From positions 62,001 through 126,000 of the forward strand of contig JAUKUA010000001.1 in assembly GCA_030549175.1 (NCBI GenBank): a stretch of 64,000 nucleotides of DNA. Reading direction: 5' to 3'. This stretch comes from Lasiosphaeris hirsuta. Its lineage: Eukaryota > Ascomycota > Sordariomycetes > Sordariales > Lasiosphaeriaceae. Each line of letters begins with the position of its first letter. The first letter of the stretch is position 1. Below are positions 1-64,000 of this stretch, piece after piece. The notes below the pieces were generated by a model. It was given only the letters and a program-made list of their open reading frames with translations. It had not been told where the DNA came from and made no database searches. The position numbers were made by a program, and so were the translations under genes.

Positions 1-687
1 CGTGAATAGTTACATATGGATGAGGCTGCAGCCAGCGTGACGGACTATCCTCACCTCTCATCTCAGTTGAAGCACTTCAAACGCTTTCATCCCAACGATG
101 CACAATTGCACCTAAAGGAACATAGCTGTTTGGACGAGGTGGTCACACGGCGCACGGGCCACAACAGTTTTTGCAACCCTTATGGCCCGTGCACGTGTCT
201 TCCCAGACAAATCGTGTCAAAAGCAAAGTCATCAGACCTCTTGCCATGTTTCAATGACTACACCGCGACATTCCTCCTCGAGTGCTGGATGAGGTGAGAG
301 CTGGACAAGCAGCATGCATTGTTCCCTGGCTGAAACTCGAGCACGAAGATTTAAAATTTACACCATTTCCATGTGCAAAGGGGGGTGGACATCCAGCATC
401 TTGGCGCAAGTACTCTGGTGGGGCTGTTGTTCTGGACAATTTGTGTGGTAGAGCGCTGAGCCGTTGTGCAGAACTCGCTGTATGGACAATAGGAATACAG
501 CGAGCTTGCGGCACAGCGGGAGACAACAACGAGAACGGCAGGTATTTTAAAACCGCCTGGGCATACAAATACTTTAGTGGTTGGCCCCGCGTTCTCACCC
601 TAAACTGCCAGGTACCGCGCTTTCCCGACAACTTGAAGTCCCCGACAAAACCCCGTCGACAAAATCCCGTCGACAAAACCCCCAAAA
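1..687. other. spacer with a short tandem repeat, no gene seen
   Basis: Open frames here have no recognisable domain and overlap one another on both strands. Just before the methyltransferase pseudogene, 639-684 holds three imperfect copies of a 11-14 bp unit ending in GACAAAA (two contain GTCGACAAAA). Nothing else can be supported. Confidence 0.5.
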
Positions 688-1579
688 ATGAGCCAGTCGC
701 AGAAAACACCGGATCAAATTGCTGCAGCGGCGAAGTCCAATGCAGCGACTTACCTGGCCACAATTCCTCCCGAGATCCATGAACCCGCCCGTCATATTCT
801 CGAGAAATACAGCGGTATCGCTCCTGAAGATGTGGATGCGTACATCCACGACATTGTAAGACCCAATTGTATTCAAGTTTTATTCCCATATAATTATGCT
901 GCTACTGACGACACCACCGCAGCGAGATAAAGCCTGGGCCGTCTTCCCCTACGGCTGCGTCGGCTCCTTCTGGTTTCTGAATTTGCAGCCCACGACGTAA
1001 GACGCCTGATTCCAGAACGTCGCTACACATCTCCAGGCTCCCGAGTCGACAGAGAAATTCCTCGATGTGGGCTACTGCCTCGGCCATGTCATCCGCCACC
1101 TCATTGCCATTAGAGTGTCCAGTGACCGCCTGTACGGCACAGACTTGCAGCCGCACTTCCTTGATCTTGGTTATGAGCTCTTCCGTGACCGCAAACTAGC
1201 TAAGAGTAAGGCCACTTCCGTTGCAGGGGATATGTTGTGTGACGACGACGTTGAACTTGACTAGCTGACGGGTAAGATCGATGTCATTTACGCCGCGTTT
1301 TTTTTTTCCCCTCTGTTTGAACGCGAAGGCTAACTCAAGGCTGCAAAGCGGATGGCCAAGTTCCTGAGACCCGGAAATCCCGACGCCATAATCTTCGGGC
1401 AAAACGAGGGCCCAAAGATTGTGGGGTGGGAGAAGTACGTGCTTGATGCTGAAGGCTGGCACAGCTTGTGGGACGATGTGGGCGAGGTAACTGGGACGGG
1501 GTGGAGGACCGAGATGGAGACGACGGAGAACAGCGATGAGTGGATTCTGGCCGGATCTGGTGTGTATAGGGTGGCGTGA
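688..1579 (+). pseudogene. SAM-dependent methyltransferase pseudogene with four in-frame stops
   Basis: Exon 1 is 688-855, starting MSQSQKTPDQ and ending AYIHDI. A 67-bp intron follows (856-922, donor GTAAGA, branch CTGAC, acceptor CGCAG). Exon 2 runs 923-1579 in one continuous frame. The conceptual product matches fungal class I methyltransferases of the type found near metabolite genes: IRDKAWAVFPYGCVGSF, the SAM motif I region DVGYCLGHVIRHL, then YGTDLQPHFLDLGYELF, and a late block GWHSLWDDVGEVTGTGW. Frame and splice sites are intact, but stops occur at 998 (TAA), 1007 (TGA), 1262 (TAG) and 1331 (TAA). Each can come from CAA, CGA or CAG by one C-to-T change, and three of the four are in a CpA context, as expected for repeat-induced point mutation. 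The gene is dead as sequenced unless the stops are errors. LINE fragments follow directly. Confidence 0.85.
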
Positions 1580-1720
1580 CTTCTATTTCCTAACTTTTTC
1601 GCTGGTTTCGTACATGAAATTGCGATGAGCCCATCTGGATACGCATGTTTTATGAGACGAATCTGGGCACACGAAATTTCCCTTTTTTTTTTGTACCTCG
1701 CCCACGTGACACTGCTCACC
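1580..1720. other. short spacer between pseudogene and LINE tail
   Basis: About 140 bp without coding signal. It contains a T9-10 run near 1684-1693. Confidence 0.5.
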
Positions 1721-1760
1721 CGAAGGCGAAAGCCCTGGACGTTAAACAATTCAATTCAAT
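1721..1760 (+). mobile_element. LINE copy A: 3' tail only
   Basis: About 40 bp that match the last bases of the two larger LINE copies downstream. They share the core CCCTGGACGTTAAACAAT followed by a short (CAATT)n tail. This is the extreme 3' end of a 5'-truncated non-LTR retrotransposon, with copy B starting directly at its tail. Confidence 0.6.
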
Positions 1761-2515
1761 ATGCCCAAGGCAGAGGGCAGAGGGCAGACCGGACCGAGGC
1801 GACCTTCCTGGAAGCCATGGTTAAGAAGGAAGGGTGGGCCCCACCGGTACCACTGGCGGCGGTCAGGTGAAAGGACGGCACACGTGCCCCAGGTACCTCG
1901 TGCGACGGGTGCTACAAGGCCAAGACGAAGTGCGCCGCCCCCGAGGTTGAGGGGCAGCAGTGTGCACGGTGCCTCAAGCGCGGGCTGGAGTGCTCGAGGG
2001 GACCCAGAAAGCACAACCCCCGCGGGGCGAACGACCCCCCCCCGGCGGCACCAGGGACCTACAACCCAACCCAGGCCTTTCAGGTCTGGTGGGAGGCCAG
2101 TCAACGGAAGTACGTTGAGACCAAGGTCCGGAAGCGGAGGCCCTGGGAGCTACGGCTACCGAGGAGGTGGCTCGCGGCCCTGCTAGCGGAAAGAACAGGG
2201 TACGGCGACTTCAAGGCGTACCACGAGCGGTTCGGCCACGAGCCTGGGACGTGGGAAGCGACCTGTGGCAGGTGCGGCCTCACGAAGGCCCCGGGGCACC
2301 TCCTGAAATGTAAGTACAGCGCTGAAGCGCTGGCAAAGACACTGCCACCAGGTGTGTGGGCACCTAGGATACTGACATCCAGGTCGAAGAAAATGCTGGC
2401 CGCGTTCGGGGCGTTCATGGCGGCAAAGGAAGCTTTGGAAAAGGGGGAAGAAAATACCCCAGGTGAGGACGAAGAAGCGGAATGGGCGACGGCCCATGGT
2501 CGCGAGGCAGTTTGA
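1760..2515 (+). pseudogene. LINE ORF2 C-terminal fragment with Zn2Cys6 cluster and CCHC-like knuckle
   Basis: One frame runs from the 5' truncation to a TGA at 2513. It is broken by a single TGA at 1868-1870, where copy C has a sense codon. After that stop the frame encodes a complete fungal-type binuclear zinc cluster at 1901-1996 (C-X2-C-X6-C-X9-C-X2-C-X6-C; ends CDGCYKAKTKC and CARCLKRGLEC), a basic stretch, a conserved LPRRWLAALLAERTGYGDFK block, and the LINE zinc knuckle CGRCGLTKAPGHLLKC. The C-terminus is acidic. The last two blocks are typical of fungal LINE ORF2 C-termini. The Zn2Cys6 insertion is not a usual LINE domain. The reverse transcriptase is missing from this copy. Confidence 0.8.
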
Positions 2516-2762
2516 AACACGTTTTCCTAGTAAAGGGGGCTTTTCTCTACGGAGTTTTTATGTACCTTAGCTGGCGGGAAAGTTGTGAGGGTTGGTGAGG
2601 CCCTCAAACGGCAAATAGGGGCATGTATTGGGCTAGGATTTCGGTAGGGGGATCTCCTTGCGTTAGTCAGCCACTGTCGGGGCCTCGGCCCCGGCACGTC
2701 CGAATCGCCCGGAGCGAAAACCCTGGACGTTAAACAATCAAATCAAATCAATTCAATTCAAT
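1761..2762 (+). mobile_element. LINE copy B: 5'-truncated non-LTR retrotransposon, 3' end
   Basis: This copy carries only the C-terminal part of ORF2, a 3' untranslated region (about 2516-2720) and a tail of CAAAT/CAATT units (about 2727-2762). The untranslated region is clearly homologous to 4866-5110 of copy C; both contain TCTCTACGGAGTTT, CTTAGCTGGCGGGA and GGATTTCGGTAG. 5' truncation is usual for target-primed reverse transcription. Copies A, B and C are in the same orientation, end to end. Confidence 0.85.
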
Positions 2763-2765
2763 AAC

Positions 2766-4020
2766 GGCACCGAGGTGCGTACCCGCTCGGCACTGGCAAG
2801 GCTGGTCTACGCAGTGTGTGCCCACTCAGTAGCCCTGGGCTACTACCCGGACGAGTGGAAGGAGTCGGAGGTGGTCCTCCTCCCGAAGCCCAATAAACCA
2901 CGGGGCACGACGAAGCAGCTCCGGCCCATCGCCTTAATCCCGGTCAACGGGAGAGGGCTGGAGGGAGAGGGCTGGAGCGGCTGGTGGCAAGGAAGCTTAG
3001 CGAAGCGGCGCTACGGGAACGGGTCCTTAGCCCTAACCAGGCGGGGGGGTCCCGAGGCGCTCGGCCACGGACCTCCTTGCCGCGGTAGTCCACGACCTCC
3101 AGGACGCCATGAGGAACGAAGAGGCGGTAGGAATCCTGACGGGCGACATCGACGGGGGCTTTAATAATGTCCAACGGGAGCGCCTGGCCAACAGACTGGT
3201 AGCCCAGGGCTGGCCCCCGGTCCTCGTAAGGTTCGTTAGGAGCTTCCTGTCGAGCCGGAGGGTAACCCTTAGGCTAGACGGGGTGACCCGGCCGACTAAG
3301 GCAGGCCTGCCGCAAGGCTCGCCGCTGTCACCGATCCTCTTCAGCCTATACCTTGAGCTCCTAGCTAAGGGAGAGGGCCGGAGCCTCTACACCGACGACC
3401 TCCTCGCTGTGGCCAAGGGGGGCACCGAAGCCGCGGTAAGGGCCAACCTCACGAGGCAGTTGACGGCAATCGACGCCTGGGGTAGGGCAAACAACATCCC
3501 GCTCGACCCAGCCAAGTACGAATACGCCCTGTTCAAGCCACACAGGGCGGCGCCGAGACTAGGCGAGGACCCCGATTGCGACCCCGGCTCTAGCTCTGAC
3601 TCCGGCTCGGAGGAGGAACAGGCCCCAACCCCGCGGAAGCAGCCCGCCCTCAAGGCAGGCGCTGTGCAAGCCCCCTATAACCCCCTTCTTAAGTGGCTAG
3701 GCGTGTGGCTAGACCCTGGGCTCCAGTTCAAGGAGCATGTCAGGCGAGCGGCGGCAAAAGGAGCCAAGGCGACGGCCCTCTTGCGAAGGGTCGGGGGCCC
3801 GGACAGGGGTCTCCCCCCACACCTCGCGGCGCAAGGCCTTGCGGCGGTAGCACTCCCGAGAATGACCTACGCCTCTGAAGCATGGTGGAACGGTAGGGAG
3901 GCCCCAATCCAGGGCCTACAACGCGTGCTCTACTCGGGCCTCAAGGCCGCCCTGCCAGCCTCAAGACGACGCCGAGGGCGGTCCTCCACGCCGAGGCGGG
4001 GCAGCCCCCGCTCCACTTAG
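2766..4020 (+). pseudogene. LINE reverse transcriptase (frameshifted)
   Basis: The early part reads GYYPDEWKESEVVLLPKPNK then RPIALIPV, the usual finger region of non-LTR reverse transcriptases. A small duplication (GGGCTGGAGGGAGA, about 2950-2972) and a shift near 3045-3050 break the frame. It resumes at about 3055 with ATDLLAAVVHDLQDAMRNEE. Motif A is ILTGDIDGGFNNV, motif B is AGLPQGSPLSPILFSLYLEL, and motif C is SLYTDDLLAV, so the usual YADD is YTDD. The main open frame is 3109-4020. A third shift near 3960 moves the true continuation into the frame of the next entry. Not functional as sequenced. Confidence 0.85.
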
Positions 4021-4865
4021 TCCTCGAGAAGAAGGCCCACGACTACGTAGCCAGGGTACTTAACCTCAAGGAGCAAGGGGTCAGCCACCCGGTAGTCAGC
4101 CGCCTAGCCCACGCCCCGGGCAGGGGCCAAAGGGCTGGCAGGACCCAGGTGACCTTTCTCGAGGCCATGGCTAAGAAGGAGGGGTGGACTCCGCCGGTGC
4201 CGCTGGCAGCCATTAGGAAGAGGGACGGCACCAAGGCTCCGGGGACGACGTGTGACCAGTGCTTCCGCTCCCCCAGGCGGGCTTGCGATGCGTCCCCTGG
4301 GGTGACCTGCAGGTGGTATACTAAGCGGGGGCTAGAGTGCACGAGGGTGAGGGTGTCCACCAAGACGCCGCGAGGCCCGAAAGATGCCCCGCCCGGCCTC
4401 CCGGGGACGTTCAAACTCGTCCGGGAGTTCCAGGCCTGGTGGGAGAGCAACAAGCCAAAATACCGCGAGGTCAAAATACGGAAGAAACGCCCCCGGGAGC
4501 TCGGGCTCCCGAGGCGGTGGCTGGCGGCTCTCCTCGCCGAAAGGACGGGGCATGGAGATTTCAAGGCTTACCACGAACGGATAGGTCACGATCCGGGGAC
4601 GTGGGAGGGTACCTGCGGGAGGTGCGGGCTCACTAAGACCCTGGGACACCTCCTGAAGTGTAAGCATAGCGCGGCCGCCCTAGCGAAGGCGCTGCCGGAG
4701 GGGGTGTGGGCGCCTAGGCTCCTCACCTCGAGCTCAAAAAAGATGCTGGCTGCATTCGGGGCGTTCATGGCAGCAAAGAAGGAACTGGAAAAGGGGGAAG
4801 AAAATACCCCAAACGAAGAAGAAGAAGCGGAGTGGGCGGCGGCCCACGACCGCGGGGCAAACTGA
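3960..4865 (+). pseudogene. LINE ORF2 C-terminal part of copy C, with decayed Zn2Cys6 region
   Basis: This frame is open from about 3960 to the TGA at 4863. It contains VLEKKAHDYVARVLNLKEQG, the FLEAMAKKEGW block shared with copy B, a degenerate zinc-cluster region at 4252-4341, LPRRWLAALLAERTGHGDFK, the knuckle CGRCGLTKTLGHLLKC, and an acidic tail. In the cluster the first loop is one residue longer than in copy B, the linker is shorter (DASPGVT), and the fifth cysteine is tyrosine (TAT where copy B has TGC). The cluster is therefore unlikely to bind two zinc ions in this copy. Confidence 0.8.
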
Positions 4866-5099
4866 TACGCAAGTGCGCTTTCCTTCCCTCTAGAGGGTGT
4901 TGTTTCTTAAAGGGGGCCTTTCTCTACGGAGTTTCTACGTACCTTAGCTGGCGGGAGAGTTGTGGAGGTTGGTGAGACCCTCAAAACGGCAGCAGGTGCA
5001 TGTATTAGGCTAGGATTTCGGTAGGAGGATCTCCTTGTGTTAGTCAGCCGTTGTCCGGGCCCTCGGCCCCGACACGTCTGAGTCGCCAAGAGCGAAAAC

Positions 5100-5190
5100 C
5101 CGGGACGTTAAACAACAATGACGTTAAACAACAATACAATTCAATTCAATTCAATTCAATTCAATTCAATTCAATATCAATCAATCAATC
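5100..5190 (+). repeat. (CAATT)n / (CAAT)n microsatellite tail of LINE copy C
   Basis: About eight CAATT units followed by CAATATCAATCAATCAATCC. The same simple motif, shorter, ends copies A and B, so it is the 3' tail of the element rather than an unrelated microsatellite. Confidence 0.85.
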
Positions 5191-6004
5191 CACTTCACAA
5201 AATACAGCATCACTTGCCAGTATAGTGATTTGAGCCTAGGTCGCCTATTTACCCCTGTTAAAAGTGTCTTGGGTAGTCAGAGGATAGACCGAGATGACAG
5301 AAGTATGTCCCGAGTGCTCCTGAAGGAGACTGTCAGTTTCGATTCTGATGTGCTAAATATAAAGGTACCTGAGAATGCCCAACGGTCCAGTGAGCAGGTC
5401 CAGCTGGAATGACATGTCCTGGTTCTTGTCCACGCCCTTTCCGCCTCGCTTGCCCTGTGTGCGTAGAGTTCCGCCAATTGTGTCTTCATGCTCCCAGCCG
5501 CCCTGTGGCCCGTCGTGAATGAGCCTCAAAAAGTTGTTTTAAGCGCTCAATTGCGAGAAGAGGGAGGTAGTGTCACAGTCTTCGCCTACTCCTAGATAGT
5601 AGAGACCTTGGCGAAGCCGCCCCATGGCAGCGGAGCTCAGAGCTTGGATCTTGGACCACAACTCCGAGCCCATGGCTGCGGAGCTGCGCTCCTACACATC
5701 TTGCACTCTTCGTGCAACTACAATACAATCACCTCACTGCCTACAGGGAGCCCTAGGCCCGTGATATAGATTCCGGAGAACATTAGCTTTGTTGGCTTGG
5801 CTTGCGCGCATATGCGGAAAGCTTTAAACAGCGAATCTAACATACAGTTGTTGGAAACGCTCCTGATCAACTGATCTCAGGCCCACTCCATCCTGTTGGT
5901 CACACAGTCTGGCCATGGCATGTGCTAATCCCACGTGTCCACTGCAGGCTAAAGGTCTAAGGTGTAACTACACCTTGACCTCGGTGAATCCAGCAGTGTG
6001 GCAC
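5191..6004. other. spacer, no gene seen
   Basis: About 800 bp with only short, overlapping frames of random composition. No domain, repeat or RNA gene recognised. Confidence 0.5.
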
Positions 6005-7086
6005 TTATTGAGTATTTGGGGGCTTGTCGCCTGCGACTCCCCCTCCTGAATCAATGCCGTGCCGTATCTCTGGAACGCTTGGTGCGTAGATGTTCATGTG
6101 CTGTCTACAGACCTTGGTTAAGTCAAACTCGTAGCCGTCGAACATTGTTGCTGGGCTATACAGGCGTAGTGGCGAGCCTGTCGTATCCGCGTGTGACTTC
6201 CAATAGCAATCTCGGTTGCTATTATCCAGGTAATTCCAAGTTGTAAATACAAAACACCGTCCAACCGGCCTTATTGGGGAGGGCACAATGCTCACAGCAA
6301 AGTCGGTGTGACAGCGGGGACAACTCCTTCTAAAAGCAATATTAGTCAGATCTCCACTCCTCTGAAAGGTGGCTTGTAAACATACACAGCACCCCAGTGT
6401 GTGCTTGCTAGGCACAGGCACCCGATCCCGTGGAATAGAGCACACCGGAGCTGTGCGTGGATCTTGGGCGCCTCTTCCAGCAGTGGCTCTGTCTCTCTTT
6501 TCATCGCGATAATGGGAAGCGAGAAGGACGATATAGGCTCGACATCTTGGCTCACTTTGCTTATGGGGAAGTCGGCCATATTCGGAACGAGGAGGGGGTA
6601 TTCGTCATCCCAACGGCAATGCTGGCAGATGGCATTGGCGTGCCTTAGGGTGTGGCCGATCTCGTACAGTGTCCTCAACGTTGCTGTATTTCCTGGGCCT
6701 ATCCAAGGTACCCAGATGTCTTCCTGCTTCATGTTGACTGATCGGTAAAACTTATCAACCTTAAACTGTGTACTTGAAAATCCCCGCCTGGACGCTTGGT
6801 TAAAAGGTCGGCCGAGCTTGGCGGCCATCTAGGCGAAGACGCGGTTCTGAGCCTGTTGATCCGACCTTGCTTCCCAAGCAGTGCGGATAAGCTTAGGGTC
6901 TAGGAGTCGGCATTTCGGGAATGAGAGGGCCGGCCCAGGCATAGAGACAGGAGCGTCAACTTGACCGAGGGCAGATGTTACTTCCGATAATGTATCGGAC
7001 TGAGCTTCGTTATTGTCTAGTGTCGATATATCGGTCAAAGTGTCGGAAGGGGCATTTACGCTGCCCAAGGGCGGTATAGTACCCAT
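6005..7086 (-). pseudogene. conserved fungal hypothetical gene, broken by a stop and a frameshift
   Basis: On the minus strand the reading starts at 7086 (MGTIPPLGSV) and runs to a TAG at 6831-6829. It continues in the same frame (MAAKLGRPFN...) to 6346, then after a frameshift near 6345-6360 continues to 6005. The stop lies in NRVFA*MAAKLGRPF and fits CAG-to-TAG. The third part has SCPRCHTDFAVSIV and FTTWNYLDNSN, typical of a widespread uncharacterised ascomycete family with CX2C pairs (CQHC in the middle part, CPRC in the last). Composition is protein-like across the joins. I do not know the function. It is probably dead, but an unseen short intron could explain the frame change. Confidence 0.6.
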
Positions 7087-8802
7087 GTTTGATAACCGTG
7101 TCGTGTTAAGGGGAAATTATCAATTTACAAGAACATGACGAGACTGTCATTGAAATCTTCAAAGACTCGGATCAGTCAGGTATTAATCTAAGGTTTCCCA
7201 ACAACCTTCGTTATTGGGGGCTCTGGCCAAAGTGAGTTCTTGGCTTGGGTCCATTAGCTTTCTTCGTATCTTGTTGAACCTTTGCAACTTAAAACCATGA
7301 TGTGGACCCCCTCAATACGTATATAGTGATGATTTTTAGTGAACATGTGAGGTTTAACGGTGATGTCGCCTGAGGTGGCACAACTAAGCTTCCAACAGCT
7401 CTCCTTGAATGACGCACACGCCGGATGGGCCGCGGCACTGTGCACAAGCATGAGAATTGACAAGAGGCTCGCGTTCTTTCTCCCCCTCTATTTCAATTGC
7501 CACGATTGTCAATACAGGCAATCATCGGGGCTTACCAGCCGACCATGACAAAGTACGCCGCCTCAGTGCTCAAGCACAACAAGCCAGGCACCAAATACGT
7601 CAATTGCCGTACGCTGAAGAAGGGCGGCGGCGCTGTTCGCGAGAGTCCTAAAAGCCGCGCGAACAGCGATCTTTTTTATTATTATATGATTAGCGTGGAG
7701 TATATAGTTAAGGAGTGCTGTATTTTGTGATTTGGGCGCGACCTCGAGGTGGAGGCTGGCGACACTCCACACCGCTCAATAATACCTGGCAGGCGGTCCA
7801 TCGTCTCTCGAACCTGCCACGGCGGTTGCGAGTTTTCAGCCTGGCAGCTACTACTCTACAGATTTGTGTTCCAACTAGGATCCATGATACCTGGTTTCCA
7901 ATTGCCAGCAGTACCAAGACGAAAAGAAAGATGCACCAGGCCGCCTCTCTCAACATCAATTACGATGGATACCTGGGGACGTGATACTGGCAAACTCCCT
8001 TGGGAAACTAACCGTGTGGAAGGTGTGGAGGTTCGGTAACTAGCCACGAGCTGACCAGTAAGTTCAACTTGAAGAAAGGTATCTTGTGTGCAGCCAGCGC
8101 AAGGCAAAACGTCAGTGTTTTCCGGTAAATTATGGAGACGAGCGTTGAAGAGGTAGGTTCAATTCCGAAACAAACAGTAATAGATTTGTAAAGTACCTAG
8201 GTACTGTCTCTAACTTGAGCAGATGATCAAGTCACGTCACAGATGTTTAAGATCTAACTCGCGTTGAAGGGCGGCCTTCAATCGTTAGGGCAGGAACTCT
8301 CCGAGGGTCAACGGAGAGTCGAGTAACTCCGGTAGCTAGGAAAGATTATCGGATCGAACTATCGTGAATCGGAGCGTGGCGTAGTTAAGGACATATATAA
8401 TTACCTTGGTCGATAATAACAAGACTGTCGTTAAGCCGTCAGGCCTCGCGAGTGATCTCGGGCATAATGTCGAGGGAATAGTTTAGGATATGGCCAACGT
8501 TAATAAAGACTGGGAGCAAGTACAGGCACCTATCGAAACTGCGGCTTAGTACGCCACAAATAACACCGCATACCCGCTGTTAAAGTCTATAAGTAAGCAA
8601 CCGACCCGGCAGGGCGAGCGATCGAGGGATCGTGAGAGAGATGAGGCATCCATTACCGTGCACGCCGACCGGGATGCCCTCGACCATCAACGGGTCGTTG
8701 ACATTGTACATGCCCGCACCGAAGGGAATGCTCTTCCGAATCTGGGCTCTTTTAGCACTGCGCTGTGTTGGGGCTGCAATTTACTTGGGGTGCAACACAT
8801 AC
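7087..8802. other. spacer with one strong hairpin, no supported gene
   Basis: Short frames only, with no recognisable domain. It holds the inverted repeat at 7631-7668 listed separately. About 8140-8600 is AT-richer with no structure I can name. Confidence 0.45.
7631..7668. repeat. 11-bp inverted repeat (hairpin)
   Basis: Perfect arms CGCTGTTCGCG (7631-7641) and CGCGAACAGCG (7658-7668) separated by 16 bases. It is GC-rich in a less GC-rich neighbourhood and is followed by a T-rich stretch. It could be an end of a small mobile element or a simple cruciform; no flanking duplication is obvious. Confidence 0.6.
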
Positions 8803-9277
8803 TTTGCAGTCAAGAGAGATGATTAATTCAGGCTGTGGAGTAAGGAACCCCTTGAGGAATTTCGCTACTTCATCCAAATAGTCATGCTTGGATTGGAAAC
8901 TTTCCAAAGTCGGGCGGCACGGTGAGAGGCTCTTGGGTAAGCTCGAAACCTGACTTCTCCAGCTCAAAAGGCGGGTGGTCTCGTGTGTCCTGGATGGTGA
9001 GCCTGGTGGCCTCCCACTGCACATTGGTCAGGGCCGCTTCAAGATCTTGGGACAGTTTCCGTTCAGCGGATGGGAGGACATGGTAGGGCTTCTCTCTTTC
9101 GTAGAGAGGAATCTTGGCAAGGAAGTCGAGGCCGGCGGCGACAGACAGCATGGCATTTTGAGAACTTGAGTGCTGTTTCTTCAGGATGTTCTTGGCTGCC
9201 GGCAGTAGCTCAATGTCATAAGGGGTAGTCCGTCCAATAAGGAGAGGGCTGCAGCTTGGAGCTACTTTCAATTGCAC
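8803..9277 (-). pseudogene. AsaB/CmcJ-like hydroxylase/desaturase family, truncated N-terminal half
   Basis: Minus-strand frame from 9277 (the true start may be the internal MLSVAAGLDFLAKI) carries IPLYEREKPYHVL, then NVQWEATRLTIQDTRDH, then FELEKSGFEL. This order is characteristic of the fungal AsaB/CmcJ-like family (2-oxoglutarate-type hydroxylase/desaturase relatives of natural-product clusters). The frame ends at 8882, but a one-base shift near 8900 restores SKHDYLDEVAKFLKGFL and PELIISLD, up to a perfect splice donor GTATGT at 8802. No continuation with the C-terminal, metal-binding half is visible downstream on this strand. I read it as a frameshifted, truncated relic. Confidence 0.6.
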
Positions 9278-10164
9278 TGCAGAACTTGAAAGGAAAGTTA
9301 CAGTGTTCTTGGAAGTCTCAAACTGATGATAATTTTCTTGGGTTTCAAGATCCTTGACCCCCTCTTTTTCTGGGAGGTCTGCTTGATATACCCAAGGATA
9401 TGTGTCATGTTAACCAGGAAACCTGGTTTGGTCTTGTTGGCGTCTATTGGTTGCAATGTCTTCGTGTATGGCTGTTGACCCTTGTTGGTCCTAACCTATT
9501 ACTAACTTGCTCCATTCCCAGTCTTGATTGGTTGATCCAAATCGTGACATCAGATTCGTATGACCGGGGTCGGACAGAATAAGACCGCTCTATGATAAAC
9601 CGGGTTTGTACTTATAAAGCACAGGACGCGGGTAACGACTAACAATTATCCTGTGTTAGCGGCCGAAGGCAAGATGACTGGATGTAGAGTGGGATAGATA
9701 CCTAATTGTATCTGAAACTATATACGAACTCTACGTGTGGATAAGTATCTCTGAACGGTAATCAGTCTCGATTTTTGGTCAACGGCTTCCCCCCTTACGC
9801 TGCTCTGTAGTCGGGTACCGATCGGATCTCGCTATCCACACAAGTGTGGATGCAATCTGGATACAACCTACGTTTACCCCACTCGGAGGCTCTCCGTCCC
9901 ACCTGCCGCAGACAGATCGTACACCGTCTCACCAAAACTAGACGCTGGATGGTCGGCCAGGCCCGGCGAATGCACTACAGATACACTTTAGGTTCCCATG
10001 CAGGAGGCAATATTGACCTTCTTTCCACCCTCACCCTCCATGCCTCCCCTTTTCTACTCTAGCCAAGATTGGGGACCGAGACAAATGTCTCATTTTTGGT
10101 CACTTCCATCACTAGTTAATCGCTATCATCAACCTTCAGCGCACGAACCGCGCTCTTCTGCCAG
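9278..10164. other. spacer, no gene seen
   Basis: About 890 bp with no protein-like frame. The end (10060-10160) is probably the upstream region of the amidase relic. Confidence 0.45.
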
Positions 10165-10566
10165 ATGTCACTGGGAGCCCTCACCCAATTCCTTAGCCTG
10201 AAGCAAATTTCTGCAGTCGTCGCTGCCGTAGCCATCGGCCCGGGCCTGCTCCTGGTGCTCTCCAAACAATACCACAGCGGCGCCATAGAAAGCGCCGTCT
10301 CCAACTCCAACATGGCGTCGCCATCGCTGCCCTTCGATCCCCTCAACGCCACAGCCAGCGATCTGCAGAAGCTTTTAGACAAGGGCACGGTGACGAGCGA
10401 GGACCTGGTCTACCTTGCCCAGATCGAAAAACACAACCGATATGGTATGAGGCTCAATGCCATCATTTCCACAGCGCCCAAGGATGTCATCTTGACGGCA
10501 GCAGCTCGTGCCCTGGACCAGGAGCGTCGGGCGTCGGGAAATTTTTCCCGACGCCCGAGGGCGTGA
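10165..10566 (+). pseudogene. amidase (AS family) N-terminal fragment
   Basis: The frame begins MSLGALTQFL with a hydrophobic stretch (about residues 15-35) that could be a signal anchor. It then gives FDPLNATASDLQKLLDKGTV, SEDLVYLAQIEKHNRYGMRL and NAIISTAPKDVILTAAARAL. This is the classic N-terminus of fungal amidase-signature enzymes, just before the catalytic Ser-cisSer-Lys core. Homology stops at DQER around 10525, where a 15-bp hairpin begins; the remaining codons are not amidase. The catalytic domain is absent from the window, so this is a truncated relic. Amidases of this type hydrolyse carboxamides and often sit beside metabolite genes. Confidence 0.75.
10527..10558. repeat. perfect 15-bp inverted repeat at the amidase break point
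   Basis: Arms TCGGGCGTCGGGAAA and TTTCCCGACGCCCGA flank a 2-base loop. It starts within a base or two of where amidase homology ends. A second, weaker fold (ACGGTTTTTCGAG ... CTCGA-like, about 10617-10648) follows. It may mark a mobile-element insertion end or a rearrangement junction. Confidence 0.75.
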
Positions 10567-11261
10567 ACGGGGTGCTCGCTCTTCTCTTCTGGGCCCGTGT
10601 AGCTACCGGCATGCTGGACGGTTTTTCGAGCTTGTCGAGTAAACCGTACTGTTGGCAGTAGCCGGCGCCAATCCCACGACTCGGAGCAGAACCCCGCTAT
10701 GCCTTGCTGGAGGGAGGGAGGTTGAAGAAGGAAGAAAGTTGAAGAAACAAAATAGATGCCAGGACATTCATTTTGTACCAGATCTCGGAAAAATTATTCT
10801 CCGATTAGCTAACTGTATCGTTTCTGCCTCCGGTACGCCTTACTATGGGCGAAGCAGAGCGATTAGGAAAAGTGGTGATGAATTGTTGTTGTTGTTGCGG
10901 GCCAGGAATTTCCTGGCCTGCAGCAGCTATCTAGGTGTGGCATGGCGCTAAGGCCATGGCACTAGCCAGGCAGGCGAGGTGGCGTGTGCGCTACCCTCGA
11001 GGTGGGGCAGCACCTCCAACACTTGCTCCTCTTAGATTATCCTAAGACATCTCTAAGAGAGCGAGGGGAAAGAAGTAAAATACAACGGAAGGACCGGTTA
11101 CTCCATGTGGAACAACTAGGTAATGAGGAGCTATTTCGTCCAACTTGACTAATTCTAAGCTACGGCGGTTAATCGCCTCCTCCACGTACATCTTCCGCCA
11201 TCTATTTATGCTCCTTGAAGTTCATCCACGAAACAGCCTTACGTACGCCCCGTCCTGCAAC
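10567..11261. other. spacer, no gene seen
   Basis: About 700 bp. No domain-like frame. Holds the weak second hairpin near 10617-10648. Confidence 0.45.
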
Positions 11262-12224
11262 CTACCAAGTCGAAGTCCGGTGCTGTTTCGTCTTGGTATC
11301 CTTGTCAGCCGGTGGCGCTTCTTGTATCGTCTGTGTAAACGAGATCGAGTATGTCGCTTGATGTGAAGCCCTCAATGTCGTGATCCCAGCGTCGAACCAA
11401 CCCGTTCTCCAGAATTGTTTAATGTATGGTGACAACATTAACCTCTGTACACCATACTCCTGACAGTGGAGCGTCTCGGGCCAGGTTGGTTGAACGTTGT
11501 GGTGGATAGGCGCGAAGAGTCTCCACAAAGCATCTGGAGTAACTCCCTCTGGAATCCGGGATAGATACGTCCAGTCTTGCTCTCGTCCTGGAGGTATAAT
11601 ATAGCTTGCCTCACCCGGTGCTGACGGTAACGCTGGCTGGAATCTGAACACCAACACACCGACATGCTCATGGTCGCCGCATTTCCACGGCATCTTCAGC
11701 TTGTTCCCAATTGTTGTACTTGGGACCGGATGCAAAACTTCGCTCTTGAACGCAGCCCAAAAGAAGTACCGCAATGGGCTAAACCCCGTCCACAAAACTG
11801 GGAGTTGTCGACGGCACGGAGCGACTTGGTTTTCCGTGACCGATCCGTAGAGGAGTCCGTGTCTGACCGCCACTTCCGTATCCTGGGTGGAGGACCTTCT
11901 CAACGCATCGGTCCCGTGGTATACTGGGAGAGCTCGGAACGAAGAGCGAGAGGGATCGGCACCTCTTTCATGCGAGTTGGCGAGCTGTTCCATTGCCCTT
12001 GTTGTTGGGTTGCCATTCCAAGCTTCAAGAATCGTCGACCCTTCGAGTTTCAGTTGGATGACCGAGCATGGTTCCGTGTCGGTGGATGGCTGTTCCGTAC
12101 GGGATCCGAGCGCCATAGCTGATGGCCCTTCGACAGGGGGATGGCTCTCTTCATGGCTAGGTTGGTTGGTACGTTGCTGCCCGGTAGAGTGAGCCGCTCG
12201 CTCCACGTGAAGTAAGTTGAACAA
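11262..12224 (-). CDS. uncharacterised 320-residue protein
   Basis: The longest frame in the left arm, 320 codons, with protein-like composition (Trp-, Pro- and Arg-rich, few stops avoided by chance). I do not recognise the family. Visible features are a hydrophilic N-terminal 90 residues, a YHGT motif at 102-105 (YHGT openings occur in several ADP-ribosyltransferase-fold and DUF3990-like families, a weak link only), and a C-terminal half with HVGVLVFRFQPALP, RIPEGVTPDALWRLFAPIHH and LMLSPYIKQFWRTGWFDAG. No signal peptide or membrane segment. An upstream minus-strand frame (12453-12157) ends near a GTAAGC donor at about 12292, so an extra 5' exon is possible. Plus-strand frames here are shadows. 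Confidence 0.5.
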   Translation of the reverse strand: MFNLLHVERAAHSTGQQRTNQPSHEESHPPVEGPSAMALGSRTEQPSTDTEPCSVIQLKLEGSTILEAWNGNPTTRAMEQLANSHERGADPSRSSFRALPVYHGTDALRRSSTQDTEVAVRHGLLYGSVTENQVAPCRRQLPVLWTGFSPLRYFFWAAFKSEVLHPVPSTTIGNKLKMPWKCGDHEHVGVLVFRFQPALPSAPGEASYIIPPGREQDWTYLSRIPEGVTPDALWRLFAPIHHNVQPTWPETLHCQEYGVQRLMLSPYIKQFWRTGWFDAGITTLRASHQATYSISFTQTIQEAPPADKDTKTKQHRTSTW

Positions 12225-13468
12225 GTGAAAAATAGTTGAGGATGGGAAGTTGGATGAGAAAAGAAAGGAGCGATGAGAGATTAAGATAGCTTACGGGTAC
12301 CCCGAGCCAAGAGGCAGAGGGAGCGAAAACAGGGCACTGAAAAGACGATGCATTCGACAAGCCCGATAGATCCACGACACTTGACAGTGGGCGTCCCTGC
12401 CCAAGATCCGCCGAGCGTCGTCGAAGCCGATGCCGCTGACGTGGTTGTCCCACGACCCGAGCCCCGTGAAGGTCAGCTGTATGGTGTCGGTCTACAGTAG
12501 CGAGAGCGGGGGGAGGTAGTAGCTCTCGGCGACGTTCAGTCGTGAAGACGCTGGAGAAGTGCTGGTGTAGAAATTCGAATATAACTTCCTATATACGTCT
12601 ATGGATCTTCAACTTGTCTCGAGTCATGGGCTGTCTAGCAGGGTGTCATGGCACGCCAGGGTCTTCGCAGTGTTTCCTATTAGGATCCTTACCATTAGTT
12701 TAGGGGTGGGGGGTCCAGGGCCTTCGGCGATAGGGAGAGGGGCCGTGTAGTACCTGGGGGCGAGTTGGACCTCCTAGGGCCTAGGGGGCTGGGGAGTTTC
12801 TTCGGGAGAAGATCTCCCCCGCGGGCCGAAATAGTGTAGTTGAATTCCCTCGCTAGGTAGAATGCGGGGTAGAGTCCCGAAGAGTCTATTGACACTCACA
12901 CCGTATTTACGCACCGCCCGCACTGCATTCTCGCACCGCGTGCATGAGAACCCATGCAGTTGACAAGGGAAAAATACAAGTAATTACAACAATATTTCAG
13001 ACGTCAACCGAAACGGCACGTGAAGTTTGGTCTGATTTAACGTTTTTTTTTTTGTTTTTTTTTTTTGTTTTTTTTTTGTTTTTTTTTTGGTTTGGGTTGT
13101 TTGATTGGTTTGATCATTGAGCTGATCCGGTTGGCTTGGTGGGCGCTCTGATTTTAACCTGAAAAATCTGCGCATGCTAATCCGCACCTGCCAATCTTCA
13201 CCTGTCAATCTTCACCTATAAAAAGGGATCTCCCACCAAGCCACCTAGAAAAAATCCAACCCTTCCTTTCAACCTCAACCTTCATTCCGTAAACAGAGAT
13301 CCAGCCATATGCTCCGTCCCCAGCAAATCGTAGGTGGTAATTATACCCCGATTATCCATCAACTTAATCCACCGAACAAAAGCCTCCTCTTCAGTAGAGC
13401 TTAATTTCCGGTGTTCCACCTATGCTTGTTGCTGGGAGATACGTCCTCGTAGCCGGCCCCAAAGAGTA
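12225..13468. other. spacer with T-rich tract and a TATA-like site
   Basis: No supported gene. 13041-13089 is a run of T8-10 blocks separated by single G. TATAAAAAG lies at 13217-13225 and is followed by a CT- and CAACC-rich leader-like stretch, which looks like a fungal promoter or the promoter part of a retroelement LTR. No gene follows it in sense orientation. Confidence 0.45.
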
Positions 13469-13795
13469 GTGTTAGAATATTGCCCTATTGCCCTGCAATC
13501 CCCTGCAGCATCAGGGGGCACAATCCCCCCTAAGGGAGGGGAAGTGTGCTAGCTCCCTAAGGAGCTAGCCCCATAGGGGCCCACCACGTCATCAAGATCC
13601 CCACCAAAGATTCCAGGGGCTTCAGGAAACACTGCACTAATACACACCTTTCCTTTTTGTAGTTTAGTTACCATCTGAACTCCCACACCCGTGGAAGGCT
13701 CTTCTAGAACCTTCCATAACTACAAGAATCTCTCCTCTCTCCTGTAGCTTGTTCTTCCCTTCAAGTAAGCATCAAGTAATACTCCTCAGTGAATT
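13469..13795. mobile_element. possible solo or partial LTR
   Basis: The stretch starting TGTTAGAATATTGCC and rich in short inverted repeats (GGGGGCACAATCCCCCC; GCTAGCTCC / GGAGCTAGC at 13548-13569) ends in pyrimidine-rich sequence. It abuts gypsy reverse-transcriptase debris on its right. The TG start, internal folds and position suggest an LTR, but no matching second LTR is visible in the window, so this is tentative. Confidence 0.3.
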
Positions 13796-14437
13796 GTACC
13801 TTACCAAGCTCTGCAATCCAGTTGTGCAGTGCTCCGCACTGCACTTTGTTTCTTTCCATTCAAAGGCTTTTCCCCTTCCCGTTAGCTCATGCAGTGCTTT
13901 CGCAATCCGTGCGGAATATCGGACAAACTGCCGATAGAAGTTTGCAAAGACCATGAAGGCTTGCATGTCTTCTTGAGGCGTTGGTTGTTGAGGCCAATCC
14001 CGGATTGCCTCCAACTTTGAAGGTTCCATCTCGATCCATCCTGGGCTTATCTTGAAGCTCATGTAGGGTTGATCCTGAACGTGGGACTTGCTCTTTCCAG
14101 AGTGCACTGAGAGTGTCGCGTCTTCGAGTCCTCTCAGTACCTGGTGCACATGCTCTTTGTGCCCTTTGAGAGTCTCCGAGTATATCAAGACATCGTCCAG
14201 ATATACAAACACAGAAATCGGTCTAGGAAGGCGCAACACATGGTTGACCATGTTCTGGAAGGTCGCGGGCAATGTGCAGTGATTCTTGGTAGTGTCTTCG
14301 TTCAGAGCCTGGTAAATCCACAACCAATCGTAGGTCTGTAGTCTCTTTCTTGGGCACAAACAGCACCGGATATCCTGCTTCGGACTGCAATGGTTCAACG
14401 CTAACTTACCCTTGCCAATCCAGGCACTGATTATCAT
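13772..14437 (-). pseudogene. Ty3/gypsy reverse transcriptase fragment
   Basis: The minus-strand frame gives YQALNEDTTKNHCTLP (finger region), the catalytic YLDDVLIYSETLKGH, then FKISPGWIEMEPSKLEAI, FANFYRQFVRYSARIAKALH and ELTGRGKAFEWKE. This is the standard order across the polymerase and connection of gypsy elements. gag, protease, RNase H end and integrase are not found next to it. Sequence before residue about 35 and after about 200 is degraded. It is an inactive fragment. Confidence 0.85.
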
Positions 14438-14486
14438 AAGATTACCGATCTGACCGTTATCGTGACCATGGTAGACTCGAGGTGTA

Positions 14487-14747
14487 ACCCCGTGCTAATG
14501 GCGCCGAGCGAGATTAGGCCGTAGGAGTATGTATCTGTGTAATGCGTGTGGACGGTTTAGGTTATTTAATTTGCCGTATACTGTGCCGCCATTGACTGTG
14601 GTATTGGTTGAGCCGACGACTATGAGGACGGTGCCGTTGCTGACGAGTATAGTTACGGCGAGGCCGACGGTTCCCACGGTGCCGGGTGCTACGGATGTGC
14701 TGAGTGGGCTGCCCGCGGCGATGATGGGGGTGGTGACGGCTGGGTAG
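14487..14747 (+). pseudogene. possible GATA-type zinc finger relic
   Basis: In the frame of 14529 the reading is TPC*WRRARLGRRSMYLCNACGRF. This resembles the second half of a GATA finger (TPxWRR...LCNACG), with a TAA at 14496-14498 and one extra codon. The first CX2C pair is not visible upstream. The rest of the frame, to 14747, is low-complexity (Thr/Val/Pro). It could be chance, since LCNACG is short. Confidence 0.25.
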
Positions 14748-14972
14748 GGAGTTTAGGGGAGAGTTAGGGGTGATGTGGGAGTTGGTTATGTGGGAGTTGT
14801 TAGGGCTATTACGATGTGCATGTGATGGATGAAGATATTTAAGTGAGAAGGAATGGTGTGATATAATGAATAATGATATATACAGTCAATACATCATGCC
14901 AATGCTCCACGATGCATCAGACAAACTCCATGATGTATTAATAGATGTTGACAGGTGTTACCAACCATCACC
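14748..14972. other. AT-rich spacer
   Basis: About 225 bp. No feature recognised apart from AT-rich ATATA stretches near 14860-14900. Confidence 0.4.
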
Positions 14973-15218
14973 TCACCCCCATCCTAGGCTCCACCTTCCT
15001 TTTCCTTCCTTTCCATTGCAGCAATAGAAACGCTTGCCCTCATATGTGTGCCCTACGTTTTTGTTACTCCCAGCATCAGACGCCCCCCATGATTGATCAG
15101 ATGAGTTCCATGGTGGGTCTGATGAGTTCCATGGTGGATCAGATGAGTTCCATGGTGGATCAGATAAGTTCCACGATGGCGTATATGAGACCTGGCTGGG
15201 CAGTGGCACGCGCGACAT
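14973..15218 (-). CDS. possible 3' exon with PPWNSSD repeats
   Basis: Minus-strand frame with four tandem 7-residue units (PPWNSSD and variants) encoded by the 21-bp repeat at 15095-15178, followed by a short Lys/Gly-rich end. It may be the last exon of the CX4C/CX2H gene upstream. That gene has a GTGAGA donor at 15391, and joining to an acceptor near 15195 (CCCAGCCAG) keeps the frame. A nearer acceptor with a good branch site (GCTAACG, TTTCTAG near 15239) would instead stop translation after two codons. Undecided. Confidence 0.3.
   Translation of the reverse strand: MSRVPLPSQVSYTPSWNLSDPPWNSSDPPWNSSDPPWNSSDQSWGASDAGSNKNVGHTYEGKRFYCCNGKEGKGRWSLGWG
15095..15178. repeat. four tandem 21-bp units
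   Basis: Unit GATCAGATGAGTTCCATGGTG. Unit 2 has GGTCTG at its start and unit 4 has two changes (AAGTT, CGATG). The length is a multiple of three, so the repeat stays open on both strands. Confidence 0.9.
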
Positions 15219-15346
15219 TTGTAAGTCATTTAAACTAGAAATGCGTTAGCAAAAGAACCGGACTATATGATCGACATCTTTTAGGTCCCTACCTCATGTT
15301 CGACGCTGTTGTTAAAGGAAATTGGTATTCCTAAAGTCAAATCCTG

Positions 15347-16024
15347 TCAGCCATATCCGCAGCAACAAGAGGACCTAGAGAGTTGTCTCACCTGTGAGGA
15401 GTAAGATGTCCAAAAGTGAGAGGCGCACTTGGACTGTTGGTTTTTGTCGTATAATGTCCCAGGCTGCACGCAGCCTGGTTCCTGGCAGGCGTGATCAGAG
15501 CAGTACTGACTCGGCGACATCTGCTGCTGATTGGCATTGAACCCCTCAAACCGCATAGCAAGCCCATTACACCCCGGGCTGAGGCAACGGTGCTCCTTGC
15601 AGAAGATGATTTCTGTGGATTGATTTGCCCCTTCCGCTTGACACGGGCCTAAGTCGCAGGTGTGATTGGAACAGAAGACGCCACTTCCATCCTTGCCCCC
15701 ATTGCAGAATCGTTGCTGACATTTGTGGTCGGGGCAGTACTTTGACCTTCCTTCCGCTCCAACATATGTCTCTTCGAAACAACTTCTGTTCTCGCAGGTC
15801 CACCAATGCGTCAAGCAAAAGTCTCTTTGAACTTTTTGGTTTTGGTTGATGTGCCGAATCTGGTCGCATCCCTGCTTCGCACACCAGAGACTTTCCTGGT
15901 AGTATTCTGCGCCTGCGCTGTCGCGTTTGTTCCGGTTGCTCTTGTGGCGTGTCGGAGTCTGGTCATGCTCGCTACTTTTGCTGCCGCGTCGATACCGACG
16001 GTCGGAGTTGCGATGATGACCCAT
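15347..16024 (-). CDS. protein with six tandem CX4C-Xn-CX2H putative zinc modules
   Basis: Start ATG at 16024 (MGHHRNSDRR). The first 45 residues are basic and hydrophilic. Then come six modules of the form C-X4-C ... [F/Y/K]C-X2-H, closely spaced so that each closing His is followed by 1-3 residues and the next Cys: CAKQGC/FCLTH, CENRSC/YCPDH, CQQRFC/FCSNH, CDLGPC/FCKEH, CLSPGC/YCSDH, CQEPGC/KCASH. Each could bind one zinc ion. Such Cys/His repeat proteins occur in fungi, but I know of no assigned function. A splice donor GTGAGA at 15391 may end the first exon after residue 211; unspliced, the protein is 225 residues. No signal peptide, so a nuclear or cytosolic location is likely. Confidence 0.7.
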   Translation of the reverse strand: MGHHRNSDRRYRRGSKSSEHDQTPTRHKSNRNKRDSAGAEYYQESLWCAKQGCDQIRHINQNQKVQRDFCLTHWWTCENRSCFEETYVGAEGRSKYCPDHKCQQRFCNGGKDGSGVFCSNHTCDLGPCQAEGANQSTEIIFCKEHRCLSPGCNGLAMRFEGFNANQQQMSPSQYCSDHACQEPGCVQPGTLYDKNQQSKCASHFWTSYSSQVRQLSRSSCCCGYG

Positions 16025-16749
16025 GGCGATTCGTTGCGGTTGTATGTGAGACCGTCAGTTGGAGATCGATATTGTGTGAGGGATGGCTTGGGACACGGTT
16101 ATTCAAAAATTGGAAGGCAGATCGACCATGCGCAGAGCCTTGGGGACTTGAAGGCTGTTGTAGAACGCTCGAGGGGGGCTGAATGCAACTGTCCAGATCA
16201 GGACAATGGAATTTCAACCCATCTTCATTGCCTTCCCGCCGATGCAGCAAAATCCCCGGTGTCATCAATGATGGAATTGTCCTGTGGGAATTCCAACCTA
16301 CATCGGTTCTTGGCGGCCGCCTTCCGGCTGGACGGATCAAGGGCTTCGCGATTGTCACTCTGTGTTACTGTGTAGGTACATGGAAATTCGCTGGAGGGTC
16401 AGCACTGGCGAATTGGAATTCTAGGCAACCGAGAAACTCATTTTTAGCCAATGAGGCAAGTACACATTTTCGGACTTGCTTCGGCAAGCGGCGGCTGTTC
16501 AGAACAGAATGGAATTTGGGTTTCTCGGTTGATGTCTAACTCAATGAGTTCCGTCAGGGGTTTAGTACCTTGACACGCATGTATATAACGTATCACAATT
16601 ACACCATCACAACACAAGGAAATAACAATAACTAAACCAGAAATAGATGAATCAGACGATTCTCCAACCTCCTGACACGTGCGTGCATTACAGCCATCGT
16701 ACCTTTAGCTAATTGGTGTACAGCAGCTGTCGTAGAGCTATTTTGGTGG

Positions 16750-16878
16750 TTAGATATCCGCTCGCATGGGTCGATGCACCACACTGCGTGAACACTCACA
16801 AGCATGAAGGAAGAAGAGGCAGCCACCCACGGCAATGGCGGCGATCATTCCTCGGATAATGATGGAGGCCCTCGGCAT
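16750..16878 (-). CDS. possible 42-residue single-TM peptide
   Basis: ATG at 16878. The product has a short start (MPRASIIIRG), a hydrophobic segment of about 15 residues (MIAAIAVGGCLFFLHA) and a basic end. A GTGAGT donor inside the frame (about 16799) could instead make this the first exon of a spliced gene, but I found no second exon. Very weak. Confidence 0.2.
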   Translation of the reverse strand: MPRASIIIRGMIAAIAVGGCLFFLHACECSRSVVHRPMRADI

Positions 16879-18458
16879 GATGATTGACGGCGGTATCTCG
16901 CTCAATCGCTATTCGCAACTCGAAAGAGGGCTTGCAAAAGAAAACTATGTTTTTAAGTGTTGATGGGGGTGTTGATTCGCCATGTGTATCAACCAGAAAG
17001 CCATAATTGAGAGAGTTGCATGTGTGTTGTATTGTTGAGGTTGCAGCTCCTGCGTAGAGTCTAAGTGCCCTGACTGGCGCCTTGGCAGCTTGGCCCGCGC
17101 TGGCGCTCTGGATCCAATTGATCCACTGTATCTACTTATTCAATGCTTGCCCGAAATCACCAGCGGAAGCCTGACACGAAAAACAGCACATGCCCGAAAT
17201 CACTAACCACAAGCATCACCGACGCAATCCCCCGCAAATCGCTATCGCAGAAAGCCTGCCAAGATGCTTTTCGCTAGTGACAGTTATACAGTAGGTAAGT
17301 ATGACTAGTTATTATAACGTAGAGACTTAAAACGGAGAGTAAATATACTGGCTACCGAGTCTATTTCTGATACGGGAACAGTATCTATGGATTTGACAGG
17401 TAGATAAGTAGATAAATAAGAGGATGGATAGACAGTGAATGGCTTCCTCATGGCCCTGGCGCCCACCTGGGCCTACATCATGGGCCTGGCCAGGAACCAT
17501 TCCTAATCTCCACCTCTTCACCATACACACTCTACTTCATCAAATACAGCACAATATAGCACAATACAGCACAATATAGGACAATTGCCAGTTTTTGCGT
17601 GATCTGAGTCAAGGTCACTATATAACCCTATTAATTTCTTAGGGCCGCCGTTTCCTTTTTCCGGGAGTAGGACTAGAATTGGGCCACCCCTATCTGGCCT
17701 AAAACCTATCCCTCGTCGCGTAAAGTTAACAATTTCGGGCATGATGAGCCCGGGGTGAGCAATGGTGAGCCGAATGTGAGCAGAGGGAGGGTGAAGCGAG
17801 CCTGATTTTGGGCTAACTAGTTTCGGATGAGGCTCTTTTTTTATCAGGGAGCGACTACCGTAGTATATACCTTCTCGACCGGGTTGGATATCAGGGAAGT
17901 GAGACACCAATCCGGGTTCCTATTAGCCGCAGCCTCTTTAGGCTAATTAATTTGCATAAACAACTTCAAAATCGAAGCATAGACGTGAAGCCAAACCTAA
18001 GCTAAGTCCAGTGGCAGACGCGACATGACTTGCCTTGGGTTAAGTAAAGGGAACCATGGCACCAACGGGTAACCAACAGCCCGCTTCACACGCAAATTTA
18101 GCGCTAACTAAAGTACAAATTCATCGGCTTACTCGTATAGATCAGGTTCCTTGCGCAGCTAGGATTATCAAAGTAGTTAGGAAGTAGTTTGTCTCGTGAC
18201 CGAGTGCTAGTGCCTTTTTACGAAAAGGACCTCGCATTTCGTACGTCAGTTGGGGCTACAATCATCTGTTACTACGTTGCTGTGGCGGTCCGCCAAGGTC
18301 GTAGACGCTGGTGGAGAAGCCACAGCTTGGTGCTCAAGTTGCTTCTCGGAGTATAGGGGTCACCGAGTGAATTCTTCCCAAACTGCCCTGTGGTGAGCGG
18401 TAAACAGCTCAGCTTACGTCGTCCCGGTTGGGTTGGACAAAGCATATCTCGACTTTTC

Positions 18459-18466
18459 TATAAATA
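18459..18466 (+). promoter_or_regulatory. TATA box
   Basis: TATAAATA, 203 bp upstream of the ATG at 18669 and followed by a CT-rich leader with CATC/CAACA motifs typical of fungal 5' untranslated regions. Confidence 0.5.
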
Positions 18467-18668
18467 TAGAACTGGAATCTCCCAAAAGCCGCCCCGAGAG
18501 AGAATCAAGCACACGGCCATCTCTATCTTTCATCGAGCTATCTAGTCCGACACGCAACAATCTTCAGCCCAGACTGTCTGTACATTTCCCACTCTAACCA
18601 GCTTCCAAGTCAGTCGCCCTCTTTATCCGTCTGTGATTTCCTCTCACTAACACGCTACAGCCGCCAAA

Positions 18669-19007
18669 ATGATGTTCACCCCGTCCACCGCCCTCGGCGC
18701 CCTCGTCAGTCTCGCCGCCTTCCTTGCCATTCCGGCGGCCGCCGCAGCTGTCCCTGGCGACGCTCCGGCAGCTGTCCTCGAGCCGAGAGCATGGCTCTCC
18801 AATCTCCATGTCGGGACCGCCGGTCATGGATAGTATGACGGTAGCTTTGACGCCCACGCCATTGGCAACACCTGCTGGGACTGGCGGTGTGAAATGGGCT
18901 CGTCATCATATGGTTGTCGATTTGAATGCGTACTGCAAGAGGCACAACGGCGACAATGCTTATGCGGCCTGTGGCGGCGGCACGGCCTGGAACTGGCAGT
19001 GCCATAG
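18669..19007 (+). pseudogene. small secreted Cys-rich protein gene, apparently broken
   Basis: ATG at 18669 opens a clear signal peptide (MMFTPSTALGALVSLAAFLA, then Ala-rich, likely cut near residue 27), then EPRAWLSNLHVGTAGHG and a TAG at 18831. The same frame continues for 57 more codons with Cys-containing blocks (NTCWDWRCEM, YGCRFECV) to a TAG at 19005. A different frame at the end reads AYCKRHNGDNAYAACGGG then WNWQC, which also looks like a secreted Cys protein C-terminus. So a nonsense change (CAG to TAG would fit) and a frameshift near 18900-18925 may both be present. Effector-like in architecture, but no family recognised. The intact open part is 54 codons. Confidence 0.45.
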
Positions 19008-19201
19008 CTAGGCACCGCCTTCCCGGACAGCGGTCGTTATAAAAGTGGTGGAGAGCGGGGACTTGAGAGAGGATGAGTCGGTATGAGGATTGACGGAGAA
19101 TGCTGGAGTTTAGTTCTACTATTGATCTCTTTAGTACTGAGTTATACGGTCAAAGCCTTGGGACTGACACTCTGTGCTGCATGACTCTGCTGAGAATGCT
19201 T

Positions 19202-19240
19202 TCAATAAAAAAAATAAAAAAAATAAAAAATAAAAAGCAC
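19202..19240. repeat. A-rich simple repeat (A5-8T)n
   Basis: Runs of A separated by single T, between the secreted-protein relic and the membrane-protein gene. Confidence 0.8.
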
Positions 19241-19322
19241 ACTGCGCCCACAGACGGCATGATCATGATTATAGTTGGGCCATGAACGACCCCCACAGGC
19301 ACACAGGATATCCAAAATTTCA

Positions 19323-20128
19323 TCAAAGAGCAGGATTGAAATGCGGCGTAGCTTCTCCCATCCTGCGGTTCACATCCCCGCTGTATGCCGTAAACCTCTC
19401 GTCGACGGCCTGAGAGCTCAACCTCGAGTCCGACTGCCGGAGCACCAAAATGCTAATGACCCAGCCAAAGATCTCGAGACCGAGCTGGCAGATGGCGAAT
19501 GCCCACGACGCATACTGTTCACCGGCAGGTTAGCCCAGAGGTCAAACAAGCAGGACGACAAAAGGGGGGGGGAGGGGGGGGGATTCACCTGGGAGTTGCA
19601 GTTGGACTCGGCCTGGATGCCGTGCACGACGGCGGCCTGCTCGGTGCAGGTGTAGCTCCACAGGTCGGCGTTTTGGCCCGAGTTGTTGCCAAAGTCGAAG
19701 CTGGTCTTGCTGATGACGGCCGAGATGGCGTAGCTGACCGTCTTGGCCGAGGCGACGGCGTAGTGGGCGGCACCGCCGACGCGGACGGCCCAGGGCGCGA
19801 GCTTGCTGCGCGGGCGCAGGTAGGCGATGATCATGCAGATGTCGAAAACGAGGGCGGCCACGGCGACGCTGAAGAGCAGGATGGTGGGCACCACGTCGGG
19901 CACGACGGGCCACGCCCCCGGAACGGCCTTGGTGTTTTGGTACGTCCAGTACACCCGACCCTGGAAGACGGCGATGGCGATGGACAGGAGTGCCGACAGC
20001 GTGCTCTGGATGATGCGGAGCACTTTGATGCGCTTGTCGCGGCGGGCGTACTTGGCCTCGTCGAATCCGTCGCGGGCGTCGTCGGGCGCAGGCTTGACCG
20101 CCGCGTAGGTGCTCTTGCTTTCGCTCAT
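19323..20128 (-). CDS. four-TM integral membrane protein
   Basis: Two exons: 20128-19589 (180 codons, MSESKSTYAAV ... ESNCNSQ) and 19514-19323 (YASWAFAICQ ... PHFNPAL, stop TGA). The intron 19588-19515 is 74 bp with donor GTGAAT and acceptor AACAG and contains two long C runs in the sense strand. The frame is continuous across the join, giving 243 residues. Four hydrophobic segments lie at about 39-62, 74-105, 115-140 and 183-207, with a hydrophilic 35-residue cytosolic start and a 40-residue end. This topology matches MARVEL-like and related fungal membrane proteins of unknown role. A loop of about 40 residues with two Cys precedes TM4. Confidence 0.8.
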
Positions 20129-20686
20129 GGTCCAGAGTGTCTGGGTGAAGTGCCGAGTGTCTAGAGGGGGGGGGGAAGTGTGACGGTGTTGGGAGCGAGG
20201 GGAGACCCAAGGCTCCGGCTAGCCGACCTCTTTATCGTCCATGGAATCCCCAACCAACCTACTTGGGCTCGCTGCGAAACGGCATACTCCGCAGAAAATG
20301 CCACCGGCTCGATGCATGCGTCTCCGATGCGCAGCCGGACGACTGCTGGCCGACGCCACATTGCGAGACGGGCCAGCTGAATCTGCAGCCAAAGCTTGTC
20401 TTGACCACTTAGACGGGGACACCAGTTGGTGAAACCAACCACGACCCCGTCCACACGGCGCTCGGGACCTCCAAGAGGGCTAGTCCCCTCATGCAGCAAA
20501 ACGGTCGAGGCATCTGCAGGCCTTCGGGCGCGGCACTTGGGAGGAGTGATAGGTTGAGGATGACAACGCCTACGTGAAGTCCCAGAAGCGCAAGCATGTC
20601 TGCCTAGCCCTGCACCCAATATCTCTAGAAATTCATGATTACTCGCCAAACTCGACATGTCCAAAAAAACCCCCCCGACTAAGCCT
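20129..20686. other. intergenic region between two minus-strand genes
   Basis: Upstream region of the membrane-protein gene and downstream region of the 14-exon gene. A G10 run lies at 20166-20175, close to the membrane-protein start. No other feature. Confidence 0.5.
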
Positions 20687-23600
20687 CTACGAAGGTATCA
20701 ATCCCTGGACCATGCTCTCGAAATCGGGAGGCCTGGGGAGTGCAGGCAAGATCTCGTTGACCCAGCCAATGATCTGCGGCGCCCCGAAACTCAGCTTGCA
20801 GCCAGTCGAAGTGCTGGCGAAGCGGAAGCTCTGCGACGCTGAGCTGTGATGGAAGTTGCTCGAGACCGACCACGGACCCCAGCCCACGCTCACGCCTCCG
20901 GAATCGGTTGACGAACGGAAGTGGTTGTCAATGTGGGTTGTGTCGCCGCTGAACTGTGAGATGCATAGTCATGTCAGTCATGATTTTGCCTGCCGGGGCC
21001 GGAGGGGGGGGGGGGGGGCTTGGTCGCTCACGCTGATCTCGGTGTCGGCCGCGATGAGAAAAGAGCTCGGGTACGCTGGGAACTCATTGTACTTAGCCAA
21101 CGTCCGGATGGCTCTTCTTCCCTCGTCCGTCTCGGTTCCTTGTTGGTGCATCAACCTTTGCAGCTCCTGGGCGCCTAGACTCAGCCTGTTCCATGACCTG
21201 TTAGCTCTTGCGCTATGTTCTTGGGGCGGGAAGAATTCGGCAGAAAGAGACGTACAAGAATCCGCGAGCAACGTCCAGCTGAGTGTCGGCAAAGAGCTCG
21301 GGGTACAGCCATGCACGGTGGACATTCACCACCAAGGCGGAGCTGGGAACCAGATAACACACGCGGTCAGCCTCCAGTGTTTCGAGAGAGGGGGGGGGGA
21401 AACCTGTAAGTCACAAGTCAACTCACAAAGTCACACTGATATCACAGGCCGCCATGTCTTGCATCATGTCCCTATACCCACAAGTCAGCCCACCCGATCC
21501 CTCGTCTCACCGCAAGCGCGGGCCCCCAAAACATGACATACGATCTAGCCTGGTCATGAGAGTAGCTCCCGCCAGCCGACCACAGCCCCCACCCCACCCC
21601 GCCCCCAACACTCATTCCCCAAGCCGACTGCGTGTTCGTCTTGGTCATGTCCTGACTAGAGATGACACACTTGACCGTCGTCCACGGGTCGGACGTCGGG
21701 ATGGGCTCCCGGGCCGGGTCCCGCTGGACGGCGGGGACATTGGGGTTCGCGCCGTCGGTGGTGCCGTCCGGTTCCACCACCGCCGCCCCCGCCGCCCCCG
21801 CCGCCGGGTCGCCGGCGAACAAAGCATCCACGTTCTCGTCGCCCTGCTGCATCAGGCTGATCCCGGACGCCTGGGGCGGCTTCTCGGTTGTTGTTGCTGC
21901 GTCGGGTGTGGGCTGGGACGGGTCGGGTGCGTTGCTCGCCCCGACGGGAATCGAGAGGTTGTAATTCTCGGCTGCGAGTTTCTTGCCGCGGAGGCCTTTG
22001 AGGCGGGTGAGCTCTTCGTCGATGGTGTGCAGCTTGGCTTCGAGCCAGAGCTCGAGGTTGCTGGTTGAGTCCTCTGTGAGTTGGCGTCAGCACTACTACT
22101 ACTGCTGGTTAGAAATGGGCTTGGGACCCGGGCTCCGTACTGTTTGCCGCGTTCATCTCCGTCGCGGTCTGGTACCGCAAGTACTTGGCCCTGTTTTCTA
22201 GCGCTGCCGCCAGATCCTTGCGTTCCTTGGTCATGTCGTCTCCCTTTTTGTATCCGTAGAACGACAAGACGGCATTCTCGAGCGCCGTCTTGGTATCCGT
22301 CACGTCCTTGCCCCCTTCCTTCTCGGTAGGGGTTGGGTTGGGTGGCAGCAGGGGAAAGTCACCACCGCCCACTTTCTGGGACAAAGATGTCAGTGCCCGA
22401 CCGTACACGCAAATCGCCCGCATTTTGGCAGCAGTCCGGGCCGACTCACGACTTTCATAGCCGAGAGGGAAACATATAACGCGTCAAGTCTGGAAATCTC
22501 CGTGTCGAGTTGGTCGAGCGAGTACGTTCCGTTCTTGTTGAACCAGGCCAGCGCCTTTAGCTTGCACAGGGTTGCCCTGGGGATCACAAGACATTGTCAG
22601 TGTCGGTTCTCCGGCCGAGGCTGCCGAGGAATGACGCACCAGTTTGCTGGGGTGAGCTCAACACGCCAGACTTCATCCGCGCCGTTGGCGTCGACGATGA
22701 TGTCGTTCCGCATAGATTCCTATAACAAGGTGAGATTCAATTCGCTCGATGCTGCAGGAGGCCCAATTTTTTACCTTGCTGTCTTCGATCCGGGCCATGA
22801 TGCTATCCACGTCAACAAGGCCTGCAAGAAATCAGCTTGGTTGACCCTCGTTCAGGAAGGCAGTTCTCGCCCGGCATACCGAAATTCGCCTCAACTGGAT
22901 CGTAGGGCTCGATTAGCATGGGTGTCTGTGGCATTCGTCCCGTCAAGTTCTCTCACCGTTGTACTTGTCACCCAGGGCGACGAAGGACATGTACGCCGCC
23001 TGCACCGCGGATTTGTACTGCACAGCAAGTCAGCGAAAGCCGTGTCTGAGGGCAACGAGTTGCCGCCGGTCCAAAACATACAAAACGAAAGTGCGTCTGA
23101 TTCCAGATCTGGTAGTCTTCCTTCGCCTTGCCAATCTCGGTTGGGTATTTCGACATGGAATCAGCTGGAGCAAACGAGTCAATATGATCCAGCCTCGGAG
23201 AAATTAGGACAATGAGAACAAACCCATGGCTCTCGCCTTTGCCTCGTCCCAGGCATTGGCCGCTTCGGCCCACGCCCGCTGCTTCTCCGTGTAGATCTCC
23301 AGCGGCGTTCTGTTGCCGAACCTCTGGTTCGGCGTGATCAGGTAGGCCATGGCGTTGTCGTAGAGCTTGCTTCCCGGGCTGAGGATCTTGAGGGGGTCGT
23401 CCTCGGCCTCGTTTGCGTCTTGTCCCACGAGGCTGTGGATCGAGGCCTTGAATGGCACGAGCGCATCCAGCGCCCTGGCGTAGCTCCGGGCGACGCTCTT
23501 GCCGGTGGCGCCGACCTACAGCCGTTGTATCAGATTCCATTCGGATGCTGCCGGGGAAAAGAACCCACCATGATGTTTGACAGCGGACACATGCCGTCCA

Positions 23601-23844
23601 CCAGCTTGGCCTCTGCGAGCTGAACGCGCATCGGCGCGTCCACGTATGCCGCGGCATCATAGACGTATGAGCCGCCGTAGTCGTAGTGGTTCAGATCAAT
23701 CACCGTGCCTGGGACGGCGACGGTGAGGTACTGGTCTGGAGAACAAGGGATCGCTTTTTCAATGGCATTCCGGAGGAGCGTGTTGATAATGCCAATGCTC
23801 TCGATGGAGTCTTTTTCCTGCTTGCTTAGAAGCTTATCGGCCAT
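20687..23844 (-). CDS. conserved uncharacterised 770-residue fungal protein, 14 exons
   Basis: I join 14 exons in one frame (2,313 nt): 23844-23569, 23515-23224, 23164-23082, 23017-22957, 22894-22880, 22821-22775, 22719-22640, 22576-22450, 22375-22141, 22073-21542, 21471-21427, 21342-21256, 21197-21032 and 20953-20687. All introns are GT-AG. The start MADKLLSK has a good context (CACCATGG). Residues 1-400 are mostly helical with many charged residues (for example SALYxSLSAM-type and TEISRLDALY stretches). A Pro/Gly/Asp-rich linker lies near 430-530. The C-terminal part has two similar Gly/Trp/Ser blocks, GMSVGGGVGWGLWSAGGSYS (about 557-576) and GGVSVGWGPWSVSSNFHHSS (about 701-720), separated by FSALVVNVHRAWLYPELF and PAYPSSFLIAADTEISF. 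No signal peptide or obvious TM helix. I recall this as a recurrent ascomycete family without a function; alternating Gly-rich strands hint at beta-hairpins, which is inference. Confidence 0.8.
22880..22894 (-). other. 15-nt microexon of the 770-residue gene
   Basis: Bases 22894-22880 (TTGAGGCGAATTTCG) lie between introns 22956-22895 (acceptor ATCCAG) and 22879-22822 (donor GTATGC). Including it restores DKYNVEANFGLVDVDSIMAR in frame. Skipping it also keeps the frame (15 is a multiple of three) but loses VEANF. Confidence 0.6.
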
Positions 23845-24554
23845 GGTGTTTGGAGTTTTGGTTTGTTTGAACCAAACGTCAAACTTCAAACCTGGAAGAG
23901 AAATGATGCAGGTTCGAGGGGGAGGAGATACAGTGCCCGTGTCGCACGTCGCATACCCATCTCGACTGATATGTAGGGCTTGGCCTATTAATCGGGCTGC
24001 GGTATGCCCAGCATGACCGGGCTGGTGATCAATCTCTTGACTCGAGATGCAAATGTGGCCACAGTTACAATGGTGTGGTTTTGCTCATTGTGAGTGTGAT
24101 CCTGACAATTCAACGAGCGCTTTCCGCAGAGGCTCTCCCCATTCGAGCGGCGGAATGGCAACCGTGATTCGCTAGCACCTCTGCTGAAAATATGCAGGGA
24201 AGGGTTGTTTCCATTCCCATAGGTTGGAAATATCCAACACATCACGTAACCCCGTGCTGGATCATATGAGAACTCCCTGCTGCAGGGTTACATCAAAGCT
24301 GCAAACATCATACGTTGACCTTGTTACCAGCCAACCAGCTTGCCAGCATCATTTGCAAAGTGTCGGGAGGGTTGGGGATCTGGCATTTTCAAACACTCAC
24401 GCTAGTGAGCATGCCACTGTGTGAATCCGAGCTTATAACACGAGGTATACTGTCGTTTCTTCTCGTGCGCGGTTGGTCGCGCCTCCGCTTCACCCCAACC
24501 GAGTTCCCAAACATATCATTCTTACCTGTACTCAGCTCAACCTTCACGGTCACC
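23845..24554. promoter_or_regulatory. divergent promoter region between two uncharacterised genes
   Basis: 710 bp separate the starts of the minus-strand 770-residue gene and the plus-strand PD-(D/E)XK-like gene. No gene inside. No clear TATA box. The right part (24440-24550) is CT-rich, as in fungal leaders. Confidence 0.5.
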
Positions 24555-25145
24555 ATGTCGTGGTGGTCACTGGTCAACGACCCGTGCATCCAGTTCATCA
24601 AAAACTGGATCGAGCACAATATCGACAGAGTCGAGTGTGCCTACAACCTCAAAGGGGGGTGGGAGGGCTGGGCGCAGGTGGAGCTCGCGGCGGCGATGCG
24701 AGACCAGTACCAAGCGTATCAGCCCCGCGTCGAGAGAGAGATGGAGATCCAGCCGGCGAGCCACCAGCGATGCGACATAGTCTTCCGCATCGCCCAGCAG
24801 CCGGGGATCCTCAAGAGCGGCTGCAGCTTCATCGAGCTCAAGTGCGAGTCAGTGAGGAACGCGGCTGAGTTCGTCAGGGGGATGGAGGAAGACCGGGATA
24901 AGATCACGGCGGCGCACAGGAGCGCCGGCCGGCTGCTGATCTGGGGCGAGGAAACCGAGTTTTACTCTGTCGGAATCTGTGTCGGCCCCACGGGGAAGGA
25001 GGGCATACGTCGCTTTGTCCAAGAGCCCGCCAACCGTGGGCAGTATAGCTCGGAAACGGTTCCGTTTGCCCGGGGGGAGATTGAGATATGGTACAAGAAG
25101 CTCACTGTGCCGCGTCTGTATCCCGACCGGCTCATCAGACCGTAG
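24555..25145 (+). CDS. PD-(D/E)XK nuclease-like protein, uncharacterised
   Basis: Single exon, 196 residues, start MSWWSLVNDP with CACCATGT context. The order of motifs fits the restriction-endonuclease-like core: an early acidic helix (GWEGWAQVELAAAMRDQY, E at about 41), then RCDIVFRI (Asp at about 74), then a strand with the E-X-K pair CSFIELKCES (E and K at about 94-96), followed by a helix. Later parts (RLLIWGEETEFYSVGICVGP) form the expected core strands. The family of short fungal proteins with VELK/IELK motifs has no experimental function that I know of. No DNA-binding domain or signal peptide. The neighbour transcribed away from it is the 770-residue protein. Assignment to the fold is inference from motifs. 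Confidence 0.55.
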   Translation: MSWWSLVNDPCIQFIKNWIEHNIDRVECAYNLKGGWEGWAQVELAAAMRDQYQAYQPRVEREMEIQPASHQRCDIVFRIAQQPGILKSGCSFIELKCESVRNAAEFVRGMEEDRDKITAAHRSAGRLLIWGEETEFYSVGICVGPTGKEGIRRFVQEPANRGQYSSETVPFARGEIEIWYKKLTVPRLYPDRLIRP

Positions 25146-25424
25146 GTAAAGGGGTTTTATCGTATAAGATATCTATGGGATGGATGAGAACTGCCTCTGC
25201 CGGTCGACCGATCTTGAACAAAGTAGCTGGGTAGGTAATGACAATATTGAACCATGTCAGCCACGCCCCAAGTGAAGAAGGGAATATTCCAGTAGTAGTA
25301 TGTAACCGAAAGAAGAAGAAAAAAAGAAAAAAAGAAAGACTTTGGTTTCCCACGCCACAACCGATGTTGTTGAGGAGACTCGAGGACGGGATCAACACGT
25401 ACCTGTGCAAAGTTCGTTGGAACA

Positions 25425-25783
25425 ATGAGCTCCACGGCAGATGAAGCGGTTCGGCCAACATACCAAATGAAACGCTTTGTCAAGCGACTCCCAAAGCTTG
25501 TCACCAAGAAGATGCGGAGCAAAGAGGAGCAGCTCAGAAGAGCCAAGGAGCGGGATGAAGATGCTAAAGGTAAGTATCCCACACACACTGAGCGGCCGTT
25601 ATTCACGGTGGATACTAATTGATGCCAGGGCGACTGTCAGCTCTCGACTCCAAGCAAAATCACAAACACTCTCGTCAACCGTCTCAAATCGTTCGCACCG
25701 GCAGAACACAAACATGTGCAGAAGATGGTAGGCGTATGAGTCATGATCTCCGGGGAACGGTGTCGCGCACTCGACGGTTATGA
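25425..25783 (+). CDS. small basic protein, uncharacterised
   Basis: Exon 1 25425-25569, intron 25570-25628 (GTAAGT donor, GATGCCAG acceptor, TACTAAT branch), exon 2 25629-25783. The product has about 99 residues: MSSTADEAVRPTYQMKRFVK, then a Lys/Arg/Glu-rich helical stretch (KKMRSKEEQLRRAKERDEDA), then a polar, His/Gln/Ser-rich end. The intron signals are very good, but no family is recognised, and a second donor (GTAGGC at 25730) could continue the gene further. Confidence 0.4.
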
Positions 25784-27038
25784 TAAAAATAGTCACTTGT
25801 ATATTATCTACTTTAATAGCTTATATTTATCTTCCTAAGCCATCGTCGGTGGCCTGCAAATGCTAGTCAATGAGCTGATGGACGGCATGAATGTAGGTTT
25901 CTATACCCCTATGCTGGATTTATCAGCTCACATGGAGTAGTGACGTACGGTGTTGGGATGCATCATTGCGGTGACACGGATTCAATTGAGAGGTGGGATG
26001 CGGAAGTTGGAGGACAGGGATGTCAGTTTATGATGCAAATTCCTTCATTTCTTGGACTTGGACCGAATCAGCTAACAAGGGTGTGTTGCAGCAAGTCGAC
26101 GGTTTTTGTCTTGCGGCAACGTGGGTTATGTCCCACAGCATCCAGCTCCTGTGACCACAGTGAGGCGTGTTGGTGGATCAGTGCTGACCAAAGGAATCGT
26201 GATAGTCAACGGACCGGCAGTCAACGGAAGCTTGGCGGCATCCCGGCACGCCGTGGGTCGAGTCTCAAATAGCCGAGCTCATCCGTCAGAACCCAGAAGA
26301 GGGCAATTGGTTCGAGCGCTTGGATAACTTCCGCTTGTTTGGCTTTTGGCTGGAGAATCATGAGAGATATGACACAGTGCCACCAATGCCGAGCATCTAT
26401 GTCATAGCTGAGGAAACCATTCTGGTCAAGTTGTCAAGCTGGGCCGACGCAGGAAGATACTACCTACGTACCTGGCCATGGGAGGCTTTAGGAACCCGTC
26501 GAGCCGCCTAGGTAACGAGGCCCAAATAGTTCAAGGTAGTCCGAAAACAGAAATTTGGCAAAGCGACTACGCGGACGAGGCACCCAGCCGATGGGGCCAA
26601 TGCGGACGAACTTTGCCTCGATTGGCAGAGGCTCGTCGTCAGTAGGTTTTTGTTTCGGCGCCATGGTTATAAGTTAGAACCTGTAACAGGTTAGGGATCG
26701 GTCTCTCATATGCACGCATGGGCTATTACCCGATCGCTCTGTGAGAATTACTGCGGTCTGGTAAAGTCTCTAGACGTCAAACCGTAAAAGGCTGAATTAT
26801 TCTCCCTTGACAAGATTTGAACCTCTGATCATGGGGCCCCTCTGATCATGACGTGCTGACTAAGCTCTCCATTTTAGGGCTGAGCTCAGCCAAAAATATA
26901 GTTTTTGAGTTTGGTTTTTGTTGGGTGGTTCTTTCCATCCGCGTCGACGTTTTAACGGACACGAACATAAACGAAAAAGCGTCTCGACTTCTCGACCCAG
27001 AGTGCCAATGGAATAAACAGGGAAGCCGCGACAGCACC
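25784..27038. other. spacer with a possible gene relic
   Basis: No firm gene. Around 26250-26511 on the plus strand one frame reads TPWVESQIAELIRQNPEEGN and NFRLFGFWLENHERYDTVPP and is protein-like, but it has no start, no upstream continuation in frame, and no known domain. A 12-bp direct repeat CCTCTGATCATG occurs at 26822-26833 and 26839-26850, next to a degenerate tRNA-like GATTTGAACC. Confidence 0.35.
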
Positions 27039-28460
27039 ATGAAAGCATCAGATAAAAAGCGCATTGATGCGCTGGTGGAATGGGCCCGGCAGAACGGTGC
27101 GGAGCTGCACCCCCTGATTGAGGTATACCACGACGACGTGACCAAGTTATCGCTTCGCGTCAAGCCTTCGGCAACCTATGTCCTCGACCCGGGCTTTGTC
27201 GCCGTCACCTGCCCCCTCCCCACCACCATCTCCTACCTGAATGCCCTCATCGACGGCCCCATCACCCTCGACCTGCTCCCGTCCACGCACGACCCCGACG
27301 CTGCCGCCTTCCCGCCTCGCTTCATGGCCTCAATCCCCCCTCACGTCATTGGCCGCTTCTTCCTCATCAGCGAGTACCTCAAGGGGGCCGACTCGTTTTG
27401 GGCACCGTACATCGCCTCCCTGCCCCAGCCCGAGCACTTCAGCTCCTGGACCCCCCCGCCTTTCTGGCCCGAGGACGACCTGGACTTCCTCGAGGGCACC
27501 AACGCCTACGTCGCCATCGGCGACATCCAGGCCGGCGTCAAGCGGGAGTTCAAGCAGGCGAGGAAGCTCCTCAAGGAGGACAGCTTCCCCAACTGGCAGG
27601 ACTACACCCGCCTGCTGTACAACTGGGCCTTTTCCATCTTCGCCAGCCGCAGCTTCCGCCCCTCTCTCATGGTCTCGCCATCCGCCCAAGAGCAGGCGCT
27701 CAGGATCTTGCCGCCAGGGTGCGGGATTGACGACTTTTCCATCCTCCAGCCTCTCTTCGACATTGGGAACCACTCCATGACTTCAAAGTACTCGTGGAAG
27801 ACCGACGCAGACCCTGCCCGCCCCAGCTGCCAGCTCGTCTGCGAGGACGCCTACCGCCCTGGCGACCAGGTCTTCAACAACTACGGCAGGAAGACCAACA
27901 GCGAGCTGCTCCTGTCCTATAGCTTTATCCTCCCAGAGACCGACGGCCTTCACAACGACTACGTCCACATGAGGAAGCGAGAGCAAGACGTCGCGGGTTC
28001 GTCCCCGCCCGACAAGCCCACCGACTTCTTAATCTCCCTCCGGCCCTTTGACCACCCGAGCTCCTTGCTGGCCAGGTTGAGGCCAGGCATGCAGAGCCCG
28101 TCTCAGCTGCACCGCCTTCCTCTGTTCGCGCATTTTGAGCCATCATTGATCTGGGACCTCGCAGGGGCGCTGTCCACCCCGGAGGAAGAGCGGGCTCTGG
28201 GTTTGCCCATTGCGCATGCGCCAACCGGGTCTATCGGGTTGGCAGACATCCACCCCGGTCTCGGTGAGCTGGTTGAGCGCATCAAGGTGGTGCTGTCGGC
28301 CAAGCTGCGACACGACTATCAGCAGCTTGAGGAGACCGACATCGTCGAGGACGACGGGACGGCGGCCCAACCGAGGAATGGGAACCAACAACTCGCGCTG
28401 GAATACCGGGGACAATGCAAAAAGGTTCTCCTCGCCGCGATGCAGGCCTTGGACCGCTGA
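27039..28460 (+). CDS. SET-domain protein, SETD3/RKM/Rubisco-LSMT-like
   Basis: Single exon of 473 residues, starting at MKASDKKRID (CACCATGA context); an upstream in-frame ATG at 26853 would add 62 residues of poor quality. Early block KRIDALVEWARQNGAELHPL is the usual start of this group. The split SET domain carries the NHS motif in PLFDIGNHSMTSKYSW (about residues 238-250) and QVFNNYGRKTNSELLLSYSF (about 276-295), the substrate-pocket tyrosine region. A C-terminal helical substrate-binding-like domain follows (HPSSLLARLRPGMQ ... ALEYRGQCKKVLLAAMQAL). Such enzymes methylate lysine (ribosomal or translation proteins in yeast) or histidine (SETD3). The substrate here cannot be told. Key residues look intact. 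Confidence 0.9.
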   Translation: MKASDKKRIDALVEWARQNGAELHPLIEVYHDDVTKLSLRVKPSATYVLDPGFVAVTCPLPTTISYLNALIDGPITLDLLPSTHDPDAAAFPPRFMASIPPHVIGRFFLISEYLKGADSFWAPYIASLPQPEHFSSWTPPPFWPEDDLDFLEGTNAYVAIGDIQAGVKREFKQARKLLKEDSFPNWQDYTRLLYNWAFSIFASRSFRPSLMVSPSAQEQALRILPPGCGIDDFSILQPLFDIGNHSMTSKYSWKTDADPARPSCQLVCEDAYRPGDQVFNNYGRKTNSELLLSYSFILPETDGLHNDYVHMRKREQDVAGSSPPDKPTDFLISLRPFDHPSSLLARLRPGMQSPSQLHRLPLFAHFEPSLIWDLAGALSTPEEERALGLPIAHAPTGSIGLADIHPGLGELVERIKVVLSAKLRHDYQQLEETDIVEDDGTAAQPRNGNQQLALEYRGQCKKVLLAAMQALDR

Positions 28461-29077
28461 TTGCGGCCCGAGACCGGGGTCGTCGATGCCATGACTTCCC
28501 TCGCCGTCGACGAGCGCGTAACCAAGACCCGCACGACAATGGCACCTCCCCATAATATATGCACTTGGCAGTATTCCACGTTGTGTTGCGTTGGCTGGCC
28601 CTTCCCCTCTATTCTCGCCAATTGCTGATGGGAAATTGGCCTTGCCCCTCCTGTCCCCCCCTCATCAGCCAAAACGTAACGTTATCAACAGCCACCATGC
28701 AGTACCCGCACGAGATGGGTAGGGTACAAAGCGGGCGCGAGGGCGGCAACCCCTGCGCGGATGCGGGATGTCACAGCTTTGGCGGGGGGTGGGCGTGCTT
28801 TCGCGCTTCCAGACTATTGGGAAAAGAAAGCCTGATGGCGTCAACCCTGCAGCACGCGTCGCAGGATACTGCGTAGAAGCCCCGCGAAAAACGTCGGGCA
28901 GCCAAATAAGAATCCCACTGTCCTGTCTTTACGATCCCACCACCTTGACGAGCTTTGTATTCTCCCTCTCCCCCGCCCACCACCGTGAAACCCAATTTCC
29001 AATCTACGTCCGACCTAACCCCACCAAGCATCCCCAACAGCCCCTCCGTCCCCCCCCCCCCAAACCCCGACCTAAAC
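28461..29077. promoter_or_regulatory. intergenic region upstream of the methyltransferase
   Basis: 617 bp between two co-directional genes. No gene. The last 120 bp are C-rich (leader-like CCACC, CCCC runs) with no clear TATA box. Confidence 0.5.
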
Positions 29078-29770
29078 ATGGCGACCGAACCCGCCGCCAC
29101 CCCAGCCACCCTCTCCACCGAAGCCGTCTTCGACCTCGTCGGCCCCGCCTACGAGGACGCCTTCGCGGGGCTGCCGACCCAGGCGGCCTCGATCCGGTGG
29201 ATTCTGTCGCAGCTCTCGGCCGCGGGCGTGGCGCGCGCCAAGACGGTCGACATCGGCTGCGGCACCGGCAAGCCCGTGTGCTCGGAGCTCGCGGCGGCCG
29301 GCCACGACGTGCTAGGCATCGACATCTCGGGGGCCATGGTGGACGCGGCGCGGGCGCGGGTGCCGGCCGCGCGCTTCGACAAGGTCGACATCCGCGACTT
29401 CCGCCCCGGCGCCGCCACGTACGACGTCGCCACGGCCTACTTTAGCCTGATTGCCGGCGTGACGCAGGACGAGATCCGCGCCGTGCTGGCCCAGGTCTTT
29501 GGCTTCCTCAAGCCCGGCGGCCTGTTTGTCTGGTCGACGGTCCCGCTCGACGCCGAGCGGGCCGACATCCGCTGGATGGGCAAGCCCGTCACCGTCAGCA
29601 GCCTGGCGCCCGAGCCCGCCGTCGCTGCCGTCCGCGCCGCCGGCTTCGTCATCGAGCACGAGGCCGTCACCACCTTCACGCCAAAGGGCGCCGAGGCCGG
29701 CATCTGCCAGCCCGAGGACGTCTGGGAGGAGACGCACCTGTTTGTGTATGCCAGGAAGCCCGTGCTTTGA
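29078..29770 (+). CDS. class I SAM-dependent methyltransferase
   Basis: Single exon, 230 residues, start MATEPAATPATL (AACATGG context). Motif I is TVDIGCGTGKP (about 56-66), followed by motif II-type GHDVLGIDISGAMVDAAR (75-92), the DIRDF region and the post-SAM motif GFLKPGGLFVWSTVP. It is a small free-standing methyltransferase of the ubiE/LaeA-like fold without an extra domain. No signal peptide. Substrate unknown. It follows the SET gene on the same strand but is 617 bp away, so it is probably transcribed on its own. Confidence 0.85.
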   Translation: MATEPAATPATLSTEAVFDLVGPAYEDAFAGLPTQAASIRWILSQLSAAGVARAKTVDIGCGTGKPVCSELAAAGHDVLGIDISGAMVDAARARVPAARFDKVDIRDFRPGAATYDVATAYFSLIAGVTQDEIRAVLAQVFGFLKPGGLFVWSTVPLDAERADIRWMGKPVTVSSLAPEPAVAAVRAAGFVIEHEAVTTFTPKGAEAGICQPEDVWEETHLFVYARKPVL

Positions 29771-29961
29771 GGGGCGGTGGGAGGGTTTCGGATTTCGAGC
29801 TGTCAGCGCTCGGCAATCGTGGCTGTCATTGATGTTGATATATATTTATATATACACTTCCTATATACGCAGGTGGTTGGTTGGAGCACACTCTATTCCC
29901 TGTTCACCCCTGATTTACATCCCACACGACCTCTTCGCCCAGGGGGCAGACACCGGCTCGT

Positions 29962-30854
29962 CTAGCACGAGTACGGCCCCGTCTGGCGCGTGAAATTGCC
30001 GGGCTGGTACATGCCGGTAGTGTCTCCGAGGCACTCGGCTGGGCGAGCATGTCAGTCACGGCAGCACCACGCGAGTAGGCAGGACACGAGCACCACTCAC
30101 CGACGGTAACCAGCTTGAGGTTGTTCGTCTTGGCCCAGTTGATCAGCCACGGGGTCAGGGTGTTGACGGTGCCGGGGTAGACCTCGTGCATGAGGGGGAT
30201 GTGGCCGTTGCCGCTGGCGCCGGCGCGCTGGAAGCCCTGCTGGCTCTGCGCCGGCGACTGGTTGTTCCAGTCGCCCGTGTCGATGTCGTTGGTGATTACC
30301 TTGTAGTTCATCGACTTCATGGTCGCTAGGAACTGCCCGCCCGTGTCGAGGTACGGCGGCCGCATGTAGGCCGGCTTGATGCCCACCAGGTTGACGAGCG
30401 CCTGCTCCACCTTGGTCATCTCGGTCTTGATGTTAGCCTGGCTCATGCTGCCCATGCGGCTGTGGGACCTGTTTTTGAACGCTATCAATATGTGACCCTC
30501 CCCCCCCCTTTCTCAGTACCGGCAAAACACATACCACGAGTGGGACGCGAGCTGGTGGCCCGACGCGTACGCCTTCTCGATGGCCTTTTGCTCCTTGTAG
30601 ATGCACCCGTACAGCGTGCCGGTCCAGAAGAAGGTACCCTTGGCCCCGCCCTTGTCCAGGATGTCGACCAGCTGCCCCGTGTACTGGTACGGCCCGTCGT
30701 CGTACGCCAGCGCCAGCATGCCCGGGCTGCTGCACTTGCTGATGACGATGCCCGGGTTGGGCGCCCGCTTGATGATATCGAGCGGGCTCGGCGCCGGGTA
30801 CGCGGATGCCGCGGCCGCCAGGAGGAGGGCCGTGGCGATGGTTTGCGCGAGCAT
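29962..30854 (-). CDS. secreted polysaccharide (chitin) deacetylase, CE4 family
   Basis: Three exons: 30854-30535, 30468-30101 and 30038-29962; introns 66 and 62 bp, the first with a G-run near its donor. 254 residues. Signal peptide MLAQTIATALLLAAAASA (cut near 18), then a short propeptide ending in KR (29-30), a Kex2-type site. CE4 motifs are YDDGP (51-55; Asp52 and Asp53 as base and metal ligand), HSWSH (105-109; the H-X3-H metal pair, split by intron 1), RPPYLD (143-148), DTGDWN and LMHEVYPGTV (the late His). These residues are intact, so an active enzyme removing N-acetyl groups from chitin or a related polymer in the wall is likely. No chitin-binding module or GPI signal is seen. Confidence 0.9.
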
Positions 30855-31630
30855 CTTGCTGTTTTCTGACCAGCCGGTAAGTGGTTGAGGGAGGAATTCA
30901 TCCCCGGGATGGGGCGGGGGAGGGGAGGAGGGGGTGTTTATATATTGACCTCCAACCCGAGTCCCGCCGCCATCGCCTTTTCCCCCTCCCCCCTTTCGGT
31001 TCGAAAAACTGGATTTGAGGAAAAAAAAACTGGTTAGGTCCGCACTCTCCAACCAGTCGGTCGTGTGGGGAAAAGAGGGCGGCGGAATACTGAATGCGGA
31101 CAAACGGATCCCGCGCAGAGCCCCCCTTATTAGTATCAAAGGGCAGGCCGGCCGGGCCATGGCTGGTCTGGCGATAATATGGCAATCAATCTGGGATCCA
31201 GGGCGCCAAGCGGGCATGACAGCCCAAGGGAGATCTCCCGGTTGCTGGGGGGTAATTAGGGCGGGCATAAACTGCCCAGGACCCACGGCGCAAATGAGGA
31301 AATTGATTGAGTCGGGGTCCGTCGCATTTTACCCGTCTTGTCTTGGGTCCGCGCGGCGGCCGGGGGGAGGGTTTGGTGATGGTTACCACCGGACGGGGAT
31401 GGACGTGAGTCTGGCAATGGCGTAGAGTCGATGGTTGCACAGCATTTGGGGATGAGTACGCAGACACCAATTGTCAACTGCGAGTTCGATGCTTGTGTCA
31501 TTCGGCTGTCTTCGACGCGTTGTTTCTTGTGCGAATTCTTTCAATTGCAGACTCAGCGGAATCTAGTATGGAATCATCACTGAAAGTGACGATGAGGAAT
31601 GTAGAGCCCGAGCATGCGGGTTCGACCTAC

Positions 31631-31785
31631 GTCGCCGCTGACAGCTCCGTGATGGTCCAGCACACGACCCGGAAGGACAGGAAGTCGCGGCAGGGCACTG
31701 TGATGGAGAGCTTGTGGATGGCCTCGGCGATCTCCTGGATCAACTTCTCATCAAAGGGCCCCGGCGATGGGGACAGGTGCTTCAG
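31631..31785 (-). pseudogene. exon-like orphan segment
   Basis: On the minus strand, 155 bp lie between an acceptor-like CACCTTAG and a donor-like GTAGGT. The segment encodes FDEKLIQEIAEAIHKLSITV then CRDFLSFRVVCWTITELSAA without a stop. The composition is strongly protein-like. After the donor the same frame continues past a TAG with FLIVTFSDDSILDSAESAIE, also protein-like. No start or neighbouring exons found. It could be a fragment of a lost gene. Confidence 0.3.
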
Positions 31786-31896
31786 CTAAGGTGTGTGGGG
31801 GGGGGGGGGAAGGATATATACCATCTCCCCAGAGACCTTTCCAACAACCGCCATTGAAGATGTCACAGACCAAGTTGACTCATTGGTATGGGTGTA

Positions 31897-31977
31897 GCCC
31901 CCAGCATACGATTTTCGATACTGGGCTGCCTGGGTGTCCGCATCCCGCAGCTAATGGTTCGATTCTCGGCTGGGGCA
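31897..31977 (+). other. tRNA-like relic (weak)
   Basis: The ends GCCCCCAGC and GCTGGGGC can pair, and GGTTCGATTC precedes the 3' end by a tRNA-like distance. D, anticodon and T stems do not form, so this is at most a decayed tRNA or tRNA-derived element. Confidence 0.15.
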
Positions 31978-32090
31978 TGAAAAACCAGCGTGTGATTTTT
32001 CATAACCTCCGTCGGACTAAAAACTGATCAGCACTATGCCACCTCCGCAACAAGAAAGACGGGTTATCTTTTGGCGAACGGTCTGACTGA

Positions 32091-32136
32091 GGTTTTTTTT
32101 TCTTTTTTTCTTTTTTTTTTAAAAAAAAAAAAAAAA
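32091..32136. repeat. poly-T/poly-A tract
   Basis: T9-11 blocks separated by C, followed directly by A16. It can fold back on itself. Confidence 0.85.
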
Positions 32137-32319
32137 GCCAAACTTTAAGTTTCCACCTCGAAGTCCATTCAGACCGGCTACGTCACCTATTTCAGCGTAG
32201 AACTGTAGATCACCAAGATCTTTGACTGTTTGCACGGGACCCAATCATCATCCTGCGCCCCTATCGTCGCCTCTTCTTTCTGCGCCATCGAATCAAGAAA
32301 TAGCTGCAGCTAGCAGAGA

Positions 32320-32945
32320 GCCCAACCAGGGACACTCGTCTAGGAGAAATTGGGCTCATCATTGACTTTATCGGGTCCAAAAACGGATTGCGGGAGAAGA
32401 TTGAGGAATACGACACTCTGGCTTCCAATGGTAAGATCACATTCGACCTTCTCTGGACCATCTTCCCTCCTTGGGAGTTCGCCTACCAGCACAGCGATTA
32501 CTACGGCCGTCTATTTCTCACCGGGCTCACCCAGCTCGGGCGGATGTCAGATGGCGCTATTGTGCACTTTTCCTTTTTCTCGTCGTGGCATAATGGCAAA
32601 TGTCTACCCTGCTCCGCATGTTCTCTTCCCCTTTATCGACGAGGCTTGAGGAGGGCCAATCGGCGATGGGGATAACCCCAGTGAATGCCATCTCATGCTA
32701 GCGATATCGATGAGATAGGAGGGACGGACGAGGAAGACCGCACAGAAGACGACATCATCGTCTACAACCCTCGTATCACCGCATTCTCCCTGGAGCGCAA
32801 GATTTGGTGTGCGCTGCGGGTCTGTGACCTAACAGAAATCAGCTGGTTCTCGCGGCCTTTTAGCCTCCTGGAGCTGCAGGCGGACAAGAGCTATTCAGGG
32901 CTCAGACGCTTGATGGAAAACTTTGACACGGCGGATTGCTACTAG
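32320..32945 (+). pseudogene. AAA-ATPase-like N-terminal region (DUF7025-like) relic
   Basis: Around 32355-32650 the frame reads SKNGLREKIEEYDTLASNGK, ITFDLLWTIFPPWEFAYQHS. In fungal AAA proteins with a DUF7025-type start, the LW.IFPPG block is characteristic. A second open segment, 32685-32945, has IVYNPRITAFSLERKIWCAL and DLTEISWFSRPFSLLELQA, matching the end of the same domain. The glycines and the region between are degraded and no Walker motifs follow, so the ATPase core is lost. Charged, coiled-coil-like debris with stops continues to about 33380. Confidence 0.5.
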
Positions 32946-33795
32946 GGACTTGACCCTGCTGCTGACAAACAGATCGATTGCTGAGATTGCCAAACAGCTG
33001 TATGACCATGGAGCAATATTCAAGAACCAGGAGGTGGCGATTGAGAACCTGACGGTATAAACGGAAGAGCTACAGTAGGTGAAGGAGGAACACGATCGGC
33101 AGGTACAGGACCTACACTTCAGGATCCGCGAACGAGGTTTCGTCGAGTATCGAGAGGGCGGGTAGTGACTTGAAGACTGGGGAGACGCTCATCAGCGTCA
33201 GGGACATTGTGATCGCTCTCGAGATCAATTTCCTGCCGGAGAAGTCGGCTGAGGCCATCCGGAGGCTCAATGAGCTTCTGGGGCAGCAAAGGTCTAGAAA
33301 AGGGAGAAATACGGCTCTGAGGGGCATACTTCCGGTGATGAGAATGGTCAGGCACACCACCATCGAATCATTTCTCTGAGATCACAGTTTCCTAGGTGGG
33401 TTTTGAATTGAATCCCTTTTACTGCCTATAGTAATTAGGGCAGTACTAACTCAATGGAGCCGAGTTGTTCGATTGACTGCACGAATGGACTGTGACCGTG
33501 ATTGCGACCGATTCCAATATCATTCTATTTGTAAACTAACAAAGTTGCACATGTCCTCGAGACAATCTGGGATGAGGTACATGGCTTTTCCCATTCTCAC
33601 TACCATCCAAAGTTGGATCTAAAAGATTTCCCCCTCCAACTTAATCAATTGATCATATTTACCTTTGATTGAGACGTAAGGACTGGATTTAAAGGGAACA
33701 GAAGCAACTAGGAAACGCGTTGTAAATGGAGACCAAACATTCAGAGCCGGGCTTCATCTGGTTAGTTAGATTAACAGGAAACCTTCCCCTGTCTA
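32946..33795. other. spacer with coiled-coil-like debris
   Basis: 33000-33380 has stop-interrupted Glu/Arg/Lys-rich frames (for example NFLPEKSAEAIRRLNELLGQ), possibly belonging to the AAA-like relic. The rest shows nothing. Confidence 0.4.
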
Positions 33796-34600
33796 TCAAT
33801 GGCCAAGACGACGGCGATGCTCCATCAGCTTGTCCTTCCTCACGAAGCCATTGCCGCCCTTACGGCTGCAATCCGGAGACGGGCAAGGATATCGAGGCGC
33901 ATTGGCATCGTGTTTGCGCATGTGGCGATCGAGGTCAGCGCGGCGCTTGTACGACCTGGTGCAGCCCGGGATGGGGCAAACGTGGCGGGGGCCGGCGACG
34001 GGTGGGGCCGGTAGGGGTACCGGGACGGGGCCGAGGGCAGGGACAATTGGTCGAAGGCCGCTCGGGCCTCCGATGTTCGGCTGCCCAAAGGCCCAGTCGC
34101 TCTGGTTGGCCCATGGGTCGAAGCCAATCACTGGCAGGCCGCCTCCGATGTAGGGAAATGGTGGTCCGGAAGCCAAGTCGCTTCCGGCGTTTTGGTAGAT
34201 CAGTGAGTCAAAGTCACGGTCCGAGCCAGCAGCTCCCGGACATCCCCCGGCCGGGCCGCCCAGATCACCAATACTGTTGGCGAGTTCGGCTCCTTGGGCT
34301 AGCAGAGTTGGGTCGACCATTGTCGTGGGATTCAACGGGGCGTCGAGGGCGTCCAATCTGAAAGTCGCCAAGGCTGCAGTGTCGCCCGAAGGACCAGGAG
34401 GGGCGGCGAAGTCGACCAAAGGGATGGTGTGGAACTCTGCCAAGGGTGTGCATAGAATCTGCGATTGTCTCTTGGGGCATACCATTAGCTGACTAAAAAA
34501 AAAAACTCACGACCCCCTTAAGCTCTTGTGCAAAGCCAACGCTCCAGGCACTGCGACAAGTGCAGCCGCCACGGGTACAGGCAGTGTTGAGCTCGCTCAT
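33796..34600 (-). CDS. C2H2 zinc-finger protein
   Basis: Two exons: 34600-34511 (MSELNTACTRGGCTC ... ELKGV, 30 codons) and 34458-33796; the 52-bp intron has donor GTGAGT, a T11 run, branch GCTAAT and acceptor CGCAG. 250 residues. The first 180 are Gly/Pro/Ala/Asp-rich and probably disordered. The C-terminus has two fingers, CPIPGCTRSYKRRADLDRHM-RKH (C-X4-C-X12-H-X3-H) and CPSPDC ... EHRRRLGH. The CX4C fingers with a preceding HVCP are typical of ascomycete C2H2 proteins, likely nuclear DNA-binding factors. Exon 1 has three Cys in CTRGGCTC. It is divergently transcribed from the C2H2-ankyrin gene. Confidence 0.85.
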
Positions 34601-35115
34601 TTCGTCTGGGGTTTTCTGGTGAAGAGAGGGCTTCCAGTGTCGTAAGATTGCAGATTGGTATGTACAATAGTAGTACTAGTGCGGTGGAGACAAATTCGAA
34701 GTAAAAAAAAAAAGGTTGAAACTCCGAATGATAGGCGACGCAGGCTGTGGGTGAAAAGGTGTACACAGAGAGAGAGGTGAGATGGGGGTTGGGCGGGGAT
34801 GAGGGGAGAAATATGGAATGCTTTGCGGCTCGTTTCTACATCATGGTGCTCGTTCATTTTGGTACCGTGCCAGCTGATCCTTCAACCAACCCGAGCCTGC
34901 CACATTCCCAACCCCTTGGCGGGGCTGCAGACGCCCCTTTATTGCCCCGGCTGTGAACCGAGATGCCTCTGGGATGCATCCGAGTCACAGGCAGACAAGA
35001 TAGCGGCTTCATTCATTTTGGCTTCAAAAGCTTCACCTACCATGCCCTCTTGGTCCACCCACAATCCTTTTCTCAAGTTTTCCCACTTGGTAATTGATCC
35101 GCCACGTGGCACGCC
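34601..35115. promoter_or_regulatory. shared divergent promoter of two C2H2 genes
   Basis: 515 bp between the two starts. It contains an A12-type run (34701-34712). The minus-strand leader is CT- and AC-rich. No TATA box is clear on either side. Confidence 0.5.
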
Positions 35116-36316
35116 ATGGAAACCAAGGCTGGCGCCGAGCTTTTTTCCTGCTCGGATTGTCCAAGAGCCTTTGCAGGCCGGAGAGACTACAAGTCAGTCG
35201 CTTTCAGTCAGTATAGCTCAGGATCACTCACCTCCTAACCCTTTCCTCTCCAGTCCCCACCGAAAGAAGCATGACCGCCCTTACCAATGCCATATTTGTG
35301 CGGCCAAATTCGCTTTGAATGCGGACCTAAAACGCCATACAGCCCGCCATAAGAAGTCTAATGTCAAACTATCTTGCCCGGAATCGGGCTGTGTTTTCAC
35401 GGCGATCCGAAAGGACCACATCTTGAGACATTTTCGAAAGGTTCATGGACAGAGCAGCAAAGATTTAGGCAACACGGGCCTGCGAGCACCCCAAACGCAT
35501 GGCAGCAATAACCTCAAGCTATATGAGGGGGTCGACCTCGATTTCGAAATGCTCCAAGCTGCGGGCCAGGGTGATCCCAAGGCACTCACAGCGTTAATCT
35601 CCAGAGGAGGAAGCATAACGACCACTGGTGAATTGGGACAAACGCCATTGCATGTTGCATCTAAGATGGGACATGTTGCCACCGTCAGGCTGTTGCTCGA
35701 ACTCGGCGCCGACATCAACTCGAGAGACAAAGACGAACAAACACCACTTTTGTGGGCTGTGGAAGGAGGGAGTGATGGTGTTGTGGCGCTACTACTTGAT
35801 GAGGGGGCTCACTCCGATTCAAAGTATTACTTTCACAGCAACACACCGCTGATGTGTGCCGCCAAGAATGGCTACACAAGTGCTGTGAAGCTTCTTCTCG
35901 ACAAGAGGGTTGACTTCACCGATTCGCCGACGCTGGCATGGGCCGCTGAGAATGGTCATACAGATGTTATACAGTTGCTTCTCAGCAAGGGGGCTAACGT
36001 CGAGTCGCTGGGTGGTAGCTGGGATTGCACGCCACTGGCATGCGCCGCTACAAATGGTCATATGGATGCTATGGAGCTACTTCTCAACAAGGGAGCCAAC
36101 ATCGAGGCGAGGAGTAAATACACTGGCTGGACACCGCTACACGTAGCCGTTATGGGAGGTCACATAGCTGCTCTCGAGCTACTTCTTGGCAAGGGAGCCA
36201 ACACCGAGGCGAGGGACCGTTCGGCCCGGACAGCGCTACTAGTAGCCACTGAGAGAGGTCACATAGGTGTTGTCGAGTTACTTCTTGGCAAGGGAGCGAG
36301 GGATTGGATGACCTGA
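35116..36316 (+). CDS. C2H2 zinc-finger and ankyrin-repeat protein
   Basis: Exon 1 35116-35192, intron 35193-35253 (61 bp; donor GTCAGT, branch CCTAAC, acceptor CTCCAG), exon 2 35254-36316; 379 residues. The intron choice is supported because it completes a perfect finger, C-X2-C-X12-H-X3-H, at residues 12-32. Two more fingers follow at 38-58 and 67-90 (HILRHFRKVH). From about 125 to the end there are about seven ankyrin repeats with GxTPLHxA and LLLxxGA signatures (for example GQTPLHVASKMGHVATVRLL, GWTPLHVAVMGGHIAALELL). The TGA at 36314 falls inside the start of an eighth repeat: the same frame goes on as TPLMRVAKRGKIGVLGLLLK to a TGA at 36452. TGG to TGA would fit, so the protein may be truncated by 46 residues. 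Ankyrins bind proteins; fingers suggest a nuclear role. Confidence 0.85.
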
Positions 36317-36454
36317 ACACCGCTAATGCGGGTTGCCAAACGGGGCAAAATAGGTGTTTTGGGGCTACTACTCAAGAATGGGGCCGATCTTAAACGAGCT
36401 GAACAAAATGATGAAAGATCTGAGGAGACGAAAAAACTCAGTGGAGATCTTTGA

Positions 36455-37851
36455 GCTACTGAAATCATATAGAAAACCGTAGCGGGGGCCAACCCAAAAA
36501 GCCAATATACCAAGATGTCTTCAGCATCGCCGACAGAGTTCATGATTCAGATGTGCTGACAGCTTGTTATTGATTTAGTACACCTCAGACTAGTACTTTA
36601 GTTCTTCGATAGGCCATGAGTACCATCTGACCCTTGTTTGTTTGTTAGTGCAGGATCTCAAAGGTATACCTATGAGAAAAGATGCCTTGTTGTGAATATA
36701 GAAAAGCCTTTCAAAATACTAAATATGCTTTTCAAATTGCCAGAAATCCCTTTTTGAAGCTGGGAGACATTTCCAGGGTTTTAATATCTCACATTGGTGC
36801 TTTGGGGGAAGATCACGCGCCAACAAACAAATCATGGCTGGATTGTACCTGCCAAGCCCATCATACAGCCGCCTAGAACAAGGGATGACAGCTACCCTGC
36901 CTCAGCCCAGAGCACCAAAGGGAAGCCCCTCACCCGACCAAATCCCCTCCCCTAGCAGCCTCCATACAACCCATCCTCAGCAGGCTCCACAAATCCCCCA
37001 CCTTGGGAACATGAGCCCAGCAGTAGCTGGAGGACACATTAACCCGTACAACACTCAAGGTTTTAGGAAACCCGCCCCACCGTGAAAACCGCAACACAAA
37101 CCCCTGCTATAGGCGGATACTAGGTCGAGGAGTTCTAGCCCGCAGGGATACAAGAAGTTGCAAGCGGTTTCGGCATGGTTCAATGGGGCGCGTGGCCGGC
37201 AATGTGAGTCAGTTTTGAGGCGAGACCCAAATTCAAGGAGGGGCCTAGGTTGCTAGGGTGGTTAGTACTATGGTCTTGTTTAGGGAGGAAAGGGGGTGAG
37301 AGGGGGGTCCGTAATCGCTTCGCTTCCTCTCTTGGGCGTGTTATTATAGCGTTGGGTAGGCCTAGTCTCATCGTCATGTTGTCTAGGTAAGGCACCCGGC
37401 ACAGTCACTTCATGGAAGGCCACCTAATCCTTAGAGCCAGGTGTAGGGATGAGTGTGAAGCTCCGGTGATGTTGGAGCCCTCCCCTGCTCACCATTGCAG
37501 TCAAGAGCAGTGTCAAAGGCGAGTTCATCGGGATTGGAAGGCCGGATCAAAAGTGTTACGGCCAGGCGATGGTAGGGGGACAAGTATCGTGAGCCGATAC
37601 CCGACGGCGCTACTCAAAGCCTGTTCTTGCCGTTGCCGATGCCTAATTTTGAGACAATCCTCCCAGGGGTAGCTACATATAATGAGCTGACAGAAAGATG
37701 GTTGACACGCACGTACCCTTACCCGCAGACGGAAGCGCAAGTATATGCTCAAGTCTTCAACCAAACATTGGAAGTTATCCAACCAACATGCCAAAGTCCA
37801 AGAGTATCCAAACAGAGGGCATAACACCTATCAACCCCACTACAAGCACCA
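36455..37851. other. intergenic region, no gene seen
   Basis: About 1.4 kb downstream of both flanking genes (convergent arrangement). A Pro/Ser-rich frame at 36834-37085 looks random. Nothing else supported. Confidence 0.45.
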
Positions 37852-40578
37852 TCATGCCCGCGAAGTCGCCCTCGCCCCAAGACCCGTCGCAAACTCACCA
37901 CACACCCTCACCAACACATCGAGAAGCGATGCCCTCGCCGGCGAGCCATCAGCCTCGGCCAAAACCTCCGCCAGATGGACGGGCAACTGGCCGATGGGGT
38001 ATGTCTTATCGTCGACCTTGTGCCCAACCCGCGCCTGCATGCCCGCCCCGTACGCGTCATTCAGGGCGGCCAGAAAGGCGAGGGAGTCGTCAAACAGCTG
38101 GAAGTAGTCGAACGTGAGAAGTCCCTCGAGCTGGGAAGTGATGGTATCGTCGAGGACCTGCAACATCTCGAGCGGGGACAACCTGGACAGCGTGGCTTTG
38201 CGCCGGAGCTGCCTCTCCTTCTCCTCGTCGAGCTTGGTGGGCGTCGGCGAGTTCTTTGTCAGCGCTGCGATGCCGGTGTCGGTGGTGCTGCTTGTATTGC
38301 TATTGCTTGTGCAATTCTCCCCAGCAGCATGTTCCTTGGAACAGGTGGTGCAGTTGCAATAAGGCTGTCCAATGGCCAGATTGGCCCGGTCAACTTGTAG
38401 CCGGTGCTTGATGATCTCCCCGAGGTACCACGGCATCTGGCTACTGTCGAGAACCTCCCAAGCATATCTGTCGTACAAGATTTTGCGGATGGCAATGGCT
38501 GGGACAAATTGACTTTCGACGTTACGGGCGCGATCTGGAGCGAGTCTCGTGCCGGCTCCTGTGGCAAGAACTTTGCTAAAATTGTCGATGACCGAGTAGG
38601 GAGACGACTCCCGAAGACCCCGCTTGAACTGACTGCCCTCGCCATAGGTGTTCATGTATGTGCGCATCTCATCCCACGCTGGCAAATTGGGGTCGGAAAC
38701 CGTAGCGGCACTATACAGATAGGCTGCCGCCTCCAGAACGGTGGATGACATGGCAAACTGATGCCCCATTTGACTTTGAACAAGCTTGGCGCGGACGTCA
38801 AGCAATCCCGACCAAACCGGATCATTTTGTAAGAGAAAGAAAGATTCCGGGTCCTCCGACACACCCATCTTCAAAAACCGTTCCTTCTTGTCCTTGAACG
38901 TGAAGTCTTCGAGCATATAGCGGCTGACTTCCCTGATACGTCTATTCCACAGCTGCCGAAAGTCGCGATCCTTCGGGTTACATGTATGAGTCTCTAGGGC
39001 CTCCTTGAGTCGTGCGGCGGTAACTTGGAGTTGCTCAAAGGGGCGGGAAACTTCGGTTTCCATGATGTTGCGGATATCCACCCAAATCTGGAGGGAGAAA
39101 ACGAGGGCCGAAGAGTACCGGTAGCTCCTCAAACAATCCTCCAAATCAAGCAGAAGCTCAGGCTCGGCGGGCAGGATAGGCTCTTCTTGCCCGTTGGTCT
39201 TGAGTGCTTTTAAATGAGCCGTTTCGAGAAACAGCTGCATTGTCACCCTGCTCTCGAACACCCTCCACGTATCAAGGTCGTGGGCGCCATACACGATAGG
39301 CGTCCGGTCCGAGGGGGGGAGCATCGGGATTTTGAACGGAGGAATTCGTTCCAAAGTGCGCTTGATGGCGCAGTATGCCGAAAATGCGACCCAATCGGCT
39401 TCGTCTCTCGAGATTCGTTCGTTTTTTTCTTCCTCGGAAAGGCCTTCGTACGAGTCGTAATCGACATGGTCGAGACCGAAATTGATGAAGAGCATTTCCA
39501 TCATGAACTCGTACTTGGATAGCTCGGGATTGGTGCCCCTCAGTTCCCAGATAAGGTCCCTTTCGAGGTAGTCGAGGAGCTCAAAGGCGGCGTTCGTGAT
39601 GACGGCGAGGGTCCCAAGGGGGACTGACTGATGATACCAATAGTCGCACCAGCGCTCGGCAACGTAGCTTCGGATGATGTTGAAGTCGTCGAAGAAGCAG
39701 TAAACCATCATGTAGAGATCAAGCTCGTCGTTTTGGAGCTCCTCTTCCCCCCCCATGTATTCGACAAAGTCAATCTCGTCGATCCAAGAACCGGCGTCGT
39801 CCCTGCTACTGCCAGCGTTGTTGCCATTCCCGGCAATATTCTGGGCGGGTTGTGGTTTCTGCGTTTTGGCCATCTTGTGCACTTTCTTTGCACCCTTCTT
39901 CTTGCCCGATTTGCGAGCTTTCTTACTGGCAGAGTTGGCTCCCCCCTCCTCGCCAGACTGGTCGCTTTCATCGGCGCCATTTGCGGCGGGCTGGACATCG
40001 AGATAGGTAAACATGTTGCCCAGGTCAGAAATGTCGATCCGAGTGTTGTTCTCCTTGGACTCTTTCTTGGGGGCCCTGCTGGTGGCAGCCGATACAAGAC
40101 CCTCGAGCTTGGCCAGGACTCGCTCGAGGACACTAATGATGTGGGCATGGTTCGCATTGCTCTGGTTCAGCTTGTCGTTGCTGGAGCCCTCCGTAGCGTT
40201 GCTGAAGAACCTAAAGCTCTTCTTGCGCAGGCCGACGACACCGCGGAGAATATTGAGGGGTGCATCGGGGATCTCGTCGGGGTTCGCATGGTCGGCAACG
40301 CGCTGGGCCAGCACTTCGAGCTCTGACCAGTGGACCGATTGGGCGTTGTCTGGGTCGAGATTGAGCGCGGTTGCGGATGTCTTTGCCTTTCCCTTCTTCT
40401 GGCGCCGCGACTGTTGCTGTGCGCTGTTGGCGCTCTCGTTTGGCTGTGCGTCGGGCTCGGGTGGGTTGTTTGCCACGACCTTCTCTGCTGTCTGCTTCAG
40501 CCAGCTTGTGAATTGGGCTTGGCCGAGCTTGTACCGTCTCCACGTGCCGAGCCCATTGAGTTTCCCGCCCGGATCCAT
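37852..40578 (-). CDS. DUF6604-like large fungal protein
   Basis: Single exon, 908 residues, starting at MDPGGKLNGL (40578); an upstream in-frame ATG (40743) would add 55 unlikely residues. The N-terminus WRRYKLGQAQFTSWLKQTAE, then LEVLAQRVADHANPDEIPDA and LNILRGVVGLRKKSFRFF, matches the DUF6604 domain (about 10-280), a fungus-specific helical domain of unknown role. A Lys-rich low-complexity stretch (KKARKSGKKKGAKKVHKMAK, about 215-235) could be a nuclear signal. The rest is helical with many Trp/Tyr/Phe and acidic residues, and has a Cys cluster CNCTTCSKEH near 785-795. No enzymatic motif or signal peptide. Function unknown. Confidence 0.8.
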   Translation of the reverse strand: MDPGGKLNGLGTWRRYKLGQAQFTSWLKQTAEKVVANNPPEPDAQPNESANSAQQQSRRQKKGKAKTSATALNLDPDNAQSVHWSELEVLAQRVADHANPDEIPDAPLNILRGVVGLRKKSFRFFSNATEGSSNDKLNQSNANHAHIISVLERVLAKLEGLVSAATSRAPKKESKENNTRIDISDLGNMFTYLDVQPAANGADESDQSGEEGGANSASKKARKSGKKKGAKKVHKMAKTQKPQPAQNIAGNGNNAGSSRDDAGSWIDEIDFVEYMGGEEELQNDELDLYMMVYCFFDDFNIIRSYVAERWCDYWYHQSVPLGTLAVITNAAFELLDYLERDLIWELRGTNPELSKYEFMMEMLFINFGLDHVDYDSYEGLSEEEKNERISRDEADWVAFSAYCAIKRTLERIPPFKIPMLPPSDRTPIVYGAHDLDTWRVFESRVTMQLFLETAHLKALKTNGQEEPILPAEPELLLDLEDCLRSYRYSSALVFSLQIWVDIRNIMETEVSRPFEQLQVTAARLKEALETHTCNPKDRDFRQLWNRRIREVSRYMLEDFTFKDKKERFLKMGVSEDPESFFLLQNDPVWSGLLDVRAKLVQSQMGHQFAMSSTVLEAAAYLYSAATVSDPNLPAWDEMRTYMNTYGEGSQFKRGLRESSPYSVIDNFSKVLATGAGTRLAPDRARNVESQFVPAIAIRKILYDRYAWEVLDSSQMPWYLGEIIKHRLQVDRANLAIGQPYCNCTTCSKEHAAGENCTSNSNTSSTTDTGIAALTKNSPTPTKLDEEKERQLRRKATLSRLSPLEMLQVLDDTITSQLEGLLTFDYFQLFDDSLAFLAALNDAYGAGMQARVGHKVDDKTYPIGQLPVHLAEVLAEADGSPARASLLDVLVRVCGEFATGLGARATSRA

Positions 40579-43500
40579 GGCAAGTTGGTCTGTTCTCGGT
40601 GCAATTGAGCGCAAATACGTAAGTGACGAGGGAAGACGCAAGTTCAGACGACTGCATCGGCGGGGTTGGGTAGCTACTTTGCCCCAGCAGCTATCACCCA
40701 ACGAACCCAGCACCCAAGGGATTGGAAGGCCACGTCCACTCATATCAACAGCTAGTGACGTAATGAGTGCCCCGCACTAACTACAGTTGGGAAGTCGAGC
40801 TCAGCTTCGGTGTCTCGCGCTTGCTTCGCGGTCGTACCCCGCGGGAGCTTTGCGGGTTCATGTTGTTTGTTTGCTGATGCTTCATCGAGTGACTTCCGGA
40901 CAGCAGCCTTAGAATACATACTTACCATTATAATGCTGATCCCTCCGTGTATATCTCCATCTCATGGTTTATTTGTCCTTTCGAGTCGGTATCGCAAAGC
41001 CTCGTCGCCGCCCCTGTCAATGGTAACGCGCCTAGCTTGATAGTGTGAGATAAGAGAGAGAAAAAGAAAACATGTTCAGAGGAAGGATTTGAAGAATTTG
41101 AAGATTTACCACCCACTCAGAAGGATATTCACAGGGAACTGGCAGTTTATCAGCTCATACCACGATAGGTAATGGATAACGGGTACCAATCGTCGTTCAA
41201 TCTGGCTTTACTTTTAGGTCGGGAAGGCGTGAATTGAAGCATTCCGATTGTGCATCACCGTTTGCTTTTTCCCTCCATCCCATCCTCACTGCGCACTTCG
41301 GATTTCCTTCAACCCGCAATTTGTCATCACGCAGGCTCTCGTGGACCTCAAGTCTGTAAACTCAATTCTTTGCTTCATAAGCTCAAGCATTGCTGAGGCA
41401 GACTGCTGCCAAATTCCTCGTCGGCAACATCCGTCTTACCTGATCCCTTGGCCCGAAAGGATTGCTTATATCCGAGCAACCAGAATCTCACCCCGAGGTT
41501 GAGCCTCATCAAGGACAAAACAACCTCTCGTCATCGCACTTTCCAACTTCTGATCTGGCCGCCCGTCACAATTGGAGCAGCCCAGTTATACTCTGTCACT
41601 ACCCAAGTTCTCGCATTGCCTGTCGAATCCGTGCACGCTCCACTCTTGCCATCACTTTCCTTCGACGTCGGCGCTTTGATGCCTGGAAACTGCGCCTGCA
41701 ACATGTCGGATATTGACCAAGGTTCCATCTCGCAGCTCTCTGCCCTGTATCGGTCTTCGGCGCGCTGGATATCACGCTCTCCTCCAATGACCACGAGACT
41801 AGGATGCCGACTCAAGGAAGGATGTTACAGGCCGGCCGAATCAACATGACAGTTCATTTGCCAAAGCCCCTTGACTTGTTCGCCAAGGATCGGATGGGGC
41901 GTCGTGCTGCGAGTCTAGGAACAGGATGAGAAGGCCATGAGAATCACCACTGGCACGTCCTGCCAATTGCATGACTCGGGGCAGTGTTAGCATGCCTCGC
42001 CAGAGAGATCGCTCTGACCTGTTTCACTCTGGTATGCCATTGCATCATCATGTGTGGGGCTTTGCAGGGACGTCGTCCACCCGAGATCCCCATGGAGGAG
42101 CGTGATGGCTCAGAGTACAAATAGTCCTCGCATAGGAAGCAATCCCCCGTCGAAAGCGTATGTCAACCAATCGCGGCAAGCGAATACCGACACTTCGAGC
42201 ATCCAAACGGAAACGCCACAAACGCGCGGTTGACAGGCGGATCGGATCGGATCACAGGCAAGCCGGTCAGTGTCCACGGCGCTTAGGCGCCAACACATCA
42301 CATCACACGGCTTCCATACTCTGCATCCCCAGAAAAATGATGTATCAAAACGTCCCGCTCTCCATCCGCTGCCTTTCCGCAATAGGAGCCACTAGCAATG
42401 CAGTGTCGTCGAAGTTGACCGAGACCGCCACGTCGCAGTTCACATCTACCTCCCTTCAGAGCCATTTTCCCACCCCGGCGCCCTCGCGGCATGAGTTCTC
42501 AACCCGATCAACTCTAGCGCCAGTAAAATTCGGGGAGGGTGACGCCCTGTCATCTGGCATAAGGAGTTGTGTGTGAGCGTGACTCGCTCGCTGGATTCGC
42601 TCTTACCGCTTTTAGTCCCGCTGATTCACAATGTGGACGAATAATCACCAAGATCGCCAGGGACGTCGCTGCCGCACGCGCATGCCAAGTGGCCCCGGAA
42701 TCCTTCGGTCCTGGAGAACGACACGGGGAAAATATTAGATGTGACCAGCACGAATTGCCAAGCCAACATGTTGTCGTCACAAACTCCCGGAGAGTGACGG
42801 CGACATCCCAGACAATGATGGCCGGGGAAGGGAGGGAACCATGTGGCGCCGCAGAACGAACGGCAAACGGATGTAGAATCAGTGAATCACCACCATTCGG
42901 GACGTCCTCCGCATCGCCCACAGCATGCAGCCGGTGTCATGTGCTGTGCGATAGCTGGGTAGGGCTCGTTCGCACAGTATGCGCACACGGACCGCGAGCA
43001 CTTCAATCGGACTATCGACAGCCAAACGACGCCCGTAGCCCGCAGCCCGCCCTGACAAGCACCTCGGTCCCAGGTACCCGGCTACGCCGCTTGCCCATCC
43101 AAACCCTTCGCCGACATTGAGTTGATAGCAATGATGTTTGTCGCGTCCGCCTCACTCTTCACTCTGTCGTTTGCCAGAGTGCAATGGCCGCCACGACGGG
43201 AATCATTGGCTTATCATGTGATGTGGATAGACGGCTACTACCACGCATATGAGCAGTCGCATGGAGCCTCGAGGGCCAAATGGCCAAAAAAAAAAAAAAA
43301 AAAGGAAAAAAAAAAAAGAGACAGCAACAAGAACACAGCCCTTGCGCAGACTGCACGAAATCTGCCACACCAATGAATTGCCGATGCAGGAAAGCCGTAT
43401 TGATCTCGTGCCTGTCGCCCGCCACGGGAGCATCCGGCGGACCGGTGCGGGAGTGCCAGCGTGGCTCGCATATCTGTTCATCATGAGCAATCCTGTTTGG

Positions 43501-44950
43501 AGGCTGCGGCCTATGTCTCTCGCTTCGTCTGGAGAACGCTCCATGATAGGCATGTCGATACCGTCCTTGGAAGCACGGCAAGAAACAGGGTTAGCAACAA
43601 ACAAGGCCGAATGGCAGAACAACACGAACGCCTCGAGACACGGAGCGGAGTGACACCACTGATGCGTGCACCGATGCGTCGAATCGAGCTTCTGCGAAAG
43701 CGCCAGGTCCTGGCGCCACTACCAAGCTATCGGGTCCGTCCTTCCTGTTTTGTCATTGTGCAGCGAACATGACAAGAAGGCAGCGAAGCGAAACAAAACG
43801 GAGGCGTCGTGCCAGTCAGAGGAGGAGACGGGAAGGGACGTCGACCGTTTTCGTTGTGTACAGTACATCTGGAGAGTGTCTTCAGTTACCTTGGTCCACT
43901 GTTACCAACGTCGGGCGTCCAGATCTCACCGGGTCAAGTACCCACGCGGCTCGTGCTCGACATGCCCAAGCATGGTTCTTGCATCGATCGCCCGATTTCT
44001 TTTGACACTCCCCCAATCGCGTATTTTTCTACTCAGATACTTGCTGATACATCGACTATACTTTTTATTGTGCAAATTGAAACAAAACACATCTGCACTC
44101 ACCCCGCCTGCAACTCTCTTGCAACGCCCCCTTCGCTCCAGCTCATCGTCGACATCTTCCTTTTGCTACCTTGGATCAAACGGTCAGGCTGCGAGCACCC
44201 GATTCGAAGGATGGGATATCTCCTGGGGCTATTCTTAGTGGTGGGGGGCTCGTCGAGCAACAAAACCGGCGCCAGAAGGTGCTCAAATCTGAAGTCGCAT
44301 CAGAATCGGCACGGCCCGAATCACACCACACCTGCCCGCGCAGACAACTTGTGAGACATTTCGCATGTTGCGATCGATCATCAGAGGGGCGGTTTTGATA
44401 GGTAGCCGACTCAACCTTGAGGCTCTCTCTCCTGTACCAGCCTAAAGCCCGCTCGCAAAAGCTCCCGCCATCAAGCACGTGTGGGCGCGGGGCAATTGTG
44501 CAACATCTTACCCCTGTCGAAAGATGGATGAAGGTTCAGTCGGAGCATATCCTTGATCTCTTTGTCTTCTCGCTGGAAGCAAAGATATCGGCGGCAGAAT
44601 CAAACGGGATCCCGGCAGCCCAAGTGGACGTCCCACCTCCCCGCGAATGCCTCTTCGAAGTCTAATGCCCGGGCACATACCTACCACCGCCATCGAATCG
44701 GCGAGAGTAGGAAAAAGAGAGTGCCGAGTTTTTGGTAAGTTGTTTTGAGAAGAGGCCAACCCGTATGGTGTGCCATACTCAACAACCGCTTTTGAATTCA
44801 CTCTATTGAAGAGGGAGCTGTGACAGCCAGCCCAACATGGTGGCCAAAGTTAATCGCCGTCCTTGAGACTCCGCTCAACCTCCACCCGTCGAATCTCCGC
44901 TCCCGGCTCCGTGTTCTCGATTATCAGACAACACCTTCATCAACACGCAA
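40579..44950. other. gene-poor region, part 1
   Basis: Beyond the DUF6604 promoter (about 40579-40800) I find no supportable gene. Frames overlap on both strands and have no domain. Simple sequence: an A18 plus A12 run at 43286-43317. A short hydrophobic start MGYLLGLFLVVGGSSS at 44211 lies in leader-like CT-rich sequence but ends after 48 codons. Confidence 0.45.
43286..43317. repeat. poly-A tract
   Basis: A18, GG, A12; no LINE homology lies before it. Confidence 0.85.
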
Positions 44951-45033
44951 GGGGGTGTGGCTCAGTTGGTAGGACGTTTCGCAGTTGAGAAGCTGCTAAG
45001 CGAACGCTCTGAGTTCGATTCTTAGCTCTTCCT
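44951..45033 (+). pseudogene. tRNA pseudogene (tRNA-Ala-like)
   Basis: The 5' end GGGGGTGTGGCTCAGTTGGT matches the start of a fungal tRNA-Ala type (A box). The T arm CTGAG-TTCGATT-CTTAG folds with one wobble pair and a B-box-like AGTTCGATT. The anticodon stem TTCGC/GCGAA pairs, but its loop is enlarged (about 18 nt), lacks U33 and gives no plausible anticodon. The D stem is disrupted (GGAC for GAGC) and the acceptor stem has one mismatch and two G-T pairs. Not a functional tRNA. Confidence 0.45.
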
Positions 45034-46784
45034 CCATCAATGCATTGTCAGCAGATTCGTCTGTTGGTTTGATCTTTTTTTGCTGCCGATCATCAGAATG
45101 ATTACGGTTTTGTCGAGTGCAGCCTTCTAGGAAAGCACGTCAGCGATCTCTTGTACTGAATTGTCGATGCCTTTTTCCCTCGTTTCCGCCCCCCGGAACG
45201 ATCTCAACGTTCAAGTTACCATCATGCATTCACGGCTTACTTTTAGTCCCTCCGCAGCTTTCCCGCCTGCGCAAAACATATCGAGCTAGTGATTTGGTCG
45301 GTACTAAGGTGCATGGGTCTTCCACGATCTCTACAAACAACAAGCAGCCAACGAAACCGCACATTTTCACATACCGAAACATTTTTTGTGTTAGGTTTCT
45401 TATTCTGCAGCCAATATTAGATGTACTCTGCTAACTTTAGACCATGGCCAACCTCGATGTCGCAACGGCTGCCGTCCCGGTCACATGAGCTTCGCGCTAT
45501 GCGGCCCGGTGCAGCGTGGTCGGGGCAATCGCAAGACCAGCCCAGGTGCGTGCCGCCCCCTATTCCGGCCGCCGTTTTCTGGGGAGGGGGACTGGGGAGG
45601 GGGACAGGGGAGGGCAGCCGAACAGGTGGAGGAATGTGGGCAGCCCGGCCGTTTTCCAAGCTGCGCGGTCGACAGAAAACGGCAGGGAGGCCGAAATGAC
45701 AATGCTGTTTGCTTTTTTGAATGCACTGTGCAAGCAGCAAGTTCGAGGACTCGATCAAACCACCCGGGCCCGAGAAACACCACCTTCCGAATTGTATGCA
45801 ACGTGATGGTTGCCTGGAGCTTCCCTTCCTTGTCCATTCATTTTTGGGAATATCGTCTGACAAACATATGACCGCCGAGTACGAGCTCGCTCATTTGTCT
45901 AGACTGGAACGGTGAAGATGAAAGCAGGTTTGTCAACTGCAGGAGCACGATTGAGCAATTGCGCATCTCGATAATGACCTATCCCCAGGGTCGATTGTCT
46001 CTGCACACCCACCGCTACCAACTCTTACAGCCAGAGAGTTGCAGGCAGACAGATGAATGGCGTCACCCATGATGCAAGGCCGCTTCGAATCTGACCTGTG
46101 GGTCTGCGGTGCCGAACTCCACCCCGCTCCGCCATCCGGTATTTTTTGCGGGGCATGTCCAACGCAACCCGGCCAGAGCGACCGACTCCGCTCCATCTTT
46201 CGCCGGGTACCGGAGCCCGGAAAAACAGAACAGACGGCGACAGGGAGTCAGATGGCGATGCTGGGGTTGGACAGAATCGGAAATGCAGATGGTCACCTCA
46301 CCCCATGAATTGATGCGCGGCGGGAGAGCCTGGCCTTCACCGCCCGCCCTGCGATGGCTGTTCCCTCCAAGATGGACGTGGGGGTTCAGGACCCTCGGCT
46401 ACTGCATGATACACCAAGCGGGCATGGGCGCTGGGATATCGCCCGCGCAGCCAGAGAGAGTATTATTGCGTTTCGCATAACGGCCGTGTGCAAGTGTGTA
46501 TGCTCAGCTGGGGAGTGAGCTCCTCGCACAACGTTGCTGTCGGGTTTTGGAGTGTCATACATTACATCTCACGGCGAATGACGCGCCTCATCTCTCAAGT
46601 CCGATGGACGAACCGATCAGATCGCATGCCCCGTGGACAGCAGGCAGCGCGCGATTGGGAAGCACCCACGACAACGCGGTTACACGAGAAGCTTCCCCCT
46701 CCCCCTCCCCAACGCCAACAAACGCCTTCCGCCTTCAGCGTTCACCACCAACAATGATGCGATTCCATAATCCCATGCTCGAAA

Positions 46785-46800
46785 CCCCCCCCCCCCCCCC
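46785..46800. repeat. C16 run
   Basis: Homopolymer of 16 C on the plus strand. Confidence 0.9.
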
Positions 46801-47397
46801 AATTTTCCCCCGCATCTTTTACCCAGATCCAACGCCTGAACATCGATAACGCTACCGCCGAGGCGGTATTTTTCTTTTCTCCCACCTGCCTCCCTGGTGC
46901 GACTTGCGTTTCCCCCTCCTCCACACAAGGGCATGCATGCCTGGCGCCTGCGGGGCCAACGAACATTCAACGCCCCGTTTTCCCATGCCATCAAGGTGTT
47001 TGCGCGCTGTCGCGTGTATCCCCCACCCCCACGCCCACAACCCGCCGGGCCAATAAGCCCCCGTCGCGTCAGACACGCCCCCCTCGTGCCCCTCACACCC
47101 CTACTTTTCCATTACCCCTTCCAAACCGCCTTCGATTGTGTTACTGGGTGAGGATATGGGGGGTGGACCGCAGAGCGGGGGGGGGGGGAGGGAGGGGGGA
47201 GCATGAATGAGCGGGGAGGGATATCGAGATATACTTTCGATCCATGCTTCCCGTCTTTTGTTCTTCAAATTTTTGCTTCCCCCGTGGTGGCGCCGGCCCG
47301 CCCACGGCCGCTCCGCCACCCATGTTTCGGCCCATGCATATCTCGACCTGAAATCTCATCCCAGTGCGCTCCTTGCTCCTGCCGATGCTCTTGCCCG

Positions 47398-47418
47398 CTG
47401 CTGCTGCTGCTGCTGCTG
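47398..47418. repeat. (CTG)7 microsatellite
   Basis: Seven CTG units; not in a supported coding region. Confidence 0.9.
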
Positions 47419-47960
47419 TCTCGGGGTTCCTCCCGCGCGCCGTTTTTGGTCCCTTGGTGCACCGCGGCGCCCCGTCATGTAGGTGCAAACCCCAAGACAA
47501 GCCAAGGCAGGCAGGGACTCTGGTGTGATGGCTCACCGGTCACGAGCAACGCAGTTTTGCCGGCTAGCCCCAAGAGGGTTTATGTAAACGAAGGGTAATC
47601 TTCTTCCATCTCACTGGGCGGATCATGAAGAAAAAAAGGTTCGGTTCGGGGCGCGCGCGCGCACACGCACGCGGCGGCGGCAGGGTCCCCCTCTCTGCTC
47701 GTCACTATCACGGGGTGCTGCTTGCTGTGGGCGGTTTCCCGCGTCGCCGACCAGGTGGTCGGTCGGGTGTAGGCCCCGGGGTCTGGACTGGACCGAGGGT
47801 TCTCTTTTTTCTCATTACCCTCATTCACGATAGAAGCGTGGGATGGGATGCTGTCTCGCAGCAAGCCATTTCATAATGCCTTTGCACACAGTTTGCTCGG
47901 AGGTAGCATCGCAGTACCTCCTAAACCACGACTCAGACAAGATGAAACATCCTAGATCTC

Positions 47961-47961
<1 letters not shown>

Positions 47962-47991
<30 letters not shown>
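47962..47991. repeat. T30 run
   Basis: Homopolymer of 30 T. No retroelement-like sequence next to it. Confidence 0.9.
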
Positions 47992-47992
<1 letters not shown>

Positions 47993-48189
47993 GACTGCTG
48001 ACAATTTGTTTGCATTTGCATTGCATCTCCAACACGTGCACAAGGTCACAACACCAACTATCCCGCCGCCACCACGGCGCGGTAGTACATACGGTACCTA
48101 CCGCAGCACCCGGCAAGCGCGCGGTGGTTCTCGGGGCCGCCCCACATTAGAACCCTCGGACCGGACATGGGAATCTTACACGGCGACAA

Positions 48190-48208
48190 TTTTTTTTTTT
48201 TTTTTTTT
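48190..48208. repeat. T19 run
   Basis: Homopolymer of 19 T, 200 bp after the T30 run. Confidence 0.9.
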
Positions 48209-48520
48209 GCCATACACTAGGACCTCACATTCAGCGACCTGACCAACACGCCCAGACACAGGCAGGGGGTAGCGGCGCGTGAGGCGACCTGAGTCTGACA
48301 TCAGCTCCCCAAAACAAGAACCTGACTCAGGGAGGAGAGACTGAACTCCCCCTACCCCCCGGCCGATGCATGGTCCCTCTGCCCTCCGCCTCCTCTTGTA
48401 TATTTTTATGACTCGTCGTTGTTAGGGTCGCAAGGCAACCCGAAAACGACCACACATCATACGATCGGCAGCAGCCGAGGGGCCGCCATCAGAACCTTGT
48501 CGCTGCGTCGCCGCCGTCTT

Positions 48521-48536
48521 GCGCGCGCGCGCGCGC
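48521..48536. repeat. (GC)8 alternating tract
   Basis: Purine-pyrimidine alternation of 16 bp; Z-DNA-prone. Confidence 0.9.
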
Positions 48537-51500
48537 TTGAGCACGACACATAATGTTCCGGAGCGTTCCTTTTTTCAAGGGAGGGGCCGCACCGCTCTAT
48601 CCCGTAATTCTCCGGCCCCGGTCTCTCTCATTCCCCGGCGCGCACCCGGTCCCGGTGGCCGGGGTTCAACCCATCCCCGGCTCAGGCGGTGATCCCTTCG
48701 CGGGATGCTGTGGAATCGCACACGCGGAATCACTAACCCAGGAAGTCAGTAAAGGTGTTGATGGCGTAGAGGATCCGATGTGTAAACGTATTAAAGACCG
48801 AGCTAGGGGATGCGCCGTGCTGAGCTGAGCTTCCAGTTGGGCCGGGAGGACCAGGCAGGTTGGAGCACTGCAGTCGTGAGGCAAGATAAACGCACGGGAT
48901 TCTGAGCGGCCCCATCTCAGCTTGGTGGTTGGCTTGTTGACCTCTGAGATGGGATCAGTCGGCCAATCTGGCCTTGGCACCCGCTATCATGCAGCAAGAT
49001 GATGAGGAGGTGAGCCTGCTGTGCAACAGAGAGCCTGGACATCATCTGCGCTGCAATGGCTCGCAGGCGTGTGCGGTGGGGGTGTACTCAGCGTGCAGGC
49101 CGGGGCGACAAGGAACTCACCCCGCACCCCTCTTTTCCCCACTTCAACTCCAAAACGCTTGGTGGGGAATCATGTCTCGGACGTGTGAACGAGACAGCGC
49201 TTCGGGTGAGGGGCTGAAGAGACACCAAATCCAAAGAAAGGAGGGCATCTGCCAATATTGGAGGAACTCTCGACAACTAATAAAAAAAAAAAAATAAGGA
49301 ACACAATTTCGGGCTTGGCATCCGCGGTAGGCGCGGAAAAGTGACAAGTACCAGATACCACGGCCGCAAAACTGAGCCAGCCAGCCATCGAACCGTTTCC
49401 CACCCTCCGTTTGATAGCAATTATAGCAATCCCCGACAGATAGCGGTCGGGGCCACCCGACAAATCCAATGGGACTACCACCAGACCACCGCTGCACCGC
49501 TGCTCATAGCGTGTATTCGGGGTCGCATCACGCATCACGCAACGAGACGGCACGGCGACGATTTTTCTGGCTCAACTGGGGAAAGGAGTGAGCCCCAACG
49601 ACCCCAAAACCGGTCTTAACAGGGGCCTGGTATACACCGGTGAGCCGGCTGGGTGGACGACCGCCTCCGAAAATGGGGGGGCTCGATGAGAGTGTGGGGT
49701 CTTAACGCGGCTGGCGTTAAGACACACAAAACCGCAACCCTTTGGCGGTTCGGCGGTAATTACCACGAGCTCGCTGAGAACGCTGACAGGAATTCGGGCG
49801 GGTCTGGTCTTGACCGCACAGATGTTTCAACTGCGGGCTCTCCAGATACCGTACATGCTGCCGAGCAGCTGCCCTGCCTGCCATGCAATCTCGGCCGCTC
49901 TACCGAACCGACACGGCGAGTTCTGCAACGGTTCCAGGTCATAGCGCGAGGTTTGGCTCGGCCAAACTCGTCTCGAAAGCGTCCATGGCCCATGGTGGCA
50001 ATCTAAACTGCCGAGCAAGGAGGATTCTGCTCAGTCAAACACCAAGCCATGCTGTGATACCGTGTCTTATCTCAGGTAGTGTAACAGCCCGACACCTACA
50101 CCCGACCAAGTCGTCTACAGCCAGAAATGGTAGCGCGAGCGAGTTTATTGACAGGGCCGGAGGGTGGTAAGACGATAAGTGACCGAGTGGCAACCGGCCC
50201 TTGTCAAACGTAGATGAGATGGCCCCCTCATTCATTGGATTGCCTGGATTACTCGGTCTATACGCTCCATTGACACTTTGAATGCCATCTCGTCGAGGCG
50301 CTAGTCGCCACCACATCCCGACAGCCACAACGGCGAGCTGGGAGGAGGCCCTACGCCTACCACACTGCGCAGTATCCGTCTGGCCTTTAGGAGCTGCCTG
50401 GCACTGCCGGCATGTGTCGCTTGGAACGTCGCGTCGTCGCCTTGCCGGGGCCTAGAATCAAAAGCCTTGGCAAAAGAGAGATCGCTGCACCAGAAACATC
50501 CTCATGGGACGGATATGGGAAAATGGCAGCCGCTTTTGGTCCCCGCTTTGGCCGGTTTGGGCGACTTGCTAGGTCCACATACCGCGATGGGCTTCAAGGT
50601 AACCACATGGCACTTTGGCCTGGACATGCGGCCCGTCGAACACGCTCCCGGCGTCGAGATATGCAATCCAACGTCGCTTGGGGTCCAGCAATTTAGCCTG
50701 TGTCGATTATTCAATTGTCTGGGGGAGAAAAGAGCGGAGGGGTGCTGAAAATATGATGAGCCGTTCGAAACAAACAGTGGAACATGAGAATCTGGGGACG
50801 GGAAGAACGGCTGTGGCCTGTTAGGCGGGCAGAAGGCTTGCACACCAAGCCATGGGCGCCGAGCCCGCACGGAGGTACCGGTGAAGTTCAGCCTAAGCAG
50901 CGGGCTGGACGGGTCTCATTGTGGGCGGGTCGGCACGGTTGAGCTCGGCCCCTTGGCGCGCCGTCCTGGGCTTGGTGATGTTCTCGACGGTGCGACTAGA
51001 GCTAGAGGTGGGAGGCAACCCCGGGCGCTCAGGTCCCGAGATCCCGAATCCGGGCAAGCGGACCGGCGTGGAGGCAAAAGCGCTGCCCGGCAATATCGTT
51101 ATATCTGGTTACTAGGCCAATAGCTTGATGGCATCATCCAGCAATAAAAAACGAACATGAGACGAACCATGGCCGATGGGAGACGTGGTGGATCGACAAG
51201 ACGTCTGGCATTTGCATCAGCCAATGCCCGGCTTTTGGACGATCTGTTCGGAGAATTCTCCGTCACTAATGCCATGAGGTTGTAGTCAGCAATCTATCCA
51301 GAGTGGTGACGATGGGGATGTTCGCTTGGCTTCCCGAACTCAGCGAGGCTGCCCGCAATCCCATGCTTGGGAGACCGACCAGAGACGTCCATGTGACAGC
51401 CTCCTAGTGTTCTTCGGCAGCAGCATAAAACTGGCGGGGCAGGGGGGTGTGGAGGGATGGCACCTGAGGGGCAACACCTCTGTGTCCTGTCAACGGCCAG

Positions 51501-52758
51501 GGGGGCGTGTCGCAGCGATGCAGCAAGCTGCAATCAGGTGATTGTTGGCGGTCGCTCGAGGAGCGAAGCCTGACACGTGAAAGCACGCCACTCTCGTGGT
51601 GCTGATGCACAATTGAAGGGCATTCGCTGATGGAGGGCAGATGCAACGCTGTGTTTGGCACCAGAAGCGCAAGATAGAGGACGGAAGTCGACTGACCAGG
51701 GCTTCATGTTGATACGACTGGCTCATGAATTTCCCCTTTCATCTTTCCCTCCGAGTCCCTTTTGTCATCGAGCACTCGGGCAAAGCATGCATGCATCGCA
51801 GGGTGTGTGCAACCATGACAACCATTGCGATCTGATCTGCGGAAATCTCTGTCATTTTGTGACAACCCCTCACCGGTGTAAGATCAGACTCGTGGTTCGA
51901 CGCTTGGATGGGAAGGCCTGAAGGACCCGAAGGACCTACCGACCAAGAGGAGTTGAGGAACACTTGGCTAGAGAGCGAAACGGGTCTGGGGTGTGTGACG
52001 GTGGCTGCCAAAGCGGGACCTGCCACCCTGCCAGGGCAGCGGCTTATCTTGACTCGCGCGAGTGAAGTCTAGTATGGTTATGGTAAAGGGCCTCGAGCTG
52101 GTAAAGCAACGTGCAAGGTGCGCAGAGAGCGTCCTGGAGAGAGCGATACAGACTTGACATTCCATCTAACACGTGTGGGTCTGAGCGAATCATATGGTTG
52201 CTTCTTCTTGGGGCGTGCAGGTGCCCAGTCTAGACATGCAGGTGGTGGGCCCGCGCGATAAGGGAGAGAGAGGGCTGACGACATGGTTCGATAGGCAAGG
52301 AGACAGCGCTTGGCCGAGTGTGGATGACCTTTGGGGGTCTGTAACCCCTTCGAGAAAGGAGTGGGTGGGCGACGAAACGACATGGACGACACTGACGACA
52401 TGGACGAGAGGGGCGAGAATTCCATTTTTGACGCAGAGTCGCATGCCAAAACTGCCCCGTCTGAGTGCCGCCTGAAATTTGGGGTTTTGGGGAAGGAACC
52501 ATCCGCAGCCCACCAAGTTGTCAAAGTTTCGTTAGCGGAAGAGAAGAGGAAAGAGCTAGGTAGCAGAATCGCAAAGTTGCAGAATCCGCAAGACGGCAAA
52601 GTCCAAAGTGCCTCTAAAGGGAGGCGGAATGGCGAGAGATGACGTGGCGAAGCTCCAGCCCACAACAACCGGTGCCAATCGTCAACGAGCCCGGCCATCC
52701 CGCTCGGCACTGGCTTCAATATCGGACACTGTATTGTCCTCTCTCGTCTTATTGTCGG

Positions 52759-52782
52759 GTCAGTCGGTCAGTCGGTCAGTCG
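52759..52782. repeat. three tandem GTCAGTCG units
   Basis: Perfect 8-bp unit three times. Confidence 0.9.
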
Positions 52783-52874
52783 ATTGACACGATTGCCGTC
52801 GAGTCACGGTTGGACAATTGCGGCGCGGCTGCTCGCTGGTCGTCAGACCGTGGACACTCGCACAGCATGAAGCT

Positions 52875-52902
<28 letters not shown>
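52875..52902. repeat. G28 run
   Basis: Longest G homopolymer of the window; strong G-quadruplex potential. Confidence 0.9.
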
Positions 52903-52905
<3 letters not shown>

Positions 52906-54321
52906 AGAGGTCGGTCGATGGAATATGCGTCGAGCCTCGGTCTGCTGCCAGCCGCCAGCCGCTGCTGGCCGCTTTGCTGCTCGCTGCCGCTGTGGGCAGC
53001 CCAGAGCCGGGGTGCGGGCTGTGGGCGGCGGGCTGTGGTCGGGGGGACGGCGAGCAGGAGGGGCAGCTCCCGTTCGAGTCGGAGAAACGGGGCACGGCGA
53101 ACCCCCAGCTCTCCCCAGCTGTTCCCAGCGGCTCTGCCATTGGACCTGGTTAACAACACATGGGTTCTCGAAATCTGAGGTGTCGTCCCATGTGTAGCCA
53201 CCCTGCGATGCGGCTGCAGCCAAGCTTCCAATAGGCGCTGCTAACAAATGTTTTTCTAGAAACATCATTCGTCTCCCACTTCCTCCTCCCCTCCTCGCGA
53301 GCTCGAATGAGAAGGCTGAAAAAGCAAACAGCCAACTTGCTTCCAACGACCTCGTCGCGTGCCGGAGCCGGAGCCCGCAGCAGTCGAGTCGCAGCAAACC
53401 ACAGCCGACCACAACCCTGGACTGCCTGCAAACCCGAATGCCACACGGTCATTGTGCGGCCGAGTTTCATGTGATGGATGGCGAGTCCTTTCCGCACACA
53501 CTGCGATCTGCGACGACTCTCTAGATTGACCGGTGAGCGCGCCAACAACTAGGGACTCCAACGGCTAAGGACGGCGGCCATCCGGACAATGCAAAACACC
53601 CAGCTTCCGGTCGCTCTGGCTGGGCATTGTTCTGGCGAGACTTGTCTGTCGGAGCATGGCTCTGCTGCAAACGCGCCAGAGCCACCCGGAGATTTTCAGC
53701 TGGTCACCACAGCTCGTCTGCCGGTATTGGTCGCGACTTGGGGCGGCGTTTGCCGGCATTCCGTTCGAGTCCTCCGTCTCGTGCCACTAGGGCGTTCCGC
53801 AATATTACCGACAGATAGGGGAATGCGCACTCTCCCATACCTGCGCGGCTGAGTAGGATCGATATTGATCTCTATTGGCATCTGTTGAAGATCCATGGTT
53901 CGGCTCCAGCGCGTCCGAGGTTTGGTGAGCTTATCGAGCCACCGGCGATGTTTGCAAATGCGAGACGACACGGGAGACCACCTTCACATCCAGTCCTCAT
54001 CTTTGCAAAGCCGACGAACTTCGGAGATCCATCCACGTGGTGGCTCGAGCCGTTGACGACTCTGGAGTGCCTGCCCCGGTCTGCAATCATCCCACGGCAG
54101 TCAGTAATCGCGAAACTCTGCATAACTGGTGAGATCAATAGGAGCTCCCCTCAGCCCGCAGTGTAACCCACCTTCCTATCCTTTCCAAGCTTACCCGACC
54201 TCCTGCAAAGACCTCGATGGTTTGGTATGAGGCTCTCTAGGGCTGGCTGGCCGCATTTTTTCTTGGCAGAGCACTTGGATGTGAGGTCAATGAGAGGTTG
54301 AAGCGTGGCACTTACACCCCG

Positions 54322-54341
54322 CCCCCCCCCCCCCCCCCCCC
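54322..54341. repeat. C20 run
   Basis: Homopolymer of 20 C, preceded by CCCCG. Confidence 0.9.
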
Positions 54342-56275
54342 ATCTTCTGTCGTGGGTTTGGCCAACAGCAAGTTGGCCATAGTTCTGCCTCGTGTTGATA
54401 TTCCCCATTTTACACCTTCCCCGCCGGCATTTGCGGCCGGCACACGATCCACGCCGTAGCCGCTATTGCTGGTGGTCTCTCGATCAATCACCGTACCACT
54501 CCGATGCAAAGCATTGCTGCCTTGTCTGTGACCCTCCAACTTGGGAGCACACTATCAGGAGACCTCAGCGTCCGCCCCTCACAAGGCGCTACAAAGCACA
54601 CATTCGTGGACTGGTGTCGATCCGCCAGGCTCGGGGCTGCACATCAAGGGCGTTGTGCAACGCCAATTCTGCAGCAACGTATCGATCTCCAATGGCCGCC
54701 GCGCCGTTCCTGGCGCTCCTCCCATCTTCATCAATCGGCGGCCTACTGAGTAAACAGCTGCCTTGAGAACGAAGCCGTCAATTGATCGCTACTGACTCAC
54801 CTGGTACACAAAGCCAAGCAGCGTGACCTGTCGCTGCATCCATCTTGCATCGACGCCTTTCCGGTGCTCTCGGCTGATGTGGCAAGACTTGGCTTCTGGC
54901 GGAAGATGCGAGGACCATAAGCAAACATCGTGCCCAACCCTTGAGGGGCTGAGCCGATGAGGGGGGAACTAGATCCCGACTCCTGTCCGACCAGTCCAAG
55001 ACATATGTATGTATGACTAGACGCATGATACTTGCCTCCATCTTGTTCGTGATATTCGCCACGGCGGTGACGGGGAAGGCATAGCCGCATCGCGCAGGCC
55101 CGCAAACACCACCTCAGGCTTGTGGGGTCGTCAAGTATAGAGTCTGCACGCTGGGAGATCCGTACCAGTCACGGCCGCAGCAACGTAGCGATGCAGCAAC
55201 AGGGTGAAGGGCTCTATCACTTTCTGGGGTTGATGCTTCGGCATCAACTCGAAAAGGGCTGTTGCCCCCGCCCACCCAAACGTCACCGACACTTTGACCA
55301 AGAAGCCAGCTTTGACACCTCGTTCTTCCCCAGGTCTAGAGATATGGGTCTAGTCCTATCATCGGGCGCCAATGATGGGGAGACCCCCGCCCGTCTAGGC
55401 TGGGTGGGATTGTTTAGGCCCCCCGCGCATGCGTCAAACGGCCAAGGCTCCAGTCTCCAAACTGCATGTATGTATACATCCTCTCGAGCTTTCCGCGTTT
55501 TGCGTCTTGTGCCACCATCGTTGTCGTTCGGCCCGTTGGCGGTTGTCAATGGTTTCACTGAGATGGGGAAAAGCGAGCTGGGCTGGTACCAGCGACGCGG
55601 GAACCCGCGAACGGGGGGGATCGAGGGAGCAAAAGATAAAAAGTCCGTTGGTATCACAAGCCTTGCGCAAATCATCGGGTTGTTGAATACGATGTGTCAA
55701 ATTAACCCACCTTTTTTTCTGATCCGGTCGTGTCACCGCTACTGCCGAGATTCCGCCCCGATACTGGTCGGCGGGGTGTCAATTCCTCTGCTAGTGGCAA
55801 GCTCTGCCGCTGCCGCTTCAGCTCGAGGGCTGCTGGGAGATTCGCGATTGGGAGGAGGGGGGGCTTCGTCAACCGCCATCAATGCAGCCTGGCCTTCGAG
55901 TCCCATCATGTTTGACTTGGTTCCTCGCCCTGCCCTCGGGGCCAGTGAATCTGTTCAGCCACCGAGCCCGGCCCCTGGCCGCATCCCCCCAGTAGGTCGC
56001 TCGGACGAGTCTGGAATAGGAAAGGAAAAGAGCCAAGAAAGCACCAGATTCTGCAAGAGCCTGGACGTTCCCAGTACCGGCATCCGACCCGGACTCCTAG
56101 TTGGGTCCGGTGCGGCGCGGTGCTGACGCGCTGGGATTGTATTTGAAGGCGCGGCTGCTCCGCAGTCTCCTCCCTGACCTGGTAAGCTAAGAAGGGTAAC
56201 TTTGGCTATCTGGATCCCCGGCCCTGAGGCGCAAGGAGAAGGATTGGAGATGCGGGATGCGGACCATGGGGAGAA

Positions 56276-56297
56276 GGGGGGGGGGGGGGGGGGGGGG
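56276..56297. repeat. G22 run
   Basis: Homopolymer of 22 G. Confidence 0.9.
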
Positions 56298-57444
56298 ATT
56301 GTGTTTTTTTCGTTGCCGCGACCCTGCAGTGATGAGACGGTGTTAGACGGGGCGAGCCATAGACCCCTGTCGAGTGACGCCTTGCTTGGCAGCATGGGTT
56401 TGCGCAACTTGCCATCAAGCTGCCGGATTTATCTTGGTGATGTAAATAAAGTGTCAAATGGGAACCAAAAAAACAGCTGAAATCAACGCTTTTTATATCA
56501 GTAATGGCTACACATTATGTGTTGAGGGTATGTTTGAGGGCAAAGCACTCTTGTCTGAATCTTCTCTTCTCAAGTCAGGTAGAGAGAGGTTATACATATC
56601 CGTTTGATGGTCAATCTCTCGATAACAAAATTTTGCAGATGACAACATATTTATCTCATAGGTATATCTTATCAATGAGCTTGAGACACATGTCTTTTCC
56701 CCTGAACTGAATGGTCGAAGGTCACTCCGTAGCCTGAGGCTAGACTCGTTGGATTTGGATAGAGGACGGTAATACACCCCCCCGCCAAGACGCTAACAGG
56801 GGAGTATGGCCTGTCAGTCTGTATGGAGGTAGTCTCGTTCAAGCTGTTCTGCAAAGGATACCAAAGTGCAGCGCTTTTTGCCCAAAGGATTTCTTTGCAC
56901 CTTATCGTATTTTCCTTTTTGCCCTCATTGCAGGGTCCCTCTGCGCAGACAAACCCACTTTTGTCGTGACCCATCAAACACTCACCAGCCCTTTCCTCTC
57001 CCGGCAAACAAGTGGAAGAGCCGTGGTGTGATTTGATACTCCCCCCGTCAGTCGAGGCCCGACGATCCAATCCCCCCAGTCAAGCTCTGCCTTCCCAAAG
57101 CAAGTGAATGACATGGGAAAGCGGGCGGGTGACCCCTCTCCCCCCTCCCCCCCCTCTCTCTCTCTCCATCTTTTCCGCTGGCCAGCCCCCCATTTGGGTT
57201 TAACGGCAAAAGAACCAAAGAAAGAAAAAAAAAAAGCAGTGTGATGAATGAAGCAAAAAAAAATTAAAAAATAACAGATGCACCTCCCTCGAAAGAGAGA
57301 TTGAGCACGAGGGGCGGGCCCCCTTCCGGCTGCCCGTCCGTCACGCAAATAAGATCAAAAAGCTGCTACACACCCACACACACCATCGGTTAGTGCCAGC
57401 CGTATATATGGAGAGCCAGCGGCGACCTGACAAAATCCTCTTTT

Positions 57445-57459
57445 GCCCCCCCCCCCCCC
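57445..57459. repeat. C15 run
   Basis: Homopolymer of 15 C. Confidence 0.85.
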
Positions 57460-58707
57460 TGCAACCCTTTGGGGCCATCTCCCACCAGGCACTTTTGACT
57501 CCCGTCACTGGACTGGCCGGCTGGGATCGGACGGTGCCAGGGACGGAAAAAGAAAGGGAGATGAAGAGAGGCGGATGGTGAGGGTTGTGTTCGGAGTAGT
57601 CCGGGTCTTGGCTGGATTTGGCTGCGACGTCTCGTGCAAACAGTGCTTTGTGTGGAAATAAACCCACGTGCTTGAATGCGAGGGCTCGAGGGGAAACGGT
57701 CGTTTTCGGATGCTTTGTCGGCCCCGCGCGCCATCCGCCGTTGACTGCTTGCATCGGCAACCCCTCTGACCCCAAATTTCAATGCTCCCTTGGCTGCTGC
57801 CTCACGCCCCAAACCCGAGCGCGGGGAACAGTTATCAGATCGAGGTACATACAACGGAACAAGACGCAGAGCATGATATCAAGTTGGGTTTTGAAATCCA
57901 GATCTGCACCTGCTAAAGGAATTCCTTAGTACCTGCTACTACTAGTATAGATGATATCTTTTCTTTATATCCCACTCTCCTTCAGAGTTTGTCGTCCGTC
58001 GAGGTTTTGGTATCAATGCTCTCTTCTGCTTCATCCCACTTACACCGAGTTTAACAGGTTCTGTTACTCCCCCATCATCTTCTCTTCTTGCTCATATTGT
58101 CCATATCCCATCCTTTATAAGAAACACCAGAAAACCCAGGATGACATGTAAAAAGGAAAAGAAAAGAGTATGCACATATATGATTCCCAATATCAGGTAC
58201 CGAAATCCACCCGCAGCGCCATGTGATAAAATGTAATGAGAAGGAAGGCAAAGAAATAAAAATGGTGAATCCGATTCCACATAAAATGGTACAAGAGAAG
58301 CCGAAAGAGGTAAGCAAGAGGTAGGTGGATGATGGTGGTGTGGTGTTCCCGAGGCAGGGGGTCGACTGCAGGGAAGCGCAGCGAGCGCGCAGAATGCAAA
58401 TGCGACTTTGGGCAGACAGCAAAAAGGCAACAGACAGCAGAGTGTGCGCACATGGCCGCAGGTGCAGGCGGGTGCGGTCGGTCTTTGTGGTGCAGCGACC
58501 GCACTCCATCCAGGCTCAACCACACGTTGCAGCGCAATCCTCAGAGTGCGAGAACTTGTGCAAGGGTGTTGCGCGTGTTGAGTGTGGTGAGTGGTGGGAA
58601 GGATGAGGGAGGGGAGCAGGGAAAGTGAACCCCCAGTTCGGTTATCGCAATCCCTCGACTGCATTTTGGCTTGCTGCAGTGAGCAGCCTCCCCTCGCCCA
58701 CCTTCCG

Positions 58708-58724
58708 CCCCCCCCCCCCCCCCC
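58708..58724. repeat. C17 run
   Basis: Homopolymer of about 17 C. Confidence 0.85.
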
Positions 58725-59426
58725 TTGCCCAAGACCACCCCAGAGCAACCCCCATATTTTTGGTGGTCGCTGGTCTTGGCGGCCGTCTCGAGGCGGGCGG
58801 ACGGGTGGGAGGGCGGAAGGAATTGAGGTTCCGCGACTGCCAATGCTGATGGTCTGTGTTGCCTTGGGGGCTGCTGTCTTTGGTTTCATTGCGTTCGCCC
58901 TGCGTCTCTGGGGAACTTGGCCCAGCCAGATCAGATTCGGCGGCTAGCCACCACTTCCGACTCAAAAAGAGAAAACAGAAAAACGAGACCCAGCTCCATG
59001 GCGCCAGGCCAGACCGAATGTCATGTCGTGTGCTGGCTGGGTCTCGTTCGTTGTCACTCTTCTGGTTCTCTCCGACTTGCGTGTAGTGTCCGGTTTCTAC
59101 CCCGCCGCTTCTCTTTCGTTGCTCTTGATTTCGATGATTAAAGATCGTTCCAATTGGCGTAAAGACTCGTTGTCGTGACTTGGTCGACCGTCAAGATAAC
59201 TCAAGCCCCCCTCCCCCTCCCCCACTTCCATTCCCTCCAAGAAAAAAAAAATCCCCTTCCTCTCTCGTACGTGTGTCGGCATCGTGTTGCTCCAAGTGGT
59301 TTCACCCCAGTTGGTTGTGTCATTTCGTGTTGTGAGTGTGGGCGCGCGCCGCGAATCGTGCCCTGGTAGGCGCGGCGCTGGTGCCCTTCAAGAGTAGCGA
59401 GTGAGGTGGTCCGGCAGGTGATTCGC

Positions 59427-59852
59427 TTAGAAAGAGAAGGTCTGCTCCTTGTTGGAGCGCTTGATCATGTTCTCCCAGGGAGGATATGTCTTTGGCTTGC
59501 ACTCGCCTGTCACAGTATGTCAGTGTCCATCCCTATGTTTCTGTTTACTCACAGTCCCGAAACCAAGGCAGTCAGCGGCAGGCTTGCGCCCGCTGCCCCC
59601 CGCGGTGACTTCAGAGGTGTGGGGGGGTTCGGAGAGGCAATCACATACCGCAAAGCTCCTCTGCTCTATAGCGAACACAAGTCAGCACTCGCACCACTCC
59701 AATATGGAGCTTGGGCGGTCTTCTTACCTGAACTCGAAGTGGGTGACGTTTGGTTGACACCTCTTGTGAGTGAGGGTGTAGTCCCTGCACCACTTGGAGG
59801 CGATCCAGCGGAAGTGACCGCAAGAGTATTCCCGTTGAGTGTAGTCGCACAT
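59427..59852 (-). CDS. small conserved Cys-rich fungal protein (MCDYTQ family)
   Basis: Three exons: 59852-59728 (41 codons + 2 nt), a 17-nt microexon 59665-59649, and 59506-59427. Introns are 62 and 142 bp with donors GTAAGA and GTATGT and acceptors CTATAG and GACAG. The joined frame is open over 222 nt, 73 residues, ending in TAA. It starts MCDYTQREYSCGHFRWIASK, has a CGH and a later CX2C-type pair (LCGECK), and a basic, aromatic end. Six Cys and two His suggest a small zinc-binding protein. I recall this opening as common in ascomycete genomes with no assigned function. A long in-frame extension upstream of the Met is not needed. The start has an ACATG context. Confidence 0.85.
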
Positions 59853-62800
59853 GTTTGCTTGTGTGGTGATAGACTGGGAGATAAAGTCAAGAGTGGCTAT
59901 GCCGAAGAACAAGAGATATGCTCGCCTGCCGAGACGATGGGTGGGAGATCGATGATGTATAGGTGCAGAGCCAAGAAAAGGTTGAAGCTGTATATGGACG
60001 AATGGGTACTGGTGTTGGCGGATGCTGTCAGGTGTGTGGGTTCTTGGTGGCAAAAGGAGGGAGAGAGCGAGGACGGTGGGAATGATGTTGTATTTAAGCT
60101 GGTATCAAGGGAGAACAGCCAGACGCTGTTGACAAAGCCAAGTGGAGGAAGCTGTCACCCTCGTGGGAACACCGGGAACCCATGCTGGCTTCATGCAGAC
60201 TCTCAGAACGTCTTAGGGTCGGGAAATAGGTGCTAGACGGATAGTGCGAGGAGTAGCGGGCGGGTGGAGAGCGGGCCCCCCATGTTCGGTACTGGACTGT
60301 ACACTGCGCTACTCCGTAACCAGGCCAGCGGCTGGTGACAGACAGGGCGGGTGTGAACAGCCAGGGAAGATTGAGCCGGGCCGAGGGGAGGGGTGAGACA
60401 AGAAATGGGGCAGGGATTGTGGAAGCATTAGAAGACGAGCGTTCCAAGCTCGGACGAAGCCCAGAACCCCAGGACGACCCCGGAAGGCCCCAGAGAGAGA
60501 GGGGGGGGGAGGTCTTGAACTTTGTGAAGTATCCAGGTACTGTCAATGTATCCAGGTATCGAGGTGTCAGGATGTGCCATGCGCGAAATGGCGTCTGCAG
60601 CAGCGTATCCACACCCAGTTTTACTAGCCCGACAAAGTGGCATCAACTTCGGCTTGCGGCCCTCGCGCACGCACGCCAACTCCCCACCAACTTGCAGCCA
60701 AAACCGCAATTTGCGCTCGAGCTTCGGAGGCAGTCCACGGGTGTGGCCTCTCGACTCATCGCCTTGTTCTATCTCCAGTGCAACGACGGGTGTCCGGCCT
60801 CGCGGAGAGGCGAGTAGATGGGGCAATAATATGTATGTAATTCGTGTAATTCCAGCTTGGCCGCCCCAAGGCCAATGGACTGGATGGCGAAATGCTGCCG
60901 CTACACTAGGTTCCGGCAAGGTCACAAAGCCGTTAGCTCTCGCGGCCAAGAGCGCCAACCAGAGACTGTCGATGGCTCCTTAGGCAAAGCCCCCTAGCGG
61001 GCTGGCAGGGAGCTGGCGCTCCGCTTTGGGACCTACTCCAGCTGGTCAAGATGAGGGGGTCGTGGTCTCTTCGAGCACGCCGCAGAAAGACGCATACCAG
61101 CAGGTGTGCTGGATGTCCACGAGTGCTGGAGAAATCGAGGCTGCATCTGCCGGCCGGAATAGTCACCAAGCGCAGAGAGCGCAGAATAGGGTGCTATGGC
61201 ATACGACAGCCGTTTTGGTTCCTCATCTGGGGATGGGACGTGGGTGACAGATCGATCGCTGAGACCGGCTCTCCGTTTTGCCTCTTCATCGTGAAATGGA
61301 CAACCAATGCAAAAGGCACAAATTGACGCGAAACGGAGCGCTCAAGTTAACGGTCGGGTCTCGGGAAGTGCTGGCTGAGGTACCCACTACCAGCTCCTCT
61401 GTAAGTTAGTGTGCAGCATCCGTACAGTCTCCAATCATGGTAAAAGCCAGAGGGGGGGGGGGGGGAGGGGTCATGGCTTCACTGCCGTGAGCGCACCTCA
61501 GAGCGCACCACCCCTTCGCCTCTCGCTTGGGCGCCATGTGAGCTTCCACTGTTGCTATACCTGACTTCTCCAGGGTTTCTCCCAGGACGTTCAATGTATT
61601 CCACGCTGCTCGCTCGCTCGCCTCAGCTTGTCGGGCACCCGCCCGCACTCCCCTCCCTCCCGGTGATGTAGTTCCGCTTTTCCCCCTCTCCCTCGTGTTG
61701 ATGAGGAGGAGAACGAAGATGCGCGACGGGGCTACGCCCAAGGCACCCTCACCTCCAAGCCTTTTTCTTTTCCCATTTGACGAGGGAAGAGAGAACTGGG
61801 TTCGACCAGGCTTGAGGAAGTCGGCACTATGAGTGGCCACCAGACTTGTTGCATGGTGGCCCAGGCCCCAGCAGCCAAGGCCAAAAGGCAAAATCCTGGG
61901 TCGCAAAAGGAACGAGAAGCGGCGGGCAAAGGGGGACGAATGGGCTGGGAGCTGAGGCACTCCGTGAGGGCGAGGACGACGACGAGTCAGCTAGTGCCGT
62001 GAGAGTCCCGAAGCTACCCAGTCCCAGTCGAGGACGAGGAACGGCACGTGGGCTAGCTTCCATCATCCATCGACCTTCCTCGTAGTCACCTCTCCTCCCG
62101 TTTCCCGCTCCGTGCTTGGAACCGTCACCCAATTGAGCGAGAGGGATTCGATGTTGGCGTTTCGGTGACACGGCGGGGAGGCGATGAGATGGGGCTCCCG
62201 CTCGGTGCTGCTTCTTCCACGGGCTAGCTCACCCTGCTCACCCTGCTCACCTACTCGGATCTATCTAGTCTCTCTAGGGGCAGAACTCAGGTGCTGGGGA
62301 GATGCTGGTGATACTGGCTCGCATTGGTGTTGGCATTGCCCCCAAGGTGGATGCGGGTTGCTGGATCGTCGGGCCTGGAATCTGAGTCGATCAACACGAG
62401 ACAGGTAGACTGACCAGCTGCTCGGTCGAACGAGACGTCACCGACACGGCGGTAGCAGCACGCAATGGTGGGCTGAGCCGGCTCCGGCTCGAGAGGGGAA
62501 AGGGAGATACCCCATGGAAGCATTGGCAGTTGTCGATGTGTACAGGGCCGTTGATGCATCGCTGTGCGACCCGCACCGGTGAAGCAACTTACGGTGCGGC
62601 CGTGTAGCCTGGCATCGTCCGGTCTTTTCGCAGGGAATCATGGACCGAAGGGAGAGCGACAGCGTGGGTGTTGCTTGGACGCTGCTTGGACGCTGCTTGG
62701 ACGCTGCTTGGATCTGATCTGCTTGGATCAGCTTGGAAGCCGGCCCTGACTCCGCACCAGCCTGCAATTTGTCGTGGATCCCCTGCGTTTTGGAGTCGTG

Positions 62801-64000
62801 CGTTTTGCCTTGTGCGCCTGGGCGCGCCTTCCAGAAGCTTTGCGAATTCGCGACTCCTGCTGCGGTAGGCGGCGACCGAGGGTCGTGCCCACCCGCACTA
62901 TGCCCTTGCTACCATCTCGAAACACTGGCGGCAATGAGCACGCGGTTACTAAAATACGCACACCCGACACCGATACCTCGCACCGCGGCCACGGCCACAT
63001 TCCGCCTGTGCACCTGGTACTATCGCTGCCTAGGTAGGTATGGGCAATCTGGCCGTTGGAGGAATTGCAACCAGCACCATTGCGTTGCCGCCGGCTTCTC
63101 GGTATGACAAGACGAAGAGGAAAAGTCTGCACCCAATTTGCGACGAACAGAGGCAACCACTGAGTCCGAGGTGCTAGCACGCAATACCACTATATCACGC
63201 AAACGTCCTCCATGGAAAGCAGGGACGTGCTTGCAATTGCCGTTGCCGCCGTCGGAAGGCCGCGAGAGCTTGAAGACCATGGAGGAGGGGTGGGTCTCCG
63301 AGTCGCTCTGATGAGGGGTTCTTGATTTTTGGGCTGGTATAGTTCCACAATCAACTGTGCGCCTCAACAAGTGCCCAGCGCCCAATTTCCATTCACCGCA
63401 TCCAGTGCTGTCCGCTGCCATCTATCTACAGTCCTAGGACCTTGAGATGGCATTAGGCGACCATGTCTGTGTGGCATTTTGGAAGCTCTTCAGAAGCTTC
63501 TCCAGCACAAGGGCGGCGGCTTTGCCAGCCCTAGGCATGCAATGCCAAGGCCCATGCGCTATGGGCACCCATGAACGTCCAACAACCCATGAACCAAGCC
63601 GTGAAAGCCCAGGATGATTTCACGAGAGAAAATCAGACCCAAATCAGAGGTAGCCAGAGGCAGTAGGAGGAGCCATGGATCAGAAGTTCCCTGTAACCCC
63701 TCATGGCCTTCCTCCTCCATCTCTGTGCAAACATCCACTCTGGCATTTTGAAGTCTGCTTTTCCGCATTTCCCATGTTTCTCGATTTCAAATGCACTGGG
63801 TTGATAAAAATACCCGCCAGGTTCTGCAGCGTTGAATACCTCTGCACATACAGCTTCTCCCCCCGCCGTGTTGTTGACCCTTCCGTTTTCGGCAGTGCAA
63901 ACAAAACTGGGCAGGTGCGGCCGTGGCTCTTCACCGAGGAAGGAAAACTACACTACTTACTAGGGTACTAAAAGATGCCCCAAGGGGAGTGGATCTCACT
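59853..64000. other. upstream region and spacer to the window end, no gene seen
   Basis: 60088-60098 (CTTAAATACA on the minus strand) may be the TATA-like element of the small Cys gene. Beyond it no frame has a recognisable domain. There is a G14 run at 61452-61465 and the 11-bp tandem repeat at 62672-62712. A gene start may lie just beyond 64,000. Confidence 0.45.
62672..62712. repeat. tandem 11-bp repeat
   Basis: TGCTTGGACGC three times plus TGCTTGGA, followed by two more related GCTTGGATC units. Confidence 0.9.

What the first reader, a model, noticed from the sequence alone, without database searches (positions are those of the whole stretch)
1901..1996. Complete Zn2Cys6 binuclear cluster inside a LINE ORF2
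Copy B encodes C-X2-C-X6-C-X9-C-X2-C-X6-C with the typical flanks (CDGCYKAKTKC, CARCLKRGLEC, then a basic stretch), between the FLEAMxKKEGW block and the LINE zinc knuckle. All six cysteines and the spacing match the fungal transcription-factor DNA-binding domain. Known LINE ORF2 proteins carry endonuclease, reverse transcriptase, sometimes RNase H and a CCHC knuckle; I know of no described family with a Zn2Cys6 domain here. It could give the element its own DNA-targeting or regulatory function. Since copy C keeps the same domain in decayed form, it is part of the element and not a local recombination.
Basis: partly seen in the sequence, partly recalled or inferred. Interest (0 to 1): 0.78.

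Follow-up and report, generated by a model that had tools for sequence, protein, structure and literature searches.

The report
Zinc-cluster DNA-binding domain in fungal LINE
A family of fungal jumping genes carries, in the same protein that copies them into the genome, a DNA-binding domain otherwise known from fungal gene regulators, and this domain may help choose where they insert.

Summary
Window 1901-1993 encodes C-X2-C-X6-C-X9-C-X2-C-X6-C in frame; related copies score up to 36-40 bits against the Zn2Cys6 model PF00172 (cut-off 21). One copy elsewhere (L041) reads through endonuclease, reverse transcriptase, Zn2Cys6 cluster and CCHC knuckle in one frame (12 in-frame stops, no frameshift). 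The cluster recurs in at least five subfamilies of one 44.4-Mb genome. Their least decayed copies keep all six cysteines while residues between them diverge faster than the rest of the C-terminus. It stands where RNase-H-bearing relatives have RNase H; a sister family has neither. Trees of cluster and downstream DNA conflict, suggesting exchange of the cluster between subfamilies. Part of the elements sit at one fixed site of an inverted-end repeat (14 of 64 tails) or in each other's 3' tails. Best reading: a LINE in which a captured transcription-factor DNA-binding domain stands in place of RNase H, probably used at the target DNA; that function is inferred. Copy B is a 5'-truncated fossil; copy C has lost one cysteine. 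Five literature searches listed no such element.

The parts
1901..1993 (+). Zn2Cys6 cluster of copy B (subfamily A), CDGCYKAKTKC...CARCLKRGLEC
   Evidence: sequence; PF00172 20.0 bits
1763..2762 (+). LINE copy B, 5'-truncated, starting in the tail repeat of a preceding remnant; own 3' tail to about 2762 (ends approximate)
1871..2515 (+). open frame of copy B: cluster, linker, CCHC knuckle, acidic C-terminus
1868..1870 (+). in-frame TGA just before the open frame of copy B
2264..2311 (+). CCHC knuckle CGRCGLTKAPGHLLKC of copy B
   Evidence: sequence
2763..5190 (+). LINE copy C (subfamily C), 5'-truncated, starting in the tail of copy B; tail with many TTCAA units (ends approximate)
3037..4020 (+). 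reverse transcriptase frame of copy C
   Evidence: RVT_1 60.3 bits
4251..4340 (+). Zn2Cys6 cluster of copy C, fifth Cys changed to Tyr (TAT 4317-4319)
1725..1762 (+). 3'-end remnant (tail only) of an earlier copy into which copy B is inserted

Best explanation
The feature is a genuine Zn2Cys6 binuclear cluster inside ORF2 of an APE-type LINE (endonuclease, RT, Zn2Cys6, CCHC) of what looks like a filamentous fungus. Shown: same frame as EN and RT in one copy, recurrence in several subfamilies, cysteines kept in least decayed copies, position where relatives carry RNase H, recurrent insertion of part of the copies at a fixed site of an inverted-end repeat and in LINE tails. Inferred: a host transcription-factor DNA-binding domain was captured after or together with loss of RNase H; it folds round two zinc ions and binds double-stranded DNA at or near the target during target-primed reverse transcription, helping fix the insertion site; residues between the cysteines changed quickly, and the module was exchanged among subfamilies, because they set DNA preference.
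For: One frame with EN 34.7, RVT_1 80.2, Zn_clus 21.8 bits, no RNase_H match. Subfamily E cluster 36.4 bits, E 5.5e-9. The 5 PDB matches of E at E<=0.01 are named Pho7, regulatory protein C27B12.11c, PUT3, proline utilization activator, LAC9; the 10 matches of subfamily A at E<=1 are named LAC9, LEU3 (two), ethanol regulon factor, Pho7, C27B12.11c, GAL4 (four) (weak singly, best E 0.012). Six Cys among 8 invariant of 27 columns in a hand-made alignment. Anchor-to-anchor distance 158 aa with the cluster in P0004, 275 and 277 aa with RNase H in P0005 and P0006, 115 aa with neither in L063. dN/dS 0.12-0.27 in 13 pairs between subfamilies outside the cluster. Cluster tree rejects B+C (AU p 1e-4) and has C+D (91/89, not starred); downstream tree has B+C (99/97) and rejects C+D (p 0.011). 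14 of 24 TGCC sites have this LINE's tail 6-67 bp upstream on the same strand; of 12 sites fetched, 7 are unoccupied; 14-bp duplication (two mismatches) in L039.
Against: No binding, zinc or mobility data. Subfamilies C and D lack the basic run between second and third Cys (FRSPRGA, FRSHPPAA) and give no PF00172 hit, so not all clusters look fit for classical DNA contacts. The fast-changing loops could be relaxed constraint: cluster dN/dS is 0.28-0.65 in four of the six pairs where it could be computed, and dS is saturated in 7 of 13. The site preference could come from the endonuclease alone; 50 of 64 tails do not abut the site, and 0 of 4 subfamily D tails do (L014, L024, L027, L035). The structure prediction failed (mean pLDDT 41). 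The three-way split of E/G, A-D/F and the cluster-less sister family is unresolved, so gain versus loss in the sister is open. A search with the aligned C-termini found no relative outside this genome.
Confidence: 0.6

Rival explanations
1. The cluster is a true Zn2Cys6 fold by descent but now serves to hold the element's RNA or another protein in the RT complex, not to read target DNA.
For: It lies next to the CCHC knuckle; subfamilies C and D keep the cysteines but lack the basic run that contacts DNA in regulators (role of the run recalled); purifying selection continues in C versus D (cluster dN/dS 0.09 and 0.15).
Against: Subfamilies A, B and E keep basic residues in the loop; known Zn2Cys6 clusters are DNA binders (general knowledge); fixed insertion site.
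Confidence: 0.22
2. A six-cysteine zinc motif that arose inside the LINE (for example from duplicated knuckles) and only resembles the regulator domain.
For: Subfamilies A and B match PF00172 weakly, C and D not at all; loop lengths vary.
Against: Subfamily E matches at E 5.5e-9 and its 5 PDB matches are Zn2Cys6 regulators by name; the flank GTxCD and the block round the cluster align across A-E.
Confidence: 0.1
3. The element uses the cluster as its own transcription regulator or as a decoy for host regulator sites, not for insertion.
For: Domain type only.
Against: It is embedded in ORF2 between RT thumb and CCHC; P0004 gives no other regulator domain in Pfam; element promoters were not studied.
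Confidence: 0.06
4. Artefact: a host Zn2Cys6 gene joined to a LINE by local recombination, or a chance open frame.
For: Copies B and C are broken; the window lies 62 kb from a contig end.
Against: Same module at the same place in copies on many contigs and in one continuous frame with EN and RT.
Confidence: 0.02

Closest known systems
Tad-like fungal LINEs (e.g. LINE-Tad-RtPc5 of Paracoccidioides, PMC4427930, passages read; and the unnamed P0005 and P0006 of the protein search)
   Same: Endonuclease and RT in ORF2; P0005 and P0006 also share the C-terminal CCHC region with its HGDF block and are 29-30% identical over 39-44% of the query
   Different: Those carry RNase H (RtPc5 145 aa by the paper; P0005 928-1070, P0006 938-1082); here RNase H is not found and a Zn2Cys6 cluster stands in its place
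Zn2Cys6 transcription factors (PF00172; GAL4, PUT3, LAC9, LEU3, Pho7)
   Same: Six cysteines, spacing and flanks of the binuclear cluster
   Different: Here inside a retrotransposon polymerase protein; no other regulator domain in P0004
Sister LINE family L063/L066 of the same genome
   Same: RT, thumb, CCHC block; L063 has a CAATC tail
   Different: No Zn2Cys6 and no RNase H (L063 scanned; L066 by inspection)
LINEs with captured domains (helicase in lepidopteran TRAS, PMC5563155) and site-specific LINEs (Utopia, PMC4640811); for both only the start of the abstract in a search listing was seen
   Same: Extra domain in ORF2; insertion at fixed repeated targets
   Different: Different domain, different target, different LINE lineages

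Membership tests
APE-type LINE | Exo_endo_phos endonuclease upstream of RVT_1 in one frame | tested here: met
   P0004, read with X at 12 stops: 34.7 and 80.2 bits
APE-type LINE | 5' truncation, 3' tail repeats, target-site duplication | tested here: met
   tails; 14-bp duplication with two mismatches in L039; ATTAATGAGT on both sides of L015 (by inspection)
Tad clade | RNase H between RT and CCHC | tested here: not met
   no RNase_H in P0004 or L063; none of 44 own-genome matches to P0005 covers 871-1054, but only 38 of 123 candidates were scored
Tad clade | RT phylogeny with named Tad elements | not tested
   no named reference RT set was fetched
Zn2Cys6 (PF00172) | six Cys in C-X2-C-X6-C-X5-12-C-X2-C-X6-8-C (spacing recalled) | tested here: met
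   A, B, E met; C and D not strictly: X7 and X8 in the first loop
Zn2Cys6 (PF00172) | score over Pfam cut-off | tested here: met
   met by L040, L041, L046, L047; window copy B 20.0 versus 21 not met; window copy C, L042, L043, L045 no hit
Zn2Cys6 (PF00172) | binds two zinc ions and DNA | not testable with these tools
   none
Site-specific LINE | recurrent insertion at the same position of a repeated target, with empty sites | tested here: met
   but only 14 of 64 tails abut it, and not all of these are independent

The most novel reading that the evidence does not exclude
A LINE lineage that discarded RNase H and adopted a transcription-factor DNA-binding domain as an exchangeable targeting cassette: the cysteine scaffold is fixed, reading residues are replaced or swapped between subfamilies, and the elements home to one site of a TIR transposon and to each other's tails.
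Probability: 0.35. Interest if true: 0.86.

Novelty: new variant of a known kind. Interest (0 to 1): 0.68.

Why it matters
How APE-type LINEs choose sites is largely open (general knowledge). A compact, well-understood DNA-binding domain inside ORF2, with natural variants, apparent swaps and a defined genomic target, would make the question directly testable and would be a case of a retrotransposon capturing a host transcription-factor domain. It also suggests that RNase H is dispensable in this LINE group.

Tried and rejected
Host-gene fusion or chance frame: rejected by the continuous EN-RT-cluster frame. 'Copy C is only a decayed copy of the same domain': rejected; it belongs to another subfamily with its own spacing. 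Homologues in other species: one search gave two RNase-H-type pieces (P0001, P0002) and a moth RT protein (P0003), one search gave P0005 and P0006, nothing; only about 8,000 candidates were scored each time and fungal coverage is unknown, so breadth across fungi is not known. Structure: one AlphaFold job on the two window copies gave pLDDT 41 and was not searched. A link between cluster type and target type could not be shown: subfamily D (cluster like C) does not abut the repeat site (0 of 4 tails), but numbers are small. Sites counted as occupied are not all independent: L015 sits in an older tail at the site. In the codon table L031 was put in and fell out by the coverage filter, and the E, G and L069 clusters were not tabulated except the E copy in L010.

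Literature: five answered searches listed no LINE with a Zn2Cys6 domain among the rows shown (25 of 53 papers; 19: 13 of 13; 31: 8 of 8; 54: 20 of 1,321; 58: 20 of 428), by title and start of abstract; only the open part of PubMed Central is held, and one paper was opened (PMC4427930, passages).

Full report
What is there. The window is bases 62001-126000 of contig C1 of a 44.4-Mb genome in 14 contigs. The TGY-to-TAY and stop-making decay of copies fits RIP of a filamentous ascomycete (inference). In window 1-5200 a tail-only remnant, copy B (about 1763-2762) and copy C (about 2763-5190) stand head to tail, each starting in the TTCAA/CAAT tail of the one before. Copy B's frame 1871-2515 holds the six-cysteine cluster at 1901-1993.

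Is it a Zn2Cys6 domain of the LINE? Copy B alone scores 20.0 bits against PF00172 (cut-off 21). An own-genome search with its 214 aa found 89 matches. Sequence at the cluster shows distinct subfamilies: A CDGCYKAKTKC (window B, L010, L011, L017), B CDNCFRRREKC (L012, L016, L019, L020), C CDQCFRSPRGACD (L013, L015, window C), D CDQCFRSHPPAACD (L014, L024, L027, L035), E CDRCHRRKRKCKGELPCERC (L046, L047, L049, and a second copy in L010), with decayed F (L026), and E-like L064 and L069. E scores 36.4 bits; its 5 PDB matches at E<=0.01 are fungal regulators of this kind by name. A meets ten chains at E<=1, all named as such regulators (weak singly). L042, L043 and L045 (C and D) give no PF00172 hit.

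Same protein as the polymerase. L041 (C11, minus strand) reads 1051 aa in one frame with 12 TAA/TAG stops and no frameshift. Pfam finds Exo_endo_phos_2, Exo_endo_phos, RVT_1 and Zn_clus over their cut-offs, and no RNase H. The best database matches to the part 592-1051, P0005 and P0006, are EN-RT-RNase H proteins, 29-30% identical over 39-44% of it. Between a shared thumb anchor (TTPxAxL-like) and a shared WW/YW anchor the distance is 158 aa with the cluster in P0004, 275/277 aa with RNase H in P0005/P0006, and 115 aa with neither in the sister family L063. None of 44 own-genome matches to P0005 covers residues 871-1054, with 38 of 123 candidates scored, so an RNase-H-bearing relative in this genome was not seen but is not excluded.

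Selection. Between subfamilies A-D (6 rows, 13 pairs) dN/dS outside the cluster is 0.12-0.27. Inside it, pN is 0.40-0.45 in the 11 pairs that involve A or B (outside 0.07-0.21) and 0.13-0.14 for C against D (outside 0.14-0.19). dS inside is saturated in 7 of 13 pairs; in the other 6 the cluster's dN/dS is 0.09, 0.15, 0.28, 0.38, 0.47, 0.65. So the cluster changes faster than its surroundings, by relaxed constraint, diversification or exchange. Nucleotide identity is 47-69% in the two 75-column windows over the cluster, 58-81% in the windows next to it, and mostly above 72% farther off (11 pairs). In a hand-made alignment of one least-decayed row per subfamily A-E, all six Cys are among the 8 invariant of 27 ungapped columns (P 9.5e-5, indicative). 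Of 100 codon cells (five of the six Cys positions, 20 copies) 73 are TGY, 23 TAY and 4 other; by inspection three of the four come from alignment offset or a frameshift and one is Cys-to-Ser in L024. In the 8 copies without stops in the matched part 2 of 48 cysteines are changed, both to Tyr.

Exchange of the module. On 99 nt of the cluster, B+C as one clade is rejected (AU p 0.0001) and C+D stands (91/89, below the star); on 495 nt downstream B+C stands (99/97) and C+D is rejected (p 0.011). The groups were chosen after seeing the alignments, and the cluster stretch is short, so this is good but not final evidence for exchange by recombination or template switching.

Insertion sites. The 3' end GCGAAAACCCnGGACGTTAAACA occurs 64 times (up to 2 mismatches). 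Of 38 distinct tails in the held loci (not a random sample), 8 are followed at once by another truncated copy, 8 by TGCCGTTTTCAGGGTT of a repeat with inverted ends, and 22 by other DNA (L049 has a worn form of the repeat and is counted as other). Genome-wide 14 of 24 TGCC sites have the tail 6-67 bp upstream on the same strand. Twelve sites without a listed tail were fetched (9 of the 10 such among the 24, and 3): 7 (L071-L077) are unoccupied with the repeat's own body to the left, 4 (L078, L079, L081, L082) show worn LINE tails, and L080 is unclear. With a 93-nt probe across the junction, 7 of 40 matches start at position 52-54, where the LINE begins, while unoccupied copies match across. In L039 the site sequence stands on both sides of the LINE array (14-bp duplication, two mismatches on the right); L047 shows a left junction. 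5' ends of the E copies lie at different places in different loci, which argues against copies of one composite element. L015 is instead nested in an older tail at the site. The cluster-less sister L063 also has a CAATC tail, followed by other DNA.

Mechanism. Most likely the cluster binds target DNA during target-primed reverse transcription. That A, B and E keep basic residues in the first loop while C and D do not argues that the role differs or has decayed between subfamilies. Whether the cluster, the endonuclease or both set the site is not shown.

Novelty. A Tad-like ORF2 described in print has EN, RT and RNase H (PMC4427930, passages read). Five searches listed no LINE with Zn2Cys6 among the rows shown. 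I rate it a new variant of a known kind.

Noticed in passing
window 1725-5190; L010, L011, L013, L015, L032, L033: LINE copies of different subfamilies insert into the CAAT/TTCAA tails of earlier copies and build tail-to-head arrays (8 of 38 distinct tails).
   Followed up: partly
L039 reverse-complement 5638 and 8253; L071-L077; 24 sites genome-wide: A repeat with inverted ends (GTAGTGCACCGTGACGCTC) carries a fixed LINE insertion site TGCCGTTTTCAGGG; its own transposase, if any, was not sought.
   Followed up: partly
L063 1792-3597 (C11:326500-330500): Sister LINE family with a 601-aa open frame lacking both RNase H and Zn2Cys6.
   Followed up: partly
L017 and L029: Tails of a subfamily A copy and of a D-like copy abut the same other flank (GACTTCTCCCGAACATC...), a possible second recurrent site.
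   Followed up: no
window 13772-14494 (-): Fragment of another reverse transcriptase (RVT_1 37.7 bits), looks like an LTR element.
   Followed up: no
window 37852-40776 (-): 974-aa frame with DUF6604 (178.7 bits).
   Followed up: no
window 34781-36316 (+): 511-aa frame with many ankyrin repeats and, by eye, C2H2-like motifs before them.
   Followed up: no
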